A DNA stretch of 62,214 bases. It comes from Opitutales bacterium. Lineage in GTDB: Bacteria; Verrucomicrobiota; Verrucomicrobiia; Opitutales; UBA953. The translations under genes were made by a program, and so were the position numbers. Below, piece by piece: positions 1-62,214 of the stretch (position 1 is its first letter; each line of letters starts with the position of its first letter). The notes under the pieces are model-generated. The model saw nothing but the letters and a program-made list of their open reading frames with translations, had not been told where the DNA came from and did not search any database. The stretch is from assembly GCA_024697185.1 (NCBI GenBank), contig JAILGB010000028.1, positions 1 through 62,214 of the forward strand, read 5' to 3'.

Positions 1-593
1 ATTTCAGTCCAACCCGGCGTCATTTTGATTTCGGAGATAAACGATGTCAGGGAAATGTCATTCTTCTGCTGGTCGAGCGCCGCCAATTTGATAACGGCTC
101 CACGAATCCAGGGCGAGCCTTCGATAGACTTGTAAGGCCCGAAGAAATTCAAAAAGCTTTCGACGATTTCCAGGGAACGGGCGACATTCCCGCGCATCAA
201 TTCGTTGCGCGCCAAATCGATCCGAGGATCGTTTTGCGGCCACTCGAACTTTGTGATTTCACTCAGTCGATGACTTTTTTCAAAAGAAACGCCATCGGCT
301 GTCGTTTCTGTCTTCGTAATGGAAAAGCCTTTGTTGTCCTGTTTTAAATTTGCCAATTTCTTGCTGGCATAGACAATTTTCCGCTCCGCCTTCGGGTAAA
401 AGAGTTTGGGGTAGTTCACCTCCCAAACGTCGCCCTTGGTGAAATAAACGGTAAAAGAAGGCTGGCGCGAAGACTGTTCTTCTTTTTTGGAAGCTTCAGG
501 TTTTGCCGCCGGTTCCTCTTGCGCGACAGCTGCGGGAACGAAAGCGGTCAGTGCCAAAAAAGATAATGACAATGTTTGAAAAATATGCTTCAT
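1..593 (-). CDS. Secreted protein of unknown function, C-terminal part outside window
   Basis: The reading frame starts with ATG at 593 and runs open to base 1, so at least 197 codons are present and the C-terminus is missing. The first 24 residues or so (MKHIFQTLSLSFLALTAFVP, then AAVAQ) form a good Sec signal peptide with an Ala-x-Ala type cleavage site. An E/K/A-rich stretch follows, then a soluble region with the segment ARNELMRGNVARSLEIVESF, which resembles one helical TPR-like hairpin. I do not recognise the family. The start lies 21 bp after the stop of the large exported TPR protein, so the two are probably co-transcribed and may work together in the periplasm. One GCGGGAACG word (532-540) encodes the VPA of the signal peptide. 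Confidence 0.75.
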   Translation of the reverse strand, partial: MKHIFQTLSLSFLALTAFVPAAVAQEEPAAKPEASKKEEQSSRQPSFTVYFTKGDVWEVNYPKLFYPKAERKIVYASKKLANLKQDNKGFSITKTETTADGVSFEKSHRLSEITKFEWPQNDPRIDLARNELMRGNVARSLEIVESFLNFFGPYKSIEGSPWIRGAVIKLAALDQQKNDISLTSFISEIKMTPGWTE

Positions 594-614
594 AGTTTCA
601 ATAATTGCTAAAAA

Positions 615-3600
615 TTAACGTTTTTCCGATGTGCTTGAGGACGCGGGAGCGTTAGTCACCGGTGCCGGCGGCGTCCACGGGCAAGTCAACGCGCGTTTTG
701 CCGCTTCTTTGGCTTCCGGCGTGTCGAGGAACTTGCTGTCCTTCATATTCATTTCGTAATAGATCTGGCCGGCGGCGTCGCGCTGACCTTTTTTCTCTTC
801 GAAAAGAATACCGGTCCGCAACATCGCCTTTGCCGCAAACTCCGGATATTTTTTCCATGTAAGATAGCAGATGCGATAGTTGCCGATCGCAGCATCATAT
901 TTGTTTTCGCGCTCGTCCAATTGTCCTTTGTAATAGAGCGATGCCGCCGTCATATAACCGCGCCACTCTTTGGTTGCGCCGATGTAGTCCAATTCCTTCC
1001 GTGCCATTACATATTGCAAGTTTTTGTTTTCAATATCACATTTTCTTGCATCTTCGGGTCCCATTTCGATCAGCGCGATGGCTTTCCCGAGGCGGATGCC
1101 GGATTCTTTTTCGTAGGCGATAGCGCTATCGAGCGCGTCGTTAAAGGCGTTGTAGGCTTCGACATATTTTTTCTGGTCGAGCATGATTTGCCCATAGCCG
1201 TAAAAACCGAAGTCTGCCGATGTGGACCCGCGATAGTTGTCTTTCAGATAGACATAGAACGGCAATGCGTCCTGCGGTTTGCCCTTTCTCACAAGATAGT
1301 CGCCGACAATGGCGAGGATACGCGGGCTCAATTCGTCCGGTTTGAACGTTATCGCAATCGACTGCAGGTTGCGGTCGCGCTCCTCGTCGTTGCGCAGGCT
1401 GTCAAAAATGATAGCGCGAGCGTAGAGACCGCGGGCACGTCCGATCAAAGTCGTCTTCGGCGAAGTTGTTTTCAGATTGAGCAGTTCGATCATTTCATCT
1501 GCCGCCTTCGCCGCCGTATATTCGTTAGGATCGGGTTCCGAAGGGGTTTCCGCATTGGCGACACGCCTGCGCTTGACATTTTTAGCCAGTCGGAAAGCCA
1601 AGTTGTCAATCAAGACTTCGACATTGTCTTGTGCGGGATCGTCAAAATTTCTCAAAATAGCGTCCGCCAAAGTTTTTTTCGCATCCTGGCGCGCTTTTTC
1701 GAGTGCCTCTTTGCCTTCTTTTCTGGCTTTCTTTTCCGTATAAGCAATGATTTTATTCAAATAATCCATTGCTGCGGACGCATTGGGATTCCAATCGTAA
1801 AATGTCTGGTAGAGTTCCAGCAGGCGATCGTATTCCCCACGTTGTGAAAGCAGCGTCTGCAGTTTTGTCATCGCCGAATCAAGGGTTTCCGAGTTGTTGC
1901 GGGAACACTTTGCCGCGATGATATAGGCACGAATCATTTCGTTGACCAAACGTGCTTTTTGCACTTCTTCGGTCGCCGTCAATTTGCGTGCTTTTTTGCC
2001 CTTGGGCGAAAGTTCATCGATTTGACGTTCGTAGGCGTCGCCGATCAGCATATAGATTTCCGAACGTTGATGGGTGATGCTTTCCTTCGCGTTATAGACA
2101 TCGCTCATCGCGAACGGCAAATCTTTGTCCGCTTTCAATTTCGCTTCCGGGGCGACGACTTCACTCATAACGTCTTTGTCCGCGATATCGTAATAATCGC
2201 GAATCCACTGGCGGCATTCGGTGAAGACTTCCTCCAGATTTTCCTTGTTGCGGGCGGCATCCTTGTATTTGACGCCAAACTTTGTAATCGCACGGCGATA
2301 ACGCGCGTCCGGCATAAATTGTCCGCGCGGATTATCCTTCATATATGTCTCGAGCGCCTCGACGGTTTCTTTATAGAAGCCGCTATAAAAATACAGCAGG
2401 CCTTTGCGGTATTGCACTTCTTCGACGGCTCCCGTAAAAGCTTTTTTCTTGCCGTAGGTTTCGACAAACTTGTCGATTAAGGCGATCGTATCCTTTGTCG
2501 CTTGGGTCAATTTTGGCTGATAGCCGGGCTTGCCCATGCCGACAATGTCTTCGGCTTTGACACCGAGACCCCACGGACAACGCGCGAACCAGGAGGTGAT
2601 CACATACCAGTCGAGTTCGCATTGTGAAGCCATCTGCAAAGTCTTGACATTCTTCTTCACCCATTCGAAATTTTCAATCGCCTTGATATAATCGCCCTGC
2701 TCGAACGAAATCTGTCCGATCATCAATGAAACCTCGCCCAATTCGTCCGCCTTGGGGTATTTTTGAACAAACGCGCGGCACATCTCCTGCGCCTTTGCCG
2801 AACGTCCCAATGCGCGCTCTGTGAGAATGTAATAATAGGTCGCGAGAGTGATCATCGAAAAATCCGGATGGTTTTCGACCACATCCCCGAACGCGATATA
2901 AGCCTCCCAAGTTCTGCCCAATGTAAACAGACAGGCACCGATACGGAAGGAAATCATCGCATCGTAGTCCTTGTTTTCATCGACCATCTTCTTGTTGTCT
3001 TCAATCTCTTCGTAGGCAGCCTGCAATTTTTCAAGTTCGGCCTCCTGCTGGTCTGTCATATCGGCTTCCGCACCGCCAACACGCTCTTTAAAAGATTCCA
3101 ATTTTTTCCTGACCGTTTCAATTGCCGGATTGAAATATTCAACCAGGGCGTCTTTGCGCAAAACCTTTTGATAACGGTTCAAGGCGCTCTTCAGCAATTC
3201 GTTGCGAATCGCTTCGTCATCTGCCTCCAGGGCGTTTTGGAAATAAGCGTCACCTAAGCTCAAACCTTGAATATTCGAACGGATAATCGATGCCGGATCC
3301 TTGGAGCCCGCGCTGTCGATTTCCGCTTTCAAAGCCTCCGCTTCGGCGCGTTTTCCCTCTTTCAAATAGATTTCGACGAGTTTTTGTTTCGCCTCGATCG
3401 CCTCAGGCGTGTTGGGGGCGCCCTGTGTCAATGTTTTCAAAATCAACTCCGCCGTCGCCAAGGCTTTCTTCTTTTCCGCATCGCCCTTGGGCTCCGCCTC
3501 TTTTTGGAGAACGTCCGTCAAAATAACCTTGGCCTTCAACTTCTGATCGCCCTTTGAGAGGGGGCTTTTGTCAATAAATTCAAGCGTCACGCGCGCCCTT

Positions 3601-4025
3601 TCCCATTGGCCGAGTTTCATATAAACCGACGCCAAGGAAATTTTTGAATCGATCCGGCGATCGTTATCGGGATCTTCCGTTCCCTTGGGGTAAAGATCAC
3701 AGAACGGCTCGAGCAGTTTGAGCGCATTGTCCCAGTCTTCTTTTTGGTAATAGGCTGTCGCCAGGAGGTAATCGACAATCGCCTTCGATTTGCTGTCGAG
3801 CTGGGAAACGCATTCCAAGCGCAACTTATTGAACTTTTCGATACAAGAATCCAATTTACCCTCTTGCAATTCTTGGATACCGCTCATCAGCATTGTGGTC
3901 ATTTCCTTTCGAGAAATACCGCCTTTCGGTTTTTGTTGAGCTAACAGTTCCGGAGTCGAAGACAAAGCACCAAAGGCGATAATCAATGACGCCAACGACA
4001 AGTGCGCGATTTTTGTATAGTTCAT
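615..4025 (-). CDS. Large exported TPR-repeat protein
   Basis: This codes for about 1136 residues. I chose the ATG at 4025 because it gives a signal peptide (MNYTKIAHLSLASLIIAFGA, ending near LLAQQ); an in-frame upstream start at 4124 would run into a terminator hairpin belonging to the preceding gene. The rest is almost wholly alpha-helical, with repeated TPR-type units such as YFQNALEADDEAIRNELLKS, AFGDVVENHPDFS, QISFEQGDYIKAIENFEWVK and ALPFYVYLKDNYRGS. The C-terminus is a low-complexity tail (PPAPVTNAPASSSTSEKR). It probably acts as a periplasmic or cell-surface scaffold, perhaps gliding- or secretion-associated, but no enzyme motif is seen. It is unusual locally in containing none of the GGGAACG words over 3.4 kb. 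The gene for another secreted protein follows 21 bp downstream. Confidence 0.85.
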   Translation of the reverse strand: MNYTKIAHLSLASLIIAFGALSSTPELLAQQKPKGGISRKEMTTMLMSGIQELQEGKLDSCIEKFNKLRLECVSQLDSKSKAIVDYLLATAYYQKEDWDNALKLLEPFCDLYPKGTEDPDNDRRIDSKISLASVYMKLGQWERARVTLEFIDKSPLSKGDQKLKAKVILTDVLQKEAEPKGDAEKKKALATAELILKTLTQGAPNTPEAIEAKQKLVEIYLKEGKRAEAEALKAEIDSAGSKDPASIIRSNIQGLSLGDAYFQNALEADDEAIRNELLKSALNRYQKVLRKDALVEYFNPAIETVRKKLESFKERVGGAEADMTDQQEAELEKLQAAYEEIEDNKKMVDENKDYDAMISFRIGACLFTLGRTWEAYIAFGDVVENHPDFSMITLATYYYILTERALGRSAKAQEMCRAFVQKYPKADELGEVSLMIGQISFEQGDYIKAIENFEWVKKNVKTLQMASQCELDWYVITSWFARCPWGLGVKAEDIVGMGKPGYQPKLTQATKDTIALIDKFVETYGKKKAFTGAVEEVQYRKGLLYFYSGFYKETVEALETYMKDNPRGQFMPDARYRRAITKFGVKYKDAARNKENLEEVFTECRQWIRDYYDIADKDVMSEVVAPEAKLKADKDLPFAMSDVYNAKESITHQRSEIYMLIGDAYERQIDELSPKGKKARKLTATEEVQKARLVNEMIRAYIIAAKCSRNNSETLDSAMTKLQTLLSQRGEYDRLLELYQTFYDWNPNASAAMDYLNKIIAYTEKKARKEGKEALEKARQDAKKTLADAILRNFDDPAQDNVEVLIDNLAFRLAKNVKRRRVANAETPSEPDPNEYTAAKAADEMIELLNLKTTSPKTTLIGRARGLYARAIIFDSLRNDEERDRNLQSIAITFKPDELSPRILAIVGDYLVRKGKPQDALPFYVYLKDNYRGSTSADFGFYGYGQIMLDQKKYVEAYNAFNDALDSAIAYEKESGIRLGKAIALIEMGPEDARKCDIENKNLQYVMARKELDYIGATKEWRGYMTAASLYYKGQLDERENKYDAAIGNYRICYLTWKKYPEFAAKAMLRTGILFEEKKGQRDAAGQIYYEMNMKDSKFLDTPEAKEAAKRALTCPWTPPAPVTNAPASSSTSEKR

Positions 4026-4095
4026 AAAATAATTTATGTAAATTAACGAGAAAGGGGTTCTCGCGAGGGTAAGGATGTAACCAATGATAAAAGCA

Positions 4096-4137
4096 TACAG
4101 GCGTTCCCGCAAGATAATTTTCACGGGAACGCCTGTA
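4096..4137 (-). terminator. Hairpin terminator built from an inverted GGGAACG pair
   Basis: Perfect 14-bp arms TACAGGCGTTCCCG (4096-4109) and CGGGAACGCCTGTA (4124-4137) enclose a 14-nt loop, 15 bp after the ubiE stop. On the minus strand the stem is followed by a T-rich stretch (TGCTTTTATC). Both arms contain the recurrent uptake-like word, so this doubles as a paired copy of that element. Confidence 0.75.
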
Positions 4138-4151
4138 AAACGATTTAAAAA

Positions 4152-4880
4152 CTACAACGGTTTTTGCGCGCGATGAATCGCGACAATCGAAAATGTATAA
4201 GGCTCCGCCTCCACATTTTCAAAGCCCGCCTTTCTTAATTCTTCCGAAAAGCGATCGCGGTGCGGGAACGCGGCAATCGAATCTCTCAAATATTCATACG
4301 CGCCCTTGTCGCCGGTGATCACCGCGGCAAAGATCGGCAAAACGAATTTGAGATAAAAATAATAGAAGGGTCTGAAAAGTTTCGTCGGCTGGGAAAATTC
4401 CAAAATAAACGCATGCCCGCCCGGCTTTAAGACGCGCAGCATTTCCTTAAGCCCTTTTTCCCGGTCCTCAAAATTGCGAACCCCATAGGCGATTGTCAGC
4501 GCATCCAAAGAATTGTCCGCAATCGGCAAATTCAGGCAGTCGCCCTCTTCAAACCGGACAAGCGGCAGGTTCCCACGCCCTTCTTTCGCCATCCGCGCCA
4601 AAAACCGTTCCTGACGCGCTCTCGCGATAGCCAACATCGGCGCGCAAAAATCATAGGCGGAAATCCGCGTTCCCGCCGAAAGTTTTTTTCGCAACAAAAA
4701 TGCGATATCCCCACTGCCCGTCGCCAGATCCGCGACCGACTCGGGACGGACTTTGCGCACTTTGCGCGCCAAACACAATGCCCAAAAACGACAAATCCCG
4801 CCGCTCAACAAAAGATTTGTCAAATCATAGCGTCCGGCGATCCCGCCAAACATTTTTTGAACTTTTTTTCCTTCCGTCAT
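4152..4880 (-). CDS. ubiE: Demethylmenaquinone/ubiquinone C-methyltransferase UbiE/MenG
   Basis: This 242-residue protein has the full UbiE/MenG pattern. It starts with a KVQKMFGGIAGRYDLTNLLL segment like the family F-x-x-I-A-x-x-Y-D-x-x-N motif, followed by the SAM-binding motif I DLATGSGD (residues 51-58), the acidic post-motif, the signature TIAYGVRNFEDREKGLKEML and the LKPGG loop. It is expected to add the C-methyl group to demethylmenaquinone (or the ubiquinone precursor) at the inner face of the membrane. No other quinone biosynthesis gene is in the window, so MenG versus UbiE activity cannot be told apart. It sits 14 bp downstream of the TIGR03790-type gene and is followed by a strong hairpin, so it closes the truB-to-ubiE transcription unit. 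Confidence 0.93.
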   Translation of the reverse strand: MTEGKKVQKMFGGIAGRYDLTNLLLSGGICRFWALCLARKVRKVRPESVADLATGSGDIAFLLRKKLSAGTRISAYDFCAPMLAIARARQERFLARMAKEGRGNLPLVRFEEGDCLNLPIADNSLDALTIAYGVRNFEDREKGLKEMLRVLKPGGHAFILEFSQPTKLFRPFYYFYLKFVLPIFAAVITGDKGAYEYLRDSIAAFPHRDRFSEELRKAGFENVEAEPYTFSIVAIHRAQKPL

Positions 4881-4894
4881 AAAAACCGTTTCCG

Positions 4895-6559
4895 CTATTT
4901 TTTATATTTTTTGACTTCCTCCAACCACTCACCGAGACGCGTTCCTGTGAGATGATTTTCCTTTACAAAGGCAATGGCCTCCTCCAGCACGGCTTTTCGG
5001 TATTTAGAGACAATTTGATCCGACGGCCGCGCGAGCAGTTCTCCGTAAATCGTTGCCGCCTCCGCCTTGCGTCCGTGAGCCGCCAGCCATCGTGCCGTTT
5101 CCAAAAGCAGACCGACATTTTCCCGACGCATATCAAGCAAAGTCGGACCTGTCCAAACAGAGAGCGTCTTCCCTTCGTTTTCTTCTGCCGCCACAAAAAA
5201 TTTCCCCGCCAAACCCGCTGTAAAAAGCTTCAGCTCCCGCCCGACAATCTCCGCCTTGCGGCTGTCTCCGCGGGAACGCGCATAGTTGACAGTTCTCATA
5301 AAAATATATTGGGACAAGGGTGACGGATGCAGTTTTGCTCGCATCTGTTGCAAATAAAGCTGTTCCTTGATATCTTCCGCGAACGGACGATAGAGCGGAT
5401 CGCCGACAATAATGCCCTGCCAGCTCAAAACCGGCGTTCCCGCAAATGCCGCTTCAATCAACGTCTCACCCTTTGCCAGCGATTCCATTACAAAATGCGG
5501 ATGGAGCGAAAACGACAAAAACGGCTCATAGACATTGCCGAATGTCGCCACAGCCCCGCGATCAATCAAGGATGCACACCATTCTTTGCGATCCCGCAAA
5601 GTCGTTGCCGAAAAACTGTGGAGGTGAAACGCAACCGTTCCCGCTGGAAAATAAAAATCCGGATCCTCGATAAAGCCGCTCGCCCGACGCGCATACCAGC
5701 CAAAATAAAAAACGGGAGCGTCATAGCGCGTCGTCTGCCCCAAAAGCTTTCCCGTGTTCTCCAAAGTCATATCGTAGCCGAGGTCTTTCAAAATTTTTGC
5801 CGTTTCATCAAACCATTTGTTACCCTCCGCATACGGCCCGCCCTTGTCAACATACGCGCGCCCCGCGGGACCGCCCGCCCGCTCCGCTTCGATACTGCGC
5901 GTCACGATGCGTTTGGCGGCATCAAACGACGGTCCGTCAAGCCGGCAGACACGCACTGTCATTTTTTGCATTTCCGCTTCGGGAGTCTTTTTAAAAAACG
6001 GATTTTTGGAAGGGCCGCCGAGCGGCAGGTTCGGCACCGCCAGCAAAGCCAGTTCGCTATCGACACTCGCGCAATTGACGGCGAGCGCCTCTTGCATCAA
6101 GGATTTGCCGTCTTTATCCGCTGTCTCCGGCATCAACGCCTGATCGTTGGCGACACGCAACGGGACACCGCGGCAAACAAGCAGACAGTCCACCTTTAGC
6201 CCGAGCGCCGCATCCTCCATTCCGATATCTCTTTGATACTCGACTAAAGCAGCCCCCGCGGGATCGAGCTCCTTCGAAAGCGCAACTTTTTTCAACAGAC
6301 CCCGATCGATCAAATTTTGCAACAGACGATTGCGAATCGCCGAATACTCGCGACGCTCAATCGTCTCCTTTTTCGACATTTCAAACGCAATGATGTTTTC
6401 CGCGGGAACGCCGCGTTTTTCACAATAAAAATTCGCCAACGCCACAGACTCCTCGTCGGCCGCGTTTGCCAAAAGGTAAATTTTTTCGGGAACGATTTCT
6501 GCCGAAACCCCGATCGAAAAAGCCGAAAACGCAAAAAGGAACGCAAATATTTTCTTCAT
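4895..6559 (-). CDS. Exported TIGR03790-family protein
   Basis: Start chosen at the ATG at 6559, 4 bp after the upstream stop; an in-frame start at 6592 would lie inside the previous gene and precede the signal peptide. The 554-residue product begins MKKIFAFLFAFSAFSIGVSA, a clear signal peptide. Next comes the segment VALANFYCEKRGVPAENII, typical of TIGR03790 proteins found in Verrucomicrobiota and Planctomycetota, then blocks DCLLVCRGVPLRV, VFYFGWYARR and GAVATFGNVYEPFL. The middle part looks like an alpha/beta fold and the C-terminal 150 residues are helical (AAEENEGK to LEEVKKYKK). The biochemical role of this family is not established. It lies between the heptose-type nucleotidyltransferase and ubiE in a tightly spaced operon. 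Confidence 0.8.
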   Translation of the reverse strand: MKKIFAFLFAFSAFSIGVSAEIVPEKIYLLANAADEESVALANFYCEKRGVPAENIIAFEMSKKETIERREYSAIRNRLLQNLIDRGLLKKVALSKELDPAGAALVEYQRDIGMEDAALGLKVDCLLVCRGVPLRVANDQALMPETADKDGKSLMQEALAVNCASVDSELALLAVPNLPLGGPSKNPFFKKTPEAEMQKMTVRVCRLDGPSFDAAKRIVTRSIEAERAGGPAGRAYVDKGGPYAEGNKWFDETAKILKDLGYDMTLENTGKLLGQTTRYDAPVFYFGWYARRASGFIEDPDFYFPAGTVAFHLHSFSATTLRDRKEWCASLIDRGAVATFGNVYEPFLSFSLHPHFVMESLAKGETLIEAAFAGTPVLSWQGIIVGDPLYRPFAEDIKEQLYLQQMRAKLHPSPLSQYIFMRTVNYARSRGDSRKAEIVGRELKLFTAGLAGKFFVAAEENEGKTLSVWTGPTLLDMRRENVGLLLETARWLAAHGRKAEAATIYGELLARPSDQIVSKYRKAVLEEAIAFVKENHLTGTRLGEWLEEVKKYKK

Positions 6560-6563
6560 CGTC

Positions 6564-7073
6564 CTAAATCGTTCCCGCCGTTGCCGCGGCATTAATTTTG
6601 GCTATCAAAGACGTCGTCGAAAAACCCGGCAAAAACGGCAGGAATTTTATCGCCGCCCCGACATCCTGCAGCGCGGCGCGCTCATCCGCGTTCAAAGTTT
6701 CGAGGGTATAGTCGCCCGCCTTGGCATATACATCCGGTTTTAACAGGCGAATCTCCTTGTCTAAGCGCGGCGTATGAAAAAAGAAGATACCGCTCACAAA
6801 TTCCAGCGCTCCCAGCGTAAAAGCGCGCTCGAGATCCCCCTGCACCGGACGCGTCGGCCCCTTGAGCGCCCGCACCGAATCCGCCCCGTTCAAGCCAATC
6901 CACAACTCATCGCCCAGCTTGGCAGCCTCCCGCAAATAATAGACATGCCCGCAATGCAAGAGATCAAAACAGCCGTTGGTCAAAACAATCGTCTTGCCGC
7001 GTTCCCGCAAAAATTCACGGCGGGCGACCGCATCCGACAAATTTTCAAACAGTTTTGGATTATCGTTCAGCAT
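6564..7073 (-). CDS. HldE/RfaE2-like sugar-phosphate nucleotidyltransferase
   Basis: A 169-residue single-domain nucleotidyltransferase. The class motif TNGCFDLLHCGHVYYL (HxGH at residues 40-43) and the later KAGDYTLETL and FLPGFSTTSLI segments match the C-terminal domain of HldE, which makes ADP-heptose from heptose 1-phosphate and ATP. The kinase domain of bifunctional HldE is absent, so this is the free-standing form (RfaE2/HldC-like). It would supply the inner core of LPS or an S-layer glycan, though activity on another sugar phosphate is possible. A GTG at 7088 is an alternative start adding five residues; I prefer ATG 7073. It sits 18 bp after truB and 4 bp before the TIGR03790 gene. 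Confidence 0.85.
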   Translation of the reverse strand: MLNDNPKLFENLSDAVARREFLRERGKTIVLTNGCFDLLHCGHVYYLREAAKLGDELWIGLNGADSVRALKGPTRPVQGDLERAFTLGALEFVSGIFFFHTPRLDKEIRLLKPDVYAKAGDYTLETLNADERAALQDVGAAIKFLPFLPGFSTTSLIAKINAAATAGTI

Positions 7074-7091
7074 AAAAAAAATTCTCACTCA

Positions 7092-7823
7092 CTAAATAAG
7101 CGCTACCGCGGGAACAAATTTTGAAACCGGCATCAGTCGCGCCAATCGCGCGGCATCGCTCATCGCCTCCAGTTCCTCGATAGTGACCGCGTCTTCGATC
7201 TTAAAATCCCCCGAAGCGACACGACGCAACGCCGACAAAAATCCGCCCGGCCCCAAATTGCGTCCCAAATCGTGAGCCAAGGTCCGCACATAGGTCCCTT
7301 TGGAACACTCGACACAAAAACCCGCCGCCGTTTTTTCTGCTGTCGCCGTCCAATCCGTCAATTCAAATTTTGAAATATGAATAAAGCGTTTTTCGCGCTC
7401 GACTTCCTTTCCCTTGCGTGCGGCTTTGTAGAGCGGTTGACCATTGATTTTTATCGCCGAGAACATCGGCGGGATCTGATATTGGTCACCTTCCATCGCC
7501 TTCATCGCCGCGGCAACCGACTCGCGCGTCATTGTCGCGGGAATATCGCGGCGTTCCATCACCTCGCCTTCCGCGTCTTGCGAATTTGTCACAAATCCAA
7601 AAGTCACCTCTCCCGTATAAACCTTGGACTGGCTCATCAAATACTGGGACGCCTTGCAAGCTTTACCGACTAAAACAATCAAAAGTCCCGTCGCCATCGG
7701 ATCAAGCGTTCCCGCATGCCCGATATGCCGTGTATGCAAAAGCCCCCGCATCTTGGCAACCACATCATGGCTCGTCCAATCCCGAGATTTGTCGATCAGT
7801 AAAATTCCGTTCGCTTCGTCCAT
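7092..7823 (-). CDS. truB: tRNA pseudouridine(55) synthase TruB
   Basis: This 243-residue protein begins with the TruB signature NGILLIDKSRDWTSHDVV, followed by HIGHAGTLDPMATGLL, whose Asp41 is the catalytic aspartate. The FSAIKINGQPLYKAARKG block and CSKGTYVRTLAHDLG near residue 175 are also diagnostic. It converts U55 of the T loop in tRNAs to pseudouridine. The protein is shorter than E. coli TruB, as is common outside Proteobacteria, ending soon after the core domain without a clear PUA domain. The start at 7823 follows a terminator that separates it from the tRNA-Lys gene, so truB may be the first gene of its unit. In many bacteria truB pairs with ribF; here ribF is 6 kb away. Confidence 0.94.
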   Translation of the reverse strand: MDEANGILLIDKSRDWTSHDVVAKMRGLLHTRHIGHAGTLDPMATGLLIVLVGKACKASQYLMSQSKVYTGEVTFGFVTNSQDAEGEVMERRDIPATMTRESVAAAMKAMEGDQYQIPPMFSAIKINGQPLYKAARKGKEVEREKRFIHISKFELTDWTATAEKTAAGFCVECSKGTYVRTLAHDLGRNLGPGGFLSALRRVASGDFKIEDAVTIEELEAMSDAARLARLMPVSKFVPAVALI

Positions 7824-7837
7824 AATCCCAAGTATAA

Positions 7838-7863
7838 ACAAAAAACCTCGCTGACGCGAGGTT
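7838..7863 (-). terminator. Rho-independent terminator of tRNA-Lys
   Basis: On the minus strand AACCTCG and CGAGGTT form a 7-bp stem with a 6-nt loop, followed directly by TTTTTTG. It lies 8 bp after the encoded CCA end of the tRNA. Confidence 0.8.
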
Positions 7864-7871
7864 CTTAAAAG

Positions 7872-7946
<75 letters not shown>

Positions 7947-8032
7947 ATTAAAATGTATCTCTCATTCTGCCATTTTTTCACAAACAACGCAAGAAATTTT
8001 TCCGTCTCCCCCAAACACAGCCACCCGCAAGC

Positions 8033-9178
8033 TCAATTGCGTTGGCCGCGATAGATGCGCAGCACGCGTTTGGTGATGGAAACGAGCGCTTCCCAGGGAA
8101 TGCAATCCCCCCATTCACAAAAAGTTTCGATGCTGACACATTCGTCGCCGTCGCTGCCGATGATAGTCACTTTGTCGCCGACCTGCACTTCCGGCGCGTC
8201 GGTCAAATCTACAAGCGTCTGATCCATCGTCACCCTTCCGAGCACGGGAACGCGTTTTCCACGCACGAGAAAATGTGCTTTGTTGCTCGCCGCAGTCGGA
8301 ATGCCGTCCCCGTAACCTGCCGTCACGATGCCGATTCGCGTCTCGCGATTGAGCGTGTAAGTGCGATTGTAACTCACGGGAACGCCCGCCGGCATCATTT
8401 TGATCAGACCGATACGCGAATGAAAAGACAAAACGGGATCCGGCGCGATTTTTTCAAAAATCGTTCCCGCGGCAGGTTTCAAGCCATATTGAATAATTCC
8501 GGCGCGAATCGCATTAAAAACTCCGTCGCGCACCATCGAGTCAAGCCCGGCGGAATTGTCCGCATGGATTCGCAATCCCCGACGCAAGTCTTCCGGGAAG
8601 CGGTTGATGACGGACAGGAAACGCAAGCGTTGCAGTTCCGTAAATTCGAGAGAAGTGTCCGCCGATGAAAAATGTGTAAAGACTCCGCAAAATCTCAAAT
8701 TCTTTTTTGCCGCAATATGCAATGCCAGCGGGAGCGCCTCCGCATGCCAAACACCCATGCGTCCCATTCCCGTATCAATTTTCAAATTGACGGACAATTG
8801 CGTTCCCGCATCGGCAGCTAAGGCGTCGAAGCGGTCCGCTTCATCGGCGTTTGAAATCGCGGGAACGAGATTTTCGGCAATAATCGTTCCAAACTCTTCC
8901 GGCAGTGAAGGACCCAAAATATAGATTTCAGCCTGTGGCGCCACATAGCGCACGTCTGCGCCTTCGCGAGCATTGGCGACGGCAAAACTGTCGATCCCGC
9001 ATTGCAACAGCCGTTCGACGATATACGCGACTCCGTGACCGTAAGCGTCCGCCTTGACGACCGAAATATAGTGAATACCCTCCGGGATCGCCTCCTTGAT
9101 CTTGCCGACATTGCGTTCGAACGCAGCCAGATCGATTTCCGCCCAGACACGAGGCAAATGAGAACTTTCCACAATCAT
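8033..9178 (-). CDS. alr: Alanine racemase
   Basis: This 381-residue fold-type III PLP enzyme interconverts L- and D-alanine for peptidoglycan. The PLP lysine lies in VVKADAYGHG (Lys42), the N-terminal W-A-E-I-D-L-A-A block is typical, and AGYGDGIP near residue 285 supplies the second catalytic tyrosine region. RVTMDQTLVDLTD and GDKVTIIG form the C-terminal beta domain. The length is normal for the family. It starts 14 bp after the stop of the Nudix gene, and the intervening sequence is A/T-rich with no Shine-Dalgarno. The gene carries six GGGAACG words, in several frames, for example the AGT of the segment AAGTIFEK. Confidence 0.95.
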   Translation of the reverse strand: MIVESSHLPRVWAEIDLAAFERNVGKIKEAIPEGIHYISVVKADAYGHGVAYIVERLLQCGIDSFAVANAREGADVRYVAPQAEIYILGPSLPEEFGTIIAENLVPAISNADEADRFDALAADAGTQLSVNLKIDTGMGRMGVWHAEALPLALHIAAKKNLRFCGVFTHFSSADTSLEFTELQRLRFLSVINRFPEDLRRGLRIHADNSAGLDSMVRDGVFNAIRAGIIQYGLKPAAGTIFEKIAPDPVLSFHSRIGLIKMMPAGVPVSYNRTYTLNRETRIGIVTAGYGDGIPTAASNKAHFLVRGKRVPVLGRVTMDQTLVDLTDAPEVQVGDKVTIIGSDGDECVSIETFCEWGDCIPWEALVSITKRVLRIYRGQRN

Positions 9179-9192
9179 TATTTATAAAAAAT

Positions 9193-9708
9193 TTATTGCC
9201 CGGGAACTCCGATTTCCTCGTCAACGATGCGTTCGGGGAGGCTGTTCCCGCCACATTGTGCGCGATAGGCGCAAAACGTTCCCGCGCGGGCGTATTTGTC
9301 ATAAACGGGCCAAACGAGAATGTTGTCGCTCGGCGGGATCGCGATTTTATCAATCTCTTCGCGTTCAAAAAACTCAAAATTGCCCTCGTCAATTGTCGCG
9401 GGAACGCGGTTCATCGTCTTTTTGCAGTCAAACAAAAACATCAGCCAATGGCCGCTGCCTTCGTAACCGCGCTCGGAAACCATGCCGAACAAATGCAAAT
9501 CCGCGGGAACGAGATCAATTCCCACTTCCTCTTTTGCCTCGCGACAGGCGCATTCAAACGGCGATTCTCCGATTGCCATTTCAAGCTTGCCGCCGATCGG
9601 ACTCCAACAATTTTGATTGGGCGCTTTTTTGCGGCGGATCATCAAATGGCGTCCCTGCCCGTCGCGGACAAAAATCAAAACAGAAATTTTAAACGGAAGA
9701 ATTTCCAT
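9193..9708 (-). CDS. Nudix hydrolase with a 2-residue insertion in the Nudix box
   Basis: The 171-residue protein carries a Nudix box at about residues 39-64, with GGKLE, GES and REAKEEVGI in order. Between the first Glu and the Gly-Glu pair there are three residues (MAI) rather than the usual one, so the box is two residues longer than the consensus G-x5-E-x7-REUxEExGU, while the catalytic REAKEE is intact. It should hydrolyse a nucleoside diphosphate linked to another group; substrate not predictable. The C-terminal 30 residues (from the segment YRAQCGGNSLPERIV) are extra to the fold. It starts 9 bp after the RlmI-like gene and precedes alr, so these three form one operon. Confidence 0.88.
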   Translation of the reverse strand: MEILPFKISVLIFVRDGQGRHLMIRRKKAPNQNCWSPIGGKLEMAIGESPFECACREAKEEVGIDLVPADLHLFGMVSERGYEGSGHWLMFLFDCKKTMNRVPATIDEGNFEFFEREEIDKIAIPPSDNILVWPVYDKYARAGTFCAYRAQCGGNSLPERIVDEEIGVPGQ

Positions 9709-9717
9709 AAGCCGAAT

Positions 9718-10929
9718 TTACCAAACAATTGCCCAAAGCGCTTTGAGATACCGTCCCTCCGGATAGTTGGACATTACGGGATGGTCGAGTCCGGGTCCCG
9801 TGCGCTCGATAATTTGCAAACGCCGCCCCAAACGGTGCGCGACGCGAATGATCAGCTGTTCAAAATCTTCCGTCTGCAAAAGTCCCGAACAGGAGTTCGT
9901 CACAAACAGGCCGCCCCGTTTGACCAGCGGGAGCACCGCTTTGTTCATATCGTGATACTTGGCGTAACCGTCCTCGTAATCGTCACGGCCGTTGATCAAC
10001 TTGGGCGGATCGAGCACCACGACATCAAACGACTCGCCATTCGCCTGCATTTGACGGGCATAAGAAAAAGTGTCGGCGTGAACAAAATTGATCCGCGTCT
10101 GGTTGAGATTGGCATTCCGTTTTGCCTGCGCAATCGCTTTTTCGTCCAAGTCCACGCCCGTCACCTCCGCCGCTCCCGCAAGTTTCGCCGACAGGGAGAA
10201 ACCGCCCGAATAACAACAAAGATCCAAGACGCGCGCGCCCTTGCAAAATGTCGCCAAACGCGCACGATTGTCGCGCTGGTCGCAAAAAAATCCGGTCTTG
10301 TGACCGTTTTCAAAATCCACCGCATAGCGGATCCCGTTCTCACGAATTTTGATTTCCCTCAAACCCGGCGTATGAAAATCCTCACAACCGCGCGCGCACT
10401 CCATCGACCCGAAACCTTTGACCAACTGAATCGTCTCGCGGCTTGTCCCCAGTTCGCGATGAAAAACCGGCAGCCATTCGCGAATGCGCTGATAAACCGC
10501 CAACGTAAAAATCTCCACAGACAAAACATCGCCGTATTTATCGACAACCAAACCGTTCAAACCGTCCGCATCGCCGTGAACGACCCGGAACGCATCCGTT
10601 TTTTCCGGCAGCCGCAAAATCTGCGTCCGCAAACGAATCGCCCGCAAAATCAACTGCTCAAAATAATCCTCCGGCAACGCCTCCGTCGAATGGGAAAAAA
10701 TACGCAGGGGAATATTCGCCTGACGATTGTAAAATCCGTGACCGAAAAGACTGCCGTCCTTGCCGTAAACCGCAACTTGCGTTCCCGCCGGAATCGCCGG
10801 TCCGCTCGCCAGCCCGATAAAACGGGGAAAAACATTGGGCGAATAAGTCATATATTTTAACTGCACCCAAGGCGCGGGACGAGACGACGGCGGGACCGCC
10901 CGATCGTTTTCTTTACGTTCAAAATCCAT
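9718..10929 (-). CDS. RlmI-like 23S rRNA m5C methyltransferase
   Basis: Start ATG at 10929 (MDFERKEND) gives 403 residues. Order of parts: N-terminal PUA-like region (FIGLASGPAIPAGTQVAVYG), an EEHEP-like middle domain (VVHGDADGLNGLVVDKYG), then the Rossmann methyltransferase with RVLDLCCYSGGFSLSA (motif I), VVVLDPPKLI (motif IV) and VTNSCSG (motif VI with the catalytic Cys). This is the architecture of RlmI, which makes m5C1962 in 23S rRNA; orthologous family members in other phyla can differ in target. It is first in an operon with the Nudix gene and alr, and is divergent from the secreted transglutaminase-like gene. Confidence 0.88.
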   Translation of the reverse strand: MDFERKENDRAVPPSSRPAPWVQLKYMTYSPNVFPRFIGLASGPAIPAGTQVAVYGKDGSLFGHGFYNRQANIPLRIFSHSTEALPEDYFEQLILRAIRLRTQILRLPEKTDAFRVVHGDADGLNGLVVDKYGDVLSVEIFTLAVYQRIREWLPVFHRELGTSRETIQLVKGFGSMECARGCEDFHTPGLREIKIRENGIRYAVDFENGHKTGFFCDQRDNRARLATFCKGARVLDLCCYSGGFSLSAKLAGAAEVTGVDLDEKAIAQAKRNANLNQTRINFVHADTFSYARQMQANGESFDVVVLDPPKLINGRDDYEDGYAKYHDMNKAVLPLVKRGGLFVTNSCSGLLQTEDFEQLIIRVAHRLGRRLQIIERTGPGLDHPVMSNYPEGRYLKALWAIVW

Positions 10930-10998
10930 AGCAACAAGTTTAAGCAGTTCCAGAGACAAACGCAAAAAATATTACTCGCGGGAACGCCGGCTAACGCA

Positions 10999-11004
10999 TA
11001 AAAT
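10999..11004 (+). promoter_or_regulatory. Candidate -10 element, leaderless type
   Basis: TAAAAT ends exactly 7 nt before the ATG at 11012. No good -35 is seen 17 nt upstream; that position holds a GCGGGAACG word (10978-10986 region). Confidence 0.4.
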
Positions 11005-11011
11005 AGTGAAC

Positions 11012-12634
11012 ATGAAAACCCCTCATTTCCCTGTTCTCAAAACAGCCCTGGCTCTGACGATTGCTCTCGCGGGAACGACTCTTTTCGCCGCCGAAGACAA
11101 GAGCATAAAAATCGACAAAGCCGTCATGGGGGAAAGCCTCACCGGCGCCGAGTGGAAAAATGTCAAAAACCAAAAACGTAAACTCGCAAATAAAATTTTA
11201 AATCTCATCCCGTCAGAAAAACCGAGCGACAAGGAGATCACCGCATTTTTAAAGGCTCCCGAAAATCGCATTTTGCTCAATCGCTGGTATTTTACGGACA
11301 CCTTCGGGAACGCCGTTGCGGCAGCCGCCTCCGGCAAAGAGAAAAAAGTGCTTTTCCAAGTCCTCTCCGACGAAGATTGGCTCAACGGCTTTCTTTATTC
11401 GGGACGACTCGACAATACGGACAATTTTTTGCCGTTTTTTATGAAAATCGCCGCAAGCGATAAAAAAATGCAGGACGATCCCGTGACACGAAAAATCGCA
11501 GTCGCAACCGCCGGCGAGTATTCCCGCCAGGAACAGACCGACGACAAGACGATGTTGCGCCGTTACCGCTTTTTTGCAAAAAGCTACCGCGAAGAACTGC
11601 TCAACAGCACCTTCAAGGATCTCGACTATTGGGATATGCGCATCATCTGCGGCTGGGCAAGTCACAACGGCAGCAATTGGGGCAACGAAACCTCCCTGCG
11701 CTGGTCCCGCGACAACGTCAAACAGCCCGAAGCCGGCTATGCAAGTCGCGGAGGAGAAATCCACCAGCTCAACTACAGACTTTTTAACATTTGCGGCGAC
11801 ACCGTCCAAGGCGCCGATTATTACAGAGCCTATGTTCCCGTATTTACCGAACGCGCCGGCATCAACCAGGCGGCGATGTCCTACGAGGTCGGAGCGGTCT
11901 GCGGCGGCGTTTCCCACTATGGGGCGAGTGCCGCCATCGCCAACGGCGTTCCCGCCGTCACCATGGGAGAACCCGGACACTGCGCTTTTGCGACACGCAA
12001 CAACGGCAAATGGATCGACAACAACAGCATTGAATGGAAACGTTCGACCCACTGGACACAAACCGGAGAACGGGAATGGGCGTTCCTTTTCAATATGCAA
12101 GATGCGTTTTCCAACAAAAAAGACTGCATCGCCGCAATGCAACGGATCGCCATCGCAAAACTTTTCCAAAAAACCCAAAATCTGCCGGGCGCCGCAGAAA
12201 TCGCAGTCCAAGCCATTGAAACCCAGCCGATCAACTACATCGTCTGGCAATACGCGACTGACATTATCGCCGCCCAAAAAAAACAGGATCCCGCCGTTTG
12301 GCAAAAGCTCAACGGAATCGCCCTCCAAGCTTTTTGCAAAAAATATCCCAATGTCGGCGCGCGTTGCCTTCAAAAACTTGTTTATCCCCGTTTGATGCCC
12401 CTCCTCAACGATGACAAAAAGAAAGTGGAAATCCTCGCCTCTTTTTGGAATGCGACAGAAACGCACGGTCCGGCGTCATGGGAAATGGAAACGTTCTTTG
12501 ATGCCCAAAAATCCTTTGCGGGAACGGCGAGCGACGCTTATCTCAAAGCCACAAAAGCCGCCGTCAAAGGCAAACAGCAGATCGAAGGCGTTTTTGACAA
12601 TTGGGCGGCTGGCAACGAACCGCTAAAACGATAA
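11012..12634 (+). CDS. Secreted protein with transglutaminase-like core
   Basis: This 540-residue protein begins with a signal peptide (MKTPHFPVLKTALALTIALA, then GTTLFAAED). In the middle, VGAVCGGVSHYGASAAIANG is followed by GEPGHCAFATRNNGKWIDN, giving a Cys, a His and an Asp in the order and spacing of transglutaminase/papain-like folds. I infer a transglutaminase-like domain at about residues 285-345; the flanking regions are helical. Substrate and role are unknown; it may cross-link or cleave an envelope protein. It is one of few plus-strand genes and stands alone, with a terminator downstream. An in-frame GTG at 11006 would only add two residues. Confidence 0.7.
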   Translation: MKTPHFPVLKTALALTIALAGTTLFAAEDKSIKIDKAVMGESLTGAEWKNVKNQKRKLANKILNLIPSEKPSDKEITAFLKAPENRILLNRWYFTDTFGNAVAAAASGKEKKVLFQVLSDEDWLNGFLYSGRLDNTDNFLPFFMKIAASDKKMQDDPVTRKIAVATAGEYSRQEQTDDKTMLRRYRFFAKSYREELLNSTFKDLDYWDMRIICGWASHNGSNWGNETSLRWSRDNVKQPEAGYASRGGEIHQLNYRLFNICGDTVQGADYYRAYVPVFTERAGINQAAMSYEVGAVCGGVSHYGASAAIANGVPAVTMGEPGHCAFATRNNGKWIDNNSIEWKRSTHWTQTGEREWAFLFNMQDAFSNKKDCIAAMQRIAIAKLFQKTQNLPGAAEIAVQAIETQPINYIVWQYATDIIAAQKKQDPAVWQKLNGIALQAFCKKYPNVGARCLQKLVYPRLMPLLNDDKKKVEILASFWNATETHGPASWEMETFFDAQKSFAGTASDAYLKATKAAVKGKQQIEGVFDNWAAGNEPLKR

Positions 12635-12671
12635 AAAAATTGCCGGCTGTTTGCGCAGCCGGCATTTTTTT
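12633..12671 (+). terminator. Rho-independent terminator, probably bidirectional
   Basis: TGCCGGCTG and CAGCCGGCA form a 9-bp GC-rich stem with a 6-nt loop, preceded by seven A and followed by seven T. It sits between two convergent genes and can serve both strands. Confidence 0.9.
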
Positions 12672-12686
12672 GCGGGAACGGCAAAA

Positions 12687-13415
12687 CTATTCCGTCGGCT
12701 TCGTCCCGTTACATTTTGGGAATTGGCTGCAGGACCAAAAAGTTTTTCCGGCGCAACGCCCGCGTTTTGCCTTTTTCAAAACCATCTGCGCGCCGCATTT
12801 CGGACAAGCGGGAGATGCTTTTTCGGGAACGCCGTCTATTGCGGGAACACCGTTTTCAGAAGCGTTTTTTTCGGGAACGGCTTTTTTCGCCTGTCGCTGC
12901 GGGAACGCCATTTTCGCTGACGCGACATGCTTCGGTGTGTTTTTTTTGAGCGCGAGCCACAATTCATCCATGGAAGACGAAAGACAACGCGTGTCGCTGA
13001 CAACCGGCATAAAATTATTGTCGCCGTCCCAACGCGGAACGACATGACAGTGCAAATGTTTGGGAATGCCGGCTCCGGCGGAAGCTCCGATATTAAAGCC
13101 GATATTAAAACCGTGCGGGTGGAGCGTTTCCGTTATAATTTTTTGCGCGAGCGCGATCGTTTCCATCAGATCCGCGCGCTCTTCCTCCGTCAGATCGACA
13201 AGCGACGGCACGGCACGATACGGGATCACCATGACATGCCCCGCATTATACGGGAACGCATTCATCACGATGTAACAGGTCTTGCCGCGATAAAGCAAAT
13301 GGACTTTTTTTTCGTCACTTTGCCTGGGAATCTCGACAAAGGGATCTTCCCACTTGGGACCGTCTTGCTTGGCGCTGACATAAGCCATCCGCCAAAAAGG
13401 ATAAAGCATTTTCAT
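12687..13415 (-). CDS. HIT-family hydrolase fused to a topoisomerase-type zinc ribbon
   Basis: Residues 36-160 form a HIT domain with NAGHVMVIPYR and the histidine triad HLHCHVVPRW (His120, 122, 124), as in Ap4A hydrolase/phosphorylase-type proteins that cut nucleotide phosphoramidates or dinucleoside polyphosphates. Residues 203-238 form a zinc ribbon of the kind found at the C-terminus of DNA topoisomerase I (Cys204, Cys207, Cys229, Cys235). The linker between them (about 165-202) is unusual: its tripeptides FPQ, VPE, VPA and VPE are each encoded by a copy or near-copy of the CGTTCCCGC word, four in some 90 bp of coding sequence. The start is 3 bp after the ribF stop, so the two are co-transcribed. 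Confidence 0.85.
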   Translation of the reverse strand: MKMLYPFWRMAYVSAKQDGPKWEDPFVEIPRQSDEKKVHLLYRGKTCYIVMNAFPYNAGHVMVIPYRAVPSLVDLTEEERADLMETIALAQKIITETLHPHGFNIGFNIGASAGAGIPKHLHCHVVPRWDGDNNFMPVVSDTRCLSSSMDELWLALKKNTPKHVASAKMAFPQRQAKKAVPEKNASENGVPAIDGVPEKASPACPKCGAQMVLKKAKRGRCAGKTFWSCSQFPKCNGTKPTE

Positions 13416-13418
13416 AAT

Positions 13419-14390
13419 TCAAGTTTTGTTTTTTTCTAAAAATTTTTGAAGCGCCGCAGTCTTGTCTTGTTCCAATTGCGACTTTAAAGCCTCAAGCGAT
13501 AAAAATTTTTGTTCGGGTCGCAAAAAAGAAATCAGGGAAACACGGACCTTCGCTCCGTATCCCGGCACGGGCGTTCCCGCGGGAACGAGCAAATGACTTT
13601 CGAGCAGAGGCGCCATTGTTTTCAAATCACCGATTGTCGGCCGCACACCGTAATTGGCGACACCTTCAAAATCCGTTCCCGTCTCCAAATCAACAAGCCG
13701 GACAGCATAGGCGCCAAACGGCACCCGTGTTTCCGGAGTCCATGGGACATTGAGCGTCGGGAATCCGATCGTCCTGCCGAGACGATTGCCGCCGATCACC
13801 GTTCCCGTCATAAAATAATCTTCCGACAACATCGCATTGGCAGCTTCTATCTGCCCAGATTCGAGAGCCGCGCGAATTCGTGTCGAGGAGACCGGCGCGC
13901 CCTCCCATTTTACGGCGGGAACGGCTGTCGAGTCGATTCCCGACCGCATCGCCAACACGGGCAAGTCTTTTGTATTACCGGCGCGGCGGGAGCCAAAATG
14001 AAAGTTTTCACCGCAATAAACCGCCGCGAGAGAAGGAATTTTTTTCTTCAAATAACTCAAAAAATCTTGCGCGGGAATGGCGGCGAACTCGCGCGTGAAC
14101 GGCTCGCAGACAATTTTTTCAAAACCGCAATCTTCAAAAATCTGAAAGCGCTGTTCGAGCGGATAAATCAATTTTACAGCTCCCGTTCCCGCGAAAAGCA
14201 CTTGCGGGTGCGGGTCAAAAGTCAAAACGGCGGGAACGCCGTTCGCCTTCCGCGCTCCCGCGACTGCCGCTTGAAAAATGGCGCGATGACCGCGGTGCGC
14301 GCCGTCAAAGACACCCAAAGCCAAATGAACGGGACGCTCCCGGTCCGGGAACGCCCGGGCTGCATTTTGCAATGTAACGATTTTAGACAT
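13419..14390 (-). CDS. ribF: Bifunctional riboflavin kinase / FAD synthetase
   Basis: Start ATG at 14390 (MSKIVTLQ) gives 323 residues. The N-terminal FAD synthetase domain shows LGVFDGAHRGHRAIF (HxGH-like nucleotidyltransferase motif), LTFDPHP and CGENFHFGSRRAG, and the S-S-T-R-I-R motif (VSSTRIRAAL). The C-terminal flavokinase domain has GGNRLGRTIGFPTLNV and GVANYGVRPT, with LESHLL. It makes FMN and then FAD from riboflavin. It is notably rich in the GGGAACG word (about ten copies in under 1 kb), including a perfect 16-bp palindrome CGTTCCCGCGGGAACG at 13572-13587 where two copies overlap. It precedes the HIT gene by 3 bp. Confidence 0.95.
   Translation of the reverse strand: MSKIVTLQNAARAFPDRERPVHLALGVFDGAHRGHRAIFQAAVAGARKANGVPAVLTFDPHPQVLFAGTGAVKLIYPLEQRFQIFEDCGFEKIVCEPFTREFAAIPAQDFLSYLKKKIPSLAAVYCGENFHFGSRRAGNTKDLPVLAMRSGIDSTAVPAVKWEGAPVSSTRIRAALESGQIEAANAMLSEDYFMTGTVIGGNRLGRTIGFPTLNVPWTPETRVPFGAYAVRLVDLETGTDFEGVANYGVRPTIGDLKTMAPLLESHLLVPAGTPVPGYGAKVRVSLISFLRPEQKFLSLEALKSQLEQDKTAALQKFLEKNKT
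13572..13587. repeat. Two overlapping GGGAACG words forming a 16-bp palindrome
   Basis: CGTTCCCGCGGGAACG inside ribF: a left-hand and a right-hand copy of the recurrent nonamer share the central CGCG. It encodes part of LLVPAGTPVPG. Confidence 0.9.
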
Positions 14391-14397
14391 ACAAATC

Positions 14398-14434
14398 GGG
14401 CGCGACGGAAAAATTTTCTTTATCCGCCGCGCCC
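14398..14434 (-). terminator. Hairpin after the autotransporter gene
   Basis: On the minus strand GGGCGCGGCGGA pairs with TCCGTCGCGCCC (12 bp, one G-T) around an A/T-rich loop, 14 bp after the autotransporter stop. There is no clear T-run after it, so it may act as an mRNA 3' stabiliser or partial terminator ahead of ribF. Confidence 0.55.
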
Positions 14435-14447
14435 CATTCATCAATTT

Positions 14448-17400
14448 TTAGAAGCGCGCGCGCAAACCGACATTCACACCGTGCGATGTTGTCTCTTCGA
14501 AATCGCTTTCATACGTGTAGCCGACGTTGAGCGACCACGAATTGTCGAAACGGTATTCGACGCGAGGTCCGACGGAGAATGTGGTTTCGTTTGCGTAATA
14601 GGCGGTCGCCTTTGTCTTGGCTCCGGCGTAACTGCCGCCCTGGAATGTCGCTTTGATATCACTATCGTTGTCAACAAACTCATGACGCAAGGCGCAATCG
14701 AGAGAGAAACGCCACTGCGCGGACGGAGCCCAAGTCAAGCTCGTTCCCGCAACACCTCGCACGGACAGACGATCGTAAGAATCGACATTATAAGCGATAG
14801 CCGCCGAACCCGTTTCTTCAAACTCGTTGACGATCATATAATCCAAATCAAGACCGACATACGGCGAAAGGTGGAAACTGTCGCTAAGGATGAAGACGCG
14901 GCCCAATGTTGCGGACAAGCCGAAATCATAACCGTTTGTCTCGCCTTCCGCGACGCCCAAAACCGTGTTGCGTTTTGTATCAAAAGCGCTAAAGCCGAAA
15001 TGCGCGCCGAGCCCGAGATAGGAATAGTCATCGAGCATTTGCTGGGCGTAGAGTCCGATGCTAAGCGTGTCATTCTCATGCTTGCCGGCGCTGTTGTGCA
15101 GATTCGCTTTGCCGGTGACATAAGTGACATTGACGCCCGCAAGCGCTTTTTGGGAGAGGAGCGTATCGACACCCGCCTGCAATCCGTAAGAACGGAGATC
15201 GTAGTGCGGATTGCCGCCGTTGCTGGTTTTCGTGTCGGAGGAACTGCCAATCGCATTGGCATAGCCCATCGTCTTTTCACGCGAGACGATATTGTAAACG
15301 GCGCGATCGTAGCGGCGCTGTTCGAGTCTCTGGCGCAAAAGATCGTTTTCCGTCCGAGCCACCGAGAGAGACAAATCGCTCAAGGCGCCGAAGGAGACAG
15401 GCGAGAACGCCGACAAAATTGCGCTTTGGTCGCCGGCGGACTGATTGACCGCCGTCCAAATCGCGCTCGTCTGATCACTGTCAATCAAATCTGCAAAACC
15501 GCCCAAGCCCTTAGCGTGTTCGGACGCGATATACTGATTGACAAAAATCTGTCCGGAACGAAGTGCCGCACTCAAAACGGTGCCGTCGCCCAATTTGAAT
15601 GTCGCCGCACTGTCGATTACGGTCGTTCCCGCAACAGTCATCAAGACAGAATCTGCCGGGATCGCGCTCAAGACAACATTTGCCGTGCTCGTGAATGTCG
15701 CATCGCCCGTTACCGCAATCGGCACTGCGGAGACGACATAATCGCCACTGACGAGCAAATTGCCCGCAATCGTCAAAGCCGGAGTCGATCCCGGTGTCAA
15801 CGATGCCGTTGACATGCCCGAACGGACATTTACAGTGCCGCCATTGTCAACCGTAAGATTGCCGCCGACGAGAGCCCCGCTCAATGTCAGTGTGCTGCCG
15901 GACAAAACGCGCAACGAAAGCGCGCCCGTGCCGACCGGACCGGAAGCCTTCGCCGTGCCGTCGATCGCGAGCGTTCCCGCGGATGACGCGTTAAGCATCG
16001 TATAATAATTGTCAAGATTCAAGAGCGACGTTCCCGTCGTCAACTTGAGGGTGGCATTGTTTGCCGCCGATGCGACAAAATTAATCGTTCCCGCCACAGA
16101 GGCAAGATCCGAAGCCGTCATATTGACCGTGCCGGTTTCAATTTCCAACGTTCCCGTAAATCCGCTTGCCGGTGCCCAATCGAGTTCGCGCGCGGCACTC
16201 GCATACTTGACACGCAGCGCACCGCTGCCCGCCAAGGTCGCGTTGTCACCGAGCGTCGCCGAATAATTCTTGGAAGAATAGACCAGCGTCGCTCCGCTGT
16301 CGATCTGCACCGTTCCCGCGAAATCGCTCGCCGAGGAAATTTCGGTCGTTCCCGAAACAAATTCAAGCGTTCCCGTTCCCGCGATCACTTTGCCGATACT
16401 GGCTGTTCCGCTCGTTCCCGCCACTTGGAGAGTGGCTCCGGAGGCGATCGTGACTGTTCCGTTCGAGCTTGTGCCCAAGGAATTTGTAACAACAGTCGTT
16501 CCCGCATTGAGGGCGATATCCAAATCCGTGCCAAAATCTGCACCGAGCGTCAGCGTTCCCGCGCCCGTCTTAGTGACCGTCGCGGTAGAATCGCCCTTGA
16601 GCTTGCCGCCGAATGTGAAATCGGAACTCGTGTCAAAATCGAGCGTCGCCGAGGATTCGACAATGATCGAATTGTCAAGATCCGAGACAATCGTCAGCGT
16701 ATTGCCACTGCCGACCTGCAAAAGCAAATCGCCGGAATTGCTGCCGAGATCGCCGAGCTTTGCCGTCGTCGAAATCTTCAGGCTACCGCTACCGGCGAAA
16801 TCACCCGTGAGCGTTCCCGCCGCGGATGTCGCCAAACCGGCAACTTCAAACGTTCCCGCATCATCGATTGAAACCGTCTGCGTGGAGTTGAAGGTTTGCA
16901 CCGCAAGCGTTCCCGCCATAACACGCGCCGAACCCGTAAACTCCTTGCTCAATGTCCATTTGCCCATGCCCGTCTTCTTGACTTGGGCCGCGCCCGCCGC
17001 CAAATCAAAGGTCGAGCCTTCGCCGCCGTTAACTAACGTCAAAACTGCACCGGCAACAGGATTTGTCGTCCACGAACCCGTGATGACAGCGCCGCCCTTG
17101 TCGCTTTCGTGAGAGAAGGTCGCACCGCTGCTGCTCGCCGTATAAACCGCATCAATCGTGCGATAAGTCGAACCGCTCATCGGGACAAGCGAACCGGATT
17201 CAAGATTCAAAGCCGTTTCAAGAACCGCCGCGCCGGCAAAAACAATCTTCGTGCCGGATTCGACGGATGTCACCGCCAAAGTGCCGCTCGACAAAGTGAT
17301 CGTGCCGCTGATATCGATGTTCCCGCCGATAAAGGCCTTTGAACCGCCCGTCTTGGAGATCGAGCCGCTGCCGCTAACCGCGCCGGCGACAATAACGGCG

Positions 17401-20400
17401 CTCTTGTTGTTTTCAGGAGCCAAAACCAATGTCGTTCCCGACAAAAGCGAGACCGTCTCCGTTCCCAGTGTCGCCGCCTCCGTCAACTTCAACGTGCCGC
17501 CGACAAGAGAAAGTTTTCCGGTGAACCCGTCATTAGCCTTGCTCAATGTCAAAGTATGATCTGTCGCATCGATTTCGATCGTTCCCGCGCCCGACAAACT
17601 TGCCTTGCCCTGGGTCATATCGGCGTCAACATCCAAAAGGATTGACGCGCCAGGATCCGCCTTGAAGACGGTCTCCGACGGCGAAAGCATCGAACCGGCG
17701 CGCACGAGCGTCAATTTGCCCGAAAGCGACTCGACCGTTCCCGCGAAGCCGTCAATATCCGTCGTCAAGGTCATCATGCCCGCCGTCTGAATCGCTGAAG
17801 CCGTTTTCGCAGACGCGAGACTGCCGATTGTCACCTTGTCACCGATAACGATCGTGCCGCCGTCAAGCGTCGCCGAACCGACCGCCACTGCGGTCGTGGC
17901 CGCGCTCAAATCGACAGTCGCCGTATTCGTAACCCTCAAATCGCCCAATGCGTAATTCGCGCCGGCGAGTTTGAGCGTTCCCGCCCCTTCCGCCAGCATA
18001 TTGAGATTGTTGTCAATATCCGCATTGACCGTGACGAGGCCGTTCGCGTCTTCGACGGCAAACACCAGCGTTCCCGCATTGCCGGTCGTGGACGTGCTGT
18101 AGGCGAAATCGGAAATCGCCAATGTGTTCGCGCCCGCCAAATAAATCAAGGCTGTATCATTGTAGGCATATTCCAGTTTCGCCAATGTCAAATTCCCGGC
18201 GTCAATCGTGACCGCCGAAGCGTTCGCAAGGCGCAAGGTCGCGGAGGAGCTGAAATTGTTCAGATTCGCCGTCGAATAATTGCCGAGGGCGAGCGTTCCC
18301 GTAAAGCCGTCCGCCGAGCCTGCGGCAAAACTCAATACGTTTTGATTGCCGACCGTCAAAGTTCCTGCGCCCGACAAGGAAGCTGCAATCGTCGTCGAGC
18401 CGTCAACTGCGCCGATCGCGACAAAAGAGCCTGCATCATGGTTGACAATTGCCGTCGCGTCCGCGGCAACAGAAAGTTCAGCGGCGGAGAAGGTTCCGCC
18501 ATCGGCAAATTCGAGCGTTCCCGCGGAAACCTTGACCGTTCCCGCAAAGGCGCTGTTGTCCGTCTCGGTCGTCAAAACCGTTCCCGCGCCGATTTTTTCA
18601 AGCGTCGCACCGGTATCACCACTGAGAGTCGAAAGTTTTCCTTCCGTCAGCTGCACCGTCGCAGAATCGCTGATCGCGAGCATAATGCTGTTGATCTTGT
18701 CAAACTTTGCCGTTCCCGCGCCGGTGATCGTCAATGTCGTGTTCTTGGAACCCGTCAAATCGTTAAAGGAAGCGTCCGATGTCGCCGCCAGGGCGATCTT
18801 GAGATTTTTGGAAACCTGAATCGAGCCCAAATCGCCCGTCGTCGTTCCCGCGATCGTCAAAACGGCGCCGTTGCCATTAACAGCAAGCGTTCCCGCGTTT
18901 ACAGCCGTAAAGCCGTCTGCGAGCGTCAAATTATTGAACTCGATCCGGTTGTAAACATTTGCCGTTCCCGCGAGCGTCACCGCTTCGCCTCTCGGATCAA
19001 ATTTCAGCGTGCCGAAACTCTGGAGATTGCCGGCAAAAGTCAACGCGCTCGTCGCTTTGACCGTCAATGTCACGTCCGGCGCGACACCGAGAACGCTCGT
19101 TGCTGTCGAGCTGTTGCCGCCGACTTCGAGCGTCGAGCCGCCCGTCGCGACAATCGTGCCCCAAGTGCTGAGAGTGCCGGCATTGAGCGTTCCCGCCGCA
19201 ATCTGCACCGTTCCCGAAAGATCCGCCGTCGTGACAGCGAGAGTTCCGTCACCTGACTTGATCAACGTTCCCGAAGCGGTCAGATCGTCAACCGTGAGCG
19301 TTCCCGCGGCGGTGTCGATCGTCGAGGTCGTTCCCGCGCTTTGTGAAAGTGTCGCCGCAAGCGTTGCCGTTCCCGTCGAAGCGATCCGTGTTGCGTCATC
19401 GATTGTCAGCGTTCCCGACGACGTGAGCGACGAACCGTCCGCCATCGAAACCTGCCGCAAACTTTGCGCCGCCGTATTGGTCAACGCCAATGTCGCATTC
19501 TCGCCCAAATCAAAGTTTGTAGAAGAGACCTTTGAGGAAACCGAAACCGTTGTTCCCGCCGACATTTGCAGCAGGTCAACACCGAGAGTCGATGTGTTGT
19601 CATTGACAAAATTCAATGTTCCCTGACTGACGACAACCTTGCCGAGCGTGGAACTCGCTGCGAGTTCCAGCGTTCCCGTTCCCGTCTTCGTCAAAGTGGC
19701 GGTCGTTCCCGTCGCCGTATCAAATGCCGCCGTTTTCGAATCCGCAACATTGATAAGGGCTTCGGTGCCGACAATCGTCAATGTCTCCGCCGAGCTATAA
19801 TCGCAGAGCACATTCAACGTTCCCGCGATTTGGATAGAAGAACCCGAAAGTTTGCCGCCTGTCGCCAAGGACGCGAGCGTCAATGTCGCACCGTCCGCGA
19901 TAATGGCACCGTCCGCGAAATTGTTGGCGCCGACATTATGGAAATAAACGGAGCCGCTCGAAACATTCAGATAATTTCCTGTGAAGGAATGACCGTCCTG
20001 ATTCAGGCTGAAATTGACACTGTCTCTAAAGACAAGGGCGCTGACGGAAGCGTCCGTATCCAATGACAACAGCGATCCCGCCCAAGCGGAGGCGATCGTC
20101 ACATAGGAATCGTCCGCAATCGCCTGGCCAGTCATATTGCCGCCGGACACCTGTGTCTTTTCCCACAAGGAATCCGTCCATTTGCTGAGTCCGACGTCGT
20201 TTGCCCAGACATACGTTCCCGCACGCTTGACGGTGATGCCGTCGGTGTTTGAGAAATCCAAATACAAATCGGCGGTGCCGTCGCTGAAATTGATCGTCGC
20301 GATTGTCGCTTCGTTGTAAGTGACCGTATAAACATCGTTGGTCTCCGAAGCCGTGAAGGTCAGTTCGCTCCAGTCCAAATCCCTGTTGTCACTGCCTCTG

Positions 20401-23400
20401 AATGTCACCGCGCCGGAATACAAGGCATAGCTGTCACCGATTGCGGCGGCGTTCTCCAAATCAAACGTCACATTGACATCGTTGATTTGATAGGAGGCGT
20501 TGGCATATTCGCCGGAAGCCTGATAGACAAACGAAAGCTGATTGCCCGAAATGCCGCCGATTGAAACATCGTTAACGACTGTCGTTCCCGTATAATCGGT
20601 GCCGTAGGTCAGTTCTGTCTCGCCGGCTGTGCTTTCCGCGAGCATATTGTTTTTGTCGAGAGCGACTTGATTTTGCAGGAGCAAAACATTTGAAACCTTT
20701 GCATTTGACAGTTCCGCCGTCGCGCTCAAGACGGTCAAGGAACCGGAAATCGCCGAATTTTTGACAAGAATCGTCGCATCTCCGGACATTGTCTCCTTGC
20801 CAATGATCACATTGGCTGCCAGGCGTCCGTCGTTGACGACCTCAATCAGTTTTCTGGACGCGTCCGTGCCGTAAATCGACAAATCGCCGGCCTGCACCTG
20901 CAAGCTGCCGTTGTCAACCAAAACGCTTTCAAGCTTGAAATCCTCGACAGCCTCGGTAAAATCAACGGTCGCGCCCATTGTTCCCGAGACGGACAACGAG
21001 CCGCCGGTGACAGCGACGTTGCCATAAAATGTCGCCGAATTCCGAACCTCCATACGACCTTCTCCGCTGACGGAGAGGGTTTCGGCAACATCACCCAAGA
21101 TGCCGCCGGAGACCGACAAGGTCTGACCTTTGTCGATTGTAAAGCGTCCCTTGATTCTGCCCGTATTTTCAACGCTCACCTTGCCCGACACCGCCGAAGC
21201 GGCAAAATCGATCGTTCCCGCATTGCGGATCGTCATATCTTCGCTCAAAACCGAATTCAGATTCGCGGTAATCGTAGCATGGGAAGTGTTGTCAAGATCT
21301 GTTCCCGCCGACGACAAGGCGAGCGTCAGCGAAGGAACGATGATCGTGCCGTTGTTGCTGACAGAACCGCCGCCGCTGAGGACAAGGCCGACATCGCAGC
21401 CCGACAAGTGGGAGTTGGCGTTGACTGCCAAGGTCGCTCCCGAAACGACATCAATCGCTCCTGAGGCCACACTGATCGTTCCCGCCAAAGTTTTTGTTCC
21501 CGCATCCACCAGCGTCAAGGTATCCAAAGCCAGCGTGCCGTCAACAGCGCTAAACATGCTGTTGCCATAAAGCGTTGCACCACCGACATTCAAAATTCCC
21601 GCATCGAGGAAAGTCGCGCCGTCGAGGACAGTAATATCCAAAGCTGCGCCCGCGCTCGCGCCCGCGACAACCTCCACTCGCGCGCCATTGGCGATCGTCA
21701 GATCGTTTGAATTTGTCGTCACGATCGTTGCCGACAAGTTGGTTGCCAAACCGGCATTGCCGATCGTCGCGCCGTCCTGGAGTTGCAGTGTGCCGGACAA
21801 TGTCGCCGCCGCAACAGTGCCGCCGAGAACAACCGTCTGATTGATTTCACCCGTGGTGCTCGTTGACAAAAACGCCGCGCCGGCATCGACTGTCAGCGTT
21901 CCCGTCGCATTGAAGGCACCTGTTGTGCTGACCGTTCCCGACTTAACCGTCACCGCACCCGCACCGGTAATGGCGCTTTGCAGTTCTTTCGAAGTGTTGT
22001 CGGACAAATTGAAAACCAGTTCCGTGCCGGCGGCAAGTTCGATTTCCGACGGTCTGCCAAAATTGCCCTGCACTTCCAATACGCCGCCGCTAACCGTCAC
22101 TTTTCCTGTAAAATCCCGATATTGGGCGATATTGTTGTTCTGCGTTCCCACGAGAAGCATCGTTCCCGCGCCGGATTTGGTAAAGCCGTAGCTCTCCGTA
22201 TCCGCCTCGATAAAGGTCGTTCCCGCCCGCAAAACGGCACCGGACTCCACATTGAAAGTCGCCGCATTGGCATTTTGCAGTTTGACGAGCATCGCGCCGA
22301 TCTCACTTGTATAGCCCGTCTTGGCATTGATCGTCATCGACTTGGCGTCGATCAAATAAAAATCGGAAGTATCGACACCCGTAATCGAGCCGCCGTAGAG
22401 ATTGAAGACCAAACCATCAACAAGCTGCGTCGGGACATCCGTTCCCGCACCGTCGTAAACTTCGTCCTGACCGATGTAAACATTGCCGTAAACGTCAATC
22501 GTCGCCGTTTGGGAATTGGAAGAAAACGAATCGGAACGAATCAGCGCCAGCGTTCCGTCTTCACCGACCGTGATCGAGCCGTCAAAAACAGGCGAGCCCG
22601 TTCCCGCCGCGCCCAAAGCGACCGTTCCCGCGTCAATCCGCAAAGAGCCGTTCAAAGTGCCTTGACTGGTGAGCACCAGCGTTCCCGCGCCCGTCTTTGT
22701 AAAGACTCCGGTCTCACTGATCGTTGCGCCCGTCAAATCAAACCAAGAATTGCTGCCGACATCAAAAGTGATATACGAACCGGCCTCAAACGCCAAACGG
22801 TCGCCAAGTTGATATTTCGACTCTGTTTTATTGGGAGCCTGATTGGCCTCCAAGGAGAAAATCGCCGCATAGGACGCGCTTGACGCGTTGGAGATGTTGA
22901 TCTTCGAAGCACCGCTCAAAGCGCCTTGGACAAAGGAAATCTTGGAGCCGCCCGCCATCGAGATGACCGTATTCTTCGCCGTATCGCCCTCATACATTGC
23001 CGAAGCGTTGTCGAGAACCAGTTCGCCCGTCGCCGCGAGGGAAATCGACGGAGTGTTCAAAGAAGACTTCACTGCAGCGAACAAGGTGCTGCCGGTGCCG
23101 ATTTCAATGCTCTCCGCCGCCAACTTCGTATTGACGTTCAGCGTGCTGTCAAGCAAAGTCAAGGCCCCGCTGACATTGACGGAGCCGGTCGTTCCCGCCA
23201 GCGTGTAAACTGTGTCGGCGGCAACAACATTCAAAACGCTCGCATAAACTTCGCCCGAAACGTTGACCGTCACAGCGCTCTGGCCGCTGACATTGTCCAA
23301 ATAAAGCGCCGAACCGGCCGCCGCCGTGCCGCCGACCTGCTGGCCGTTAAAGTTTGTCGCCGTCCAAATGCCCGAACTGCCCGTGGATGTGCCCGAACTC

Positions 23401-25313
23401 CACGCGATAAAACTGGCAGATGTCGCCGTGAAAATGAGATTGTTGTCCGAATATGTCCACAATCCGTCCGCACCCGACGACAAAATCGTCGCGATCGTTC
23501 CCGAATTCAACGCCGACAAAATCGCCGACAAATTCGTATCCGCATCCGCCTTGAAAATAACGCGCGAAAGATCGCTCCCGTAAAATGGAATACCCGACAA
23601 ATTGATGGAGCCCGAAGAGAACGTGATCGCGCCGTCAATCGTCGTCGCAGCGGCTCCGTAGGCGGAGGCGCCAATCGTCACTGCGACATTCGTCAATGTC
23701 GCATCCGTCAAAGTGTTCGTTCCCGAGAGCGACAGCTTGCCGTTGCTCAATTTCAAGTTGTTCACCGTCGCAGACTCCGCGAGCACGATCGTGCCGCCGA
23801 GAGTCGCAGCCGGCAACGTTGTCGAGCCGCCAAGATTGAGCGTTCCCGTGTTAGTAAAGGTTCCGGAAATCGTCAAACCGCCGCTCAAGGTCAAAATGCC
23901 GGCATTGTTGAGATTTCCACTAAATGTCTGAGCCACATCCGCCGTCACTTTCGCGCCAGCGGCAATCGTCACATTGCCCTTGCCCAAAGCTGTTGCCGAC
24001 TGGGCGATCACCGAACCCGCAGAAATCGTCGCGTTGCCGGTAAAAGTATTTTCTCCCGAGAGCAACAACGCACCCGAACCTTCCTTGGTCAAAGCGCCGC
24101 TGCCGGAAATAACTCCGGAAGCCGTCAATGTCCCGGAAAGGGAAAGCTTCAATCCGCTCGTTCCCGAAATGGCAATCGGAGTCGTGATTGTCGACGACGG
24201 ATCCGAGGTGGAAATCGTCACATTGTTCAGGGAAACCGAAATCGAATCGCCCTTGATACCGCCGGAACCGAGTTTCAATGTGGAACTGTTGACATTCAAA
24301 GTCGCGCCGGACGCCACCGTCAGCCCTTTGAGCTCCGTATCGCCGTCCAAGGTGAGAGTGCCGGCATTGACCGCAAACATCTTGCCGCCAAACGTCGCGC
24401 CCTTGCTCAAGGTCAAAGTACCGGCTCCCGATTTAACGAGACTGCCGGAAGTCTGGGAAGACATGCTGGACAATTTCTCCGCGAACGTCATATTGTTACC
24501 GTTCGTGTTAAATGTCGCATTGCTGCCGAACTGAATATTGGTCGCAGAAGAAGTGCTCGTCGCCGTCGCCTTGAGGGTGGCGTTGGCAAACTGAACCGGC
24601 TGCGCCTTCGACTGCGCGATACCGCCGCTGCCGAGCCCGATTGTCAGCCCGCCGTCAAAAAGGTAGGTTCCCACATTGCCGACCGTGATCGAGCCGACAT
24701 TGATCGTTCCCGAACCCGTCATCGTATGCGTCATGTTGTTCGCTGCCATCGACATGGCGCCGGAAATGTTCAATGTTCCGTCAACAGTCAGCGTTTTAAG
24801 ACCCCAAGCGTTTGAAAAAGATGTCGCATTGACCGTGGCGCCGCTGCCGATTGTGAGCGAACGCGTTGTCGCATTGGCGTTTCTTGTCGCAATCTCATTG
24901 AGCGTCATGTTCGAGTTGATGACAATATTCGCCGCAGCACCTTTGATCGTCAATTCTCCGGAAAGTTTATAGGTTCCCGCGCCGGAAAGCGTCAGCGTGT
25001 TATTGTCTTCGACGACAATCGATGCGGCATTCAGATCGTATGAACCCGTCTCCACTGTCGTATTGGCGGAGACCGTCACCGTTCCCGCCGTAACAGATGT
25101 TCCCAAAGTAAGTGTCGATCCCGCCATCGAAAGTGTCGCGTTGTCGCCCGAAGCGAATTTCGCGGCAGCGGAGCCGTTCAACCAATTTTCACTCGCATAA
25201 TCCCAATTTCCCGTAGCGCCGCCGTTCCATGTCAACGAATTGGCGCCAAGCGCAGACGCGCTCATTGCCGCAGCGGCAAAAAGGGTTGAAAAAAGAAGTT
25301 TTTTGGATTTCAT
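14448..25313 (-). CDS. Giant autotransporter adhesin-like protein (3621 aa)
   Basis: The product starts with a signal peptide (MKSKKLLFSTLFAAAAMSAS) and the LTWNGG...GNWDYASENWLNG element typical of autotransporters of Verrucomicrobiota. Then follow some 3200 residues of repetitive beta-helix-type passenger: tens of short units of the form S-A-G-T-L-x-(V/L), T-K-(S/T)-G-A-G-T-L and I-x-x-G-A-T-L, i.e. passenger-associated (PATR-like) repeats. The last 300 or so residues, from about 3310, form the translocating beta barrel (for example YGLQAGVDTLLSQKALAGVN, YIGLDLDYM-like strands) ending in the outer-membrane signature GVNVGLRARF with terminal Phe. It should be displayed on the cell surface. 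It holds 61 of the GGGAACG words by hand count, all in one orientation, mostly in the frame that reads Ala-Gly-Thr. It is flanked by about 130 bp of non-coding DNA upstream. Confidence 0.93.
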   Translation of the reverse strand: MKSKKLLFSTLFAAAAMSASALGANSLTWNGGATGNWDYASENWLNGSAAAKFASGDNATLSMAGSTLTLGTSVTAGTVTVSANTTVETGSYDLNAASIVVEDNNTLTLSGAGTYKLSGELTIKGAAANIVINSNMTLNEIATRNANATTRSLTIGSGATVNATSFSNAWGLKTLTVDGTLNISGAMSMAANNMTHTMTGSGTINVGSITVGNVGTYLFDGGLTIGLGSGGIAQSKAQPVQFANATLKATATSTSSATNIQFGSNATFNTNGNNMTFAEKLSSMSSQTSGSLVKSGAGTLTLSKGATFGGKMFAVNAGTLTLDGDTELKGLTVASGATLNVNSSTLKLGSGGIKGDSISVSLNNVTISTSDPSSTITTPIAISGTSGLKLSLSGTLTASGVISGSGALTKEGSGALLLSGENTFTGNATISAGSVIAQSATALGKGNVTIAAGAKVTADVAQTFSGNLNNAGILTLSGGLTISGTFTNTGTLNLGGSTTLPAATLGGTIVLAESATVNNLKLSNGKLSLSGTNTLTDATLTNVAVTIGASAYGAAATTIDGAITFSSGSINLSGIPFYGSDLSRVIFKADADTNLSAILSALNSGTIATILSSGADGLWTYSDNNLIFTATSASFIAWSSGTSTGSSGIWTATNFNGQQVGGTAAAGSALYLDNVSGQSAVTVNVSGEVYASVLNVVAADTVYTLAGTTGSVNVSGALTLLDSTLNVNTKLAAESIEIGTGSTLFAAVKSSLNTPSISLAATGELVLDNASAMYEGDTAKNTVISMAGGSKISFVQGALSGASKINISNASSASYAAIFSLEANQAPNKTESKYQLGDRLAFEAGSYITFDVGSNSWFDLTGATISETGVFTKTGAGTLVLTSQGTLNGSLRIDAGTVALGAAGTGSPVFDGSITVGEDGTLALIRSDSFSSNSQTATIDVYGNVYIGQDEVYDGAGTDVPTQLVDGLVFNLYGGSITGVDTSDFYLIDAKSMTINAKTGYTSEIGAMLVKLQNANAATFNVESGAVLRAGTTFIEADTESYGFTKSGAGTMLLVGTQNNNIAQYRDFTGKVTVSGGVLEVQGNFGRPSEIELAAGTELVFNLSDNTSKELQSAITGAGAVTVKSGTVSTTGAFNATGTLTVDAGAAFLSTSTTGEINQTVVLGGTVAAATLSGTLQLQDGATIGNAGLATNLSATIVTTNSNDLTIANGARVEVVAGASAGAALDITVLDGATFLDAGILNVGGATLYGNSMFSAVDGTLALDTLTLVDAGTKTLAGTISVASGAIDVVSGATLAVNANSHLSGCDVGLVLSGGGSVSNNGTIIVPSLTLALSSAGTDLDNTSHATITANLNSVLSEDMTIRNAGTIDFAASAVSGKVSVENTGRIKGRFTIDKGQTLSVSGGILGDVAETLSVSGEGRMEVRNSATFYGNVAVTGGSLSVSGTMGATVDFTEAVEDFKLESVLVDNGSLQVQAGDLSIYGTDASRKLIEVVNDGRLAANVIIGKETMSGDATILVKNSAISGSLTVLSATAELSNAKVSNVLLLQNQVALDKNNMLAESTAGETELTYGTDYTGTTVVNDVSIGGISGNQLSFVYQASGEYANASYQINDVNVTFDLENAAAIGDSYALYSGAVTFRGSDNRDLDWSELTFTASETNDVYTVTYNEATIATINFSDGTADLYLDFSNTDGITVKRAGTYVWANDVGLSKWTDSLWEKTQVSGGNMTGQAIADDSYVTIASAWAGSLLSLDTDASVSALVFRDSVNFSLNQDGHSFTGNYLNVSSGSVYFHNVGANNFADGAIIADGATLTLASLATGGKLSGSSIQIAGTLNVLCDYSSAETLTIVGTEALINVADSKTAAFDTATGTTATLTKTGTGTLELAASSTLGKVVVSQGTLNFVNDNTSTLGVDLLQMSAGTTVSVSSKVSSTNFDLGENATLALTNTAAQSLRQVSMADGSSLTSSGTLTIDDATRIASTGTATLAATLSQSAGTTSTIDTAAGTLTVDDLTASGTLIKSGDGTLAVTTADLSGTVQIAAGTLNAGTLSTWGTIVATGGSTLEVGGNSSTATSVLGVAPDVTLTVKATSALTFAGNLQSFGTLKFDPRGEAVTLAGTANVYNRIEFNNLTLADGFTAVNAGTLAVNGNGAVLTIAGTTTGDLGSIQVSKNLKIALAATSDASFNDLTGSKNTTLTITGAGTAKFDKINSIMLAISDSATVQLTEGKLSTLSGDTGATLEKIGAGTVLTTETDNSAFAGTVKVSAGTLEFADGGTFSAAELSVAADATAIVNHDAGSFVAIGAVDGSTTIAASLSGAGTLTVGNQNVLSFAAGSADGFTGTLALGNYSTANLNNFSSSATLRLANASAVTIDAGNLTLAKLEYAYNDTALIYLAGANTLAISDFAYSTSTTGNAGTLVFAVEDANGLVTVNADIDNNLNMLAEGAGTLKLAGANYALGDLRVTNTATVDLSAATTAVAVGSATLDGGTIVIGDKVTIGSLASAKTASAIQTAGMMTLTTDIDGFAGTVESLSGKLTLVRAGSMLSPSETVFKADPGASILLDVDADMTQGKASLSGAGTIEIDATDHTLTLSKANDGFTGKLSLVGGTLKLTEAATLGTETVSLLSGTTLVLAPENNKSAVIVAGAVSGSGSISKTGGSKAFIGGNIDISGTITLSSGTLAVTSVESGTKIVFAGAAVLETALNLESGSLVPMSGSTYRTIDAVYTASSSGATFSHESDKGGAVITGSWTTNPVAGAVLTLVNGGEGSTFDLAAGAAQVKKTGMGKWTLSKEFTGSARVMAGTLAVQTFNSTQTVSIDDAGTFEVAGLATSAAGTLTGDFAGSGSLKISTTAKLGDLGSNSGDLLLQVGSGNTLTIVSDLDNSIIVESSATLDFDTSSDFTFGGKLKGDSTATVTKTGAGTLTLGADFGTDLDIALNAGTTVVTNSLGTSSNGTVTIASGATLQVAGTSGTASIGKVIAGTGTLEFVSGTTEISSASDFAGTVQIDSGATLVYSSKNYSATLGDNATLAGSGALRVKYASAARELDWAPASGFTGTLEIETGTVNMTASDLASVAGTINFVASAANNATLKLTTGTSLLNLDNYYTMLNASSAGTLAIDGTAKASGPVGTGALSLRVLSGSTLTLSGALVGGNLTVDNGGTVNVRSGMSTASLTPGSTPALTIAGNLLVSGDYVVSAVPIAVTGDATFTSTANVVLSAIPADSVLMTVAGTTVIDSAATFKLGDGTVLSAALRSGQIFVNQYIASEHAKGLGGFADLIDSDQTSAIWTAVNQSAGDQSAILSAFSPVSFGALSDLSLSVARTENDLLRQRLEQRRYDRAVYNIVSREKTMGYANAIGSSSDTKTSNGGNPHYDLRSYGLQAGVDTLLSQKALAGVNVTYVTGKANLHNSAGKHENDTLSIGLYAQQMLDDYSYLGLGAHFGFSAFDTKRNTVLGVAEGETNGYDFGLSATLGRVFILSDSFHLSPYVGLDLDYMIVNEFEETGSAAIAYNVDSYDRLSVRGVAGTSLTWAPSAQWRFSLDCALRHEFVDNDSDIKATFQGGSYAGAKTKATAYYANETTFSVGPRVEYRFDNSWSLNVGYTYESDFEETTSHGVNVGLRARF

Positions 25314-25447
25314 AAAAACAATATTTTTTTGGAGTTTAAAGGGGGTATTTTGCGCGTCTTTCGCGCTCGCGCATATTTATAGTTAAGATTTTGACCCAAT
25401 TTTGCCGTTCCCGCAAGGAAAAAACACGCCTGTTTTTCGGGGGAATT

Positions 25448-26956
25448 CTATCGGCTCCGCCACTCGATTTTCAGCGCCTGGTCCGTGCCAAAATCATAAT
25501 CGTCCTTGAGTATGACAAAATTGGGGGTAAAAATGTGTTCCGGATGGATTTCCTCACTGCTCCCGTCGGCGAGAACGCGCTTAAAAACAATCTCCGATTT
25601 GACATCGGCGCGCTCTACAAACCAATATTGGATCGGGATTTTGTCCGTGCGCGATGACGGGAACACCGTCAGTTCACGCATTTTTCCCGTTCCCGTGAGG
25701 GCGACTTTTGTCGGTTTGTATTTGAACGCCACCTGACAGATCGGATCACCGTAAAAAGCGATCGTGTCGCGATCGTGAAGGTTGCCGATCAAATCTTTGA
25801 CCGGCTGCACGCCCGCGGCGGAGATTTGTCGCGCCAAAAAGCCGATATCCGGCCCGTCCCTGCCGCGTTCCCGCAATTTTACGGGTGTTTTTCTTAAAGA
25901 TTCCGGCAAGTTTTGCAAAGTTTTTTCCATACAAAACAGCCAAGCCTGCCCAAGTTGCATTGCCGGCGTCCCATCAAAAAAGTTTCGATGGACATCCCAG
26001 CCGCGACCGAACCAGCTCGGCACCGTATAACCGACAAATTGCCGATAGCCGTAATTGGACAAAGCCGTCACCACCATCGAATCGGGATGGCCGTAAGCGT
26101 CTCCGATCAGACAATTTCCGGCCGCAACCCAGATTTTAGGATCTTTCGAAAAAGCGAGCGCTTTGCCGGGCGGCGTCTTGGACGAACCCAGCGCCCGCCG
26201 CATTTCTTTTTCCGGCACGACAATAAATTTCCCGCCTGCCGAAAAAAGCATTCCGTGCGAAAACGGCATTTCAAGATTAAACTCTGTCGCATGGGACGCG
26301 CTCAAAAAATATTGGGGATTGATCGCGTCATAATGTTTGGCAAAAAATTCGACGGATTTTGTCGGGTCTTTGAACACCTCCTGTTTTGTCTCGCCGTTTT
26401 CTCTCAGGCAATAACGCTGCGGTGCTCCCCAATCGAGCATGATAAAAACGCGCTCAAAAAGCTCCGTGTCAAAAAAAGTGTTTCCGACGGCTCGTTTTAA
26501 TTCGATGCGCGGGAACGGCTCCAGGAGTCGCGACAAATTTTTGACATTGTTTGCCGTCAGCACGCCTACGATCGCATCGATATGCGAATCCTCCTCGGGA
26601 TCGATACGGCGCGAAATTTGATTGAGCGTTTGCAGGCTGACGCGATTGATCATTTGCGGCGGGGCGACAACTGCGACATAGCGCGCCTGCTGTCGCTTCA
26701 AATCTGCGAGACAGGCGTCCGTCCCGTCCCATGTATAAACGGCGTTTGAAGCGCCGTGACGCTCGGCAAATCGGGAAATCGCCGCCATGGCGCTTTGATT
26801 TTTTTGATATTCAGGCGCGACGAGCACCGCATATTCGCCCGTTCCCGCGGCATCAACTTCCGCCGACAACGCAATCGCGGGGATTTCCGCTAACAAAGAA
26901 AAAGTCGCAGAGCAAAAACAAATGCCCGCGGTCAAAAAGATTGAGGGTTTAATCAT
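25448..26956 (-). CDS. Secreted caspase/gingipain-like (clan CD) protein, putative
   Basis: Start ATG 26956 (MIKPSIFLTAGICFCSATFS) opens with a signal peptide; ATG 26968 would add four residues. The 502-residue protein has an alpha/beta body with SASHATEFN at about residue 220 and, about 80 residues later, WVAAGNCLIGDAYGHPDSM. A His followed by a Cys after a small-residue strand is the order of the catalytic dyad in caspase-fold C25 (gingipain) and related proteins; I infer this fold, which TIGR03790-type proteins may share. Later blocks include GYTVPSWFGRGWDVHRNFF and FYGDPICQVAF, the last being a G-D-P motif also present in the protein at 4895 (IIVGDPLYRPF). Function unknown. It follows an OPT transporter but is separated from it by a strong terminator. 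Confidence 0.55.
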   Translation of the reverse strand: MIKPSIFLTAGICFCSATFSLLAEIPAIALSAEVDAAGTGEYAVLVAPEYQKNQSAMAAISRFAERHGASNAVYTWDGTDACLADLKRQQARYVAVVAPPQMINRVSLQTLNQISRRIDPEEDSHIDAIVGVLTANNVKNLSRLLEPFPRIELKRAVGNTFFDTELFERVFIMLDWGAPQRYCLRENGETKQEVFKDPTKSVEFFAKHYDAINPQYFLSASHATEFNLEMPFSHGMLFSAGGKFIVVPEKEMRRALGSSKTPPGKALAFSKDPKIWVAAGNCLIGDAYGHPDSMVVTALSNYGYRQFVGYTVPSWFGRGWDVHRNFFDGTPAMQLGQAWLFCMEKTLQNLPESLRKTPVKLRERGRDGPDIGFLARQISAAGVQPVKDLIGNLHDRDTIAFYGDPICQVAFKYKPTKVALTGTGKMRELTVFPSSRTDKIPIQYWFVERADVKSEIVFKRVLADGSSEEIHPEHIFTPNFVILKDDYDFGTDQALKIEWRSR

Positions 26957-27034
26957 AAAATCAAGCATAATGGCAGCCGGATATTTTCGCGAGAAAAAAG
27001 GCGTTCCCGCGATAGGGTAATATCGGACGGGACA

Positions 27035-27069
27035 TAAAAAAAAACCGGACTTCCCAAAGAGAAATCCGG
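27035..27069 (-). terminator. Rho-independent terminator after the OPT transporter
   Basis: On the minus strand CCGGATTTCT pairs with GGAAGTCCGG-side bases (10 bp including two G-T) around CTTTG, followed by nine T. A second, weaker hairpin lies at 27087-27105 and single GGGAACG words flank both at 27002 and 27113. Confidence 0.85.
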
Positions 27070-27120
27070 ATTTTCACGAAACACCGCCTTTTTGAAAAGC
27101 GGCGTTTTTCAACGGGAACG

Positions 27121-29367
27121 TCAAAACACCACAATCTCCGGCTGGGTCTCGGGTTGCGACGCCTCGGGAGTGATGACTTCGATGATCGGCGCAGTTTCTG
27201 CGGGAACGACATTTTCGACCTCATTTTCCGCCGGTTTGTCGCCAAACTGCAAGATCGCCGTCGCCGTCATCGCGACAACCGCACAGGCGATAGACTCGCC
27301 GCCGACAAATCCGGATGCCAAAGCAACTGAATATTCGTTTTCCGTCTTGGCGTGGAACTTGTGCCAGAGCCAAACGATAATCGCACCGAGTGCAAACGAT
27401 GCCGCGTTGTTAAATGCGCCCGGGAGGGTGAGGACGATGCCCAAACCGATTGCCGACGGCAAATAAGCGCGATATTTCGGCAAAAGTTTTTCGAGGCACG
27501 GCAATGCGACACCGATCATACCGCCGATCGCCATCGCCCAATAAACTGTCGTCGGGAGCGAAACGGAAGCGTCGTTCAAAAATTCCGCGACAGCCTTCCA
27601 CATACGCGCCGGAGGAGCCGGATACTGTTCGAGCGCCGCCGCCGAAGGCACGAGCAAACGCCACACGGGAACGACGATTACGGTGCCGATACAAATAGCT
27701 AACAACTGCGTGAAAAATTGGATCCGCGGTTTCATGCCGAGGAGATTGCCGAGCTTCATATCACTCATCAAATCTCCTGCGGATCCGCCGGCAGCCGCCG
27801 TGACGCCTCCGGTGATCAAATTGGTATCGACGTTCCCGCGAGCTCCGGGCATCACCGAATAGATCAATTGGGAAATTTTGCCCATTGCGCCGATCGGATT
27901 GGTGTCCGCCTCACCGCAGGAACGCGCACAAATCAAGCCGAACGCTCCGGCGAGGAAAATCGCCAACACTCCAAGATACCATTGCGTATTAAACGCAAAA
28001 TGCAAGGTGCAAATCAAACCGATCGCCGCCGGAATGATGCCGATAAAAAACCATTTCATCGGGACTTCGCAATCCGCCACGGGATCCTTTGCTGTCGCAG
28101 GTTCGGAGCCCTTGTTTTTTGAAAAAACGCCCGAGAACGCGCGATAAATCGTTTTCCACTGGAACGCCAGCGATGTGAAACTCGCCATCACCATAATCGC
28201 CGTTCCGCACCACAAAGACCAATAGACGACTTTAAAGCCACCAAAAGAGCCGTCGGGCTTGAGGGTGACCTCAATGTTGCGGAAAATGTCGGCGTTAGAA
28301 GCAACATGCAAAATGTCCATCTGAATCAACCAGGGGGCGATCACCCAATCGAGCAGACAGGCCGCGCCCAACATTGTCAAACAGACGCGCATACCGCAAA
28401 GCATGCCCGCGCCGACCATCAGGACGGAAATGTCAAAGGAAAGCCCCGGCAACGTCGCTTTCTCGGGGATGTTGACAGCCTCGCCCTTGTCCGTTTTTAA
28501 AACGGCAGCCGTTTCACTGTTTGTAATTCCCCAAATTTTGAGGGGATTCAAAAAGTCCGGCAAACCGATTTCGTCCGGCAAAAATGCCAGTTTATTGAAA
28601 AACGCGCCGACTTTTTCCTTGCCAATCTCGACAAATGCCCCGCCAAGCGTTCCCGCCTGTTTGATCAAGCCTAAAGCGGCTCCGAAACCGAGCGCGGACA
28701 ACAAAGTGTTGACTTTGCGCTTAGTCGTCTCGCTCCCGTCGCTTGCATAGAGCGAACGCAATGTTTCCGCCGAAGCGATCGAGCTCGGGAAACGCAGACG
28801 CTCCTGGTTGATGAGCGAACGTTTCAACGGAATCGCAATGCAGGTTCCCGTCAAAGCGGCAAAAAAGATCATCGGGACCATCTTATACCATTCGGTCACA
28901 TAAGAAGGGTCGTGGGCGAGATTTAAAAGCATCAGGGCGCCGAACGCCGAAACGACCGTATGTGTCGTCGTCATACCGATAACCGAAGCCACAGAAGAAG
29001 TCGCCGCGTTTTCCAAAACGCCCATCGGCTTGATGCGTCCCCGCGACAAAGAGCGCAGCGCGTTGAAGACGACGAAGGAAAGGATCACCGCCACGAGCGC
29101 GATCCCGAAACCCCAGCCGATCTTAAGCGATGTGTACATGCTCGACGCACAGGCCAAAATACCGATCAAACCGCCAAAAATAGCACCGCGAACCGTCAGC
29201 TGCGGCTCCTTGTCCGCACGATAGACATATTTGCGCCAATAGGCATCTCGCAAATCCGCCGGGATATTGTCCATCGCAAACAGAGAATTGTCTGTCGGCA
29301 AAGGAATGCCCTCTTCATCGAGCGGATGCCCCCGCCCGTCCGTTCTTTCAATTTTTTCTTCTGCCAT
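27121..29367 (-). CDS. OPT-family oligopeptide transporter
   Basis: Start ATG 29367 (MAEEKIERTD) gives 748 residues. After a 55-residue cytosolic head the sequence runs LTVRGAIFGGLIGILACASS, the characteristic first membrane segment of the prokaryotic OPT family, and continues through some 14-16 hydrophobic segments such as TLPGAFNNAASFALGAIIVW. The block ITGGVTAAAGGSAGDLMSDMKLG is typical of OPT/YSL members. It probably imports oligopeptides or metal chelates across the inner membrane by proton coupling. The last 30 residues are an acidic Pro/Glu tail. A TAAAAT hexamer lies 8 nt before the ATG, just downstream of the clpC terminator. Confidence 0.9.
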   Translation of the reverse strand: MAEEKIERTDGRGHPLDEEGIPLPTDNSLFAMDNIPADLRDAYWRKYVYRADKEPQLTVRGAIFGGLIGILACASSMYTSLKIGWGFGIALVAVILSFVVFNALRSLSRGRIKPMGVLENAATSSVASVIGMTTTHTVVSAFGALMLLNLAHDPSYVTEWYKMVPMIFFAALTGTCIAIPLKRSLINQERLRFPSSIASAETLRSLYASDGSETTKRKVNTLLSALGFGAALGLIKQAGTLGGAFVEIGKEKVGAFFNKLAFLPDEIGLPDFLNPLKIWGITNSETAAVLKTDKGEAVNIPEKATLPGLSFDISVLMVGAGMLCGMRVCLTMLGAACLLDWVIAPWLIQMDILHVASNADIFRNIEVTLKPDGSFGGFKVVYWSLWCGTAIMVMASFTSLAFQWKTIYRAFSGVFSKNKGSEPATAKDPVADCEVPMKWFFIGIIPAAIGLICTLHFAFNTQWYLGVLAIFLAGAFGLICARSCGEADTNPIGAMGKISQLIYSVMPGARGNVDTNLITGGVTAAAGGSAGDLMSDMKLGNLLGMKPRIQFFTQLLAICIGTVIVVPVWRLLVPSAAALEQYPAPPARMWKAVAEFLNDASVSLPTTVYWAMAIGGMIGVALPCLEKLLPKYRAYLPSAIGLGIVLTLPGAFNNAASFALGAIIVWLWHKFHAKTENEYSVALASGFVGGESIACAVVAMTATAILQFGDKPAENEVENVVPAETAPIIEVITPEASQPETQPEIVVF

Positions 29368-29375
29368 AACTGTTG

Positions 29376-29381
29376 ATTTTA
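29376..29381 (-). promoter_or_regulatory. Candidate -10 element of the OPT transporter gene
   Basis: TAAAAT on the minus strand ends 8 nt before the ATG at 29367; no convincing -35 because the clpC terminator hairpin occupies that region. Confidence 0.35.
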
Positions 29382-29383
29382 GC

Positions 29384-29425
29384 AAAAATAAAGTTCCCGT
29401 GCGATTTTTTATTTCACACGGGAAC
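29384..29425 (-). terminator. clpC terminator built from an inverted uptake-like pair
   Basis: GTTCCCGTG (29393-29401) and CACGGGAAC (29417-29425) form a 9-bp stem with a 15-nt loop, followed on the minus strand by TTTATTTTT. The arms are the GGGAAC word with one flanking base changed. Confidence 0.8.
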
Positions 29426-29448
29426 AAATATTTTCAAGCGATCAAAAC

Positions 29449-32088
29449 CTACTCGTTTGAAACGATAAGCTTGTTGGGACGACCCGACTTCTTCTTCGAC
29501 TCTTCGCTTTTGTAGTTGCCTTGAAAAACCAAAGCGTTTTCACGCACATCCACCAAAATCTCGCCCTCGAGCCGCTTGTCCGAATTGCGCAGAATCTCCT
29601 CGCTCAACGGATCCTCAAGATAGCGCTCGACAGCCCGGCGCAACGGTCTTGCACCGTATTTTTCGTCATAGCCGACCTCCACCAAAAAGTCATAGGCGGC
29701 CTTTGTCAGATTAAGGGTGATTCCGCGAGACTCCAGGCGCTTTCCCAATTTTTCGACCTCGATTTTGATGACCGAGCCCAAGTCAGACTTGCTCAGTTGG
29801 CGGAAAAAGATATAATCCGTCAAACGGTTCAGGAATTCGGGCTTGAAAACACGTTTCATCTCTTCCGAAATCTTCGCTTTTGCTCCTTCATAATCCGCCG
29901 CGGTCCCCACATCGCCGAATCCCATACGGGAATTGCGCTGCAAGGCTTCCGCTCCGACATTAGACGTCATAATGACAACGGTATTGCGAAAATCGACCTT
30001 TCGCCCGAGAGAATCGGAAAGTTTCCCTTCTTCGAGCACTTGCAGGAGCAGCTGGATTGCGTCCGGGTGTGCCTTTTCGATTTCGTCAAAAAGCACTACG
30101 GAATAAGGTTTGCGGCGCACCGCCTCCGTCAATCTGCCGCCTTCTTCGTAGCCGATATATCCCGGCGCCGATCCGATCAGGCGCGAGACATTGATTTTCT
30201 CCATATATTCGGACATGTCGATTTGGATCAAAGAGTCGCTTGTCCCGAAAAGCTCTTCCGCCAAGGTTTTTGCCAAAAGCGTCTTGCCGACGCCTGTCGG
30301 TCCCAAAAAGAGGAACGAACCGATCGGACGGCGGGGATCTTTCAAATTGGCACGGGAACGGCGAAGGGCGCGCGCAATTGCGGAACACGCCTCATTTTGC
30401 GCCACAACCGATTTGTGAAGACGCTCTTCAAGTCCCAGCAGACGCTTCGCATCGCTCTGGCTCATCCGCGAGACCGGAACCTTGGCGATTTCGGAGACGA
30501 CCTCCAAAATCCGATCGACATCGATCGTTCCCGCCTTCTTCTCCTGGCGTTCCCGCCAATGGTTCAGCAAATTCTCCAAAGCCTCCTTTTGTTTGTCGCG
30601 CATATTCCTGAAATCGCGGGCGCGCTCCAAATCCCCGTTCTCGACAGCCGCCTTTCGAGACTTGTCAAATTTTTCAATATCCTGCTCAAGCTCGATAAAT
30701 TTTTTAGGTTTTTCAAAGCGCGACAAACGTGCTCTCGCTCCCGCCTGATCGATAATGTCAATCGCCTTGTCCGGGAGATTGCGATCCGGGATATAACGCT
30801 GCGAATAACGCACCGCCGCCTCGAGCGCCTCAGGCAAATAAACGCAAGAATGGAAGGATTCGTATCTGCCGGAAACGCCCTTCAAAATATTGATCGCCTC
30901 CTCTTCATTGGGAGGATCGATCGTGATACTTTGGAAACGCCGTTCCAACGCCGCGTCTTTTTCTATAAATTTGCGATATTCGTTCAAGGTCGTCGCCCCG
31001 ATGCATTGGAAATCGCCCCGCGAGAGCGCCGGCTTTAAAATGTTCGCCGCATCGCCGGGCGAGCCTTCACTTTTGCCGGCGCCGACAATCGTATGAATCT
31101 CATCGATAAACAAAATAATGTTCTTTGCCGCTTGGATTTCCTCAATCAATGCCTTGATGCGCGCTTCAAACTGTCCCCGATATTGCGTTCCCGCAAGCAT
31201 GTCGTTGATCGCCAGCGAAATCACGCGCTTGCCCTGCAAAATTTCGGGAACGCGTTTTTCGGCAATCGCCTGCGCCAATCCTTCGACAACGGCGGTTTTC
31301 CCGACGCCGGCCTCTCCCAAAAGCACCGGATTGCTTTTGCGACGACGACAAAGCACCTCAATCACTTGACGTACTTCGTCGTCCCGACCGATCAACGGGT
31401 CAAAACGCCCTTCTGTCGCCTCCTTCGTCAAATCCGTACAAAACGCCTTAACGGCAGAATTCACACGCCTCTCTCTTCGCTCGCGAGGGTCTTCGGGAAA
31501 ATCTTCCTCTTCATTGGGAGGATTGTCGTCCTCCCTGTCTTTTTTTTCTTTTTTGGGCGGCTCCATGCGTGAGCCGAAAATTGACCGGAGCAGACGCTCC
31601 GCCTCATCGATTTCGCGCCCGTCGATTTTGGGGTGCTTTTCGCTCTTCCGCTTCTTTTTGTCGATATGCAAAATCTGCTCGACATGCTCTCGAAGATCGT
31701 TGTAGGAAATTTTTTCCTCCAACAACCTCAACGCCACAAACGCCAGCAACAGGTGTTCTGTTCCGACATAGCTGTGCTCCATGTGCTTCGCGATTTTTTC
31801 AGCCTCGACAAAGACGCTTTCCACCGCGATTGTAAAATCGGGATCTTCTCCAGGCGGAGTTTTGTCAACATTGTCCTTCTTAAGTTTTTCGACAATCTCC
31901 GCCTGCAAATCTCCCGCATGAAGCCCCATGCGCACCAACGCCTCATAGGCGACTCCTTCTTCAAGCCGAAAAAGTCCCAACAGCAAATGCTCGACACAAA
32001 TAACACGGGCGCCGAACTCAACGGACGCACGTTTTGCAAATTCGACAACGCGCCTCGCGCGCGGACTGAAATTTTCTGGAATGTTCAT
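29449..32088 (-). CDS. clpC: ATP-dependent Clp protease ATPase subunit ClpC
   Basis: An 879-residue Hsp100 protein. It begins with two Clp_N repeats (residues 1-150, [20 protein letters not shown] and [17 protein letters not shown]), then a charged linker of K/E/D/P (about 150-210). AAA domain 1 has [10 protein letters not shown] (Walker A) and [10 protein letters not shown] (Walker B). A coiled region with a UVR-like [17 protein letters not shown] marks the ClpC subtype. AAA domain 2 has [12 protein letters not shown] and [12 protein letters not shown], followed by the C-terminal D2-small domain. It unfolds substrates for ClpP, which is not in the window. The clear UVR segment and Clp_N repeats distinguish it from ClpA and ClpB. 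The C-terminal tail [14 protein letters not shown] is basic. Confidence 0.95.
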
Positions 32089-32094
32089 ACTTTA

Positions 32095-32100
32095 CTTATA
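32095..32100 (-). promoter_or_regulatory. Candidate -10 element of clpC
   Basis: TATAAG on the minus strand ends 6 nt before the clpC ATG at 32088, again leaving no room for a Shine-Dalgarno-bearing leader. No strong -35. Confidence 0.4.
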
Positions 32101-32170
32101 CGATTCTTGACGACACTCTGTTTTCACTACACGACAATGTAGCATTTTCCGTGCCAAACGTTCCCGCAAT

Positions 32171-32698
32171 CTACGCAAAATACTGCGCTACGGACGCATA
32201 TAAAACATAAATGAAGAATCCTGAAATGACAATTATTTTAAAAAGGAATGTCAATGCGCCGCCGACAAACGCGCCCCAGGCGATTTTTCCGCTTTTTTTG
32301 GAATCCTTCCCGCCGAACCATTCAAAAACAAAGGCGCCGATTGCGGGGCCGACCAAAACCCCGACCAACAATCCCAAAAAAAACCCGAAGGGCGCAAAAA
32401 TGATCGGTCCCGACAAGGCTCCGACAAACGCGCCGAGCGCGCCGAGCCAGGTCCCGCCAAATTTTTTCGCACCCCAGCTCGCCGCCAAATAATCCAAAAC
32501 AAACGCCGACAACGCCAAGACACCACAAACGCCGACGCCCGCCCACGACAAAACCGGACTGTCAACTTGGGTGCAAACGAGATAAATCGGCATGCCCAGC
32601 CAGGCGACAAGCGAACCCGGCAAGCCGGGAACAAAAACAAAAATAAAACCCAGCAACAAAAAAACAAAAACAAGAAACAGCAATACGATTTCCAACAT
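32171..32698 (-). CDS. DUF456 membrane protein
   Basis: A 175-residue protein made of five or six hydrophobic segments with glycine-rich turns: LGFIFVFVPGLPGSLVAWLG near the start, then KKFGGTWLGALGAFVGALSG, and FFLGLLVGVLVGPAIGAFVF. These short Gly zippers and the PGLPG motif are typical of the DUF456 family, whose function is unknown. It resides in the inner membrane. The ATG at 32698 follows the last base of the psd stop codon by one nucleotide, so the two are translated together. Confidence 0.85.
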   Translation of the reverse strand: MLEIVLLFLVFVFLLLGFIFVFVPGLPGSLVAWLGMPIYLVCTQVDSPVLSWAGVGVCGVLALSAFVLDYLAASWGAKKFGGTWLGALGAFVGALSGPIIFAPFGFFLGLLVGVLVGPAIGAFVFEWFGGKDSKKSGKIAWGAFVGGALTFLFKIIVISGFFIYVLYASVAQYFA

Positions 32699-32699
32699 T

Positions 32700-33680
32700 T
32701 TATTGTCCACTCCCCAAAATCTCGCCCATGAGCGCGTAAGTCTCCAGACCGCGCTTTGTCGCTCCCGTCAGGTCATCGCAAAAACGAATCCTGCCTTTTT
32801 CAAAAAATGTCGCGACAAACGAACCTCCAAAACGGAAATAGCCCAATTCCTCCCCCTTTGCAAGCGGCATTCCCGGCTTCGCCGTCAGACAAATCGTCCC
32901 CACATTGGTCGCGCCGACGATGACTTGCGTCACTTTGCCGAATTCCGGCGAGTCGATCTCGACCACAATCCGCTTGTTTTCCCAAAGATACGCCAGATTT
33001 TGCGAAAGGGCGATAGGATTGACCGAATAAAGCATCCCGTTGATCAGGCGCGGCTCGGAAATCAGCGTTCCCGCGACCGGCAAATGAAAACGATGGTAAT
33101 CCGTCGGACAAAGGCGGGAACACAAAAGAGAGCCCTGCTCGTAACGCTTCGCCAACGTTTCGTCACCCAAAAAAGTTTTTAAATCAAACTGCTGCCCCTT
33201 GGCAAAAATCTGCGTCGTCGCCGACAGGTTCTCAAATGCGAAATGACGTCCGTCAGCAGGAAGGCATGCCACGGCGTTCCCGGCAGCAACCGGTCGGGCG
33301 TTCGCTTTCAGTTTTCTCGAAAAAAAATCGTTGAAGGATTTGAAATTTTCCGGCGCCGTCTCAAACGTTTCAGCGTCAATTCCGTATTTTTCAATAAACG
33401 GCAAAATCCGTTCCCGCGACGAAGGACGGCTCATTTCCCAACCGTAAATTTTTGAAAAAATCGAACGGCGCACCAGGGCCCAAAGCGTTATCTTGCCCAA
33501 ATGCGTCTCATAAACCCAGCGCAAAGGACCTTCCCCGAAAATAGCTTCCTCTTCGACCGTTCCCGTCGCGCGATTAAAAAATTCGACTTTCATTGTGGAT
33601 GGATTTTGAAAAAATATTGAAAAAATAAGCGTTCCCGCGGCGATTAAAAGCGTTCCCGCAAAAACAAGTGCGCGGCGCAT
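32700..33680 (-). CDS. psd: Phosphatidylserine decarboxylase, with N-terminal membrane anchor
   Basis: The 326-residue product contains the Psd core: FNDFFSRKLK, CPTDYHRFHLPVAGTL (His region), NERI-like TQVIVGATNVGTI and the processing site FRFGGSF, where self-cleavage before Ser makes the pyruvoyl group (family consensus G-G/S-S-T; here GGSF). It makes phosphatidylethanolamine. Two starts are possible. ATG 33680 overlaps the lptB stop as TAATG and adds a hydrophobic helix (ALVFAGTLLIAAGTLIFSIF); ATG 33593 gives the bare enzyme. I prefer 33680 because of the stop/start overlap and the anchor. Both AGT tripeptides of that anchor are encoded by GCGGGAACG words. Confidence 0.88.
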   Translation of the reverse strand: MRRALVFAGTLLIAAGTLIFSIFFQNPSTMKVEFFNRATGTVEEEAIFGEGPLRWVYETHLGKITLWALVRRSIFSKIYGWEMSRPSSRERILPFIEKYGIDAETFETAPENFKSFNDFFSRKLKANARPVAAGNAVACLPADGRHFAFENLSATTQIFAKGQQFDLKTFLGDETLAKRYEQGSLLCSRLCPTDYHRFHLPVAGTLISEPRLINGMLYSVNPIALSQNLAYLWENKRIVVEIDSPEFGKVTQVIVGATNVGTICLTAKPGMPLAKGEELGYFRFGGSFVATFFEKGRIRFCDDLTGATKRGLETYALMGEILGSGQ

Positions 33681-34450
33681 TACATTTTAAAGCCTTCGCC
33701 GAGATAAAATTTGCGCGCGTTTTCATCCGTGAGAATTTTATCGGCAGGTCCCTCCACCAAAACAGTCCCCTGGTGAATCAAATAGGCGCGATCGACGATC
33801 GAAAGCGTTTCGCGCACATTGTGATCGGTGATCAAAACGCCGATGCCTTTATGCTTCAGGTCGATAACAATTTTTTGAACATCCGCGACCGAAAGCGGAT
33901 CCACGCCCGAAAAAGGTTCGTCAAGCAACATGAAGCGCGGTTTTGTCGCCAACGCCCGCGCGATTTCCAAACGGCGACGCTCGCCGCCCGAAAGAGTGTA
34001 GGCGGGCTGTTTCGCCAAACGCATCAAGCCCAAATCGTCCAACTGCTGACGGCAATAGTCGCGCATTTGAGAACGCGGCATATTCATCGTTTCGATGACA
34101 CCCATCACATTGTCCCAAACGGAGAGTTTTCTAAAAATCGACGCATCCTGCGGCAAATAGCCGATCCCGCAACGCGCGCGCTGCCACATCGGCATCAAGG
34201 TGACATCCCTGCCATCGAGCAAAACTTTTCCGCGCGTCGAAGGAATCAAACCCACCACCATATAAAACGTCGTCGTCTTGCCGGCGCCGTTAGGCCCCAA
34301 AAGCCCGACGACCTCCCCGGCGGAAACCGACAAGGAAACATCGTGAACGACTTCACGTTTTCCATAAACCTTGGCCAACGCGCGCGTTTCAATCCGCCCG
34401 ACAGGCTCCGTATCGGTGTTCAAATTTTGAGAAGGGGTCGTTTCCACCAT
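33680..34450 (-). CDS. lptB: LPS export ABC transporter ATPase LptB
   Basis: A 256-residue ABC ATPase with Walker A GPNGAGKTTTFYMVVGLI, Q-loop IGYLPQDASIFRKLSVWDN, signature LSGGERRRLEIARAL, Walker B FMLLDEPFSGVDPLS and switch His in ITDHNVRET. The Q-D-A-S-I-F-R-K-L and F-S-G-V-D-P forms are specific to LptB. It powers LPS extraction from the inner membrane with LptFGC, which are not in the window. The first 20 residues before RIETRAL are an extension without known function. The gene sits 54 bp after the unknown 516-residue protein and overlaps psd, in an envelope-related run that begins at rseP. Confidence 0.95.
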   Translation of the reverse strand: MVETTPSQNLNTDTEPVGRIETRALAKVYGKREVVHDVSLSVSAGEVVGLLGPNGAGKTTTFYMVVGLIPSTRGKVLLDGRDVTLMPMWQRARCGIGYLPQDASIFRKLSVWDNVMGVIETMNMPRSQMRDYCRQQLDDLGLMRLAKQPAYTLSGGERRRLEIARALATKPRFMLLDEPFSGVDPLSVADVQKIVIDLKHKGIGVLITDHNVRETLSIVDRAYLIHQGTVLVEGPADKILTDENARKFYLGEGFKM

Positions 34451-34504
34451 GTTTTTATTATAAAGTCGGGCGAGCGTTCTTAAAAGTTTAAAGTTGCCCG
34501 CAAA

Positions 34505-36055
34505 TCATTCCTGCCAGGACGGCGGGAACGCGAAACCCTCCGCCGTCACAACCCGGGAAACGCCCAGCATCACAAAAAGCTCCTTCACGGGAACGCTCGG
34601 CAAAAACCAATATTGGTAAACGCCCGGACGCACGATCACCACACTCTCGGGAACGAGAATCTCATTGCCGTCGCTGCGAACATTGGCGGGAACGAAAAAA
34701 AGTTCCGGCGCATCTTCTTTTGACAACGACGGCAAGTCCGCCACCTCCAAAACCAGCGCCGGAGGAGCGCCTTTTAAAATCCTAAAATAATTTTCGTCAA
34801 AAAACGCGCGAACCCGACAAGTGCGCCCCGCATAGGAAATCCGTTGGTTGGAGCCCTTGCCCAACTTTATCTTCTGCTCCGCCAGAATCTCTTTTTGCCC
34901 AAAACCGCGCACTTTGACCAAACGGGCATAAACCGCCCACATGTCGTCTTCCCGCGGGAAAATCGTCTTAGCGATCGGCACCGTCAGCTCGTTCCCGTCA
35001 AGACTGCCAAAACTTTCATTTTCCAAAAAACGGACATTGCTGTGAAAACGATCCGGCGCCGTCAGGCAGACTTGCTGCGGATCCGTCGGCGCGAACAAGC
35101 GGACATCCGCGGGAACGGCATCCGACCACAACGCCGCCTCCAAAGTTTTTTTAGAGCCGAGCGCAAAATTCTCCAATTGCCAATGATAAAAATTTTCCGT
35201 TCCCGCGAGAGCGATTTTCATCGTTCCGAACTTTTCACTCTCTTCCCGAAGCGTCGAGAAAGTCCTCAAATCATGCGGGAACGATAGCGCGGTCACCGTT
35301 GCCGTCAATGCGGGAACGGGCAAAGCCTCGATCTGTTCGCGCTCCTCATCCGTCAAACGCTTGTTCCCGTAGGATTCCGCAGGAATATCAAAACTTTGCG
35401 AGATAAAACGGCATTCGAACTCTCCGAGGCGTTCCCAGTCGGTATCTTTTTTTGACTCGATGCGCAAAAGCCAGTTTTCAAAAAAATCCTCATTGAACCC
35501 GTCGTTCCAAACGGGACGGACCGGCAGCGGGATCGCCGCAATCGCATCGCCCGTCTTGGCATGAAAAACCGTAAAACTGTCCGGATCGAGCTGAACGGCA
35601 AAACGCGTGCGGGGATCCACGACCGAAAAAACAAATTTCTCCCCTTCGAAAAAAAACTTGCCACCGCTATAATAACCCGCATCTTTTGCAGCATCCGTTC
35701 TCCCGCGGGCGTAAATCCAGACAAACGGCACATTGCGGCTCTCATTCGCGCGGGCGATATCGCCAAAATAATAATCGGCAAAGCGTTCCCGCGCCTCCAA
35801 ACTGCCGCTTTTGAAGCCCAAACCCATTTTTTGGAGAGTTTTCAAAAAGTTCGCTCCCGCAAAACTTTCGAGCACGGCGCCATCCTGCTCAATGCCCAAA
35901 ACGCTGAAAACAACCTCCTCCGTCTCGCATTCGCAACGGAAACGGTCACTCCACATCAGCGTTCCCGCGACAATCAAAACCAAAACTGTCGCGACCGCAG
36001 ACAAACGGAGCAGCCACGACGGCCTTTTGGGCAAATCATCAACAGTCAGGGACAT
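34505..36055 (-). CDS. Membrane-anchored protein of unknown function
   Basis: A 516-residue protein with a short cytosolic head, one transmembrane helix (WLLRLSAVATVLVLIVAGTL, about residues 14-33) and a large extracytoplasmic part. The first outer residues hold a C-E-C pair (FRCECETEE). The rest is beta-rich with no recognised motif. The ATG at 36055 overlaps the stop of the C-GCAxxG-C-C gene as TAATG. It is unusually dense in the GGGAACG word, about twelve copies in 1.55 kb, in both orientations, including AGT, VPA, FP and RER frames; this fits a weakly constrained sequence. Position between rseP and lptB suggests an envelope role; no function is claimed. Confidence 0.75.
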   Translation of the reverse strand: MSLTVDDLPKRPSWLLRLSAVATVLVLIVAGTLMWSDRFRCECETEEVVFSVLGIEQDGAVLESFAGANFLKTLQKMGLGFKSGSLEARERFADYYFGDIARANESRNVPFVWIYARGRTDAAKDAGYYSGGKFFFEGEKFVFSVVDPRTRFAVQLDPDSFTVFHAKTGDAIAAIPLPVRPVWNDGFNEDFFENWLLRIESKKDTDWERLGEFECRFISQSFDIPAESYGNKRLTDEEREQIEALPVPALTATVTALSFPHDLRTFSTLREESEKFGTMKIALAGTENFYHWQLENFALGSKKTLEAALWSDAVPADVRLFAPTDPQQVCLTAPDRFHSNVRFLENESFGSLDGNELTVPIAKTIFPREDDMWAVYARLVKVRGFGQKEILAEQKIKLGKGSNQRISYAGRTCRVRAFFDENYFRILKGAPPALVLEVADLPSLSKEDAPELFFVPANVRSDGNEILVPESVVIVRPGVYQYWFLPSVPVKELFVMLGVSRVVTAEGFAFPPSWQE

Positions 36056-36381
36056 TATTTGAGAGATTCACAAATATCAACTGCCGTAGCGACGCACTGC
36101 GTGCAGGGAACTTTGTGGACACGCTTCAATTCTTGGCAATAGACGGAACCGTTTCTTGACTTGAACGCCTCCAAGGCGCTTTCCGCCTTTTCCGTTCCCG
36201 CCAGAAGCGACAGCGCATACGCCGCACCGCACATCCCTTCGGGAGCTTTGCCGACACCATTGTTCGCCAAGGCTTCCAAAAGATCCTCACGGCTCAAACC
36301 GTAGGCGACCGACTGCGCACAATTCAAACGATGCGGCGGCTGGCGAAACACTGACAATGCTCTCTCTTTTGCCGTTTCCAT
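36055..36381 (-). CDS. C-GCAxxG-C-C family protein
   Basis: A 108-residue protein with an N-terminal NCAQSVAYGL, a central PEGMCGAAYALSLL and C-terminal YCQEL and PCTQCV cysteines. This matches the pattern of the C_GCAxxG_C_C (redox-active, possibly iron-binding) family, with MCGA in place of the usual VCGA/GCGA. Its function is not established in the family. The gene begins the sub-run leading to lptB, psd and DUF456, and a perfect TATAAT lies 7 nt before its ATG. Confidence 0.75.
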   Translation of the reverse strand: METAKERALSVFRQPPHRLNCAQSVAYGLSREDLLEALANNGVGKAPEGMCGAAYALSLLAGTEKAESALEAFKSRNGSVYCQELKRVHKVPCTQCVATAVDICESLK

Positions 36382-36388
36382 ATTCTTG

Positions 36389-36394
36389 ATTATA
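36389..36394 (-). promoter_or_regulatory. Candidate -10 element, leaderless type
   Basis: TATAAT on the minus strand ends exactly 7 nt before the ATG at 36381. A weak TTCATT lies 17 nt further upstream. Confidence 0.5.
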
Positions 36395-36420
36395 TTAAAG
36401 TCGTTCTTGAAAATGAATTA

Positions 36421-38241
36421 TTATTTTTTTATCAATTTCAAATATTCGTTCGAATATTCGAAGCGCTCCAAATTTGCCGCGCGATCCACCTCCCTGTTCC
36501 CGCGAACACGCGCCCAATCGTTGAGCAGCACATAAGCCATAAATATAAAAAGCAGGAACATGAAAACCATCGTGATCGAAGCCTGGGTTTTAAGGCCGAG
36601 CGGCCGGCGGCGCAAACGGTTGACCGTCGCGATCAAAATATGCCCGCCGTCGAGCACCGGCACCGGCAAAAGATTCAAAATCGCCAAATTGACATTGATA
36701 ATCACCGTCAATGACAAAAGCAGGTAGAGACTTTTCGAAAATTTGTAATAGACTTCCCCAATCGAAAAAACGCCGTTCATATGTCCGATCCCGATATCGC
36801 TGCCCGGATTGACCAAACCCGCCAGGGAGCGGAATGTAAGATCGACGCTCTTGACCAAAGAATCAAGCGGACTGATGTGCCGTTCTTCCGTCAACGGATG
36901 AAACGCGACTCCGATGTGGGATTCCTCCTTGCCGGGAACGAGCAAAAAAGACTTTAACGTTCCCGCCAAAACTTTGGAGTTCCCGTCAGGATAGGTCAGC
37001 ACAAATCTCAACGGCTTTTTCTCCGGGAGCAACGACAGCGTTCCCGCCAAGTCCTCCAGCGATTTTAACGGCACAAACGCCGACTGCGGATCAACCCCGA
37101 CCGCGTCAATAATCGTGCCGACGGGGAAATCCTTCGTTCCCGCCAAATAAGTCCTCAATGTATCGCGCGGCGCCGAGAGGCTAATGTTCTCCAATTCCAA
37201 CGGGGTCGGCAAAATATGGACCGTTTGCACTTCATCGCCAAAATCAAGCGCCAAAACAGCCGTCGGCGCCAGGCGGACAATCGCCTGAGGCTCCACGACC
37301 GCCGTCATAGCCTCGCCTTCACGCAAAAAATCCAAACGCAGGGGAGCCGTCGCCTCGCGGGAACGCAAAATTTCAACAAAATGACTGACATTGCCGAGCC
37401 GCACGCCATCCGCCGCCGTAATGATATCGCCCGCCAGCAAACCCGCTTTTGCCGCCGCCCCGTCTTCTTGGGGGACAATCCGCAACGCCTGCACCGGCTC
37501 CATGCCCAAACGGCGCAACCTGTCGCCCACTCGCGCATTGGTCGCCACCAATGCCGGCGAAACGGCGACTTCTCGCGTTCCCGCCGCATTTTCAACCGTC
37601 AATACCGCCCGCGGCGCTCCCGCATCGTCACGTCCCGTCCCGAATGCAATCGCCAGCGACAAATCCGAAAAATCATCTACGGGCTCGCCGTCAACCGCGA
37701 CAATGCGATCAAAAATCTCGATTCCCGCCTCAAACGCCGGCCCGGGGATTTCCACACCCGGCTCAACCGCCAACGTTTTCGAAACATTGCCGACCTGCGT
37801 CGTATTCGCATCGGCGGCGACTTCCATCGGGATCGCCCATGCGACAAACGCCAAAATCACAGCGAACAAAACATTAAAAACCGCACCTGCCGACAAGACG
37901 ATCACACGGTCGAGATAAGTGATTTCCTCCGGTTTTTTAAAGTTCCCGATTGCCGAACCTTCGGGAACGCCGCCCTCAATCGCCGACATTGACGCCAAAT
38001 CCGGAAGCGCGACATAGCCCCCCAAGGGCAAGAGCGAAAGACAATACTCAATCCCGGAACGGCGGCTCTTCCAGACAAAAAGACGCGGACCGAAACCGAT
38101 TGAAAAACGAATAACACGAATTCCCCGCCAGCGAGCCGACAAAAAATGCCCCAATTCATGAACAAAAATCGAACCGCCAAAAAAAATGACAATCGCCGCA
38201 ATTCCCTGTAACGTCGAAAACAAAGACAAAAAACTTTCCAT
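36421..38241 (-). CDS. rseP: RseP-type site-2 membrane protease
   Basis: Start ATG 38241 (MESFLSLFS) gives 606 residues. The zinc site HELGH (residues 28-32) lies in the first membrane helix, and PVLDGGHIL near residue 530 gives the third ligand in the last helices. Between them lie two PDZ-like segments (ALRIVPQEDGAAAKAGLLAG and the region around VGTIIDAVGVDPQSA). It is longer than the 450-residue E. coli protein, with an extended periplasmic part. It cuts transmembrane anti-sigma factors or signal-peptide remnants. No sigma-E-type gene is nearby. A TAGAAT lies 7 nt before the start. Confidence 0.92.
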   Translation of the reverse strand: MESFLSLFSTLQGIAAIVIFFGGSIFVHELGHFLSARWRGIRVIRFSIGFGPRLFVWKSRRSGIEYCLSLLPLGGYVALPDLASMSAIEGGVPEGSAIGNFKKPEEITYLDRVIVLSAGAVFNVLFAVILAFVAWAIPMEVAADANTTQVGNVSKTLAVEPGVEIPGPAFEAGIEIFDRIVAVDGEPVDDFSDLSLAIAFGTGRDDAGAPRAVLTVENAAGTREVAVSPALVATNARVGDRLRRLGMEPVQALRIVPQEDGAAAKAGLLAGDIITAADGVRLGNVSHFVEILRSREATAPLRLDFLREGEAMTAVVEPQAIVRLAPTAVLALDFGDEVQTVHILPTPLELENISLSAPRDTLRTYLAGTKDFPVGTIIDAVGVDPQSAFVPLKSLEDLAGTLSLLPEKKPLRFVLTYPDGNSKVLAGTLKSFLLVPGKEESHIGVAFHPLTEERHISPLDSLVKSVDLTFRSLAGLVNPGSDIGIGHMNGVFSIGEVYYKFSKSLYLLLSLTVIINVNLAILNLLPVPVLDGGHILIATVNRLRRRPLGLKTQASITMVFMFLLFIFMAYVLLNDWARVRGNREVDRAANLERFEYSNEYLKLIKK

Positions 38242-38248
38242 CCCCTCT

Positions 38249-38254
38249 ATTCTA
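38249..38254 (-). promoter_or_regulatory. Candidate -10 element of rseP
   Basis: TAGAAT on the minus strand ends 7 nt before the ATG at 38241; the 7-nt spacer (AGAGGGG) abuts the start codon too closely to be a normal ribosome binding site. Confidence 0.35.
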
Positions 38255-38279
38255 AAGCAAGCCGCTGCAGGCATAAAGA

Positions 38280-38318
38280 AAAATGCGTTCCCGCAAAAAT
38301 TTCACGGGAACGCATTTT
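38280..38318 (-). terminator. ddh terminator built from an inverted GGGAACG pair
   Basis: Perfect 14-bp arms AAAATGCGTTCCCG and CGGGAACGCATTTT with an 11-nt loop, followed on the minus strand by more T. It lies 14 bp after the ddh stop. This is the clearest example of the recurrent word used as a terminator stem. Confidence 0.88.
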
Positions 38319-38331
38319 GTTTATGAGAATC

Positions 38332-39339
38332 TTAAAGCAATGTCGCGCGCAAATCTTCGCCGGACTTGGGGGAAAGCCATGCGGGCGCAATGTCAAAAAG
38401 CGTGAACGCACCGGACGCACCGGACGCCTTGAGCCGCATCGCGGCGCGCGCGCAGGCGGCAAGCACGCTTCCCGTAAACTCCGGATTGGAGCCGAGTTTC
38501 AACGAGTATTCGATCACGTGCTTTGTCTCGCCGTTGACGCCTGTCGTTCCCGAACGCAAAACAAAGCCGCCATGCGCGATCCCGCTGTGATCACGATCAA
38601 GCTCTTCTTGAGAAATGAAATGAACCGTCGTGTCGTAATCCGCAAAATAATTGGGCATCGTCTTGATCGTCTGCTCAATCGCCGCCAAATCCGCGCCCGG
38701 CTTGGCGACCACGAAACATTCGCGCAAATGTTTTTGCCGCGTGCTCAAAACAGGATTCGTTCCCGCGCGCACCGCTTCGAGCGCCGCTTCAACGGGAACG
38801 GTATATTGCTTGGCGTCGGCGACACCTTCGATGCGGCGAATAGCATCCGAATGTCCCTGACTGACGCCTTTACCCCAAAACGTATAATCGTTCCCGTGCG
38901 GCAAAAGACAATTGCCGTAAAGACGATTGAGTGAAAACATCCCGGGATCCCAACCGGCGGAAATAATCCCGACCGTTCCCGCAGCCTTGGCGGCCTTGTC
39001 AACAGCCGCAAAGTGTTGCGGAATCTTCGCGTGCGTGTCAAAACTGTCAATGCAGTTGAACAGCGCCGCACAGGCGGGAGTCTGTTCCGGCAAATCCGTC
39101 GCACTGCCGCCGCAGAGAATCATCACGTCGATTTTGCCGACAAACGCCGGCACCTCCGCCATGGGATAAACGCCCGCCGACTTCGTCAAAATCGACAAGG
39201 ACTTGGGATCACGACGTGTAAAAACGCCGACAAGTTCCAGATCGTCGTTTTGGGCGATCGCGAGTTCGACTCCGCGACCCAAATTGCCATAACCGACAAT
39301 CCCTATTCTAATTTTTTTGTTTGTAGTTGTGTTGCTCAT
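38332..39339 (-). CDS. ddh: meso-diaminopimelate dehydrogenase
   Basis: A 335-residue enzyme with an N-terminal Rossmann fold (RIGIVGYGNLGRGVELAI), followed by ELVGVFTRRDP, ILCGGSATDLPEQ, NCIDSFDTHAKIP, SAGWDPGMFSLNRL and FWGKGVSQGHSDAIRRIEGV. These are signature blocks of Ddh, which makes meso-diaminopimelate directly from tetrahydrodipicolinate with NADPH and ammonia. It indicates the one-step dehydrogenase variant of the lysine/peptidoglycan pathway. It is probably a single-gene unit, with a GT terminator upstream and its own motif-based terminator downstream. Confidence 0.95.
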   Translation of the reverse strand: MSNTTTNKKIRIGIVGYGNLGRGVELAIAQNDDLELVGVFTRRDPKSLSILTKSAGVYPMAEVPAFVGKIDVMILCGGSATDLPEQTPACAALFNCIDSFDTHAKIPQHFAAVDKAAKAAGTVGIISAGWDPGMFSLNRLYGNCLLPHGNDYTFWGKGVSQGHSDAIRRIEGVADAKQYTVPVEAALEAVRAGTNPVLSTRQKHLRECFVVAKPGADLAAIEQTIKTMPNYFADYDTTVHFISQEELDRDHSGIAHGGFVLRSGTTGVNGETKHVIEYSLKLGSNPEFTGSVLAACARAAMRLKASGASGAFTLFDIAPAWLSPKSGEDLRATLL

Positions 39340-39361
39340 AGCATTTTAAATTCTACTCCCC

Positions 39362-39393
39362 AAAAAACAAAAATGCGATTATTAAAAAATCGC
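39362..39393 (-). terminator. Rho-independent terminator after the glycosyltransferase
   Basis: GCGATT and AATCGC form a 6-bp stem around TTTTAAT-type loop, followed on the minus strand by ATTTTTGTTTTTT. A CGTTCCCGC word adjoins it at 39391. Confidence 0.75.
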
Positions 39394-39410
39394 CGTTCCC
39401 GCAAAAACTC

Positions 39411-40697
39411 TTAATTTTTACGAATTTGTTCAAGCGTGCAAACGCGAGTATGGGCAATCGGCTTCCATCCGACTTTTTTAAACATCGCCGTCAACGCAAT
39501 CGGCACATAGGTCAACATAAAAAGCGGGAAAGTGAACGTATAAAAAATCTTTTTGAAAGACGAACAATAAATCCGGCGCCACTGGCTGACTGTCGTAATC
39601 GCGCCGATCAGCCAAAGAGTGAAATACATACCTAACAGGGTGAACAGAAGGCTTTCGAGCAAAACAGAAAACTGCCAGCCGAAAATAAATGCGAACACCG
39701 CCCCGACAAGAAAATTGCCCAAGGCTCCCAATGTCAAAATCAGCGCCGGCATAATCGTCATCGTCATGTCATAACAGGACGTAAACTGCGGCGAAAAAAT
39801 ATTTTTTAAGAGCCCGCAACCATAATGCCCCCAAACCTGGAAATAGCCTTTTGCCCAACGCAAACGCTGACGCCAGGATTGCGCGAATGTGACAGGCTGC
39901 TCGTCAAAAAGCTCCGCATTTTTCGCATAGCCGATCTTGCGTCCCTTCAAAATGTTGTAAACCGAAAACTCGATGTCTTCCGTCAGCAGGAAAAAATTCC
40001 AACCGTCCGCCTCGCGGATAACTTTTGAAGAAAAAAGAAATCCCGTTCCCGAAACCGCACAACTCGTGCCCAAAAGCATTCGGGGATGATTAAGGTATTC
40101 GCTCTCGCGCAAAAACCAGAGCGCGTAGCCGGCGCTAATCCAGTTGTCACCGTAATTTTTGGAATTTCGAAGACTGGTGCAAACCTCATAGCCGGCGGAA
40201 AAAGTTTTGTTCATCTCCTCCAAATACTGCGACGAAAGAATGTTGTCCGCATCGAGCACAAGAAACGCTTCGAAAGCGTCGGCGCCATACTGCCCGACGA
40301 TTTTTTTGTAGAGGAAATTGAGCGCATAGCCCTTGCCGATTTTATTTTGGTCAAAACGTTCAAAAACAATCGCGCCGCGGGAACGGCAAATTTCAGCCGT
40401 ATTGTCCGTGCAATTGTCCGCAACGACAAAGATCTCAAACTGTTCCCGCGGGAATGTCTGTCTGTTGAGACTGTCGATGAGTTCTCCGATAACGGCACTT
40501 TCGTTGCGCGCCGAAATCATAATCCCCAAGCGGTTTTTCCGACCCTCCGGCAAGGGACGGTCTCTCAGCAAATGGGGAATGGGGATATAAAAAAACTGAT
40601 AGCTGTAAAACAACAAAAAAATCGCGCCGATAGCGGCATTGGCCGCTACAAAAAGATCAAGCCCGCCATCTGAAAAACTTTGAAGTTGTTCGAGCAT
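39411..40697 (-). CDS. Family 2 glycosyltransferase, membrane-bound
   Basis: Start ATG 40697 (MLEQLQSF) gives 428 residues. One N-terminal membrane helix (NAAIGAIFLLFYSYQFFYIP) precedes the GT-A domain: ISARNESAVIGELIDSL, VVADNCTDNTAEI, LVLDADN (DxD type), GTGFLFSS and the QRLRW product-binding motif (Q-x-x-R-W). Three or four C-terminal membrane helices follow. This is the layout of processive or polyprenyl-linked GT2 enzymes such as hyaluronan/cellulose synthase-like or NodC-like proteins. The product is unknown. It starts 4 bp after gatA, so it is carried on the gatCA transcript. Confidence 0.88.
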   Translation of the reverse strand: MLEQLQSFSDGGLDLFVAANAAIGAIFLLFYSYQFFYIPIPHLLRDRPLPEGRKNRLGIMISARNESAVIGELIDSLNRQTFPREQFEIFVVADNCTDNTAEICRSRGAIVFERFDQNKIGKGYALNFLYKKIVGQYGADAFEAFLVLDADNILSSQYLEEMNKTFSAGYEVCTSLRNSKNYGDNWISAGYALWFLRESEYLNHPRMLLGTSCAVSGTGFLFSSKVIREADGWNFFLLTEDIEFSVYNILKGRKIGYAKNAELFDEQPVTFAQSWRQRLRWAKGYFQVWGHYGCGLLKNIFSPQFTSCYDMTMTIMPALILTLGALGNFLVGAVFAFIFGWQFSVLLESLLFTLLGMYFTLWLIGAITTVSQWRRIYCSSFKKIFYTFTFPLFMLTYVPIALTAMFKKVGWKPIAHTRVCTLEQIRKN

Positions 40698-40701
40698 AAC
40701 C

Positions 40702-42135
40702 TTAAATCCCGGGGGTTTCAAACGGATGAGACTGTTCGTAGGCGTGAGCGGCGGCGAGCACGTCGGCATCCTTCAAGGCTTTACCCAAAATCTGCACGCC
40801 CATCGGCATTCCCTCGTCATTCGTCCCACACGGGAACGAGATGGCTGGCAGACCGGCAAGATTGGCGGGAACGGTACAGATGTCTCCAAGATACATTTTT
40901 AAAGGATCGCTGATTTTGCCGCCTTTCGGGAACGCAGTTTCCGGGGTCGTCGGTGTCAAAATCAAATCGACTTCTTTAAACGCCGCCTCAAATTCATTGC
41001 GGATCAACGCGCGAATTTTTTGCGCCCGTTTATAATACGCGTCATAAAATCCCGCCGAGAGAACATAAGTGCCGAGCAAAATGCGGCGCTTGACCTCCTC
41101 GCCGAACGCCTCGCCGCGGCTTTTGGAATAAATATTGACGGCGTCTGTCGCATCCGCGCTGCGATGGGTATAGCGAATCCCGTCAAAACGCGCAAGATTG
41201 GAAGACGCCTCCGCCGTCGCAATAATATAATAGGCGGGAATCGCCAAATCAACCGACGGGAGCGAGATCTCCACCAGTTCGCAACCGCGGGACTTATACC
41301 ATTCGGCGACTGCTCGAACCGCCGCGTCGATTTTTGCATCCCCGCCAAAAAATTCCTTGGGAAGCCCGATACGGCAGGGTTTAAAATTTTCCAACTGCGG
41401 GAACGCCTTTTCGCGCGCCCCGGGCAATGCCGTCGAGTCATGCACATCTTCCGAAGCGATCGCATCATAAAGCATCGCGACATCGGCGACAGTCGTCCCC
41501 AACGGACCGACCTGCTCAAGCGAACTCGCAAAAGCCACCGCGCCATAACGCGAAACACAACCGTATGTCGGCTTGAATCCGACGACCCCGCAAAAACTCG
41601 CCGGCTGCCTGATCGAACCGCCCGTGTCCGAGCCCAAGGCGATCGGAACCATACGCGCCGCAACCGCCGCCGCACTGCCGCCCGAAGAGCCGCCGGGAAC
41701 GCAATCCTTGTTCCACGGATTGGCGGTTTTGACAAATGCGGAATTTTCCGTCGATGAACCCATCGCGAACTCGTCCATATTGCAGCGGCCGAGCAAAACC
41801 GCTCCCGCCTTGCGAAGATTGGCGATAACCGTCGCATCATAGGGCGAAACAAAATGCTCAAGCATTTTTGAAGCGCACGTCAAAGGCTGACCGTTTACCG
41901 CGATATTGTCCTTGATCGCCACGGGAACGCCGTCGAGCGGCGAAAGCGCTTTGCCGGCGGCGCGGCGCGCATCCGAAGCGTCCGCCTGCGCCAACGCGTC
42001 CTCCGCATCATAGGACAAAAAAGCGTGAATCTCGCCGTCTTTTGCCCGAATTTCATCAAGACAGGCTTGAACCAGCTGACGTGAAGTCAACGTTCCCGCC
42101 GCGAGTTCTTTCGAATATTCCAAAGCTGTTTTCAT
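40702..42135 (-). CDS. gatA: Glutamyl/aspartyl-tRNA amidotransferase subunit A
   Basis: Start ATG 42135 (MKTALEYSKE) gives 477 residues. It carries the amidase signature Ser-cisSer-Lys triad: AIKDNIAV (Lys), GGSSGGSAAAVAARM and LGSDTGGSIRQPASFCG (Ser pair). Together with GatB and GatC it releases ammonia from glutamine and amidates Glu-tRNA-Gln and/or Asp-tRNA-Asn. gatC lies 14 bp upstream; gatB is not in the window. Full normal length, C-terminus SHPFETPGI. Confidence 0.96.
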   Translation of the reverse strand: MKTALEYSKELAAGTLTSRQLVQACLDEIRAKDGEIHAFLSYDAEDALAQADASDARRAAGKALSPLDGVPVAIKDNIAVNGQPLTCASKMLEHFVSPYDATVIANLRKAGAVLLGRCNMDEFAMGSSTENSAFVKTANPWNKDCVPGGSSGGSAAAVAARMVPIALGSDTGGSIRQPASFCGVVGFKPTYGCVSRYGAVAFASSLEQVGPLGTTVADVAMLYDAIASEDVHDSTALPGAREKAFPQLENFKPCRIGLPKEFFGGDAKIDAAVRAVAEWYKSRGCELVEISLPSVDLAIPAYYIIATAEASSNLARFDGIRYTHRSADATDAVNIYSKSRGEAFGEEVKRRILLGTYVLSAGFYDAYYKRAQKIRALIRNEFEAAFKEVDLILTPTTPETAFPKGGKISDPLKMYLGDICTVPANLAGLPAISFPCGTNDEGMPMGVQILGKALKDADVLAAAHAYEQSHPFETPGI

Positions 42136-42149
42136 TAAAAAAATCAAAA

Positions 42150-42446
42150 CTATGCGTTATCATCCACAATGCGCGGGACCACAATCTGCCCGTCTCTAAA
42201 CGCCGGCGCATTCTTCTCCAACGCCTCTATCGGCAAAGTCTCCGCGGGAACGTCCTCCCGCAAAACATTGTAAACGGGGAAAGCGTGGGCGCAAGGCTCC
42301 AGCCGCGAAACATCCACCGCCCCCAACTTTTCAAAAAAGCCAAGAATCGTCTGAAAATCTCCGGAGAATTTTACCTTTTCCTCCGCCGACAACTCAATGC
42401 GCGCCAGCGCCGCCACATGGTCTAAATCAATTTTCAAATCAGACAT
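42150..42446 (-). CDS. gatC: Glutamyl/aspartyl-tRNA amidotransferase subunit C
   Basis: A 98-residue protein starting MSDLKIDLDHVAALARIELS, the usual GatC opening, followed by FQTILGFFEKLGAVD and the conserved LREDVPAE block. It stabilises GatA on GatB. Start ATG 42446 is supported by the family and by a promoter with TATAAT 7 nt upstream. Confidence 0.94.
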   Translation of the reverse strand: MSDLKIDLDHVAALARIELSAEEKVKFSGDFQTILGFFEKLGAVDVSRLEPCAHAFPVYNVLREDVPAETLPIEALEKNAPAFRDGQIVVPRIVDDNA

Positions 42447-42453
42447 AGGAACT

Positions 42454-42482
42454 ATTATAAATTGACTTATTAAAAATGGCAA
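42454..42482 (-). promoter_or_regulatory. gatCA promoter, leaderless type
   Basis: TTGCCA, 17 nt, TATAAT on the minus strand. The -10 ends 7 nt before the gatC ATG, so the predicted transcription start falls at or within one base of the start codon. Confidence 0.65.
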
Positions 42483-42499
42483 TTTTTAAGAATCGAAAA

Positions 42500-42529
42500 T
42501 TGCGCCAAGTCTGCATTTTGTGCCATAAT
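42500..42529 (+). promoter_or_regulatory. Promoter of the phosphatase-ruvX pair, leaderless type
   Basis: TTGCGC, 18 nt, CATAAT on the plus strand. The -10 ends 7 nt before the ATG at 42537. It is back to back with the gatCA promoter. Confidence 0.5.
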
Positions 42530-42536
42530 TCCATTT

Positions 42537-43022
42537 ATGACAAAAGTGCTTTTCGTCTGTCTCGGCAACATTTGCCGTTCCCCGGCCGCCAACGGCATTT
42601 TCAACGCGCTCATCAACAAAAACCATTTGAGCGGATCCATCGCCTGCGACTCTTGCGGGACCGGCAACTGGCACATCGGCTGCCTGCCCGACAAACGCAT
42701 GAGAGAGGCGGGAGCCCGGCACGGCTATGCCTTTGATCACCGGGCACGGCAGTTCGACCCCGAAAACGACTTCAAGGATTTTGACCTCATCCTGACAATG
42801 GACAACGAAAATTTGCGCGATGTCCGAGCCCTCGCGGGAACGGCGCAGGATTTGGCGAAAATTAAACTTTTTACAAATTTTTGCAACGGCGACTATGCCA
42901 ACACCCTTATCGTCGAAGATCCCTATTTCTCAGAAAAACCGGATGCCTTTGACGCCGTAATCGCCCATGTGGAAAACGGTTGCGAAGGGCTCTTGAAATT
43001 TTTGACGGAAAAACAAGCATGA
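42537..43022 (+). CDS. Low-molecular-weight protein-tyrosine phosphatase
   Basis: A 161-residue enzyme whose N-terminal P-loop is VCLGNICRSPAANG (Cys-x5-Arg-Ser, nucleophile Cys8) with the general-acid Asp in IVEDPYF. The DSCGTGNWHIGCLPD segment is also typical. It removes phosphate from phosphotyrosine, in bacteria often on polysaccharide-export kinases, or can act as a small-molecule phosphatase. No kinase partner is present. The stop overlaps the ruvX start as ATGA, so the two are translationally coupled. Confidence 0.93.
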   Translation: MTKVLFVCLGNICRSPAANGIFNALINKNHLSGSIACDSCGTGNWHIGCLPDKRMREAGARHGYAFDHRARQFDPENDFKDFDLILTMDNENLRDVRALAGTAQDLAKIKLFTNFCNGDYANTLIVEDPYFSEKPDAFDAVIAHVENGCEGLLKFLTEKQA

Positions 43023-43450
43023 ATTTTTTGGCGATCGACTATGGCGAAAAACGCATCGGGCTTGCGCACGGTGACGACGAACTTCTGATGCCGTTCCCGC
43101 TGCCTTGCGCCAATCAGCCGAGCGAGGCGGAACGTCTCGCCGCCATCGCCGCCGTCATATCGCGTTATCGCATCGCCCATCTCATTGTCGGCTATCCGAT
43201 CAACATGGACGGTTCGCACGGCTACAAAACGCGCGAAGTCGATGCCTTTATCGAAAAGCTTGAAACGCAATTCCACCTGCCGGTCACCCGAGTGGACGAA
43301 ACGCTTACCAGCTATGCCGCCGAATCCCAACTCTCCGCAAAACGAAAGGGAGGAAGAAACGCAAAGGCACACCAAAATCACCGCAAAAGCGGCGAAATCG
43401 ACTCCCTTGCCGCCGGCATCATTTTACAAGATTTTTTCAACAGTCGCTAA
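43019..43450 (+). CDS. ruvX: Putative Holliday junction resolvase / pre-16S rRNA nuclease
   Basis: Start ATG 43019 overlaps the upstream stop. The 143-residue YqgF/RuvX-family protein shows FLAIDYGEKRIGLA, IVGYPINMDGS, VDETLTSYAA and IDSLAAGIILQDF, the four RNase H-fold motifs with Asp, Glu and Asp catalytic residues. E. coli YqgF matures the 5' end of 16S rRNA. An in-frame start at 42980 would only overlap the previous gene. Confidence 0.92.
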   Translation: MNFLAIDYGEKRIGLAHGDDELLMPFPLPCANQPSEAERLAAIAAVISRYRIAHLIVGYPINMDGSHGYKTREVDAFIEKLETQFHLPVTRVDETLTSYAAESQLSAKRKGGRNAKAHQNHRKSGEIDSLAAGIILQDFFNSR

Positions 43451-43473
43451 ACAGCGGGCGACCGCCAAAAAAA

Positions 43474-44178
43474 TTATTTCCCCAAACGCTCCAGATCTTC
43501 ACCGAATTTCTTGGCGAGTTCTGTTGTCGAAATCGTTTCCCACGAAGGATCATGCTGCAAGAGACTTACTTTGACATCGATTGTCGAAAACGGCAGCGGC
43601 ACGGAAAAGCGGTCCCACGAATTGAAATACCATGCGCGACGCGGCTTCATCGAAATCAATGCGACGCCCCCGGAAATTTTTTGCGCGAGCAATGCCGCGC
43701 CCTGATTAAAATGATGTGCGGGACCGCGGGGACCGTCTGGCGTGATTGCGACATCTTCTCCGGCATTCAAGCGACGGATCATTTCCAGCAAGGCCTGACC
43801 GCCGCGCCGCGAAGTCGAGCCGCGAATTGTTTTAATCCCGACCAATTTGAAAATTGACGCAAGCCAGGCGCCGTCTTTTGACGGAGACACCAGACCGTTC
43901 ATCGGAATGCCCGCACGAGTCCGATAACGCTTGAAAAGTTCAATGATCGTAAAAAGTTCGCTGTGCCAAAACAAAATCAGATAACCGCTTCTTTCGTCTC
44001 CGAGACGACGGGCGACTCCTTCTTCAAAAGAAAAACGCAAGGTTCGCGTCCACAAACGCATCAAAAACAACAAGGGCGCCAAAATCAGGCATTTGCCCAA
44101 CGACGCGCCATGCACCCGGCTCTGCCGAATCTCCTCAGATTTCGAATAAACGCGCGTCGGCTGCTTTTCACGCTTCAT
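43474..44178 (-). CDS. DUF374 lysophospholipid acyltransferase-like protein
   Basis: Start ATG 44178 gives 234 residues. After a basic head and one hydrophobic helix (CLILAPLLFLMRLWT) come ILFWHSELF (the acyltransferase His), GLVSPSKDGAWL, IRGSTSRRGGQALLEM and VAITPDGPRGP, the LPLAT/DUF374 motifs. It probably acylates a lipid such as a Kdo- or LPS-like acceptor at the inner membrane; the exact substrate is not known. It is preceded by a motif hairpin that ends the upstream TPR gene and is convergent with ruvX. Confidence 0.87.
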   Translation of the reverse strand: MKREKQPTRVYSKSEEIRQSRVHGASLGKCLILAPLLFLMRLWTRTLRFSFEEGVARRLGDERSGYLILFWHSELFTIIELFKRYRTRAGIPMNGLVSPSKDGAWLASIFKLVGIKTIRGSTSRRGGQALLEMIRRLNAGEDVAITPDGPRGPAHHFNQGAALLAQKISGGVALISMKPRRAWYFNSWDRFSVPLPFSTIDVKVSLLQHDPSWETISTTELAKKFGEDLERLGK

Positions 44179-44200
44179 AAGACATCTTTCCCCAAACACA

Positions 44201-44239
44201 CGTTCCCGTAAAAATCCAGACTGGTCTCTCACGGGAACG
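44201..44239 (-). terminator. Inverted GGGAACG pair after the TPR gene
   Basis: CGTTCCCGT (44201-44209) and ACGGGAACG (44231-44239) form 9-bp arms around a 21-nt loop, 14 bp after the TPR gene stop. The long loop and only moderate T content afterwards make terminator strength uncertain. Confidence 0.55.
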
Positions 44240-44253
44240 CCAAAACAAATCTT

Positions 44254-45642
44254 TTAGGAATACGACCGGTTGATTTTGTCCGCGACGTCCTTGTAAGAGG
44301 CATCCGCCATATAAATTGCCTTGTATTCGGCGAGCGCGGCGGCGCTGTCTCCCGATTTTTCGAGAGCCGTCGCCAACTCATAAACAATATCTTTCTTGAT
44401 ATCGCTCATCTGCTTGAGTTCATCCTTGGCGGCCCTCAACTGATCGGCAGCGAGGTCAAATTTACCCGACTTGACAAACGCGCGGCCGAGATTGAGCATC
44501 GCCGCGTGGCGATTTTTGGGCGCGCGCTGCGCCAACTGCAGCTCCCGAATCGCACCGTTGACATCGTCCGCCGCCAAAAGTCGCAGACCGTAATCATAAC
44601 GATAATTGTAATCATTGGGATATTTTTCGACGAGCGCTTTGATGGATTGCAGACTGTAGTCGTCAAGCGACGCCTTGAGTGATGCCAGATATTCCTTGTA
44701 TTCGGCATCGTCCGGATTTTCCTTCAAATAATCTTCCGCCTCTTTGATCCGCTTTTCGTAATTTTCCAACATCAGCGCATGTTCCTGCTTTTCGAGCGTC
44801 GCGTCCACTTTGCCGTTTTCCGTCTCGCGGGCGCGTTGGATCGCTTCGACAGCGGCATCAAGATCGCCAAGCACCTTGTAGTTGCGCGCCAACTCGCGAT
44901 AAAGCTGCAAGTCCGCCGGATTCTTTTCGATCTGCGCCTGCAAATCGACAATCGCCTCCTTGGCGGTTTCCTCGTCCGAGACGACGCGACTTTTCTTTTC
45001 CAACTCGATCGCTTTGTCAGAATTCGCCAACTTGGAACGATAGTCCTTGCTTTCATCCCAAGCGCCGTTATTCATCGTCTGCGCGACGGAGACCTGGCGG
45101 GCGAGTTCCTGCAGATCTCCGTTGTTCGGGAACTTTTTTAAAGCCGCATCAACGACCGTGAGGGCGCGATCCGGATCTTTGTCCTTGAGGAGAGCTGATA
45201 CCAATTTCGAAAAATTTTCCATCTTGGGATCGACCGCCACGATGTTTTCATAAGCGACGCCGACGACGTCCCACAATCCGGCGGCTTCACCGGCGTTTGC
45301 CAAAGACATGTTCGCCGCGTAGTCATAGGGATCCTTGCAGAGTTTTTTTTCTGCGTCCATCATCGCTTTTCGCGGATCTTTAAGAGCGGCTTTGACACTG
45401 ACGACACCCATAGCGGCAATGGCTTTGGAAAAGCCGCTGAGTGTTGACGGCCGCTTCCCGCTTGCAAGTTTTTGCGCCTGGTGCAAAAGGCGTCTGACCT
45501 GCGTGCATTCGGGATGGCGGCCGATCACCGCCAGGCAGGTTTCCATCGCGACACCGGCGCTGCCGCTTTTTATTGCATTTTCCGCCGCGGCAATCTGTTT
45601 TTGCTCACGCGGATCGATTTCAGTCAAAAGAACTCTTGCCAT
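44254..45642 (-). CDS. Cytoplasmic TPR-repeat protein
   Basis: A 462-residue, nearly all-helical protein with no signal peptide. TPR units include AIKSGSAGVAMETCLAVIGR, ELARNYKVLGDLDAAVEAIQ, YGLRLLAADDVNGAIRELQL and LGRAFVKSGKFDLAADQLRA, in the order of a superhelical scaffold. One weakly hydrophobic stretch near residue 75 (FSKAIAAMGVVSVKAAL) is too short to be a confident membrane helix. Role unknown. The gene holds no GGGAACG word, like the other TPR gene. It has its own promoter and hairpin. Confidence 0.85.
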   Translation of the reverse strand: MARVLLTEIDPREQKQIAAAENAIKSGSAGVAMETCLAVIGRHPECTQVRRLLHQAQKLASGKRPSTLSGFSKAIAAMGVVSVKAALKDPRKAMMDAEKKLCKDPYDYAANMSLANAGEAAGLWDVVGVAYENIVAVDPKMENFSKLVSALLKDKDPDRALTVVDAALKKFPNNGDLQELARQVSVAQTMNNGAWDESKDYRSKLANSDKAIELEKKSRVVSDEETAKEAIVDLQAQIEKNPADLQLYRELARNYKVLGDLDAAVEAIQRARETENGKVDATLEKQEHALMLENYEKRIKEAEDYLKENPDDAEYKEYLASLKASLDDYSLQSIKALVEKYPNDYNYRYDYGLRLLAADDVNGAIRELQLAQRAPKNRHAAMLNLGRAFVKSGKFDLAADQLRAAKDELKQMSDIKKDIVYELATALEKSGDSAAALAEYKAIYMADASYKDVADKINRSYS

Positions 45643-45670
45643 AAGTATGAAATAGGGTAACTACATTGAA

Positions 45671-45699
45671 ATTATGCCTTTGGCGGCGGCATATTGCAA
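45671..45699 (-). promoter_or_regulatory. Promoter of the TPR gene
   Basis: TTGCAA, 17 nt, CATAAT on the minus strand, with the -10 about 28 nt before the ATG at 45642, so this transcript would have a short leader. Confidence 0.5.
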
Positions 45700-45711
45700 G
45701 ATAAAACAAAA

Positions 45712-45743
45712 GCGTTCCCGCGGTAAAAAACCTGCGGGAACGC
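45712..45743 (-). terminator. pyrD hairpin built from an inverted GGGAACG pair, third copy adjacent
   Basis: GCGTTCCCGC (45712-45721) and GCGGGAACGC (45734-45743) form a perfect 10-bp stem with loop GGTAAAAAACCT, which can extend the stem by three pairs. A third copy follows at 45751-45759, adjoining the pyrD stop. Confidence 0.7.
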
Positions 45744-45763
45744 GATTTGCGCGGGAACGGGAA

Positions 45764-46876
45764 TCAACGCCCCCATTCCTGTCCGGCATGGGGAATATCT
45801 GTCTGATTCCATGCGTAGGCCTTGGCAATCTCGCTGGCAAAAAACGGTCCCCGGTAAATCATACCGCTGTAAATCTGAACAAGCGAGGCGCCGACCGCGA
45901 GATAGCGGTCAACATCCTCCACGGAGCAAATACCCCCGCTGCCGATGACCGGCAACTTATAATCCGTCGCGCGAACAATATAGCGCACGATATCGAGAGC
46001 TTTTTCAAAAAGCGGAGCGCCGGAAAGTCCGCCCTTGGTCACCACTCCCGGCATATCCGCCGGACGCGTTACCGTCGTGTTGGTCGCGATAAGACCTGAA
46101 ATCTTTGTATCGCTGACGACCTCGAGCACCGCATCGATTTGCGGGAACGTCAAATCCGGTGCGATTTTCAAAAGCAACGGCAGCGCTTTCCCGCCCGTCT
46201 TTTGCGCATAGGCGCGATTTTCGTGCTGAAGTTCCGACAACAGCGTATAAAGCTGCTCATGATTGTGCAGCTCCCGCAAATTGGGCGTATTGGGCGAACT
46301 GATATTGACGACCATATAATCCGCCAGAGGCGCCAATTTTTTAAACGACGCCAAATAGTCTTCAACCGCTTTGTCAAGCGGGCAGACTTTTGACTTGCCG
46401 ATATTAATCCCCAAAACAAAATCACGCTTGCCCTTGCCGCGCCAGGCAAGTTTTGAAATACGTTCCGCCACGACGTCCGCACCGTCGTTCGGGAAGCCGA
46501 AACTATTGACCACCGCCTCTTTTTGCGGATAACGGAAAACACGCGGTTTTTCGTTCCCGGGTTGCGGCTGCTGCGTCACCGTTCCGATTTCGACATGTCC
46601 GAAGCCCAAAGCACCCAAAGCCGGCCAAACGCGCGCCTGTTTGTCAAAACCCGCCGCCAAGCCGACGACATTGGGGAACTTCAAACCGAAGACTTCAATC
46701 GGACGCTGCGGCGGCAAATGCCCGTTCTTCATATTAAAATGTTCCATCAGCGATACCGCCGGACGGAATCTTGACAACAATTTGAGCGCGGACAAACTCT
46801 GATCGTGGGCTTTTTCCGCATCTCTAAAAAGTTTAAAAACAATAGGACGAATAAGCGATTCGTAAAAATAGTCCAT
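45764..46876 (-). CDS. pyrD: Dihydroorotate dehydrogenase (quinone), class 2
   Basis: Start ATG 46876 (MDYFYESLIRP) gives 370 residues. The N-terminal amphipathic helical extension marks the membrane-associated class 2 enzyme. NVVGLAAGFDKQ, HVEIGTVTQQPQPGNEKPR, NSFGFPNDGA, VVNISSPNTPNLREL (catalytic Ser), and the FMN phosphate loop GSGGICSVEDVDRYLAVGA are present. It oxidises dihydroorotate and passes electrons to the quinone pool, which fits the ubiE/menG gene in this window. Its promoter (TTGCCC-17-TAAAAT) is 7 nt from the start. Confidence 0.96.
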   Translation of the reverse strand: MDYFYESLIRPIVFKLFRDAEKAHDQSLSALKLLSRFRPAVSLMEHFNMKNGHLPPQRPIEVFGLKFPNVVGLAAGFDKQARVWPALGALGFGHVEIGTVTQQPQPGNEKPRVFRYPQKEAVVNSFGFPNDGADVVAERISKLAWRGKGKRDFVLGINIGKSKVCPLDKAVEDYLASFKKLAPLADYMVVNISSPNTPNLRELHNHEQLYTLLSELQHENRAYAQKTGGKALPLLLKIAPDLTFPQIDAVLEVVSDTKISGLIATNTTVTRPADMPGVVTKGGLSGAPLFEKALDIVRYIVRATDYKLPVIGSGGICSVEDVDRYLAVGASLVQIYSGMIYRGPFFASEIAKAYAWNQTDIPHAGQEWGR

Positions 46877-46883
46877 ACATTTT

Positions 46884-46912
46884 ATTTTATGCACGAAAAA
46901 TAAGGAGGGCAA
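46884..46912 (-). promoter_or_regulatory. pyrD promoter, leaderless type
   Basis: TTGCCC, 17 nt, TAAAAT on the minus strand; the -10 ends exactly 7 nt before the pyrD ATG. Confidence 0.6.
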
Positions 46913-46920
46913 TTTATTTT

Positions 46921-46969
46921 TCCACCAAAAACAAACACGGCCCCCATACCCGAAGATATGAGAGCCGTG
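46921..46969 (-). terminator. carB Rho-independent terminator with UUCG tetraloop
   Basis: On the minus strand CACGGCTCTCATATC pairs with GGTATGGGGGCCGTG (15 bp with three G-T pairs) closing a TTCG loop, followed by TTTGTTTTTGG. It lies about 60 bp after the carB stop. Confidence 0.88.
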
Positions 46970-47031
46970 GAACTACAAACAAACAAAATAACTAAGAAAG
47001 GATTAACTTTCCTAATACAAATATATTAACA

Positions 47032-50000
47032 CTATTTTACCGCATTTTGCAAGGCTTTATGATGCGCCTGCAAAGAAAGCACATCCGTCTTGCCCGCTTT
47101 CGCCGCGCGAATACCCTCGACAACGGCGGCCGCCGCCGCGAGCGTCGTGAAATACGGCACGCGCAACTTGATCGCATTTTTGCGGATGTAAGAGTCGTCG
47201 ATAATCGAGCGTTTGCCGACCGGCGTATTGATAATCAGCGAGATTTCCTTGTTGACGATTCCGTCAACAATATTCGGGCGTCCCTCATGCTGCTTTTTGA
47301 TCAGCTGGCAGGGAATTCCGTTTTTGCTGAAGAAATCATAGGTTCCCGCCGTCGCCTTGATCGTAAAGCCGAGTTCGGCGAATCCTTTGCCGATTTCAAG
47401 CGCCTGCTGCGTCTTTTCCGCAATCGTGACCAAAACCGTTCCCGAGAACGGCAGGAGGTAGTTGGCGGCTTCTTCCGCTTTGTAAAATGCGGTTCCGAAA
47501 TCGGGAGCGATGCCGAGGACTTCGCCTGTCGAACGCATCTCCGGCCCCAAAACGGGATCGACTTCCGGGAACTTGTCGAAAGGCATCAGCGCCTCCTTGA
47601 CGCCATAATGTGTGCCGGGGACAAAAGCCTTCAAATTCAAATCCGAAAGTTTTTTGCCCATCATCAATTCCGTTGCGGCGCTCGCCATTTGAATATTGCA
47701 AACTTTTGACACCAACGGCACCGTGCGCGAGGCGCGCGGATTAGCCTCGATGACATAAACTTTGCCGTCTTCGATGGCGTATTGCATATTCATCAAACCG
47801 ACAACGCCGAGTTCCTGCGCGATCTTTTTGGTATAGAGCAAAATGTCCGCATATTGTTTTTCGGGAATATGCACCGGCGGGATCACACAGGCGGAGTCTC
47901 CGGAGTGGATGCCGGCGAGTTCGATATGCTCCATTACCGACGGGACAAAAACATCTGTTCCGTCCGAAAGGGCGTCGCACTCGCATTCGAGAGCGTTTCT
48001 CAAAAAGCGGTCGATCAGGAGCGGAGCGTCTTCCGTGACGCCGATCGCCTTGCTGACATATTCTTTCAAGGCTTCGTCGTCATAGACGACTTCCATGCCG
48101 CGGCCGCCCAAAACGAAGGACGGGCGGATCATCACCGGATAACCGACCTTGTGGGCGATTGCCAGGGCTTCATCGATATTGATCGCCATTCCCGCTTCCG
48201 GCATCGGGATTTCCAGCTTTTGCATCATAAGGCGGAACAAATCGCGATCCTCCGCCGTGTCGATCGTATCGATGGACGTGCCGAGAATACGGACTCCAGC
48301 CTCCGACAGTTTGCGAGCGAGATTGAGCGGCGTCTGACCGCCGAACTGGACAATCACGCCCTCCGGCTTTTCGTGTTCATAAATCGCCAGAACATCCTCG
48401 AGGGTCAACGGCTCAAAATAAAGCTTGTCCGAAGTGTCATAGTCCGTCGAAACCGTCTCCGGATTGCAATTGACCATAATCGTCTCATAGCCCAAACGGC
48501 GAAGCGCCATCGCCGCATGGCAGCAGCAATAGTCAAACTCAATGCCCTGACCGATGCGGTTGGGACCGCCGCCGAGCACCATCACCTTTTTCTTGGAGGA
48601 GACGGGAGCGGGATTGACGGGAACGGAATCCGCGTAGGTGGAGAAATAATAGCAGGCGTTTTCGACACCGCTCACGGGAACAGCCTCCCAACGCTCGACC
48701 ACACCCAAGGAAATACGCTTTTCGCGGATCAGCTTTTCGGGGACATCCAAAATCTTTGCCAGATACGCATCCGCGAAACCGTCTTTTTTGGCGCGGACCA
48801 ACAAATCGTCCGACGGGAGCGCCCCCTTTGTCTCGAGTATTTTTTCCTCGAGTTCGACCAATTCGCGGGACTGCTCCAAAAACCAGCGGTTGATGTTTGT
48901 CCTCGCGAAGATTTCATCGATCGTCGCTCCCTTGCGCAGGGCTTCATAAATGACAAAGTGCCGCTCGCTCGACGCCTCTTGCAAAAGCGCCAGCAGTTCA
49001 TCCTTGTCCAAAGTGTTAAAGTTTTTAGCGAAGCCCAAGCCCATGCGTCCGATTTCCAACGAACGGATCGCTTTTTGGAAGGCCTCCTTATAATTTTTGC
49101 CGATACTCATCACCTCGCCAACCGCCTTCATCTGCGTGCCGAGCTTGTCTTGAACCCCCTTGAACTTTTCAAACGCCCAGCGCGCAAATTTTACAACGAC
49201 ATAATCGCCGCCCGGTGTGTATTTGTCGAGAGTGCCGTCCCGCCAATACGGGATGTCGCAAAGATTCAGACCTGACGCCAGTTTGGCCGAAATCAGGGCG
49301 ATGGGGAAGCCCGTTGCCTTGGAAGCCAGCGCCGACGAGCGCGATGTGCGCGGATTGATCTCGATGATAACGACACGACCGTCCTTGGGATTGCGCGCAA
49401 ACTGCACATTGGTGCCGCCGATCACACCGATCGTGTCGATAATCTTCCACGCCTTCTTTTGCAATTCGTTTTGGACGGCGACAGGAACAGTCATCATCGG
49501 CGCCGTGCAAAACGAATCGCCCGTATGGACGCCGCAGGGATCGACATTTTCGATAAAGCAAACCGAAATCATCTTTCCCGTCGCATCTCTGACGACTTCC
49601 ACCTCAAGCTCTTCCCAGCCGAGGATGGACTCCTCAATCAGGCACTGGCCGGTCATCGAAGCCTGCAAACCGCGGGCGACAATCGTTTTGAGCTCGTCAA
49701 GATTGTAAACCAAACCGCCGCCGGCACCGCCCATCGTATAAGCCGGACGCACTACCAGCGGGAAGCCGAGCCGTTCCGAAATCTTTACAGCATCCTCGAC
49801 AGAATAGGCGATATCGCTTTTGGGCATATCAATGCCGATGCGCGACATTGTCTCCTTAAAAATCAAGCGGTCTTCACCGCGTTCGATCGCCTCCAGATTG
49901 ACACCGATCACCTTAACCCCGTATTTTTCAAGAACCCCCTTCTTGTTGAGTTCGATCGCAAGGTTAAGTCCCGTCTGTCCTCCGAGATTGGGCAGCAACG

Positions 50001-50253
50001 CATCCGGACGCTCTTTTTCAATAATCTGCTCGATGCGCTTTTCGTTGAGCGGCTCGATATAAGTGACGTCCGCCATCGCCGTATCCGTCATAATCGTCGC
50101 CGGATTGGAGTTTACCAAGACTATCTTATAGCCGCATTCGCGCAAGGCTTTGCATGCCTGTGTCCCCGAATAGTCAAACTCACAAGCCTGACCGATGACG
50201 ATCGGACCCGAACCGATAATCATTACTGTTTTGATATCATTACGAATTGCCAT
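47032..50253 (-). CDS. carB: Carbamoyl phosphate synthase large subunit
   Basis: Start ATG 50253 (MAIRNDIKTV) gives 1073 residues. Two homologous ATP-grasp halves are seen: IGSGPIVIGQACEFDYSGTQ with VRPAYTMGGAGGG in the first and LGGGPNRIGQGIEFDYCCCH with IRPSFVLGGRGMEVVY in the second. The C-terminal MGS-like allosteric domain contains ATAGTYDFFSKNGIPC and IINTPVGK. It makes carbamoyl phosphate for pyrimidines and arginine. The small subunit gene carA is not in the window. Only two GGGAACG words occur in 3.2 kb. Confidence 0.97.
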   Translation of the reverse strand: MAIRNDIKTVMIIGSGPIVIGQACEFDYSGTQACKALRECGYKIVLVNSNPATIMTDTAMADVTYIEPLNEKRIEQIIEKERPDALLPNLGGQTGLNLAIELNKKGVLEKYGVKVIGVNLEAIERGEDRLIFKETMSRIGIDMPKSDIAYSVEDAVKISERLGFPLVVRPAYTMGGAGGGLVYNLDELKTIVARGLQASMTGQCLIEESILGWEELEVEVVRDATGKMISVCFIENVDPCGVHTGDSFCTAPMMTVPVAVQNELQKKAWKIIDTIGVIGGTNVQFARNPKDGRVVIIEINPRTSRSSALASKATGFPIALISAKLASGLNLCDIPYWRDGTLDKYTPGGDYVVVKFARWAFEKFKGVQDKLGTQMKAVGEVMSIGKNYKEAFQKAIRSLEIGRMGLGFAKNFNTLDKDELLALLQEASSERHFVIYEALRKGATIDEIFARTNINRWFLEQSRELVELEEKILETKGALPSDDLLVRAKKDGFADAYLAKILDVPEKLIREKRISLGVVERWEAVPVSGVENACYYFSTYADSVPVNPAPVSSKKKVMVLGGGPNRIGQGIEFDYCCCHAAMALRRLGYETIMVNCNPETVSTDYDTSDKLYFEPLTLEDVLAIYEHEKPEGVIVQFGGQTPLNLARKLSEAGVRILGTSIDTIDTAEDRDLFRLMMQKLEIPMPEAGMAINIDEALAIAHKVGYPVMIRPSFVLGGRGMEVVYDDEALKEYVSKAIGVTEDAPLLIDRFLRNALECECDALSDGTDVFVPSVMEHIELAGIHSGDSACVIPPVHIPEKQYADILLYTKKIAQELGVVGLMNMQYAIEDGKVYVIEANPRASRTVPLVSKVCNIQMASAATELMMGKKLSDLNLKAFVPGTHYGVKEALMPFDKFPEVDPVLGPEMRSTGEVLGIAPDFGTAFYKAEEAANYLLPFSGTVLVTIAEKTQQALEIGKGFAELGFTIKATAGTYDFFSKNGIPCQLIKKQHEGRPNIVDGIVNKEISLIINTPVGKRSIIDDSYIRKNAIKLRVPYFTTLAAAAAVVEGIRAAKAGKTDVLSLQAHHKALQNAVK

Positions 50254-50291
50254 AGTTTTTAATCGTTTGTAGTTGTTCGAAGTTCCCAATG

Positions 50292-50320
50292 AGTATGTTC
50301 TCTATGGCAAATTTTAGCAA
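50292..50320 (-). promoter_or_regulatory. Candidate carB promoter
   Basis: TTGCTA, 17 nt, CATACT on the minus strand, about 38 nt before the carB ATG. An inverted repeat ACGGGAACAG / CTGTTCCGT at 50331-50351, a degenerate copy of the recurrent word, lies just upstream. Confidence 0.35.
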
Positions 50321-50379
50321 TATTTTTTTAACGGGAACAGCCCTGTTCCGTCTTCCAAAAACTATCGCGTTCCCGCAAA

Positions 50380-51612
50380 TCAGAGGTTCACGGGCGGCGG
50401 CAGGATGCCGTTCTCCCGACTGCGACAAAAAACATTGAAAATAATGCCGACAAAAATGCACATCGTCACCAGATTGCTCCCGCCATAACTGATAAAGGGC
50501 AACGACATTCCCTTCGTCGGCGCCATGCCTGTGATCACAAACATATTGACGCACGCCTGCAAAACGATAAAGAGCAGCGAACCCAGGCAGAGGTTGAAAT
50601 AAAAGACGTCCGTAATCCGCCGCAGACGGTCGATCCCCAACAAAAACAAAAATAAAAACGCCAGCGCAATCGTCACACAAACCACAAAGCCGAATTCCTC
50701 CCCGATGATGGCAAAAACGCAGTCAGTATGCGCCTCCGGCAAAAATCCGCGACACTGGATCCCCTCTCCGAAGCCCTTGCCCGTCGCCCTGCCGCTCGCC
50801 AGCGCCACCAGAGCCTGCCAAAGCTGATAACCCGTATTCTCCACATCCTTTTCAGGATTCATAAACGACGTCACGCGCGCCAGACGGTTGGGCCAGTTGT
50901 AGATCAAAACGCCCAAGCCCGCCAAACCCGTCAGACAGACCGGAAGGACAAAACGCATGCGGGCGTTGGCGACAAACAACAAGGAATAAACGACACAAAC
51001 ACAAAGAATCGACGTCCCCAAATCCGGCTCCAATCCGATCGGGGCGACAATCCCGCCCAAAATGATCGTCGGCAAAATCAAGCCGCGCCACAAATCAAGC
51101 CAGCCCTCACGCGTCAAATTGGGAATAAACGAAAAAGACAAGCGCCACCACTTGAAATTCGGCGTCTGAAAATAACGCTGAGAGACAGAAAGATAATGCG
51201 CCATTACAAGCGTCAGCGCAATCTTCGCGGGATCACTCACCTGCAGATTGAAAAAACCGAGATGGATCCACCGGCACGCGCCCTTGACCGTCAGCCCGAC
51301 ACCGGGGACAAAAACACTGGCCGCCAAAACAATGGCACCCGCATAAATCGACCAGATCAAAAAAGAATTCTCGCAGATTTTTTTAAAATTGATTTTGGTC
51401 GCCACAAAAAAACAAAGCAATGCCGGGAACAAAAAGCCCAACTGATGATAAAACGTGTAATAGTGGTCGCTGTTTTTGTGCGCATAACCGGCACTGCTCT
51501 GCACAAAAATCCCAAAAACAATCAAGATCCCGACAATCAACAGCATCAGCCAGCCTTCCCAGCCGGGTCCCGCCTTCGTTTTCAGCTCCTCGTGAAAATC
51601 TTCGTCCATCAA
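50380..51612 (-). CDS. ftsW: FtsW/RodA/SpoVE-family peptidoglycan glycosyltransferase
   Basis: A 410-residue SEDS protein with about ten membrane helices. Diagnostic blocks are GLTVKGACRWIHLGFFNLQV, SDPAKIALTLVMAHYL, LEPDLGTSILC (catalytic Asp region), EAHTDCVFAIIGEEFGF and LPFISYGGSNL. It polymerises lipid II. The W-I-x-L-G-x-x-x-x-Q-x-S-D-P-A-K and P-E-A-H-T-D-C/F forms favour FtsW over RodA, but no penicillin-binding partner or division cluster is near to decide. It lies between the LysM lipoprotein terminator and carB. Confidence 0.92.
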   Translation of the reverse strand: MMDEDFHEELKTKAGPGWEGWLMLLIVGILIVFGIFVQSSAGYAHKNSDHYYTFYHQLGFLFPALLCFFVATKINFKKICENSFLIWSIYAGAIVLAASVFVPGVGLTVKGACRWIHLGFFNLQVSDPAKIALTLVMAHYLSVSQRYFQTPNFKWWRLSFSFIPNLTREGWLDLWRGLILPTIILGGIVAPIGLEPDLGTSILCVCVVYSLLFVANARMRFVLPVCLTGLAGLGVLIYNWPNRLARVTSFMNPEKDVENTGYQLWQALVALASGRATGKGFGEGIQCRGFLPEAHTDCVFAIIGEEFGFVVCVTIALAFLFLFLLGIDRLRRITDVFYFNLCLGSLLFIVLQACVNMFVITGMAPTKGMSLPFISYGGSNLVTMCIFVGIIFNVFCRSRENGILPPPVNL

Positions 51613-51617
51613 GCTTC

Positions 51618-51662
51618 AAAAAAAATAAATTGCCACCGGAGATCCTGGCTCGCGATGGCAAT
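51618..51662 (-). terminator. Rho-independent terminator after the LysM gene
   Basis: On the minus strand ATTGCCATCG pairs with CGGTGGCAAT (10 bp, one G-T), extended by GAG/CTC past a bulge, then a run of eight T. Confidence 0.88.
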
Positions 51663-51680
51663 CAATCCTGACACTTGAGA

Positions 51681-52535
51681 TTACTCGACAACAGCTTCGC
51701 TCGGTTCTGCCGACACCGTTTCCGTCACAGGAGCAAGTTCCTCCTGTTGCACGGGAGCAGTTTCTTTTTCCTGCACAGGTTTCTGCTCGGGAACGCTCTT
51801 TTCAGGCTCGGGAACATCCTGTTGGGGAGCTGCGGCTTTTTTTTCGCCGGTGCCGCAACGCTGCTCCGTTGTTTTGGGAGCCTCCTTTGACGGGATCGTC
51901 AACTTTTGGCCGATGCGAATATTGTTCGCATTTTTGATATTGTTGGCGGCCATGAGCTCCTTTGTCGTGACGCCGTGAGCCTGCGCGATTTTGCTGAGAG
52001 CGTCGCCGGCTTTCACCACATAGACTTTAGCGTTGGGATCTGTCGCCTTCGCCGCATTTTCCGCCGAAGCGCCGTCTTTCTTTTCGGTCTTTGGCGGAAT
52101 CACCAGCTTGCGGCCTTCGCGCAATGTCGTGTTGCGGGAAATATTGTTGCGTTCGCAAAGCGCGTTGATCGTCGTGCCGTTGTTCTTGGCAATCGACCAA
52201 AGCGAATCGCCGCGCACGACGACATAAACTTTTTCGTTCCCGTTATTCGCGTCCGGCTTGACATCGTTCGTCGCAGGTGGCGGCGGCACCGGGTGAATGG
52301 GCTGCTCTTCCGCCAACGCGGGCTCGTCGAGCGTGATCGGATCTCCGGTGACAACCTCACTTTCCGTCGGCTCGAACGGACGGCTCGAAGTGGGCTCGCC
52401 GGCAACCTGCACATTCGGATGCGTCGCACGATAATGGTTGGTGCGATGCGAACGCGTGGAGCAACCGTTCACCAAAAGGACAAACGCCACGATGTGCAAA
52501 AATACGATACTTGAAACGATAGAGAATACTTTCAT
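51681..52535 (-). CDS. LysM-domain lipoprotein
   Basis: A 284-residue protein with an N-terminal lipoprotein signal (hydrophobic stretch then LLVNGCS, Cys25). A Pro/Glu-rich spacer leads to two LysM domains: YVVVRGDSLWSIAKNNGTTI (about residues 102-146) and YVVKAGDALSKIAQAHGVTT (about 170-213), each ending in a K-L-(V/T)-I-P strand. A disordered P/E/Q/V tail follows. It should bind peptidoglycan as a cell-envelope lipoprotein. No hydrolase domain is attached. The TTTAAT hexamer 7 nt before the ATG is a candidate -10. Confidence 0.9.
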   Translation of the reverse strand: MKVFSIVSSIVFLHIVAFVLLVNGCSTRSHRTNHYRATHPNVQVAGEPTSSRPFEPTESEVVTGDPITLDEPALAEEQPIHPVPPPPATNDVKPDANNGNEKVYVVVRGDSLWSIAKNNGTTINALCERNNISRNTTLREGRKLVIPPKTEKKDGASAENAAKATDPNAKVYVVKAGDALSKIAQAHGVTTKELMAANNIKNANNIRIGQKLTIPSKEAPKTTEQRCGTGEKKAAAPQQDVPEPEKSVPEQKPVQEKETAPVQQEELAPVTETVSAEPSEAVVE

Positions 52536-52542
52536 TGCAGAG

Positions 52543-52548
52543 ATTAAA
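52543..52548 (-). promoter_or_regulatory. Candidate -10 element of the LysM gene
   Basis: TTTAAT on the minus strand ends 7 nt before the ATG at 52535. The 218-bp gap 52536-52753 otherwise holds only A/T-rich sequence, a 15-bp odd palindrome TTCACAAGTTGTGAA near 52692 and one CGTTCCCGC word near 52729; I see no gene or RNA there. Confidence 0.3.
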
Positions 52549-52753
52549 ACGAAATATAAGGGATTGGGAAAATGGGAAAAAGGTATTTGATGTAAATATA
52601 ATAATGAAAGTTCAAAAGAAACTGCAAGTATTTTTTCACAAAAAAATCGGATTTTTTACGGCTCGTTCACCGTTAAAAAACAAATTATTCACAAGTTGTG
52701 AACATTTTGAGAAAAAAATCGTTCCCGCAAGCTCAAAAAGTCTCGCGAAAACT

Positions 52754-54121
52754 TTACTTGGCGATCAAGTCATAGGCGGAAAAACCGCTGACGACGACCT
52801 CTGCAAACTCCCCGACCGGCAAATGGCGCGGCACGTGCACGATCCCGTCCACCTCAAACGCGTCACCCTCGCTTCGCGCGATGCCCGGAGCATCGACGAG
52901 AACACGGATTTTTTGCCCGACACGGGAACGCTGCTGCTCCTTCGACAGTTTTTTCAAGACTTCCATTGCCGTCTTGTAACGGCGTTCCTTCATCGCCATA
53001 CTGCATTGATGCGGCATCGTCGCGCCCTTCGTACCGTCTTCCTTGGAATATTTGAAAACGCCGGCGCGCTCGAAATTCACATCTTTGACAAAAGCGAGCA
53101 GTTCCTTGAAATCCTCATCCGTCTCGCCGGGAAAGCCGACAATCAGCGAAGTCCGGATCGCGACATCCTTCACACCCCGACGAATTTTTTCAAGCAGCCG
53201 CCGCACAAACGCGCCGTCCGTTTCGCGCGACATCGACGCCAGCATCTTGTCAGAAATATGCTGCAGGGGAATATCGACGTATTTCGCCACGTGTTTGGAT
53301 TTTGCAAAAACCTCGATCAGTTCGTCCGACCAATGCGCCGGATGCGTGTATTGGACCCGGATCCAAAAATCCCCCTTGATTTTGTCGAGCGCCTTCAAAA
53401 GCGTCACCAAGGAGTCGCCATGTTTGGAATCCGCCTCCGTGCGCCGTCCGACGCGCGTTCCCGCCCAAGTGTCCATTCCGTAGTAAGTCGTGTCCTGCGC
53501 GATCAGATTGATTTCCTTCACTCCATTTTTTTGCACCAGTGTTTTGACCTCGGCGACAATATCCGCCACCGGACGGGAACGAAAACGCCCGCGAATCATC
53601 GGGATCGCACAAAAAGCACAACCGTGATTGCAGCCCTCGGCGATCTTGACATTGGCGATGTGCGGCAAAGTCAGGCGTGCCCGCGGCGTCTCCGCGCAAG
53701 CGAGCCACTGCGGTTTTTTTCTGATCGCCATCAACGGTTTGCGGGAACGGGTTTTGCCGAAAAGTTTTTCGATAATCCCGACAACCTCCGGCAATTCGTC
53801 GATCCCCATGAACGCGTCCGCCTGCGGCAGTTCCGCGAGCATTTTTTCGCGATAGCGCTGCGGCAGACAGCCGGCAACGATGATCTTCAACGGTTTGTCC
53901 GCCGGGCGCCGTCTCGCCTCTTCCGCCATTTGTTCGATCGCATCCAGGCTTTCCGTCCGCGCGTCGAGAATAAAGGAACAAGTGTTGACGATGACGACAT
54001 CCGCCTCCGTCACATCGCCCGTCAATGTCATTCCCGCCTCCGTCAAGTAGCCGCAAAGCACTTCCGTGTCCGATTGGTTTTTGGCACAGCCGAGAGAGAC
54101 GATTCCTACGATTTTACTCAT
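52754..54121 (-). CDS. rimO: Ribosomal protein uS12 methylthiotransferase RimO
   Basis: Start ATG 54121 (MSKIVGIVSLGCAKNQSDTE) gives 455 residues; a longer in-frame extension upstream would overlap ispE and is rejected. The MTTase N-terminal domain has SLGCAKNQSDTEVLCG, NTCSFI and AGCLPQRY. The radical-SAM domain has EGCNHGCAFCAIPMIRG (CxxxCxxC), and a TRAM-like C-terminal part ends in VVVSGFSAYDLIA. It adds a methylthio group to an aspartate of ribosomal protein S12. It is the last gene of the pyrB-to-rimO run. Confidence 0.94.
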   Translation of the reverse strand: MSKIVGIVSLGCAKNQSDTEVLCGYLTEAGMTLTGDVTEADVVIVNTCSFILDARTESLDAIEQMAEEARRRPADKPLKIIVAGCLPQRYREKMLAELPQADAFMGIDELPEVVGIIEKLFGKTRSRKPLMAIRKKPQWLACAETPRARLTLPHIANVKIAEGCNHGCAFCAIPMIRGRFRSRPVADIVAEVKTLVQKNGVKEINLIAQDTTYYGMDTWAGTRVGRRTEADSKHGDSLVTLLKALDKIKGDFWIRVQYTHPAHWSDELIEVFAKSKHVAKYVDIPLQHISDKMLASMSRETDGAFVRRLLEKIRRGVKDVAIRTSLIVGFPGETDEDFKELLAFVKDVNFERAGVFKYSKEDGTKGATMPHQCSMAMKERRYKTAMEVLKKLSKEQQRSRVGQKIRVLVDAPGIARSEGDAFEVDGIVHVPRHLPVGEFAEVVVSGFSAYDLIAK

Positions 54122-54162
54122 GTTTTCAATTTTATCGGTTCGCGCCGGCAACGGCAAAAGAT

Positions 54163-55032
54163 TTACAAGGGCCGCACAAGTCGGACGCAGGCGCTGTCGC
54201 CCCACGACGCACGCACAAAATCTTCGAGCGCCGCCGAATCCGTATTCGCGGACAATTCGACAAAACACGCGCTGCCGCTCCCGCTCATATGCGCGACAAG
54301 CCCGAAGCGTTCCCGCAAAAGCGCAAAGAGCGCCGGCAACGCACAATATTTTTCAAATGCCGGCTCCTCCATATTGTTGAACAGCGGCAGCGCGCCCACG
54401 GGAGCGTCAAGCCAGGCTTTCAGGCGTTCCTCCGCGAGTTCCCGCGAAAAATAATAGCGCCGTTCCCGCCTCATCTTGCCGTAAATCTCCGCAGTGGGAA
54501 TGCCGAACGCCGGTTTGAAAATCAAAAACCGCCGTTCCCGCAAAGCCGCACAATGCCGGGCTTCCAAATGCTGGATTTTTTCGCCGCGACCGCGCATGAC
54601 AACAGCGTTCCCGCCGACAAAAAGAGGCACGTCGCTGCCCAATTTCGCCGCCATCGCCAGCAAATCCTCCGTCCCGAGCGCATTCCCGCAAAGCGAATTC
54701 ATCACCTTCAAAGCCGTCGCCGCGTCCGAACTTCCGCCGCCCAAGCCCGCTCCGTGCGGCACTGATTTTTTCAAACGCCAGTCAAGCGCCGGCAATTCGG
54801 GAACACTTTCCCGATAAAGCCGCGTAGCGCGCAAAACCAAATTTCTCTCATCGCACGGCACGCCCGGCATTTCGCAAAACAGCCGGTCTTGCGTTCCCGC
54901 CGCCGTCTCGCATTCGAGCGTATCGCAAAAATCCACGGGAACAACCAGCGAGACCAGATCATGAAAACCGTCTTCGCGCACGCCCGTAATCGCGAGCATC
55001 AGATTCAGTTTGCAAGGCGCGTCCGAGATCAT
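54163..55032 (-). CDS. ispE: 4-diphosphocytidyl-2-C-methyl-D-erythritol kinase
   Basis: A 289-residue GHMP kinase. It opens with APCKLNLMLAITGVREDGFH, carries the ATP motif PHGAGLGGGSSDAATAL at about 92-108, and has the C-terminal MSGSGSACFVEL motif 3. It phosphorylates CDP-methylerythritol in the MEP isoprenoid pathway. It starts 6 bp after hemD and is followed by rimO. Several GGGAACG words occur, for example the RERR segments around residue 165. Confidence 0.94.
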   Translation of the reverse strand: MISDAPCKLNLMLAITGVREDGFHDLVSLVVPVDFCDTLECETAAGTQDRLFCEMPGVPCDERNLVLRATRLYRESVPELPALDWRLKKSVPHGAGLGGGSSDAATALKVMNSLCGNALGTEDLLAMAAKLGSDVPLFVGGNAVVMRGRGEKIQHLEARHCAALRERRFLIFKPAFGIPTAEIYGKMRRERRYYFSRELAEERLKAWLDAPVGALPLFNNMEEPAFEKYCALPALFALLRERFGLVAHMSGSGSACFVELSANTDSAALEDFVRASWGDSACVRLVRPL

Positions 55033-55038
55033 TGTGTT

Positions 55039-55824
55039 TTAAAAAACAGACTCCAGGGCTTCGACGATTCCGGAAACCGTCGCGCTTTTTGCCACGGCAG
55101 CCACAGGAATCATTTTGCGCCGCAACGCCGCAGCCGTCACCTCGCCGATCGCCACGACCTTGGGCTGCCGAGCGCCCGAAACAATCGTCAACGAAGGCAG
55201 CTGATCGACAAACGACTGCACCGCCGACGGACTCGCAAAGACAATCGCATGCGCGCCGTTTTCCCTAAAACTCCGCGCCGCCTGATCTGCCGCCAAATCC
55301 GTCGGATTTGTCTCATATACCGGAAAACTGTCCACGATCGCGCGACCGTCCTCCGCCAAAATTTTTGCAACCGTCTCGCGATTGCGATTGCCCGTGATCA
55401 GACAAATCTTTACATTTTCGACGCCCCATTTTTCGACTAACAGTTTTGCCAGCGCTTCGCCCGTCTGCGTCTCGGGAACGGCATCAACCTCAAGATGAAA
55501 GGCTTCGACAGCCGCCGCCGTCGCGGGACCGACACAGGCAATCCGGCAGCCGCCGATGCTGCGAATGTCCCGATAGCGCTTGAAGAAATTTTTAAAAAAT
55601 CCCTCAACGCCGTGAACCGATGTAAAAACCAGCCATTCGTATTCGCCGAACAAATCAAAGATTTCCGCCTGAATCTCAGCCGGCGCCGAATATCCGACCT
55701 CAATCAACGGCACTTCGAGCACTTTCGCATCGTGGTCGCTTTCCAAATGTTCCCGCAAGGCGAGATTGTCCGCCGGCGTCCGCGTGAGCACAATCGTTTT
55801 TTTCTGAAGCACAGATTTTTTCAT
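55039..55824 (-). CDS. hemD: Uroporphyrinogen-III synthase
   Basis: A 261-residue protein with the weakly conserved two-lobe HemD fold: TIVLTRTPADNLALREHLES at the start, EYEWLVFTSVHGVEGFFKNF, RIACVGPATAAAVEAF, and FASPSAVQSFVDQL then VVAIGEVTAAALRR. It closes and inverts the linear tetrapyrrole made by HemC. The assignment rests on these blocks and on the direct overlap with hemC (ATGA at 55821-55824). Confidence 0.9.
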   Translation of the reverse strand: MKKSVLQKKTIVLTRTPADNLALREHLESDHDAKVLEVPLIEVGYSAPAEIQAEIFDLFGEYEWLVFTSVHGVEGFFKNFFKRYRDIRSIGGCRIACVGPATAAAVEAFHLEVDAVPETQTGEALAKLLVEKWGVENVKICLITGNRNRETVAKILAEDGRAIVDSFPVYETNPTDLAADQAARSFRENGAHAIVFASPSAVQSFVDQLPSLTIVSGARQPKVVAIGEVTAAALRRKMIPVAAVAKSATVSGIVEALESVF

Positions 55825-56681
55825 AAAATTCCCTCCAATATTTTTTTTACTTTTTCCTTAAGTTTCAACGGATTTTGCGGGAACGAGACTTTCAATCGCC
55901 GCAAGCCGAAATCTTCGCGGAACAAGCGCAACACACCCCGCGAATAATGAGCCGCGAACGCCGTATGGCAGCCTTCGCCCAAAGCGGACAAAAACGCGCG
56001 CTCGATTTCAAAAGCCCGCGTTCCCGCGACCGCTGCGGCCTTTGCAAAAAAATCCCGGTCGCGTTCCCGGCACTGCATCGCGATCAAAGCCTGACCCGCC
56101 GCGGGAACACAGATTTCTGCCGGCAAAACCTTAAATTCGAGTCCCGGGAACGTCTTGATCCCCAAGCGCTCTAATCCTGCCGCCGCCAGCACGGTCGCGT
56201 CCGCCGCATGTTCTTGCGCAATCTTGCGCAAACGGCTTTCGACGTTCCCGCGCAGTTCCTGAAAATCCGCCTGCGGGAAAAGTTTTTTGAGTTGTCCTCT
56301 CCGGCGCGGCGATCCCGTGGCGACGGTCCGGATTTTTTCCGTTCCCGTCCGGACGACCAAGACATCGCGGGCGCAAGCGCGGGCGAGACAGCCGGCGACA
56401 AGAGTTCCCGCGCGGATTTCCGTCGGCAGATCTTTGCCGCTGTGCACCGCCACGTCGATGGCACCGTCGAGCAGCGCCGCCTCAAGTTCTGAGGTGAAAA
56501 GCCCCTTGCCGCCCGTTTTTTCAAGCGACCAGGACAATTTTTTGTCGCCCTGCGTCACAAATTCGCGAATGTTCACACGACAGCCCGGATAAACGCTCTC
56601 CAGCCTTTTTTGAACCAGACGCGCCTGCGCCATGGCGAGCGGCGAACGGCGGGAGCCGATGACGATTTCGCGAGTCTTCAT
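55821..56681 (-). CDS. hemC: Porphobilinogen deaminase
   Basis: Start ATG 56681 (MKTREIVIGSRRSPLAMAQ) gives 286 residues. It includes AVHSGKDLPTEI with the catalytic Asp region, GSPRRRGQLKKLFPQ and the cofactor-attachment Cys in LGEGCHTAFAAHYSRG, where the family usually reads L-x-G-G-C. It joins four porphobilinogen units into hydroxymethylbilane. It is slightly shorter than typical (about 310). hemD follows with overlap. Confidence 0.95.
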   Translation of the reverse strand: MKTREIVIGSRRSPLAMAQARLVQKRLESVYPGCRVNIREFVTQGDKKLSWSLEKTGGKGLFTSELEAALLDGAIDVAVHSGKDLPTEIRAGTLVAGCLARACARDVLVVRTGTEKIRTVATGSPRRRGQLKKLFPQADFQELRGNVESRLRKIAQEHAADATVLAAAGLERLGIKTFPGLEFKVLPAEICVPAAGQALIAMQCRERDRDFFAKAAAVAGTRAFEIERAFLSALGEGCHTAFAAHYSRGVLRLFREDFGLRRLKVSFPQNPLKLKEKVKKILEGIL

Positions 56682-56714
56682 TTTCTTATGCGAAAGTTGC
56701 GGGAACACTACAGC

Positions 56715-57011
56715 TTAAAAATCCTCGATCTCAACATGGTGCTCCACCACGTCTTCGACAAAATCGAGCGCATCCATCGCCTGGAAATCGCTCTTGAATT
56801 CATCGTCAAAACGGGAACCGATATCGATTGCCGCCGAAGACGAATCCGAAAACTGGTTGTTAATCGCGATTTCGCGCTGTTCCCCAAAAAGGAAGCAGAC
56901 AACCGATAACGCGACGATGCAGGCCAAACTCAAAAAAAACAGTTTGCACAAAAAAGGAAGCCGGCTTGCCCAAATTCTTTTTTTTACTTTTTTTTCAACA
57001 TCTCTATCCAT
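56715..57011 (-). CDS. Small single-span membrane protein, unknown
   Basis: A 98-residue protein: basic head (MDRDVEKKVKKRIWASRLPF), one transmembrane helix (LCKLFFLSLACIVALSVVCF), then an acidic tail rich in D, E and F ending EDVVEHHVEIEDF. It sits between hemC and a second small membrane protein. I do not recognise it. The charge pattern predicts the tail outside the cytoplasm. Confidence 0.6.
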   Translation of the reverse strand: MDRDVEKKVKKRIWASRLPFLCKLFFLSLACIVALSVVCFLFGEQREIAINNQFSDSSSAAIDIGSRFDDEFKSDFQAMDALDFVEDVVEHHVEIEDF

Positions 57012-57041
57012 AGTTTCCCAATAAAAATTTATCGTTCCGCC

Positions 57042-57287
57042 CTATTCGTTTTCGACATAGACAACAGGCGGCAAAACCAAAGCCTCCGCCTGCTCCGGCG
57101 TTCCCGCCGTTCCCGCCGGATCTCCCGCACAGCAAGCCTGCCAAAGCGCCGGCACCAGGACAAAAAGCAACAACAGCACGGCAAGTAGCGGCAAATAAAT
57201 TTTCAAACGGTTTTTGTTGGCCTCATGCCGTGCGATTTTTTGAACAGACTCCGACTGCGTCGCCTGACGATGGTGTTGGTGCTTCAT
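57042..57287 (-). CDS. Small single-span membrane protein with motif-encoded segment, unknown
   Basis: An 81-residue protein: a His/Gln-rich head, one membrane helix (IYLPLLAVLLLLFVLVPALW), then CCAGDPAGTAGTPEQAEALV. The AGTAGTP stretch comes from two tandem GCGGGAACG words at 57099-57117. The ATG is 2 bp after the stop of the O-antigen-ligase-like gene. Function unknown. Confidence 0.6.
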   Translation of the reverse strand: MKHQHHRQATQSESVQKIARHEANKNRLKIYLPLLAVLLLLFVLVPALWQACCAGDPAGTAGTPEQAEALVLPPVVYVENE

Positions 57288-57289
57288 AG

Positions 57290-59314
57290 TTAGAGGTCAA
57301 AATTAAATGTTTCAGTCGTCGTCTCCCCATGGTCCGGCATCACCAGCAGCAGTCCCGAAAAAATACTGCCGATACGCTCGTCGCCCGGGAAACGTTCGCT
57401 CAACGCGCGATAAATTTCCTTCGCCTGCGGTGACTCCACCGAAATTTTTCGCCACGCCTCGCCGAGATTCATCAGCAACGCGGCATTGTTGGGGGAAATT
57501 TCTTGAGCGCGCAGGAGATAATCCCTTGCCGCCTCTTTTTTGCCCGTCAGGACTAAAGAAAGCCCTTTTTGCCACAGGACGCGCGCGTTGTGCGGTGCGA
57601 TTTTCATTTCCTCGTCGCTGCAGCGTCTGACCAGGTCGAGATAGACGGCAAGCTCCTGCGGACGGTAGTTGCAAATCAGCAGCGCCGCGTTTGTCAAACC
57701 CTGCCAGGCGGGAATATTGCCGCTGTCAAACGCGAGGGCGCGCCGATAAAGCCGCATCGCCTCCAAAAGATCCGCATCCGTCGCCGGAGCCGTCTCCGAG
57801 ACTCCGATCTGCTGGCAATACGGCTGGAGCAGTCTGTCCGCGCGCCGCGTCTGCACCGCGCTTTCGATAACGGGATAAACCGCGAAAACAAGCGCGACGG
57901 GAACAGCGACGGCGAGCACCCAGCGCCAGATTTTTTCCAAACGCGACAAAGCCCGCCGCTTCACGGCTCTCGGCTGCCACACATTGCGCACAAGGATTCC
58001 TGCAAAGATCGCAAACGGCAAAAACAGAGCCGGCAGAGACTTTTCATACGCCACCAGCAAAAAAACCGTTCCCGCAGCGAGACCCGCCGAAGAGGCAGTC
58101 ATCAGCACGCGAAACGACGCCAGCGGACGCTGCCGCATCTCAAAGGCGCGCGCGTCTTCACTGTCGTCAAAAAGTTTGCTCCCGTTAATCTTAAACAGGG
58201 ACGAAAACCACAACCCGAAGACGGGAACGGCAAGCAGCAAAAATCCCAAAAGACCGTTTTCCGCCAAAATCTGCAACGGCAGCGAACCGCAAGTCGCCGT
58301 CGATTCCTTGACATTCAAGCCTTCCGGCAGACTGTTCGAATAGTTTTCGGCGAAGGTTCCCGTTCCCGCGCCCAGGACGGGATGGTCCGCCCACATCCTC
58401 AACGCAGCCGACGGGAACGCCAAATCCTCGCGCGACAAAGACTGCTCCCCGCCGAAATGCCGCGCGACGGAGTCTTTGCCGCCGCCAAAAAGCGGCGCGT
58501 CAAAATGCGTCATCAACGGCGCAAAAGCCAAACCGGCGACACAAACGGAAATCGCCAGAATCCGGAGGATCTTCTTCCAAATGAAAAAGAGCGACAAAAT
58601 CAGCGAGCCCGCAAAAAATCCCAGAACCCCGCCCGTCGTTCCCGCGATAAAAATGACAGCAGCCGCAAAAATCGCGGTATAAATTCCCAAAAGGCGCAAC
58701 GCCGTATTCGTCCGCGGATAAAGCACCAAAACAAAGGAAGCGAAAAAAACAAAGAGCGAAAAAAGCGAAATCTGCTCCGCCGACGCAAAAAAGCCGTGAA
58801 TCGCATTTCGCGCACCCTCAGACTCGCCCGTCCCGAAAATCCGATAAACGATGCCCATTGTCACCGCAGCGACCGACACCAAGGTCATCGTTGACAAGAG
58901 CCTGAACTGGGAGTCGTCCGTGCGCGACGATTGCGTCGTTATGAAAAAGGCGGCAAAAACAAAAAGATTCTGACAAAAAACAAACGAAACCGACCAGGGC
59001 GCGTTCCCGTAAAAATTTTCAGCGAACAGATAAATCATCCACGGCAAAAAAATCAAAAGCCCGAACCAATAATGCCGCACGCCGTGATTAAAGAGCCGCA
59101 AAAGATAAAAACCCTGCAAAAGCGCCGAACATCCCAAAGAGGCGAAGGCGTAAAAGAAAAGCTCCGTCCCGCCGCTCGCCGCACCCAAGACGCAAAAAAC
59201 CAGCGCCAGCGCAAAAAAGAACAAACTGAAGCGCCGGCTCGTGCTCAAATAGCGCTCCGCCAGTTCTCTTCTCATAAACTGCCGCATCTGTCTTTCTTCA
59301 AAATCAAAGTCCAT
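57290..59314 (-). CDS. O-antigen ligase/WzyC-like membrane protein with TPR tail
   Basis: A 674-residue protein with about ten to twelve membrane helices from residue 28 to about 490. Between late helices lies the typical Wzy_C loop: LRMWADHPVLGAGTGTFAEN and, after it, LPLQILAENGLLGFLLLAVP. The last 150 residues form TPR helices (LYRRALAFDSGNIPAWQGLT, YLLRAQEISPNNAALLMNLG). This architecture occurs in O-antigen ligases and in related glycan ligases that act on proteins; target unknown. It follows folA by 3 bp. Confidence 0.85.
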   Translation of the reverse strand: MDFDFEERQMRQFMRRELAERYLSTSRRFSLFFFALALVFCVLGAASGGTELFFYAFASLGCSALLQGFYLLRLFNHGVRHYWFGLLIFLPWMIYLFAENFYGNAPWSVSFVFCQNLFVFAAFFITTQSSRTDDSQFRLLSTMTLVSVAAVTMGIVYRIFGTGESEGARNAIHGFFASAEQISLFSLFVFFASFVLVLYPRTNTALRLLGIYTAIFAAAVIFIAGTTGGVLGFFAGSLILSLFFIWKKILRILAISVCVAGLAFAPLMTHFDAPLFGGGKDSVARHFGGEQSLSREDLAFPSAALRMWADHPVLGAGTGTFAENYSNSLPEGLNVKESTATCGSLPLQILAENGLLGFLLLAVPVFGLWFSSLFKINGSKLFDDSEDARAFEMRQRPLASFRVLMTASSAGLAAGTVFLLVAYEKSLPALFLPFAIFAGILVRNVWQPRAVKRRALSRLEKIWRWVLAVAVPVALVFAVYPVIESAVQTRRADRLLQPYCQQIGVSETAPATDADLLEAMRLYRRALAFDSGNIPAWQGLTNAALLICNYRPQELAVYLDLVRRCSDEEMKIAPHNARVLWQKGLSLVLTGKKEAARDYLLRAQEISPNNAALLMNLGEAWRKISVESPQAKEIYRALSERFPGDERIGSIFSGLLLVMPDHGETTTETFNFDL

Positions 59315-59317
59315 TTT

Positions 59318-59797
59318 TCAACGATGATTAAAATGACGAATCGTAAAGTTTTTTCCCGATACAAGAATTTTATCACAAACAAACAGATCTTCAAACGGCG
59401 GAAACAAGGCGTCGCCCTCCGGCTGCAAATCCACCTCCGTCAGATACAGATCTTCACAAAACGGCAGCAACTGGCGATAAAGCTCCGCACCGCCCGCCAA
59501 AAAAATCTTGCGTTCCCGCGCAATCGCCGGCAAATCCTTCAAATCCCGGATGACGACGAGCGCGTCCGACGGCGTTCCCGCGGGCATCGTGCGCGAGAGC
59601 ACCACCGTTGTGCGTCCCGGCAACGGCCTGCCGATCGACTCGTAAGTCTTGCGCCCCATCAGCAGGACGCCGCCCATCGTCGTCGCCTTAAAAAATTTGA
59701 AATCCTCACTGATATGCCACGGGATCGCGCCGGCGTTGCCGATAACGCGGTTGCTCGCCATCGCGGCGATAGCCGTCATTTTCAGTGTTCCCGCCAT
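59318..59797 (-). CDS. folA: Dihydrofolate reductase
   Basis: A 159-residue enzyme with TAIAAMASNRVIGNAGAIPWHISEDFKFFK (Pro-Trp and catalytic acid region), GRKTYESIGRPLPGRTTVVLSR and FLAGGAELYRQLLP. It reduces dihydrofolate, which the neighbouring ThyA generates. Start ATG 59797 lies 2 bp after the thyA stop and adds MAGTLK; ATG 59779 would match the usual DHFR N-terminus equally well. The AGT of the longer start derives from a near-copy of the recurrent word. Confidence 0.94.
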   Translation of the reverse strand: MAGTLKMTAIAAMASNRVIGNAGAIPWHISEDFKFFKATTMGGVLLMGRKTYESIGRPLPGRTTVVLSRTMPAGTPSDALVVIRDLKDLPAIARERKIFLAGGAELYRQLLPFCEDLYLTEVDLQPEGDALFPPFEDLFVCDKILVSGKNFTIRHFNHR

Positions 59798-59799
59798 CG

Positions 59800-60645
59800 T
59801 CAAACGGCAACCGGCGCCTTGATCGCCGGATAAGGGTCATAGTTTTCGATCGTGATGTCTTCGTATTTGAACTCGAAGAGATCCTTGACCGCCGGATTGA
59901 GCTTCAGAGTCGGCAACGCGCGCGGCTCGCGGGAAAGCTGCAATTTGACCTGCTCGATATGGTTTTTGTAAATATGCGCATCGCCGAAGGTGTGCACAAA
60001 ATCCCCGAGCTCGAGACCGCAAACCTGCGCGACCATCTGCGTGAGGAGCGCATAGCTGGCAATATTGAAGGGAACGCCCAAAAAAAGATCCGCACTCCGC
60101 TGATAAAGCTGGCAGCTCAACTTGCCGCCGCTGCTCACCGAAAACTGAAAAAGCGTGTGGCACGGCGGGAGCGCCACCTTGTCCGCCTCAAGCGGATTCC
60201 AGCCCGTGACGATCAGACGACGGGAATCGGGAGATTTTTTAATCGTCTCCAAAACGCGTCGGATCTGATCGACACCGTCGGCACAATAAGTCCCGTCTGG
60301 ATTTTGCGTCGCTCCGAAATTGCGCCACTGGTGACCGTAAATCGGCCCCAAATCGCCTTCCTTGCGCCCAAATCGCGCGCACTGCTCCGCCGTCGCCCAT
60401 TCGTCCCAAATCGTTACACCGCGTTCCCGCAGCCAGGCATTGTCCGTCCGACCCTGCAAAAACCAGAACAGCTCGTTGATGATCGAGCGCGTATGAACTT
60501 TTTTGGTCGTCATCAGCGGGAAGCCCTTGCTCAAGTCAAAACGCATCTGCGCCCCAAAAATCCCAAGCGTTCCCGTGCCCGTCCGGTCACTGCGCTCTTC
60601 GCCGTGCTCAAGCACCGTCTTCAAAAGATCAAGATACTGCTTCAT
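59800..60645 (-). CDS. thyA: Thymidylate synthase
   Basis: Start ATG 60645 ([11 protein letters not shown]) gives 281 residues. It has [18 protein letters not shown], the active-site [13 protein letters not shown] (nucleophilic Cys), [24 protein letters not shown] and THTFGD-like [13 protein letters not shown]. It methylates dUMP to dTMP using methylene-tetrahydrofolate, coupled to FolA just downstream. Confidence 0.96.
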
Positions 60646-60663
60646 CCGACCCAAAAAAACGAA

Positions 60664-61176
60664 TTATTCCGCTTCCTCTGCACCCTCGCCGCCTTGAGCC
60701 GCATAAAGCTCCGCAACCGACGGCAATTTGTCGAGCGCCGATTTCTTCAAATTGACCAAAAGGACGGGAACACCCTTGTGCGTCGTAAAAACACCCGTAA
60801 TCGTCTGCTTTTCCTTGCGCGCGCCAAAAGCCTTGCTGCCGCCGTCCTGCTTCTTGGGCATATAGTTTTCCTGAAACGCCGATGCGTCCGAACCGGGAAT
60901 CAAAATATAAATCTGCCCGCCCGATTTTTTTGCCGTCGCACTTTCGATCAAAATCGCCACAGCGGGAGCATTGCTCATCATTTCGCCGGGATCCTCGACA
61001 TTGGCGACCAACGTCGATACCGTCTTGCCCTCATACTGCTTGGCTTTTTTGATCCAGGCCGACGCCAGTTCCAACTTGACCGGTTTCGCGGATTTTTTTT
61101 CAGGCGCAGCCGTCAGCGTTCCCGCCATAAACAGCACGGCAAACGCCACGATCATCATTTGCAGAATTTTTTTCAT
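60664..61176 (-). CDS. Small secreted protein, unknown
   Basis: A 170-residue protein with a signal peptide (MKKILQMMIVAFAVLFMAGT, cleaved near LTAAPE). The mature part begins LELASAWIKKAKQYEGKTVS, has mixed alpha/beta character and ends with an acidic tail (QGGEGAEEAE). The K-Q-Y-E-G-K-T-V-S-T-L-V-A-N-V segment could be an OB-fold strand pair, but this is a guess. It lies between pyrB (29 bp upstream) and thyA (18 bp downstream). Confidence 0.7.
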   Translation of the reverse strand: MKKILQMMIVAFAVLFMAGTLTAAPEKKSAKPVKLELASAWIKKAKQYEGKTVSTLVANVEDPGEMMSNAPAVAILIESATAKKSGGQIYILIPGSDASAFQENYMPKKQDGGSKAFGARKEKQTITGVFTTHKGVPVLLVNLKKSALDKLPSVAELYAAQGGEGAEEAE

Positions 61177-61205
61177 AGTCTTTTTTTATTTTAAATATTG
61201 CTTTA

Positions 61206-62150
61206 TCAAAGTTGCCCTTCGCGGAACAAGGTGCACAAATGCATGCCCGCCATACGGACCGCCACGCCGTTTGTCACCTGTTTTAAAATCACCGAACGCG
61301 GACCGTCCGCAATCTCGCTCTCAAGCTCCACCCCGCGATTGATCGGTCCCGGATGCATAATGATCGCCTCCGGCTTCATCAAAGCGGCGCGCTCCTCGTT
61401 GATCCCAAAAAGCGACGTGTATTCGTTGAGCGACGGAAAATGCGTCGTCGTCTGACGCTCATGCTGGATCCGCAACAACATCACCGCATCCGCATCCGCC
61501 AACGCCGCCTTCAAATCATAAAGCACCCGGACACCCGGAATATTGCCAAACTCGCGCGGCACCAACGTCGTCGGCCCCGCCAAAGTCACCTCCACACCCT
61601 GCTTCGTCAGACAGTAAATGTTCGAACGGGCAACCCGCGAAAGCAAAATGTCACCCAAAATCGTCACCTTCTTGCCGCGCAAATCCCGACCGAAATGCTC
61701 CCGCAACGTAAACGAGTCCAACAAAGCCTGCGTCGGATGCGCATGGGCACCGTCACCCGCATTGATCACCGGAATATCCAAAACCTTCGCCAAATACGAC
61801 GCCGCTCCCGCCGCCGAATGCCGCATAATCACCATGTCAACACCCATCGCACGGATATTCATCGCCGTATCCCGAAGCGTCTCACCCTTCGTGCGCGAAG
61901 ACGTCGATTCGTTCAACGTCAAAAGATCCGCACTCAAATTGCGGGCGGCAACCTCAAACGCCGAACGCGTCCGGGTCGAAGGCTCAAAGAAAAAAGTCCC
62001 GACCGTGTGATTCTTCAACGTGTCAAATTTACGACGAGTCCCAAAAGAAGCCTTGAAAACCTCTGCCTGCGCAAAAAGCGTCTCCAACTCCTCACGCGAA
62101 AGCGACTCAATATCAACCAAATCTTTGTGATGCCAAATCTGCCTGCTCAT
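61206..62150 (-). CDS. pyrB: Aspartate carbamoyltransferase catalytic subunit
   Basis: A 314-residue enzyme with the carbamoyl-phosphate motif FFEPSTRTRSAFE, then NESTSSRTKGETLRDT (the S-x-x-K loop), HAHPTQALLD, and the aspartate-side MHPGPINRGVE. It makes N-carbamoyl-aspartate. No pyrI or pyrC follows, so this is the class lacking a tightly linked regulatory subunit here. It contains no GGGAACG word. It is the first gene of a co-directional run of eleven genes. Confidence 0.96.
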   Translation of the reverse strand: MSRQIWHHKDLVDIESLSREELETLFAQAEVFKASFGTRRKFDTLKNHTVGTFFFEPSTRTRSAFEVAARNLSADLLTLNESTSSRTKGETLRDTAMNIRAMGVDMVIMRHSAAGAASYLAKVLDIPVINAGDGAHAHPTQALLDSFTLREHFGRDLRGKKVTILGDILLSRVARSNIYCLTKQGVEVTLAGPTTLVPREFGNIPGVRVLYDLKAALADADAVMLLRIQHERQTTTHFPSLNEYTSLFGINEERAALMKPEAIIMHPGPINRGVELESEIADGPRSVILKQVTNGVAVRMAGMHLCTLFREGQL

Positions 62151-62159
62151 GACCCTTTA

Positions 62160-62188
62160 ATGATAACACATCAGACAAAAAGGAACAA
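62160..62188 (-). promoter_or_regulatory. Candidate pyrB promoter
   Basis: TTGTTC, 17 nt, TATCAT on the minus strand, with the -10 ending 9 nt before the pyrB ATG. Confidence 0.4.
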
Positions 62189-62214
62189 TTTATAAAAAGC
62201 AAAAAAAGATTAAA

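Follow-up and report, generated by a model that had tools for sequence, protein, structure and literature searches.

The stretch of DNA analysed here (the window, 62,214 nucleotides from an Opitutales bacterium of the gut) carries a gene for a HIT-family protein, in which the HIT domain (PF01230, residues 35-128 of the 242-aa protein by Pfam) is followed by an interdomain linker and a C-terminal zinc ribbon (Table 1). Among proteins of known structure, its sequence relatives are of the HIT / Ap4A phosphorylase type (6af2, 3ano). Disorder is predicted in the linker by AlphaFold2 (pLDDT <50 for residues 172-199), in line with a flexible connection between the HIT domain and the ribbon. The ribbon is the sole PF01396 match in this genome and is 64% identical to the ribbon of a NERD nuclease-type protein in a Nitrosomonadales MAG. 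A NERD-ribbon gene is also found in one congener (G005), and the ribbon matches inspected outside the HIT protein are parts of NERD proteins, topoisomerases and others. Beyond the 3' end of the gene, a strong terminator-like hairpin (GCCGGCTG..CAGCCGGC, then a T-run) lies between convergent genes at window positions 12630-12680, with a copy of the word described below directly adjacent to it.

Table 1. Position of the HIT/zinc-ribbon gene, its parts and the word sites in and beside its linker. Percentiles are scores of the sites against the extended motif, ranked among coding sites.
Feature	Position in window	Strand	Extent	Remarks
HIT-family protein gene (ATP adenylyltransferase / Ap4A phosphorylase-like) with C-terminal zinc ribbon	12687..13415	-	242 aa	ORF, Pfam, NCBIfam (below equivalog cut-off), PDB 6af2, 3ano
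Zn_ribbon_Top1 (PF01396)	12690..12806	-	residues 204-241	Pfam
Interdomain linker ASAKMAFPQRQAKKAVPEKNASENGVPAIDGVPEKASPA	12806..12923	-	about residues 165-203	
Exact word CGTTCCCGC	12899..12907	-		encodes AFPQ; extended motif gcgaaaatggCGTTCCCGC; 93rd percentile
Variant CGTTCCCGA	12871..12879	-		encodes AVPE; A-tracts on both sides, KKAVPEK; 98th percentile
Variant TGTTCCCGC	12841..12849	-		encodes GVPA; 34th percentile
Variant CGTTCCCGA	12823..12831	-		encodes GVPE; 84th percentile
Exact word CGTTCCCGC	12672..12680	-		just past the HIT stop codon, beside the terminator-like hairpin; 94th percentile

The linker contains one exact copy of the 9-mer CGTTCCCGC and three one-base variants of it. 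The 8-nt core CGTTCCCG is kept in two of the three variants, and each of the three represents a variant type that is 4-6x enriched across the genome. An earlier note on this DNA had described the FPQ, VPE, VPA and VPE of the linker as each being encoded by a copy of the word or a one-base variant, and had placed a further copy after the gene near 12672; both descriptions are correct, and the downstream copy is exact. With four word-like sites in 96 bp, the linker ranks among the highest 0.16% of 96-bp windows, although the cluster was picked post hoc. The set of word-like variants behind the density figures was itself selected on data from this genome. Coding clusters of the linker's size number 43 and are spread over 37 of the 651 proteins sampled. 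Further, among 39-aa windows matching the disorder-prone composition of the linker, 4.9% contain at least four words, and the word load of the linker is thus not exceptional for its composition class, while four words in 117 bp still belong to the upper tail of these matched windows. Tandem structure was looked for within the linker and none was found; by their coordinates, its words are unevenly spaced (18, 30 and 28 bp apart).

The word is highly abundant throughout this genome. The window alone has 133 copies of CGTTCCCGC against 1.85 expected, and the 1.59-Mb genome has 3488 (1826 forward, 1662 reverse) against 48 for a reversed-word control, interspersed and in both orientations as is characteristic of uptake sequences. 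The distribution is also restricted by lineage, another characteristic of uptake sequences. The word is enriched in all eight members of the genus, which includes an Opitutales MAG from water-buffalo colon, with 3060-4396 copies in six of the genomes and 743 and 336 in the other two, and it is at background in 30 relatives elsewhere in the family and order. The two word-poorer members (G001 with 743 copies and G006 with 336) are still about ten-fold above the control, and their lower counts could reflect decay, an early stage or a dialect.

Finer word statistics were obtained with a simple ORF caller from 822 kb of this genome's 1589 kb, 795 kb of a word-rich congener (G007) and 800 kb of a word-free relative (G009). 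Most tolerated variants are changes at either end of the word: at the last base, T reaches 10.9x and A 6.1x the Markov expectation, and at the first base T reaches 4.2x. Intergenic copies have an A-tract on each side (-8 to -4 and +10 to +13), which gives the consensus AAAAAAATGGCGTTCCCGCGAAAAT. The word also occurs as inverted pairs that overlap (CGTTCCCGCGGGAACG), one of them in the window at 13572-13587 and 31 in the 822 kb of genome. Elsewhere in the window, a 3621-aa autotransporter-like gene (14448-25313) is densely populated by words, all on the + strand, many of which encode AGT in GAGTLTL-type repeats.

Words become denser as protein constraint falls. In alignments of 95 ortholog pairs with G009 and 258 pairs with G007, exact words per kb rose from 1.14 and 1.36, respectively, where the protein is conserved, through 2.18 and 2.12 at intermediate identity and 2.90 and 3.04 where identity is low, to 3.84 and 4.20 in insertions. 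Word density is 3.94 per kb in intergenic DNA compared with 2.07 per kb in coding DNA overall, so that the word is depleted under strong protein constraint and enriched between genes, as uptake sequences are. Within genes, segments rich in Lys, Ala and Pro (K/A/P-rich) hold 11.0 words per kb in this genome against 2.07 elsewhere, and 4.39 against 1.77 in G007; no word was found in the 730 such residues of the word-free G009. In the aligned classes, exact-word counts exceed synonymous-codon shuffles about ten-fold or more.

The alignments also bear on how words arise. Between 84 and 86% of the coding words of this genome are at ungapped homologous positions, and only 1-3% are wholly within insertions between congeners (5/554, and 12/479 in the reverse direction). 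Congeners have words at the same site in 30-34% of cases, compared with 4-5% at matched positions, with orthologues averaging 61% identity. The ungapped positions and the same-site sharing indicate that words are mostly gained in place and are then kept above background. Tandem arrays include the word in their unit in 13 of 59 cases, and 49 of 2810 core words are within tandem arrays. Insertion-driven growth was rejected as a general route of word gain, because words are mostly ungapped and few are inside insertions. Single point mutation of near-words as the sole route was unsupported, as the 9-mers homologous to words that are not shared have diverged slightly further than the matched background.

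This word load has a measurable effect on the proteome. The most over-represented tripeptides in this genome are AGT (6.5x) and VPA (6.3x), followed by RER, VPV and RSR, and both AGT and VPA are within the top three in G007 too; the corresponding values in the word-free G009 are 1.03x and 0.86x. VPA and AGT tripeptides conserved between the compared genomes are almost all encoded by the word in both, with too few controls to address selection at the DNA level. The word together with its flanks (A-tract, CGTTCCCG, A-tract) encodes K-K-A-V-P-(A/E)-K-K when read in the favoured frame, which makes Lys/Ala/Pro-rich linkers and tails its natural coding home. The word shapes the proteome through a peptide bias. 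The earlier note had proposed that a DNA-level signal shaped a protein through growth of its linker. The first part of this proposal holds at the scale of the proteome, where the excess of AGT, VPA, RER, VPV and RSR falls to near 1x in the word-free relative; the second part, growth by word accumulation, is not supported.

Protein tails that did grow in word-bearing tandem units are found elsewhere in this genome. In the primary sigma factor RpoD (contig C10, 13324-15471), the N-terminal tail consists of 13 VPAKKA-type hexapeptides, encoded by an 18-bp unit (AAAGCCGTTCCCGCGAAG) repeated 13.2 times in tandem. Similar K/A/P-rich RpoD tails are word-free in other members of the family and contain words (VPAKK and similar) in word-rich congeners, and the RpoD tails of the two word-poorer congeners have none. 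The RpoD core of this species forms a very long branch in the tree (3.98, compared with 0.01-0.34 for congeners), which suggests fast evolution or an unusual placement of the species. Similarly, the N-terminal tail of a 420-aa protein with no Pfam match (contig C17, 23230-24492) is made of a 33-bp unit repeated 12.2 times (KPSVPAKKAAV). Most of these units contain the word, and the counterpart in a congener has a K/A-rich tail without it. Word-bearing tandem growth thus does happen in this genome, for example in the RpoD tail, but not in the HIT linker.

The word invites comparison with the uptake signal sequences (USS) of Pasteurellaceae, which have a 9-bp core and A/T-rich flanks. It shares with the USS both this general architecture and its rarity in coding DNA, most of all under strong constraint, and differs from them in its core and in having A-tracts on both sides. 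Likewise, the DNA uptake sequences (DUS) of Neisseriaceae are short, lineage-specific words that number in the thousands, occupy both strands and are also found within genes. The density here is comparable, with 3488 copies in 1.59 Mb against 5918 copies in 2.4 Mb for kingDUS (PMC3630211). However, the sequence is unrelated and the phylum different, and a role in uptake is suggested here by analogy. DUS dialects mostly have a stop codon in one frame (PMC3630211), while this word has a stop in none.

Uptake sequences have been described as rarer in coding sequence and under strong constraint (Findlay and Redfield 2009, as cited in PMC7811141), and a model in which they spread by biased uptake and recombination is summarised in the same source (PMC7811141). 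As far as their account is relayed there, Findlay and Redfield (2009) envisaged a coevolution in which uptake words gather in coding DNA under weak constraint and bias the proteome, which is what is seen here. In comparison with that account, the extended word here encodes KKAVPAKK in frame and is found above all in disordered tails rich in K/A/P, in some cases as part of tandem arrays. ComEC, DprA and PilT-family genes are present in this genome, but equally in word-free relatives, and competence genes therefore do not single out the word. A search of the literature on DNA uptake sequences gave one loosely related paper for Verrucomicrobia and nothing specific for Verrucomicrobiota, and among the papers listed for the 9-mer CGTTCCCGC all occurrences were in unrelated work. 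The effect is of a kind known from Neisseria and Haemophilus, in a setting that is apparently undescribed so far.

The linker and ribbon form a C-terminal extension restricted to this species. A full-length HIT orthologue was found in 61 of the 79 family genomes searched, and among these 79 the linker and ribbon were present in this genome only, so that a single assembly carries the fusion and no HIT-ribbon fusion was found in the others. In the other family genomes, HIT matches stop before the linker or meet a stop codon, and the six congeners that have the gene encode proteins ending in ..KKFTPKHFGES, ..KKFTPPHVA or similar, directly before the stop codon. The gene after HIT is visibly xseA-like in five of the six congeners (a by-eye call on ..VTEFTRRIK.LVENTFGGVW). 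In G007, the HIT gene adjoins this xseA-like gene, the homologue of which is on a separate contig in this genome. In all five word-rich congeners read, the short N-terminal tail of the xseA-like gene itself includes a word, which encodes AGT ahead of TVTEFTRRIK. Because the linker is absent from orthologues, its length has nothing to vary over, and the origin of its four words is not directly readable. Both checks named in the earlier note, stepwise linker length across orthologues and identical linker residues in orthologues from word-free genomes, thus lack any material to work on. The rearranged neighbourhood, the single ribbon in the genome and the NERD-type relatives of that ribbon suggest that the HIT-ribbon fusion probably arose at the rearrangement.

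We consider it likely that the HIT protein gained its extension first, that the extension then took on the usual word load of the genome, and that uptake drive is behind that load. The HIT gene would have lost its old stop codon at the rearrangement and gained a C-terminal extension made of a disordered linker and a NERD/topoisomerase-type zinc ribbon, with rearrangement and ribbon capture presumably being one event. As new and weakly constrained sequence, the extension would have acquired the word load typical of such sequence in this genome, and its four words may have been gained mainly in place by substitution. The genome-wide load is most likely driven by biased DNA uptake and recombination, a form of molecular drive as in Neisseria and Haemophilus, and by analogy with these systems the word is probably a DNA uptake tag.

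A linker that arrived already bearing its words is a less likely origin. The HIT gene might have been fused to a word-rich stretch of this genome, either an intergenic region or the K/A/P-rich linker that leads up to a ribbon in another protein, in which case no words would have accumulated in place. Intergenic DNA and K/A/P-rich segments carry 3.9 and 11 words per kb, and very similar VPA-rich tails are found in other proteins. The rearranged gene order around HIT would also fit such a fusion. However, no donor segment was found, and this genome has no second ribbon; we regard this origin as unlikely.

The growth of the linker by repeated insertion of the word, as the earlier note read it, is considerably less probable still. 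Word-containing tandem arrays do exist elsewhere (the RpoD tail, 18 bp x 13.2, and the 420-aa protein, 33 bp x 12.2), but the linker shows neither the word-sized length steps nor the tandem array of a segment grown from word units, its words are irregularly spaced, and there is no orthologue with a shorter linker, the extension being present only here. Genome-wide, words are mostly ungapped, with only 5/554 and 12/479 wholly inside insertions and 49/2810 core words in arrays. Least credible of all is that VPE, VPA and FPQ were kept for the sake of the protein with the DNA word as a by-product: flexible linkers are, as a matter of general knowledge, often proline-rich, but word counts are far above synonymous-codon shuffles of the same proteins, the same peptides are unenriched in the word-free relative, and the K/A/P-rich RpoD tails of word-poor congeners persist without the word.

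Gain of the extension followed by acquisition of words thus remains our preferred reading of the HIT locus. The broader proposal is that an Opitutales (Verrucomicrobiota) genus has its own uptake-sequence system, with an extended motif that encodes KKAVPAKK in the favoured frame, and that drive for this motif would have rewritten and in places expanded disordered Lys/Ala/Pro tails of core proteins, including that of RpoD, and would fill new linkers such as the one in the HIT protein; on this our judgement is evenly poised. If the word is an uptake signal, the short list of bacterial groups that tag their DNA as their own would gain a further entry. It would also offer a gauge of how a DNA signal can bend proteins, with a six-fold excess of two tripeptides and core-protein tails that have been rebuilt. 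The HIT linker is a case in which new, unconstrained protein carries the word load of its genome, and words found in a linker of this kind are not to be taken as a sign of protein function.
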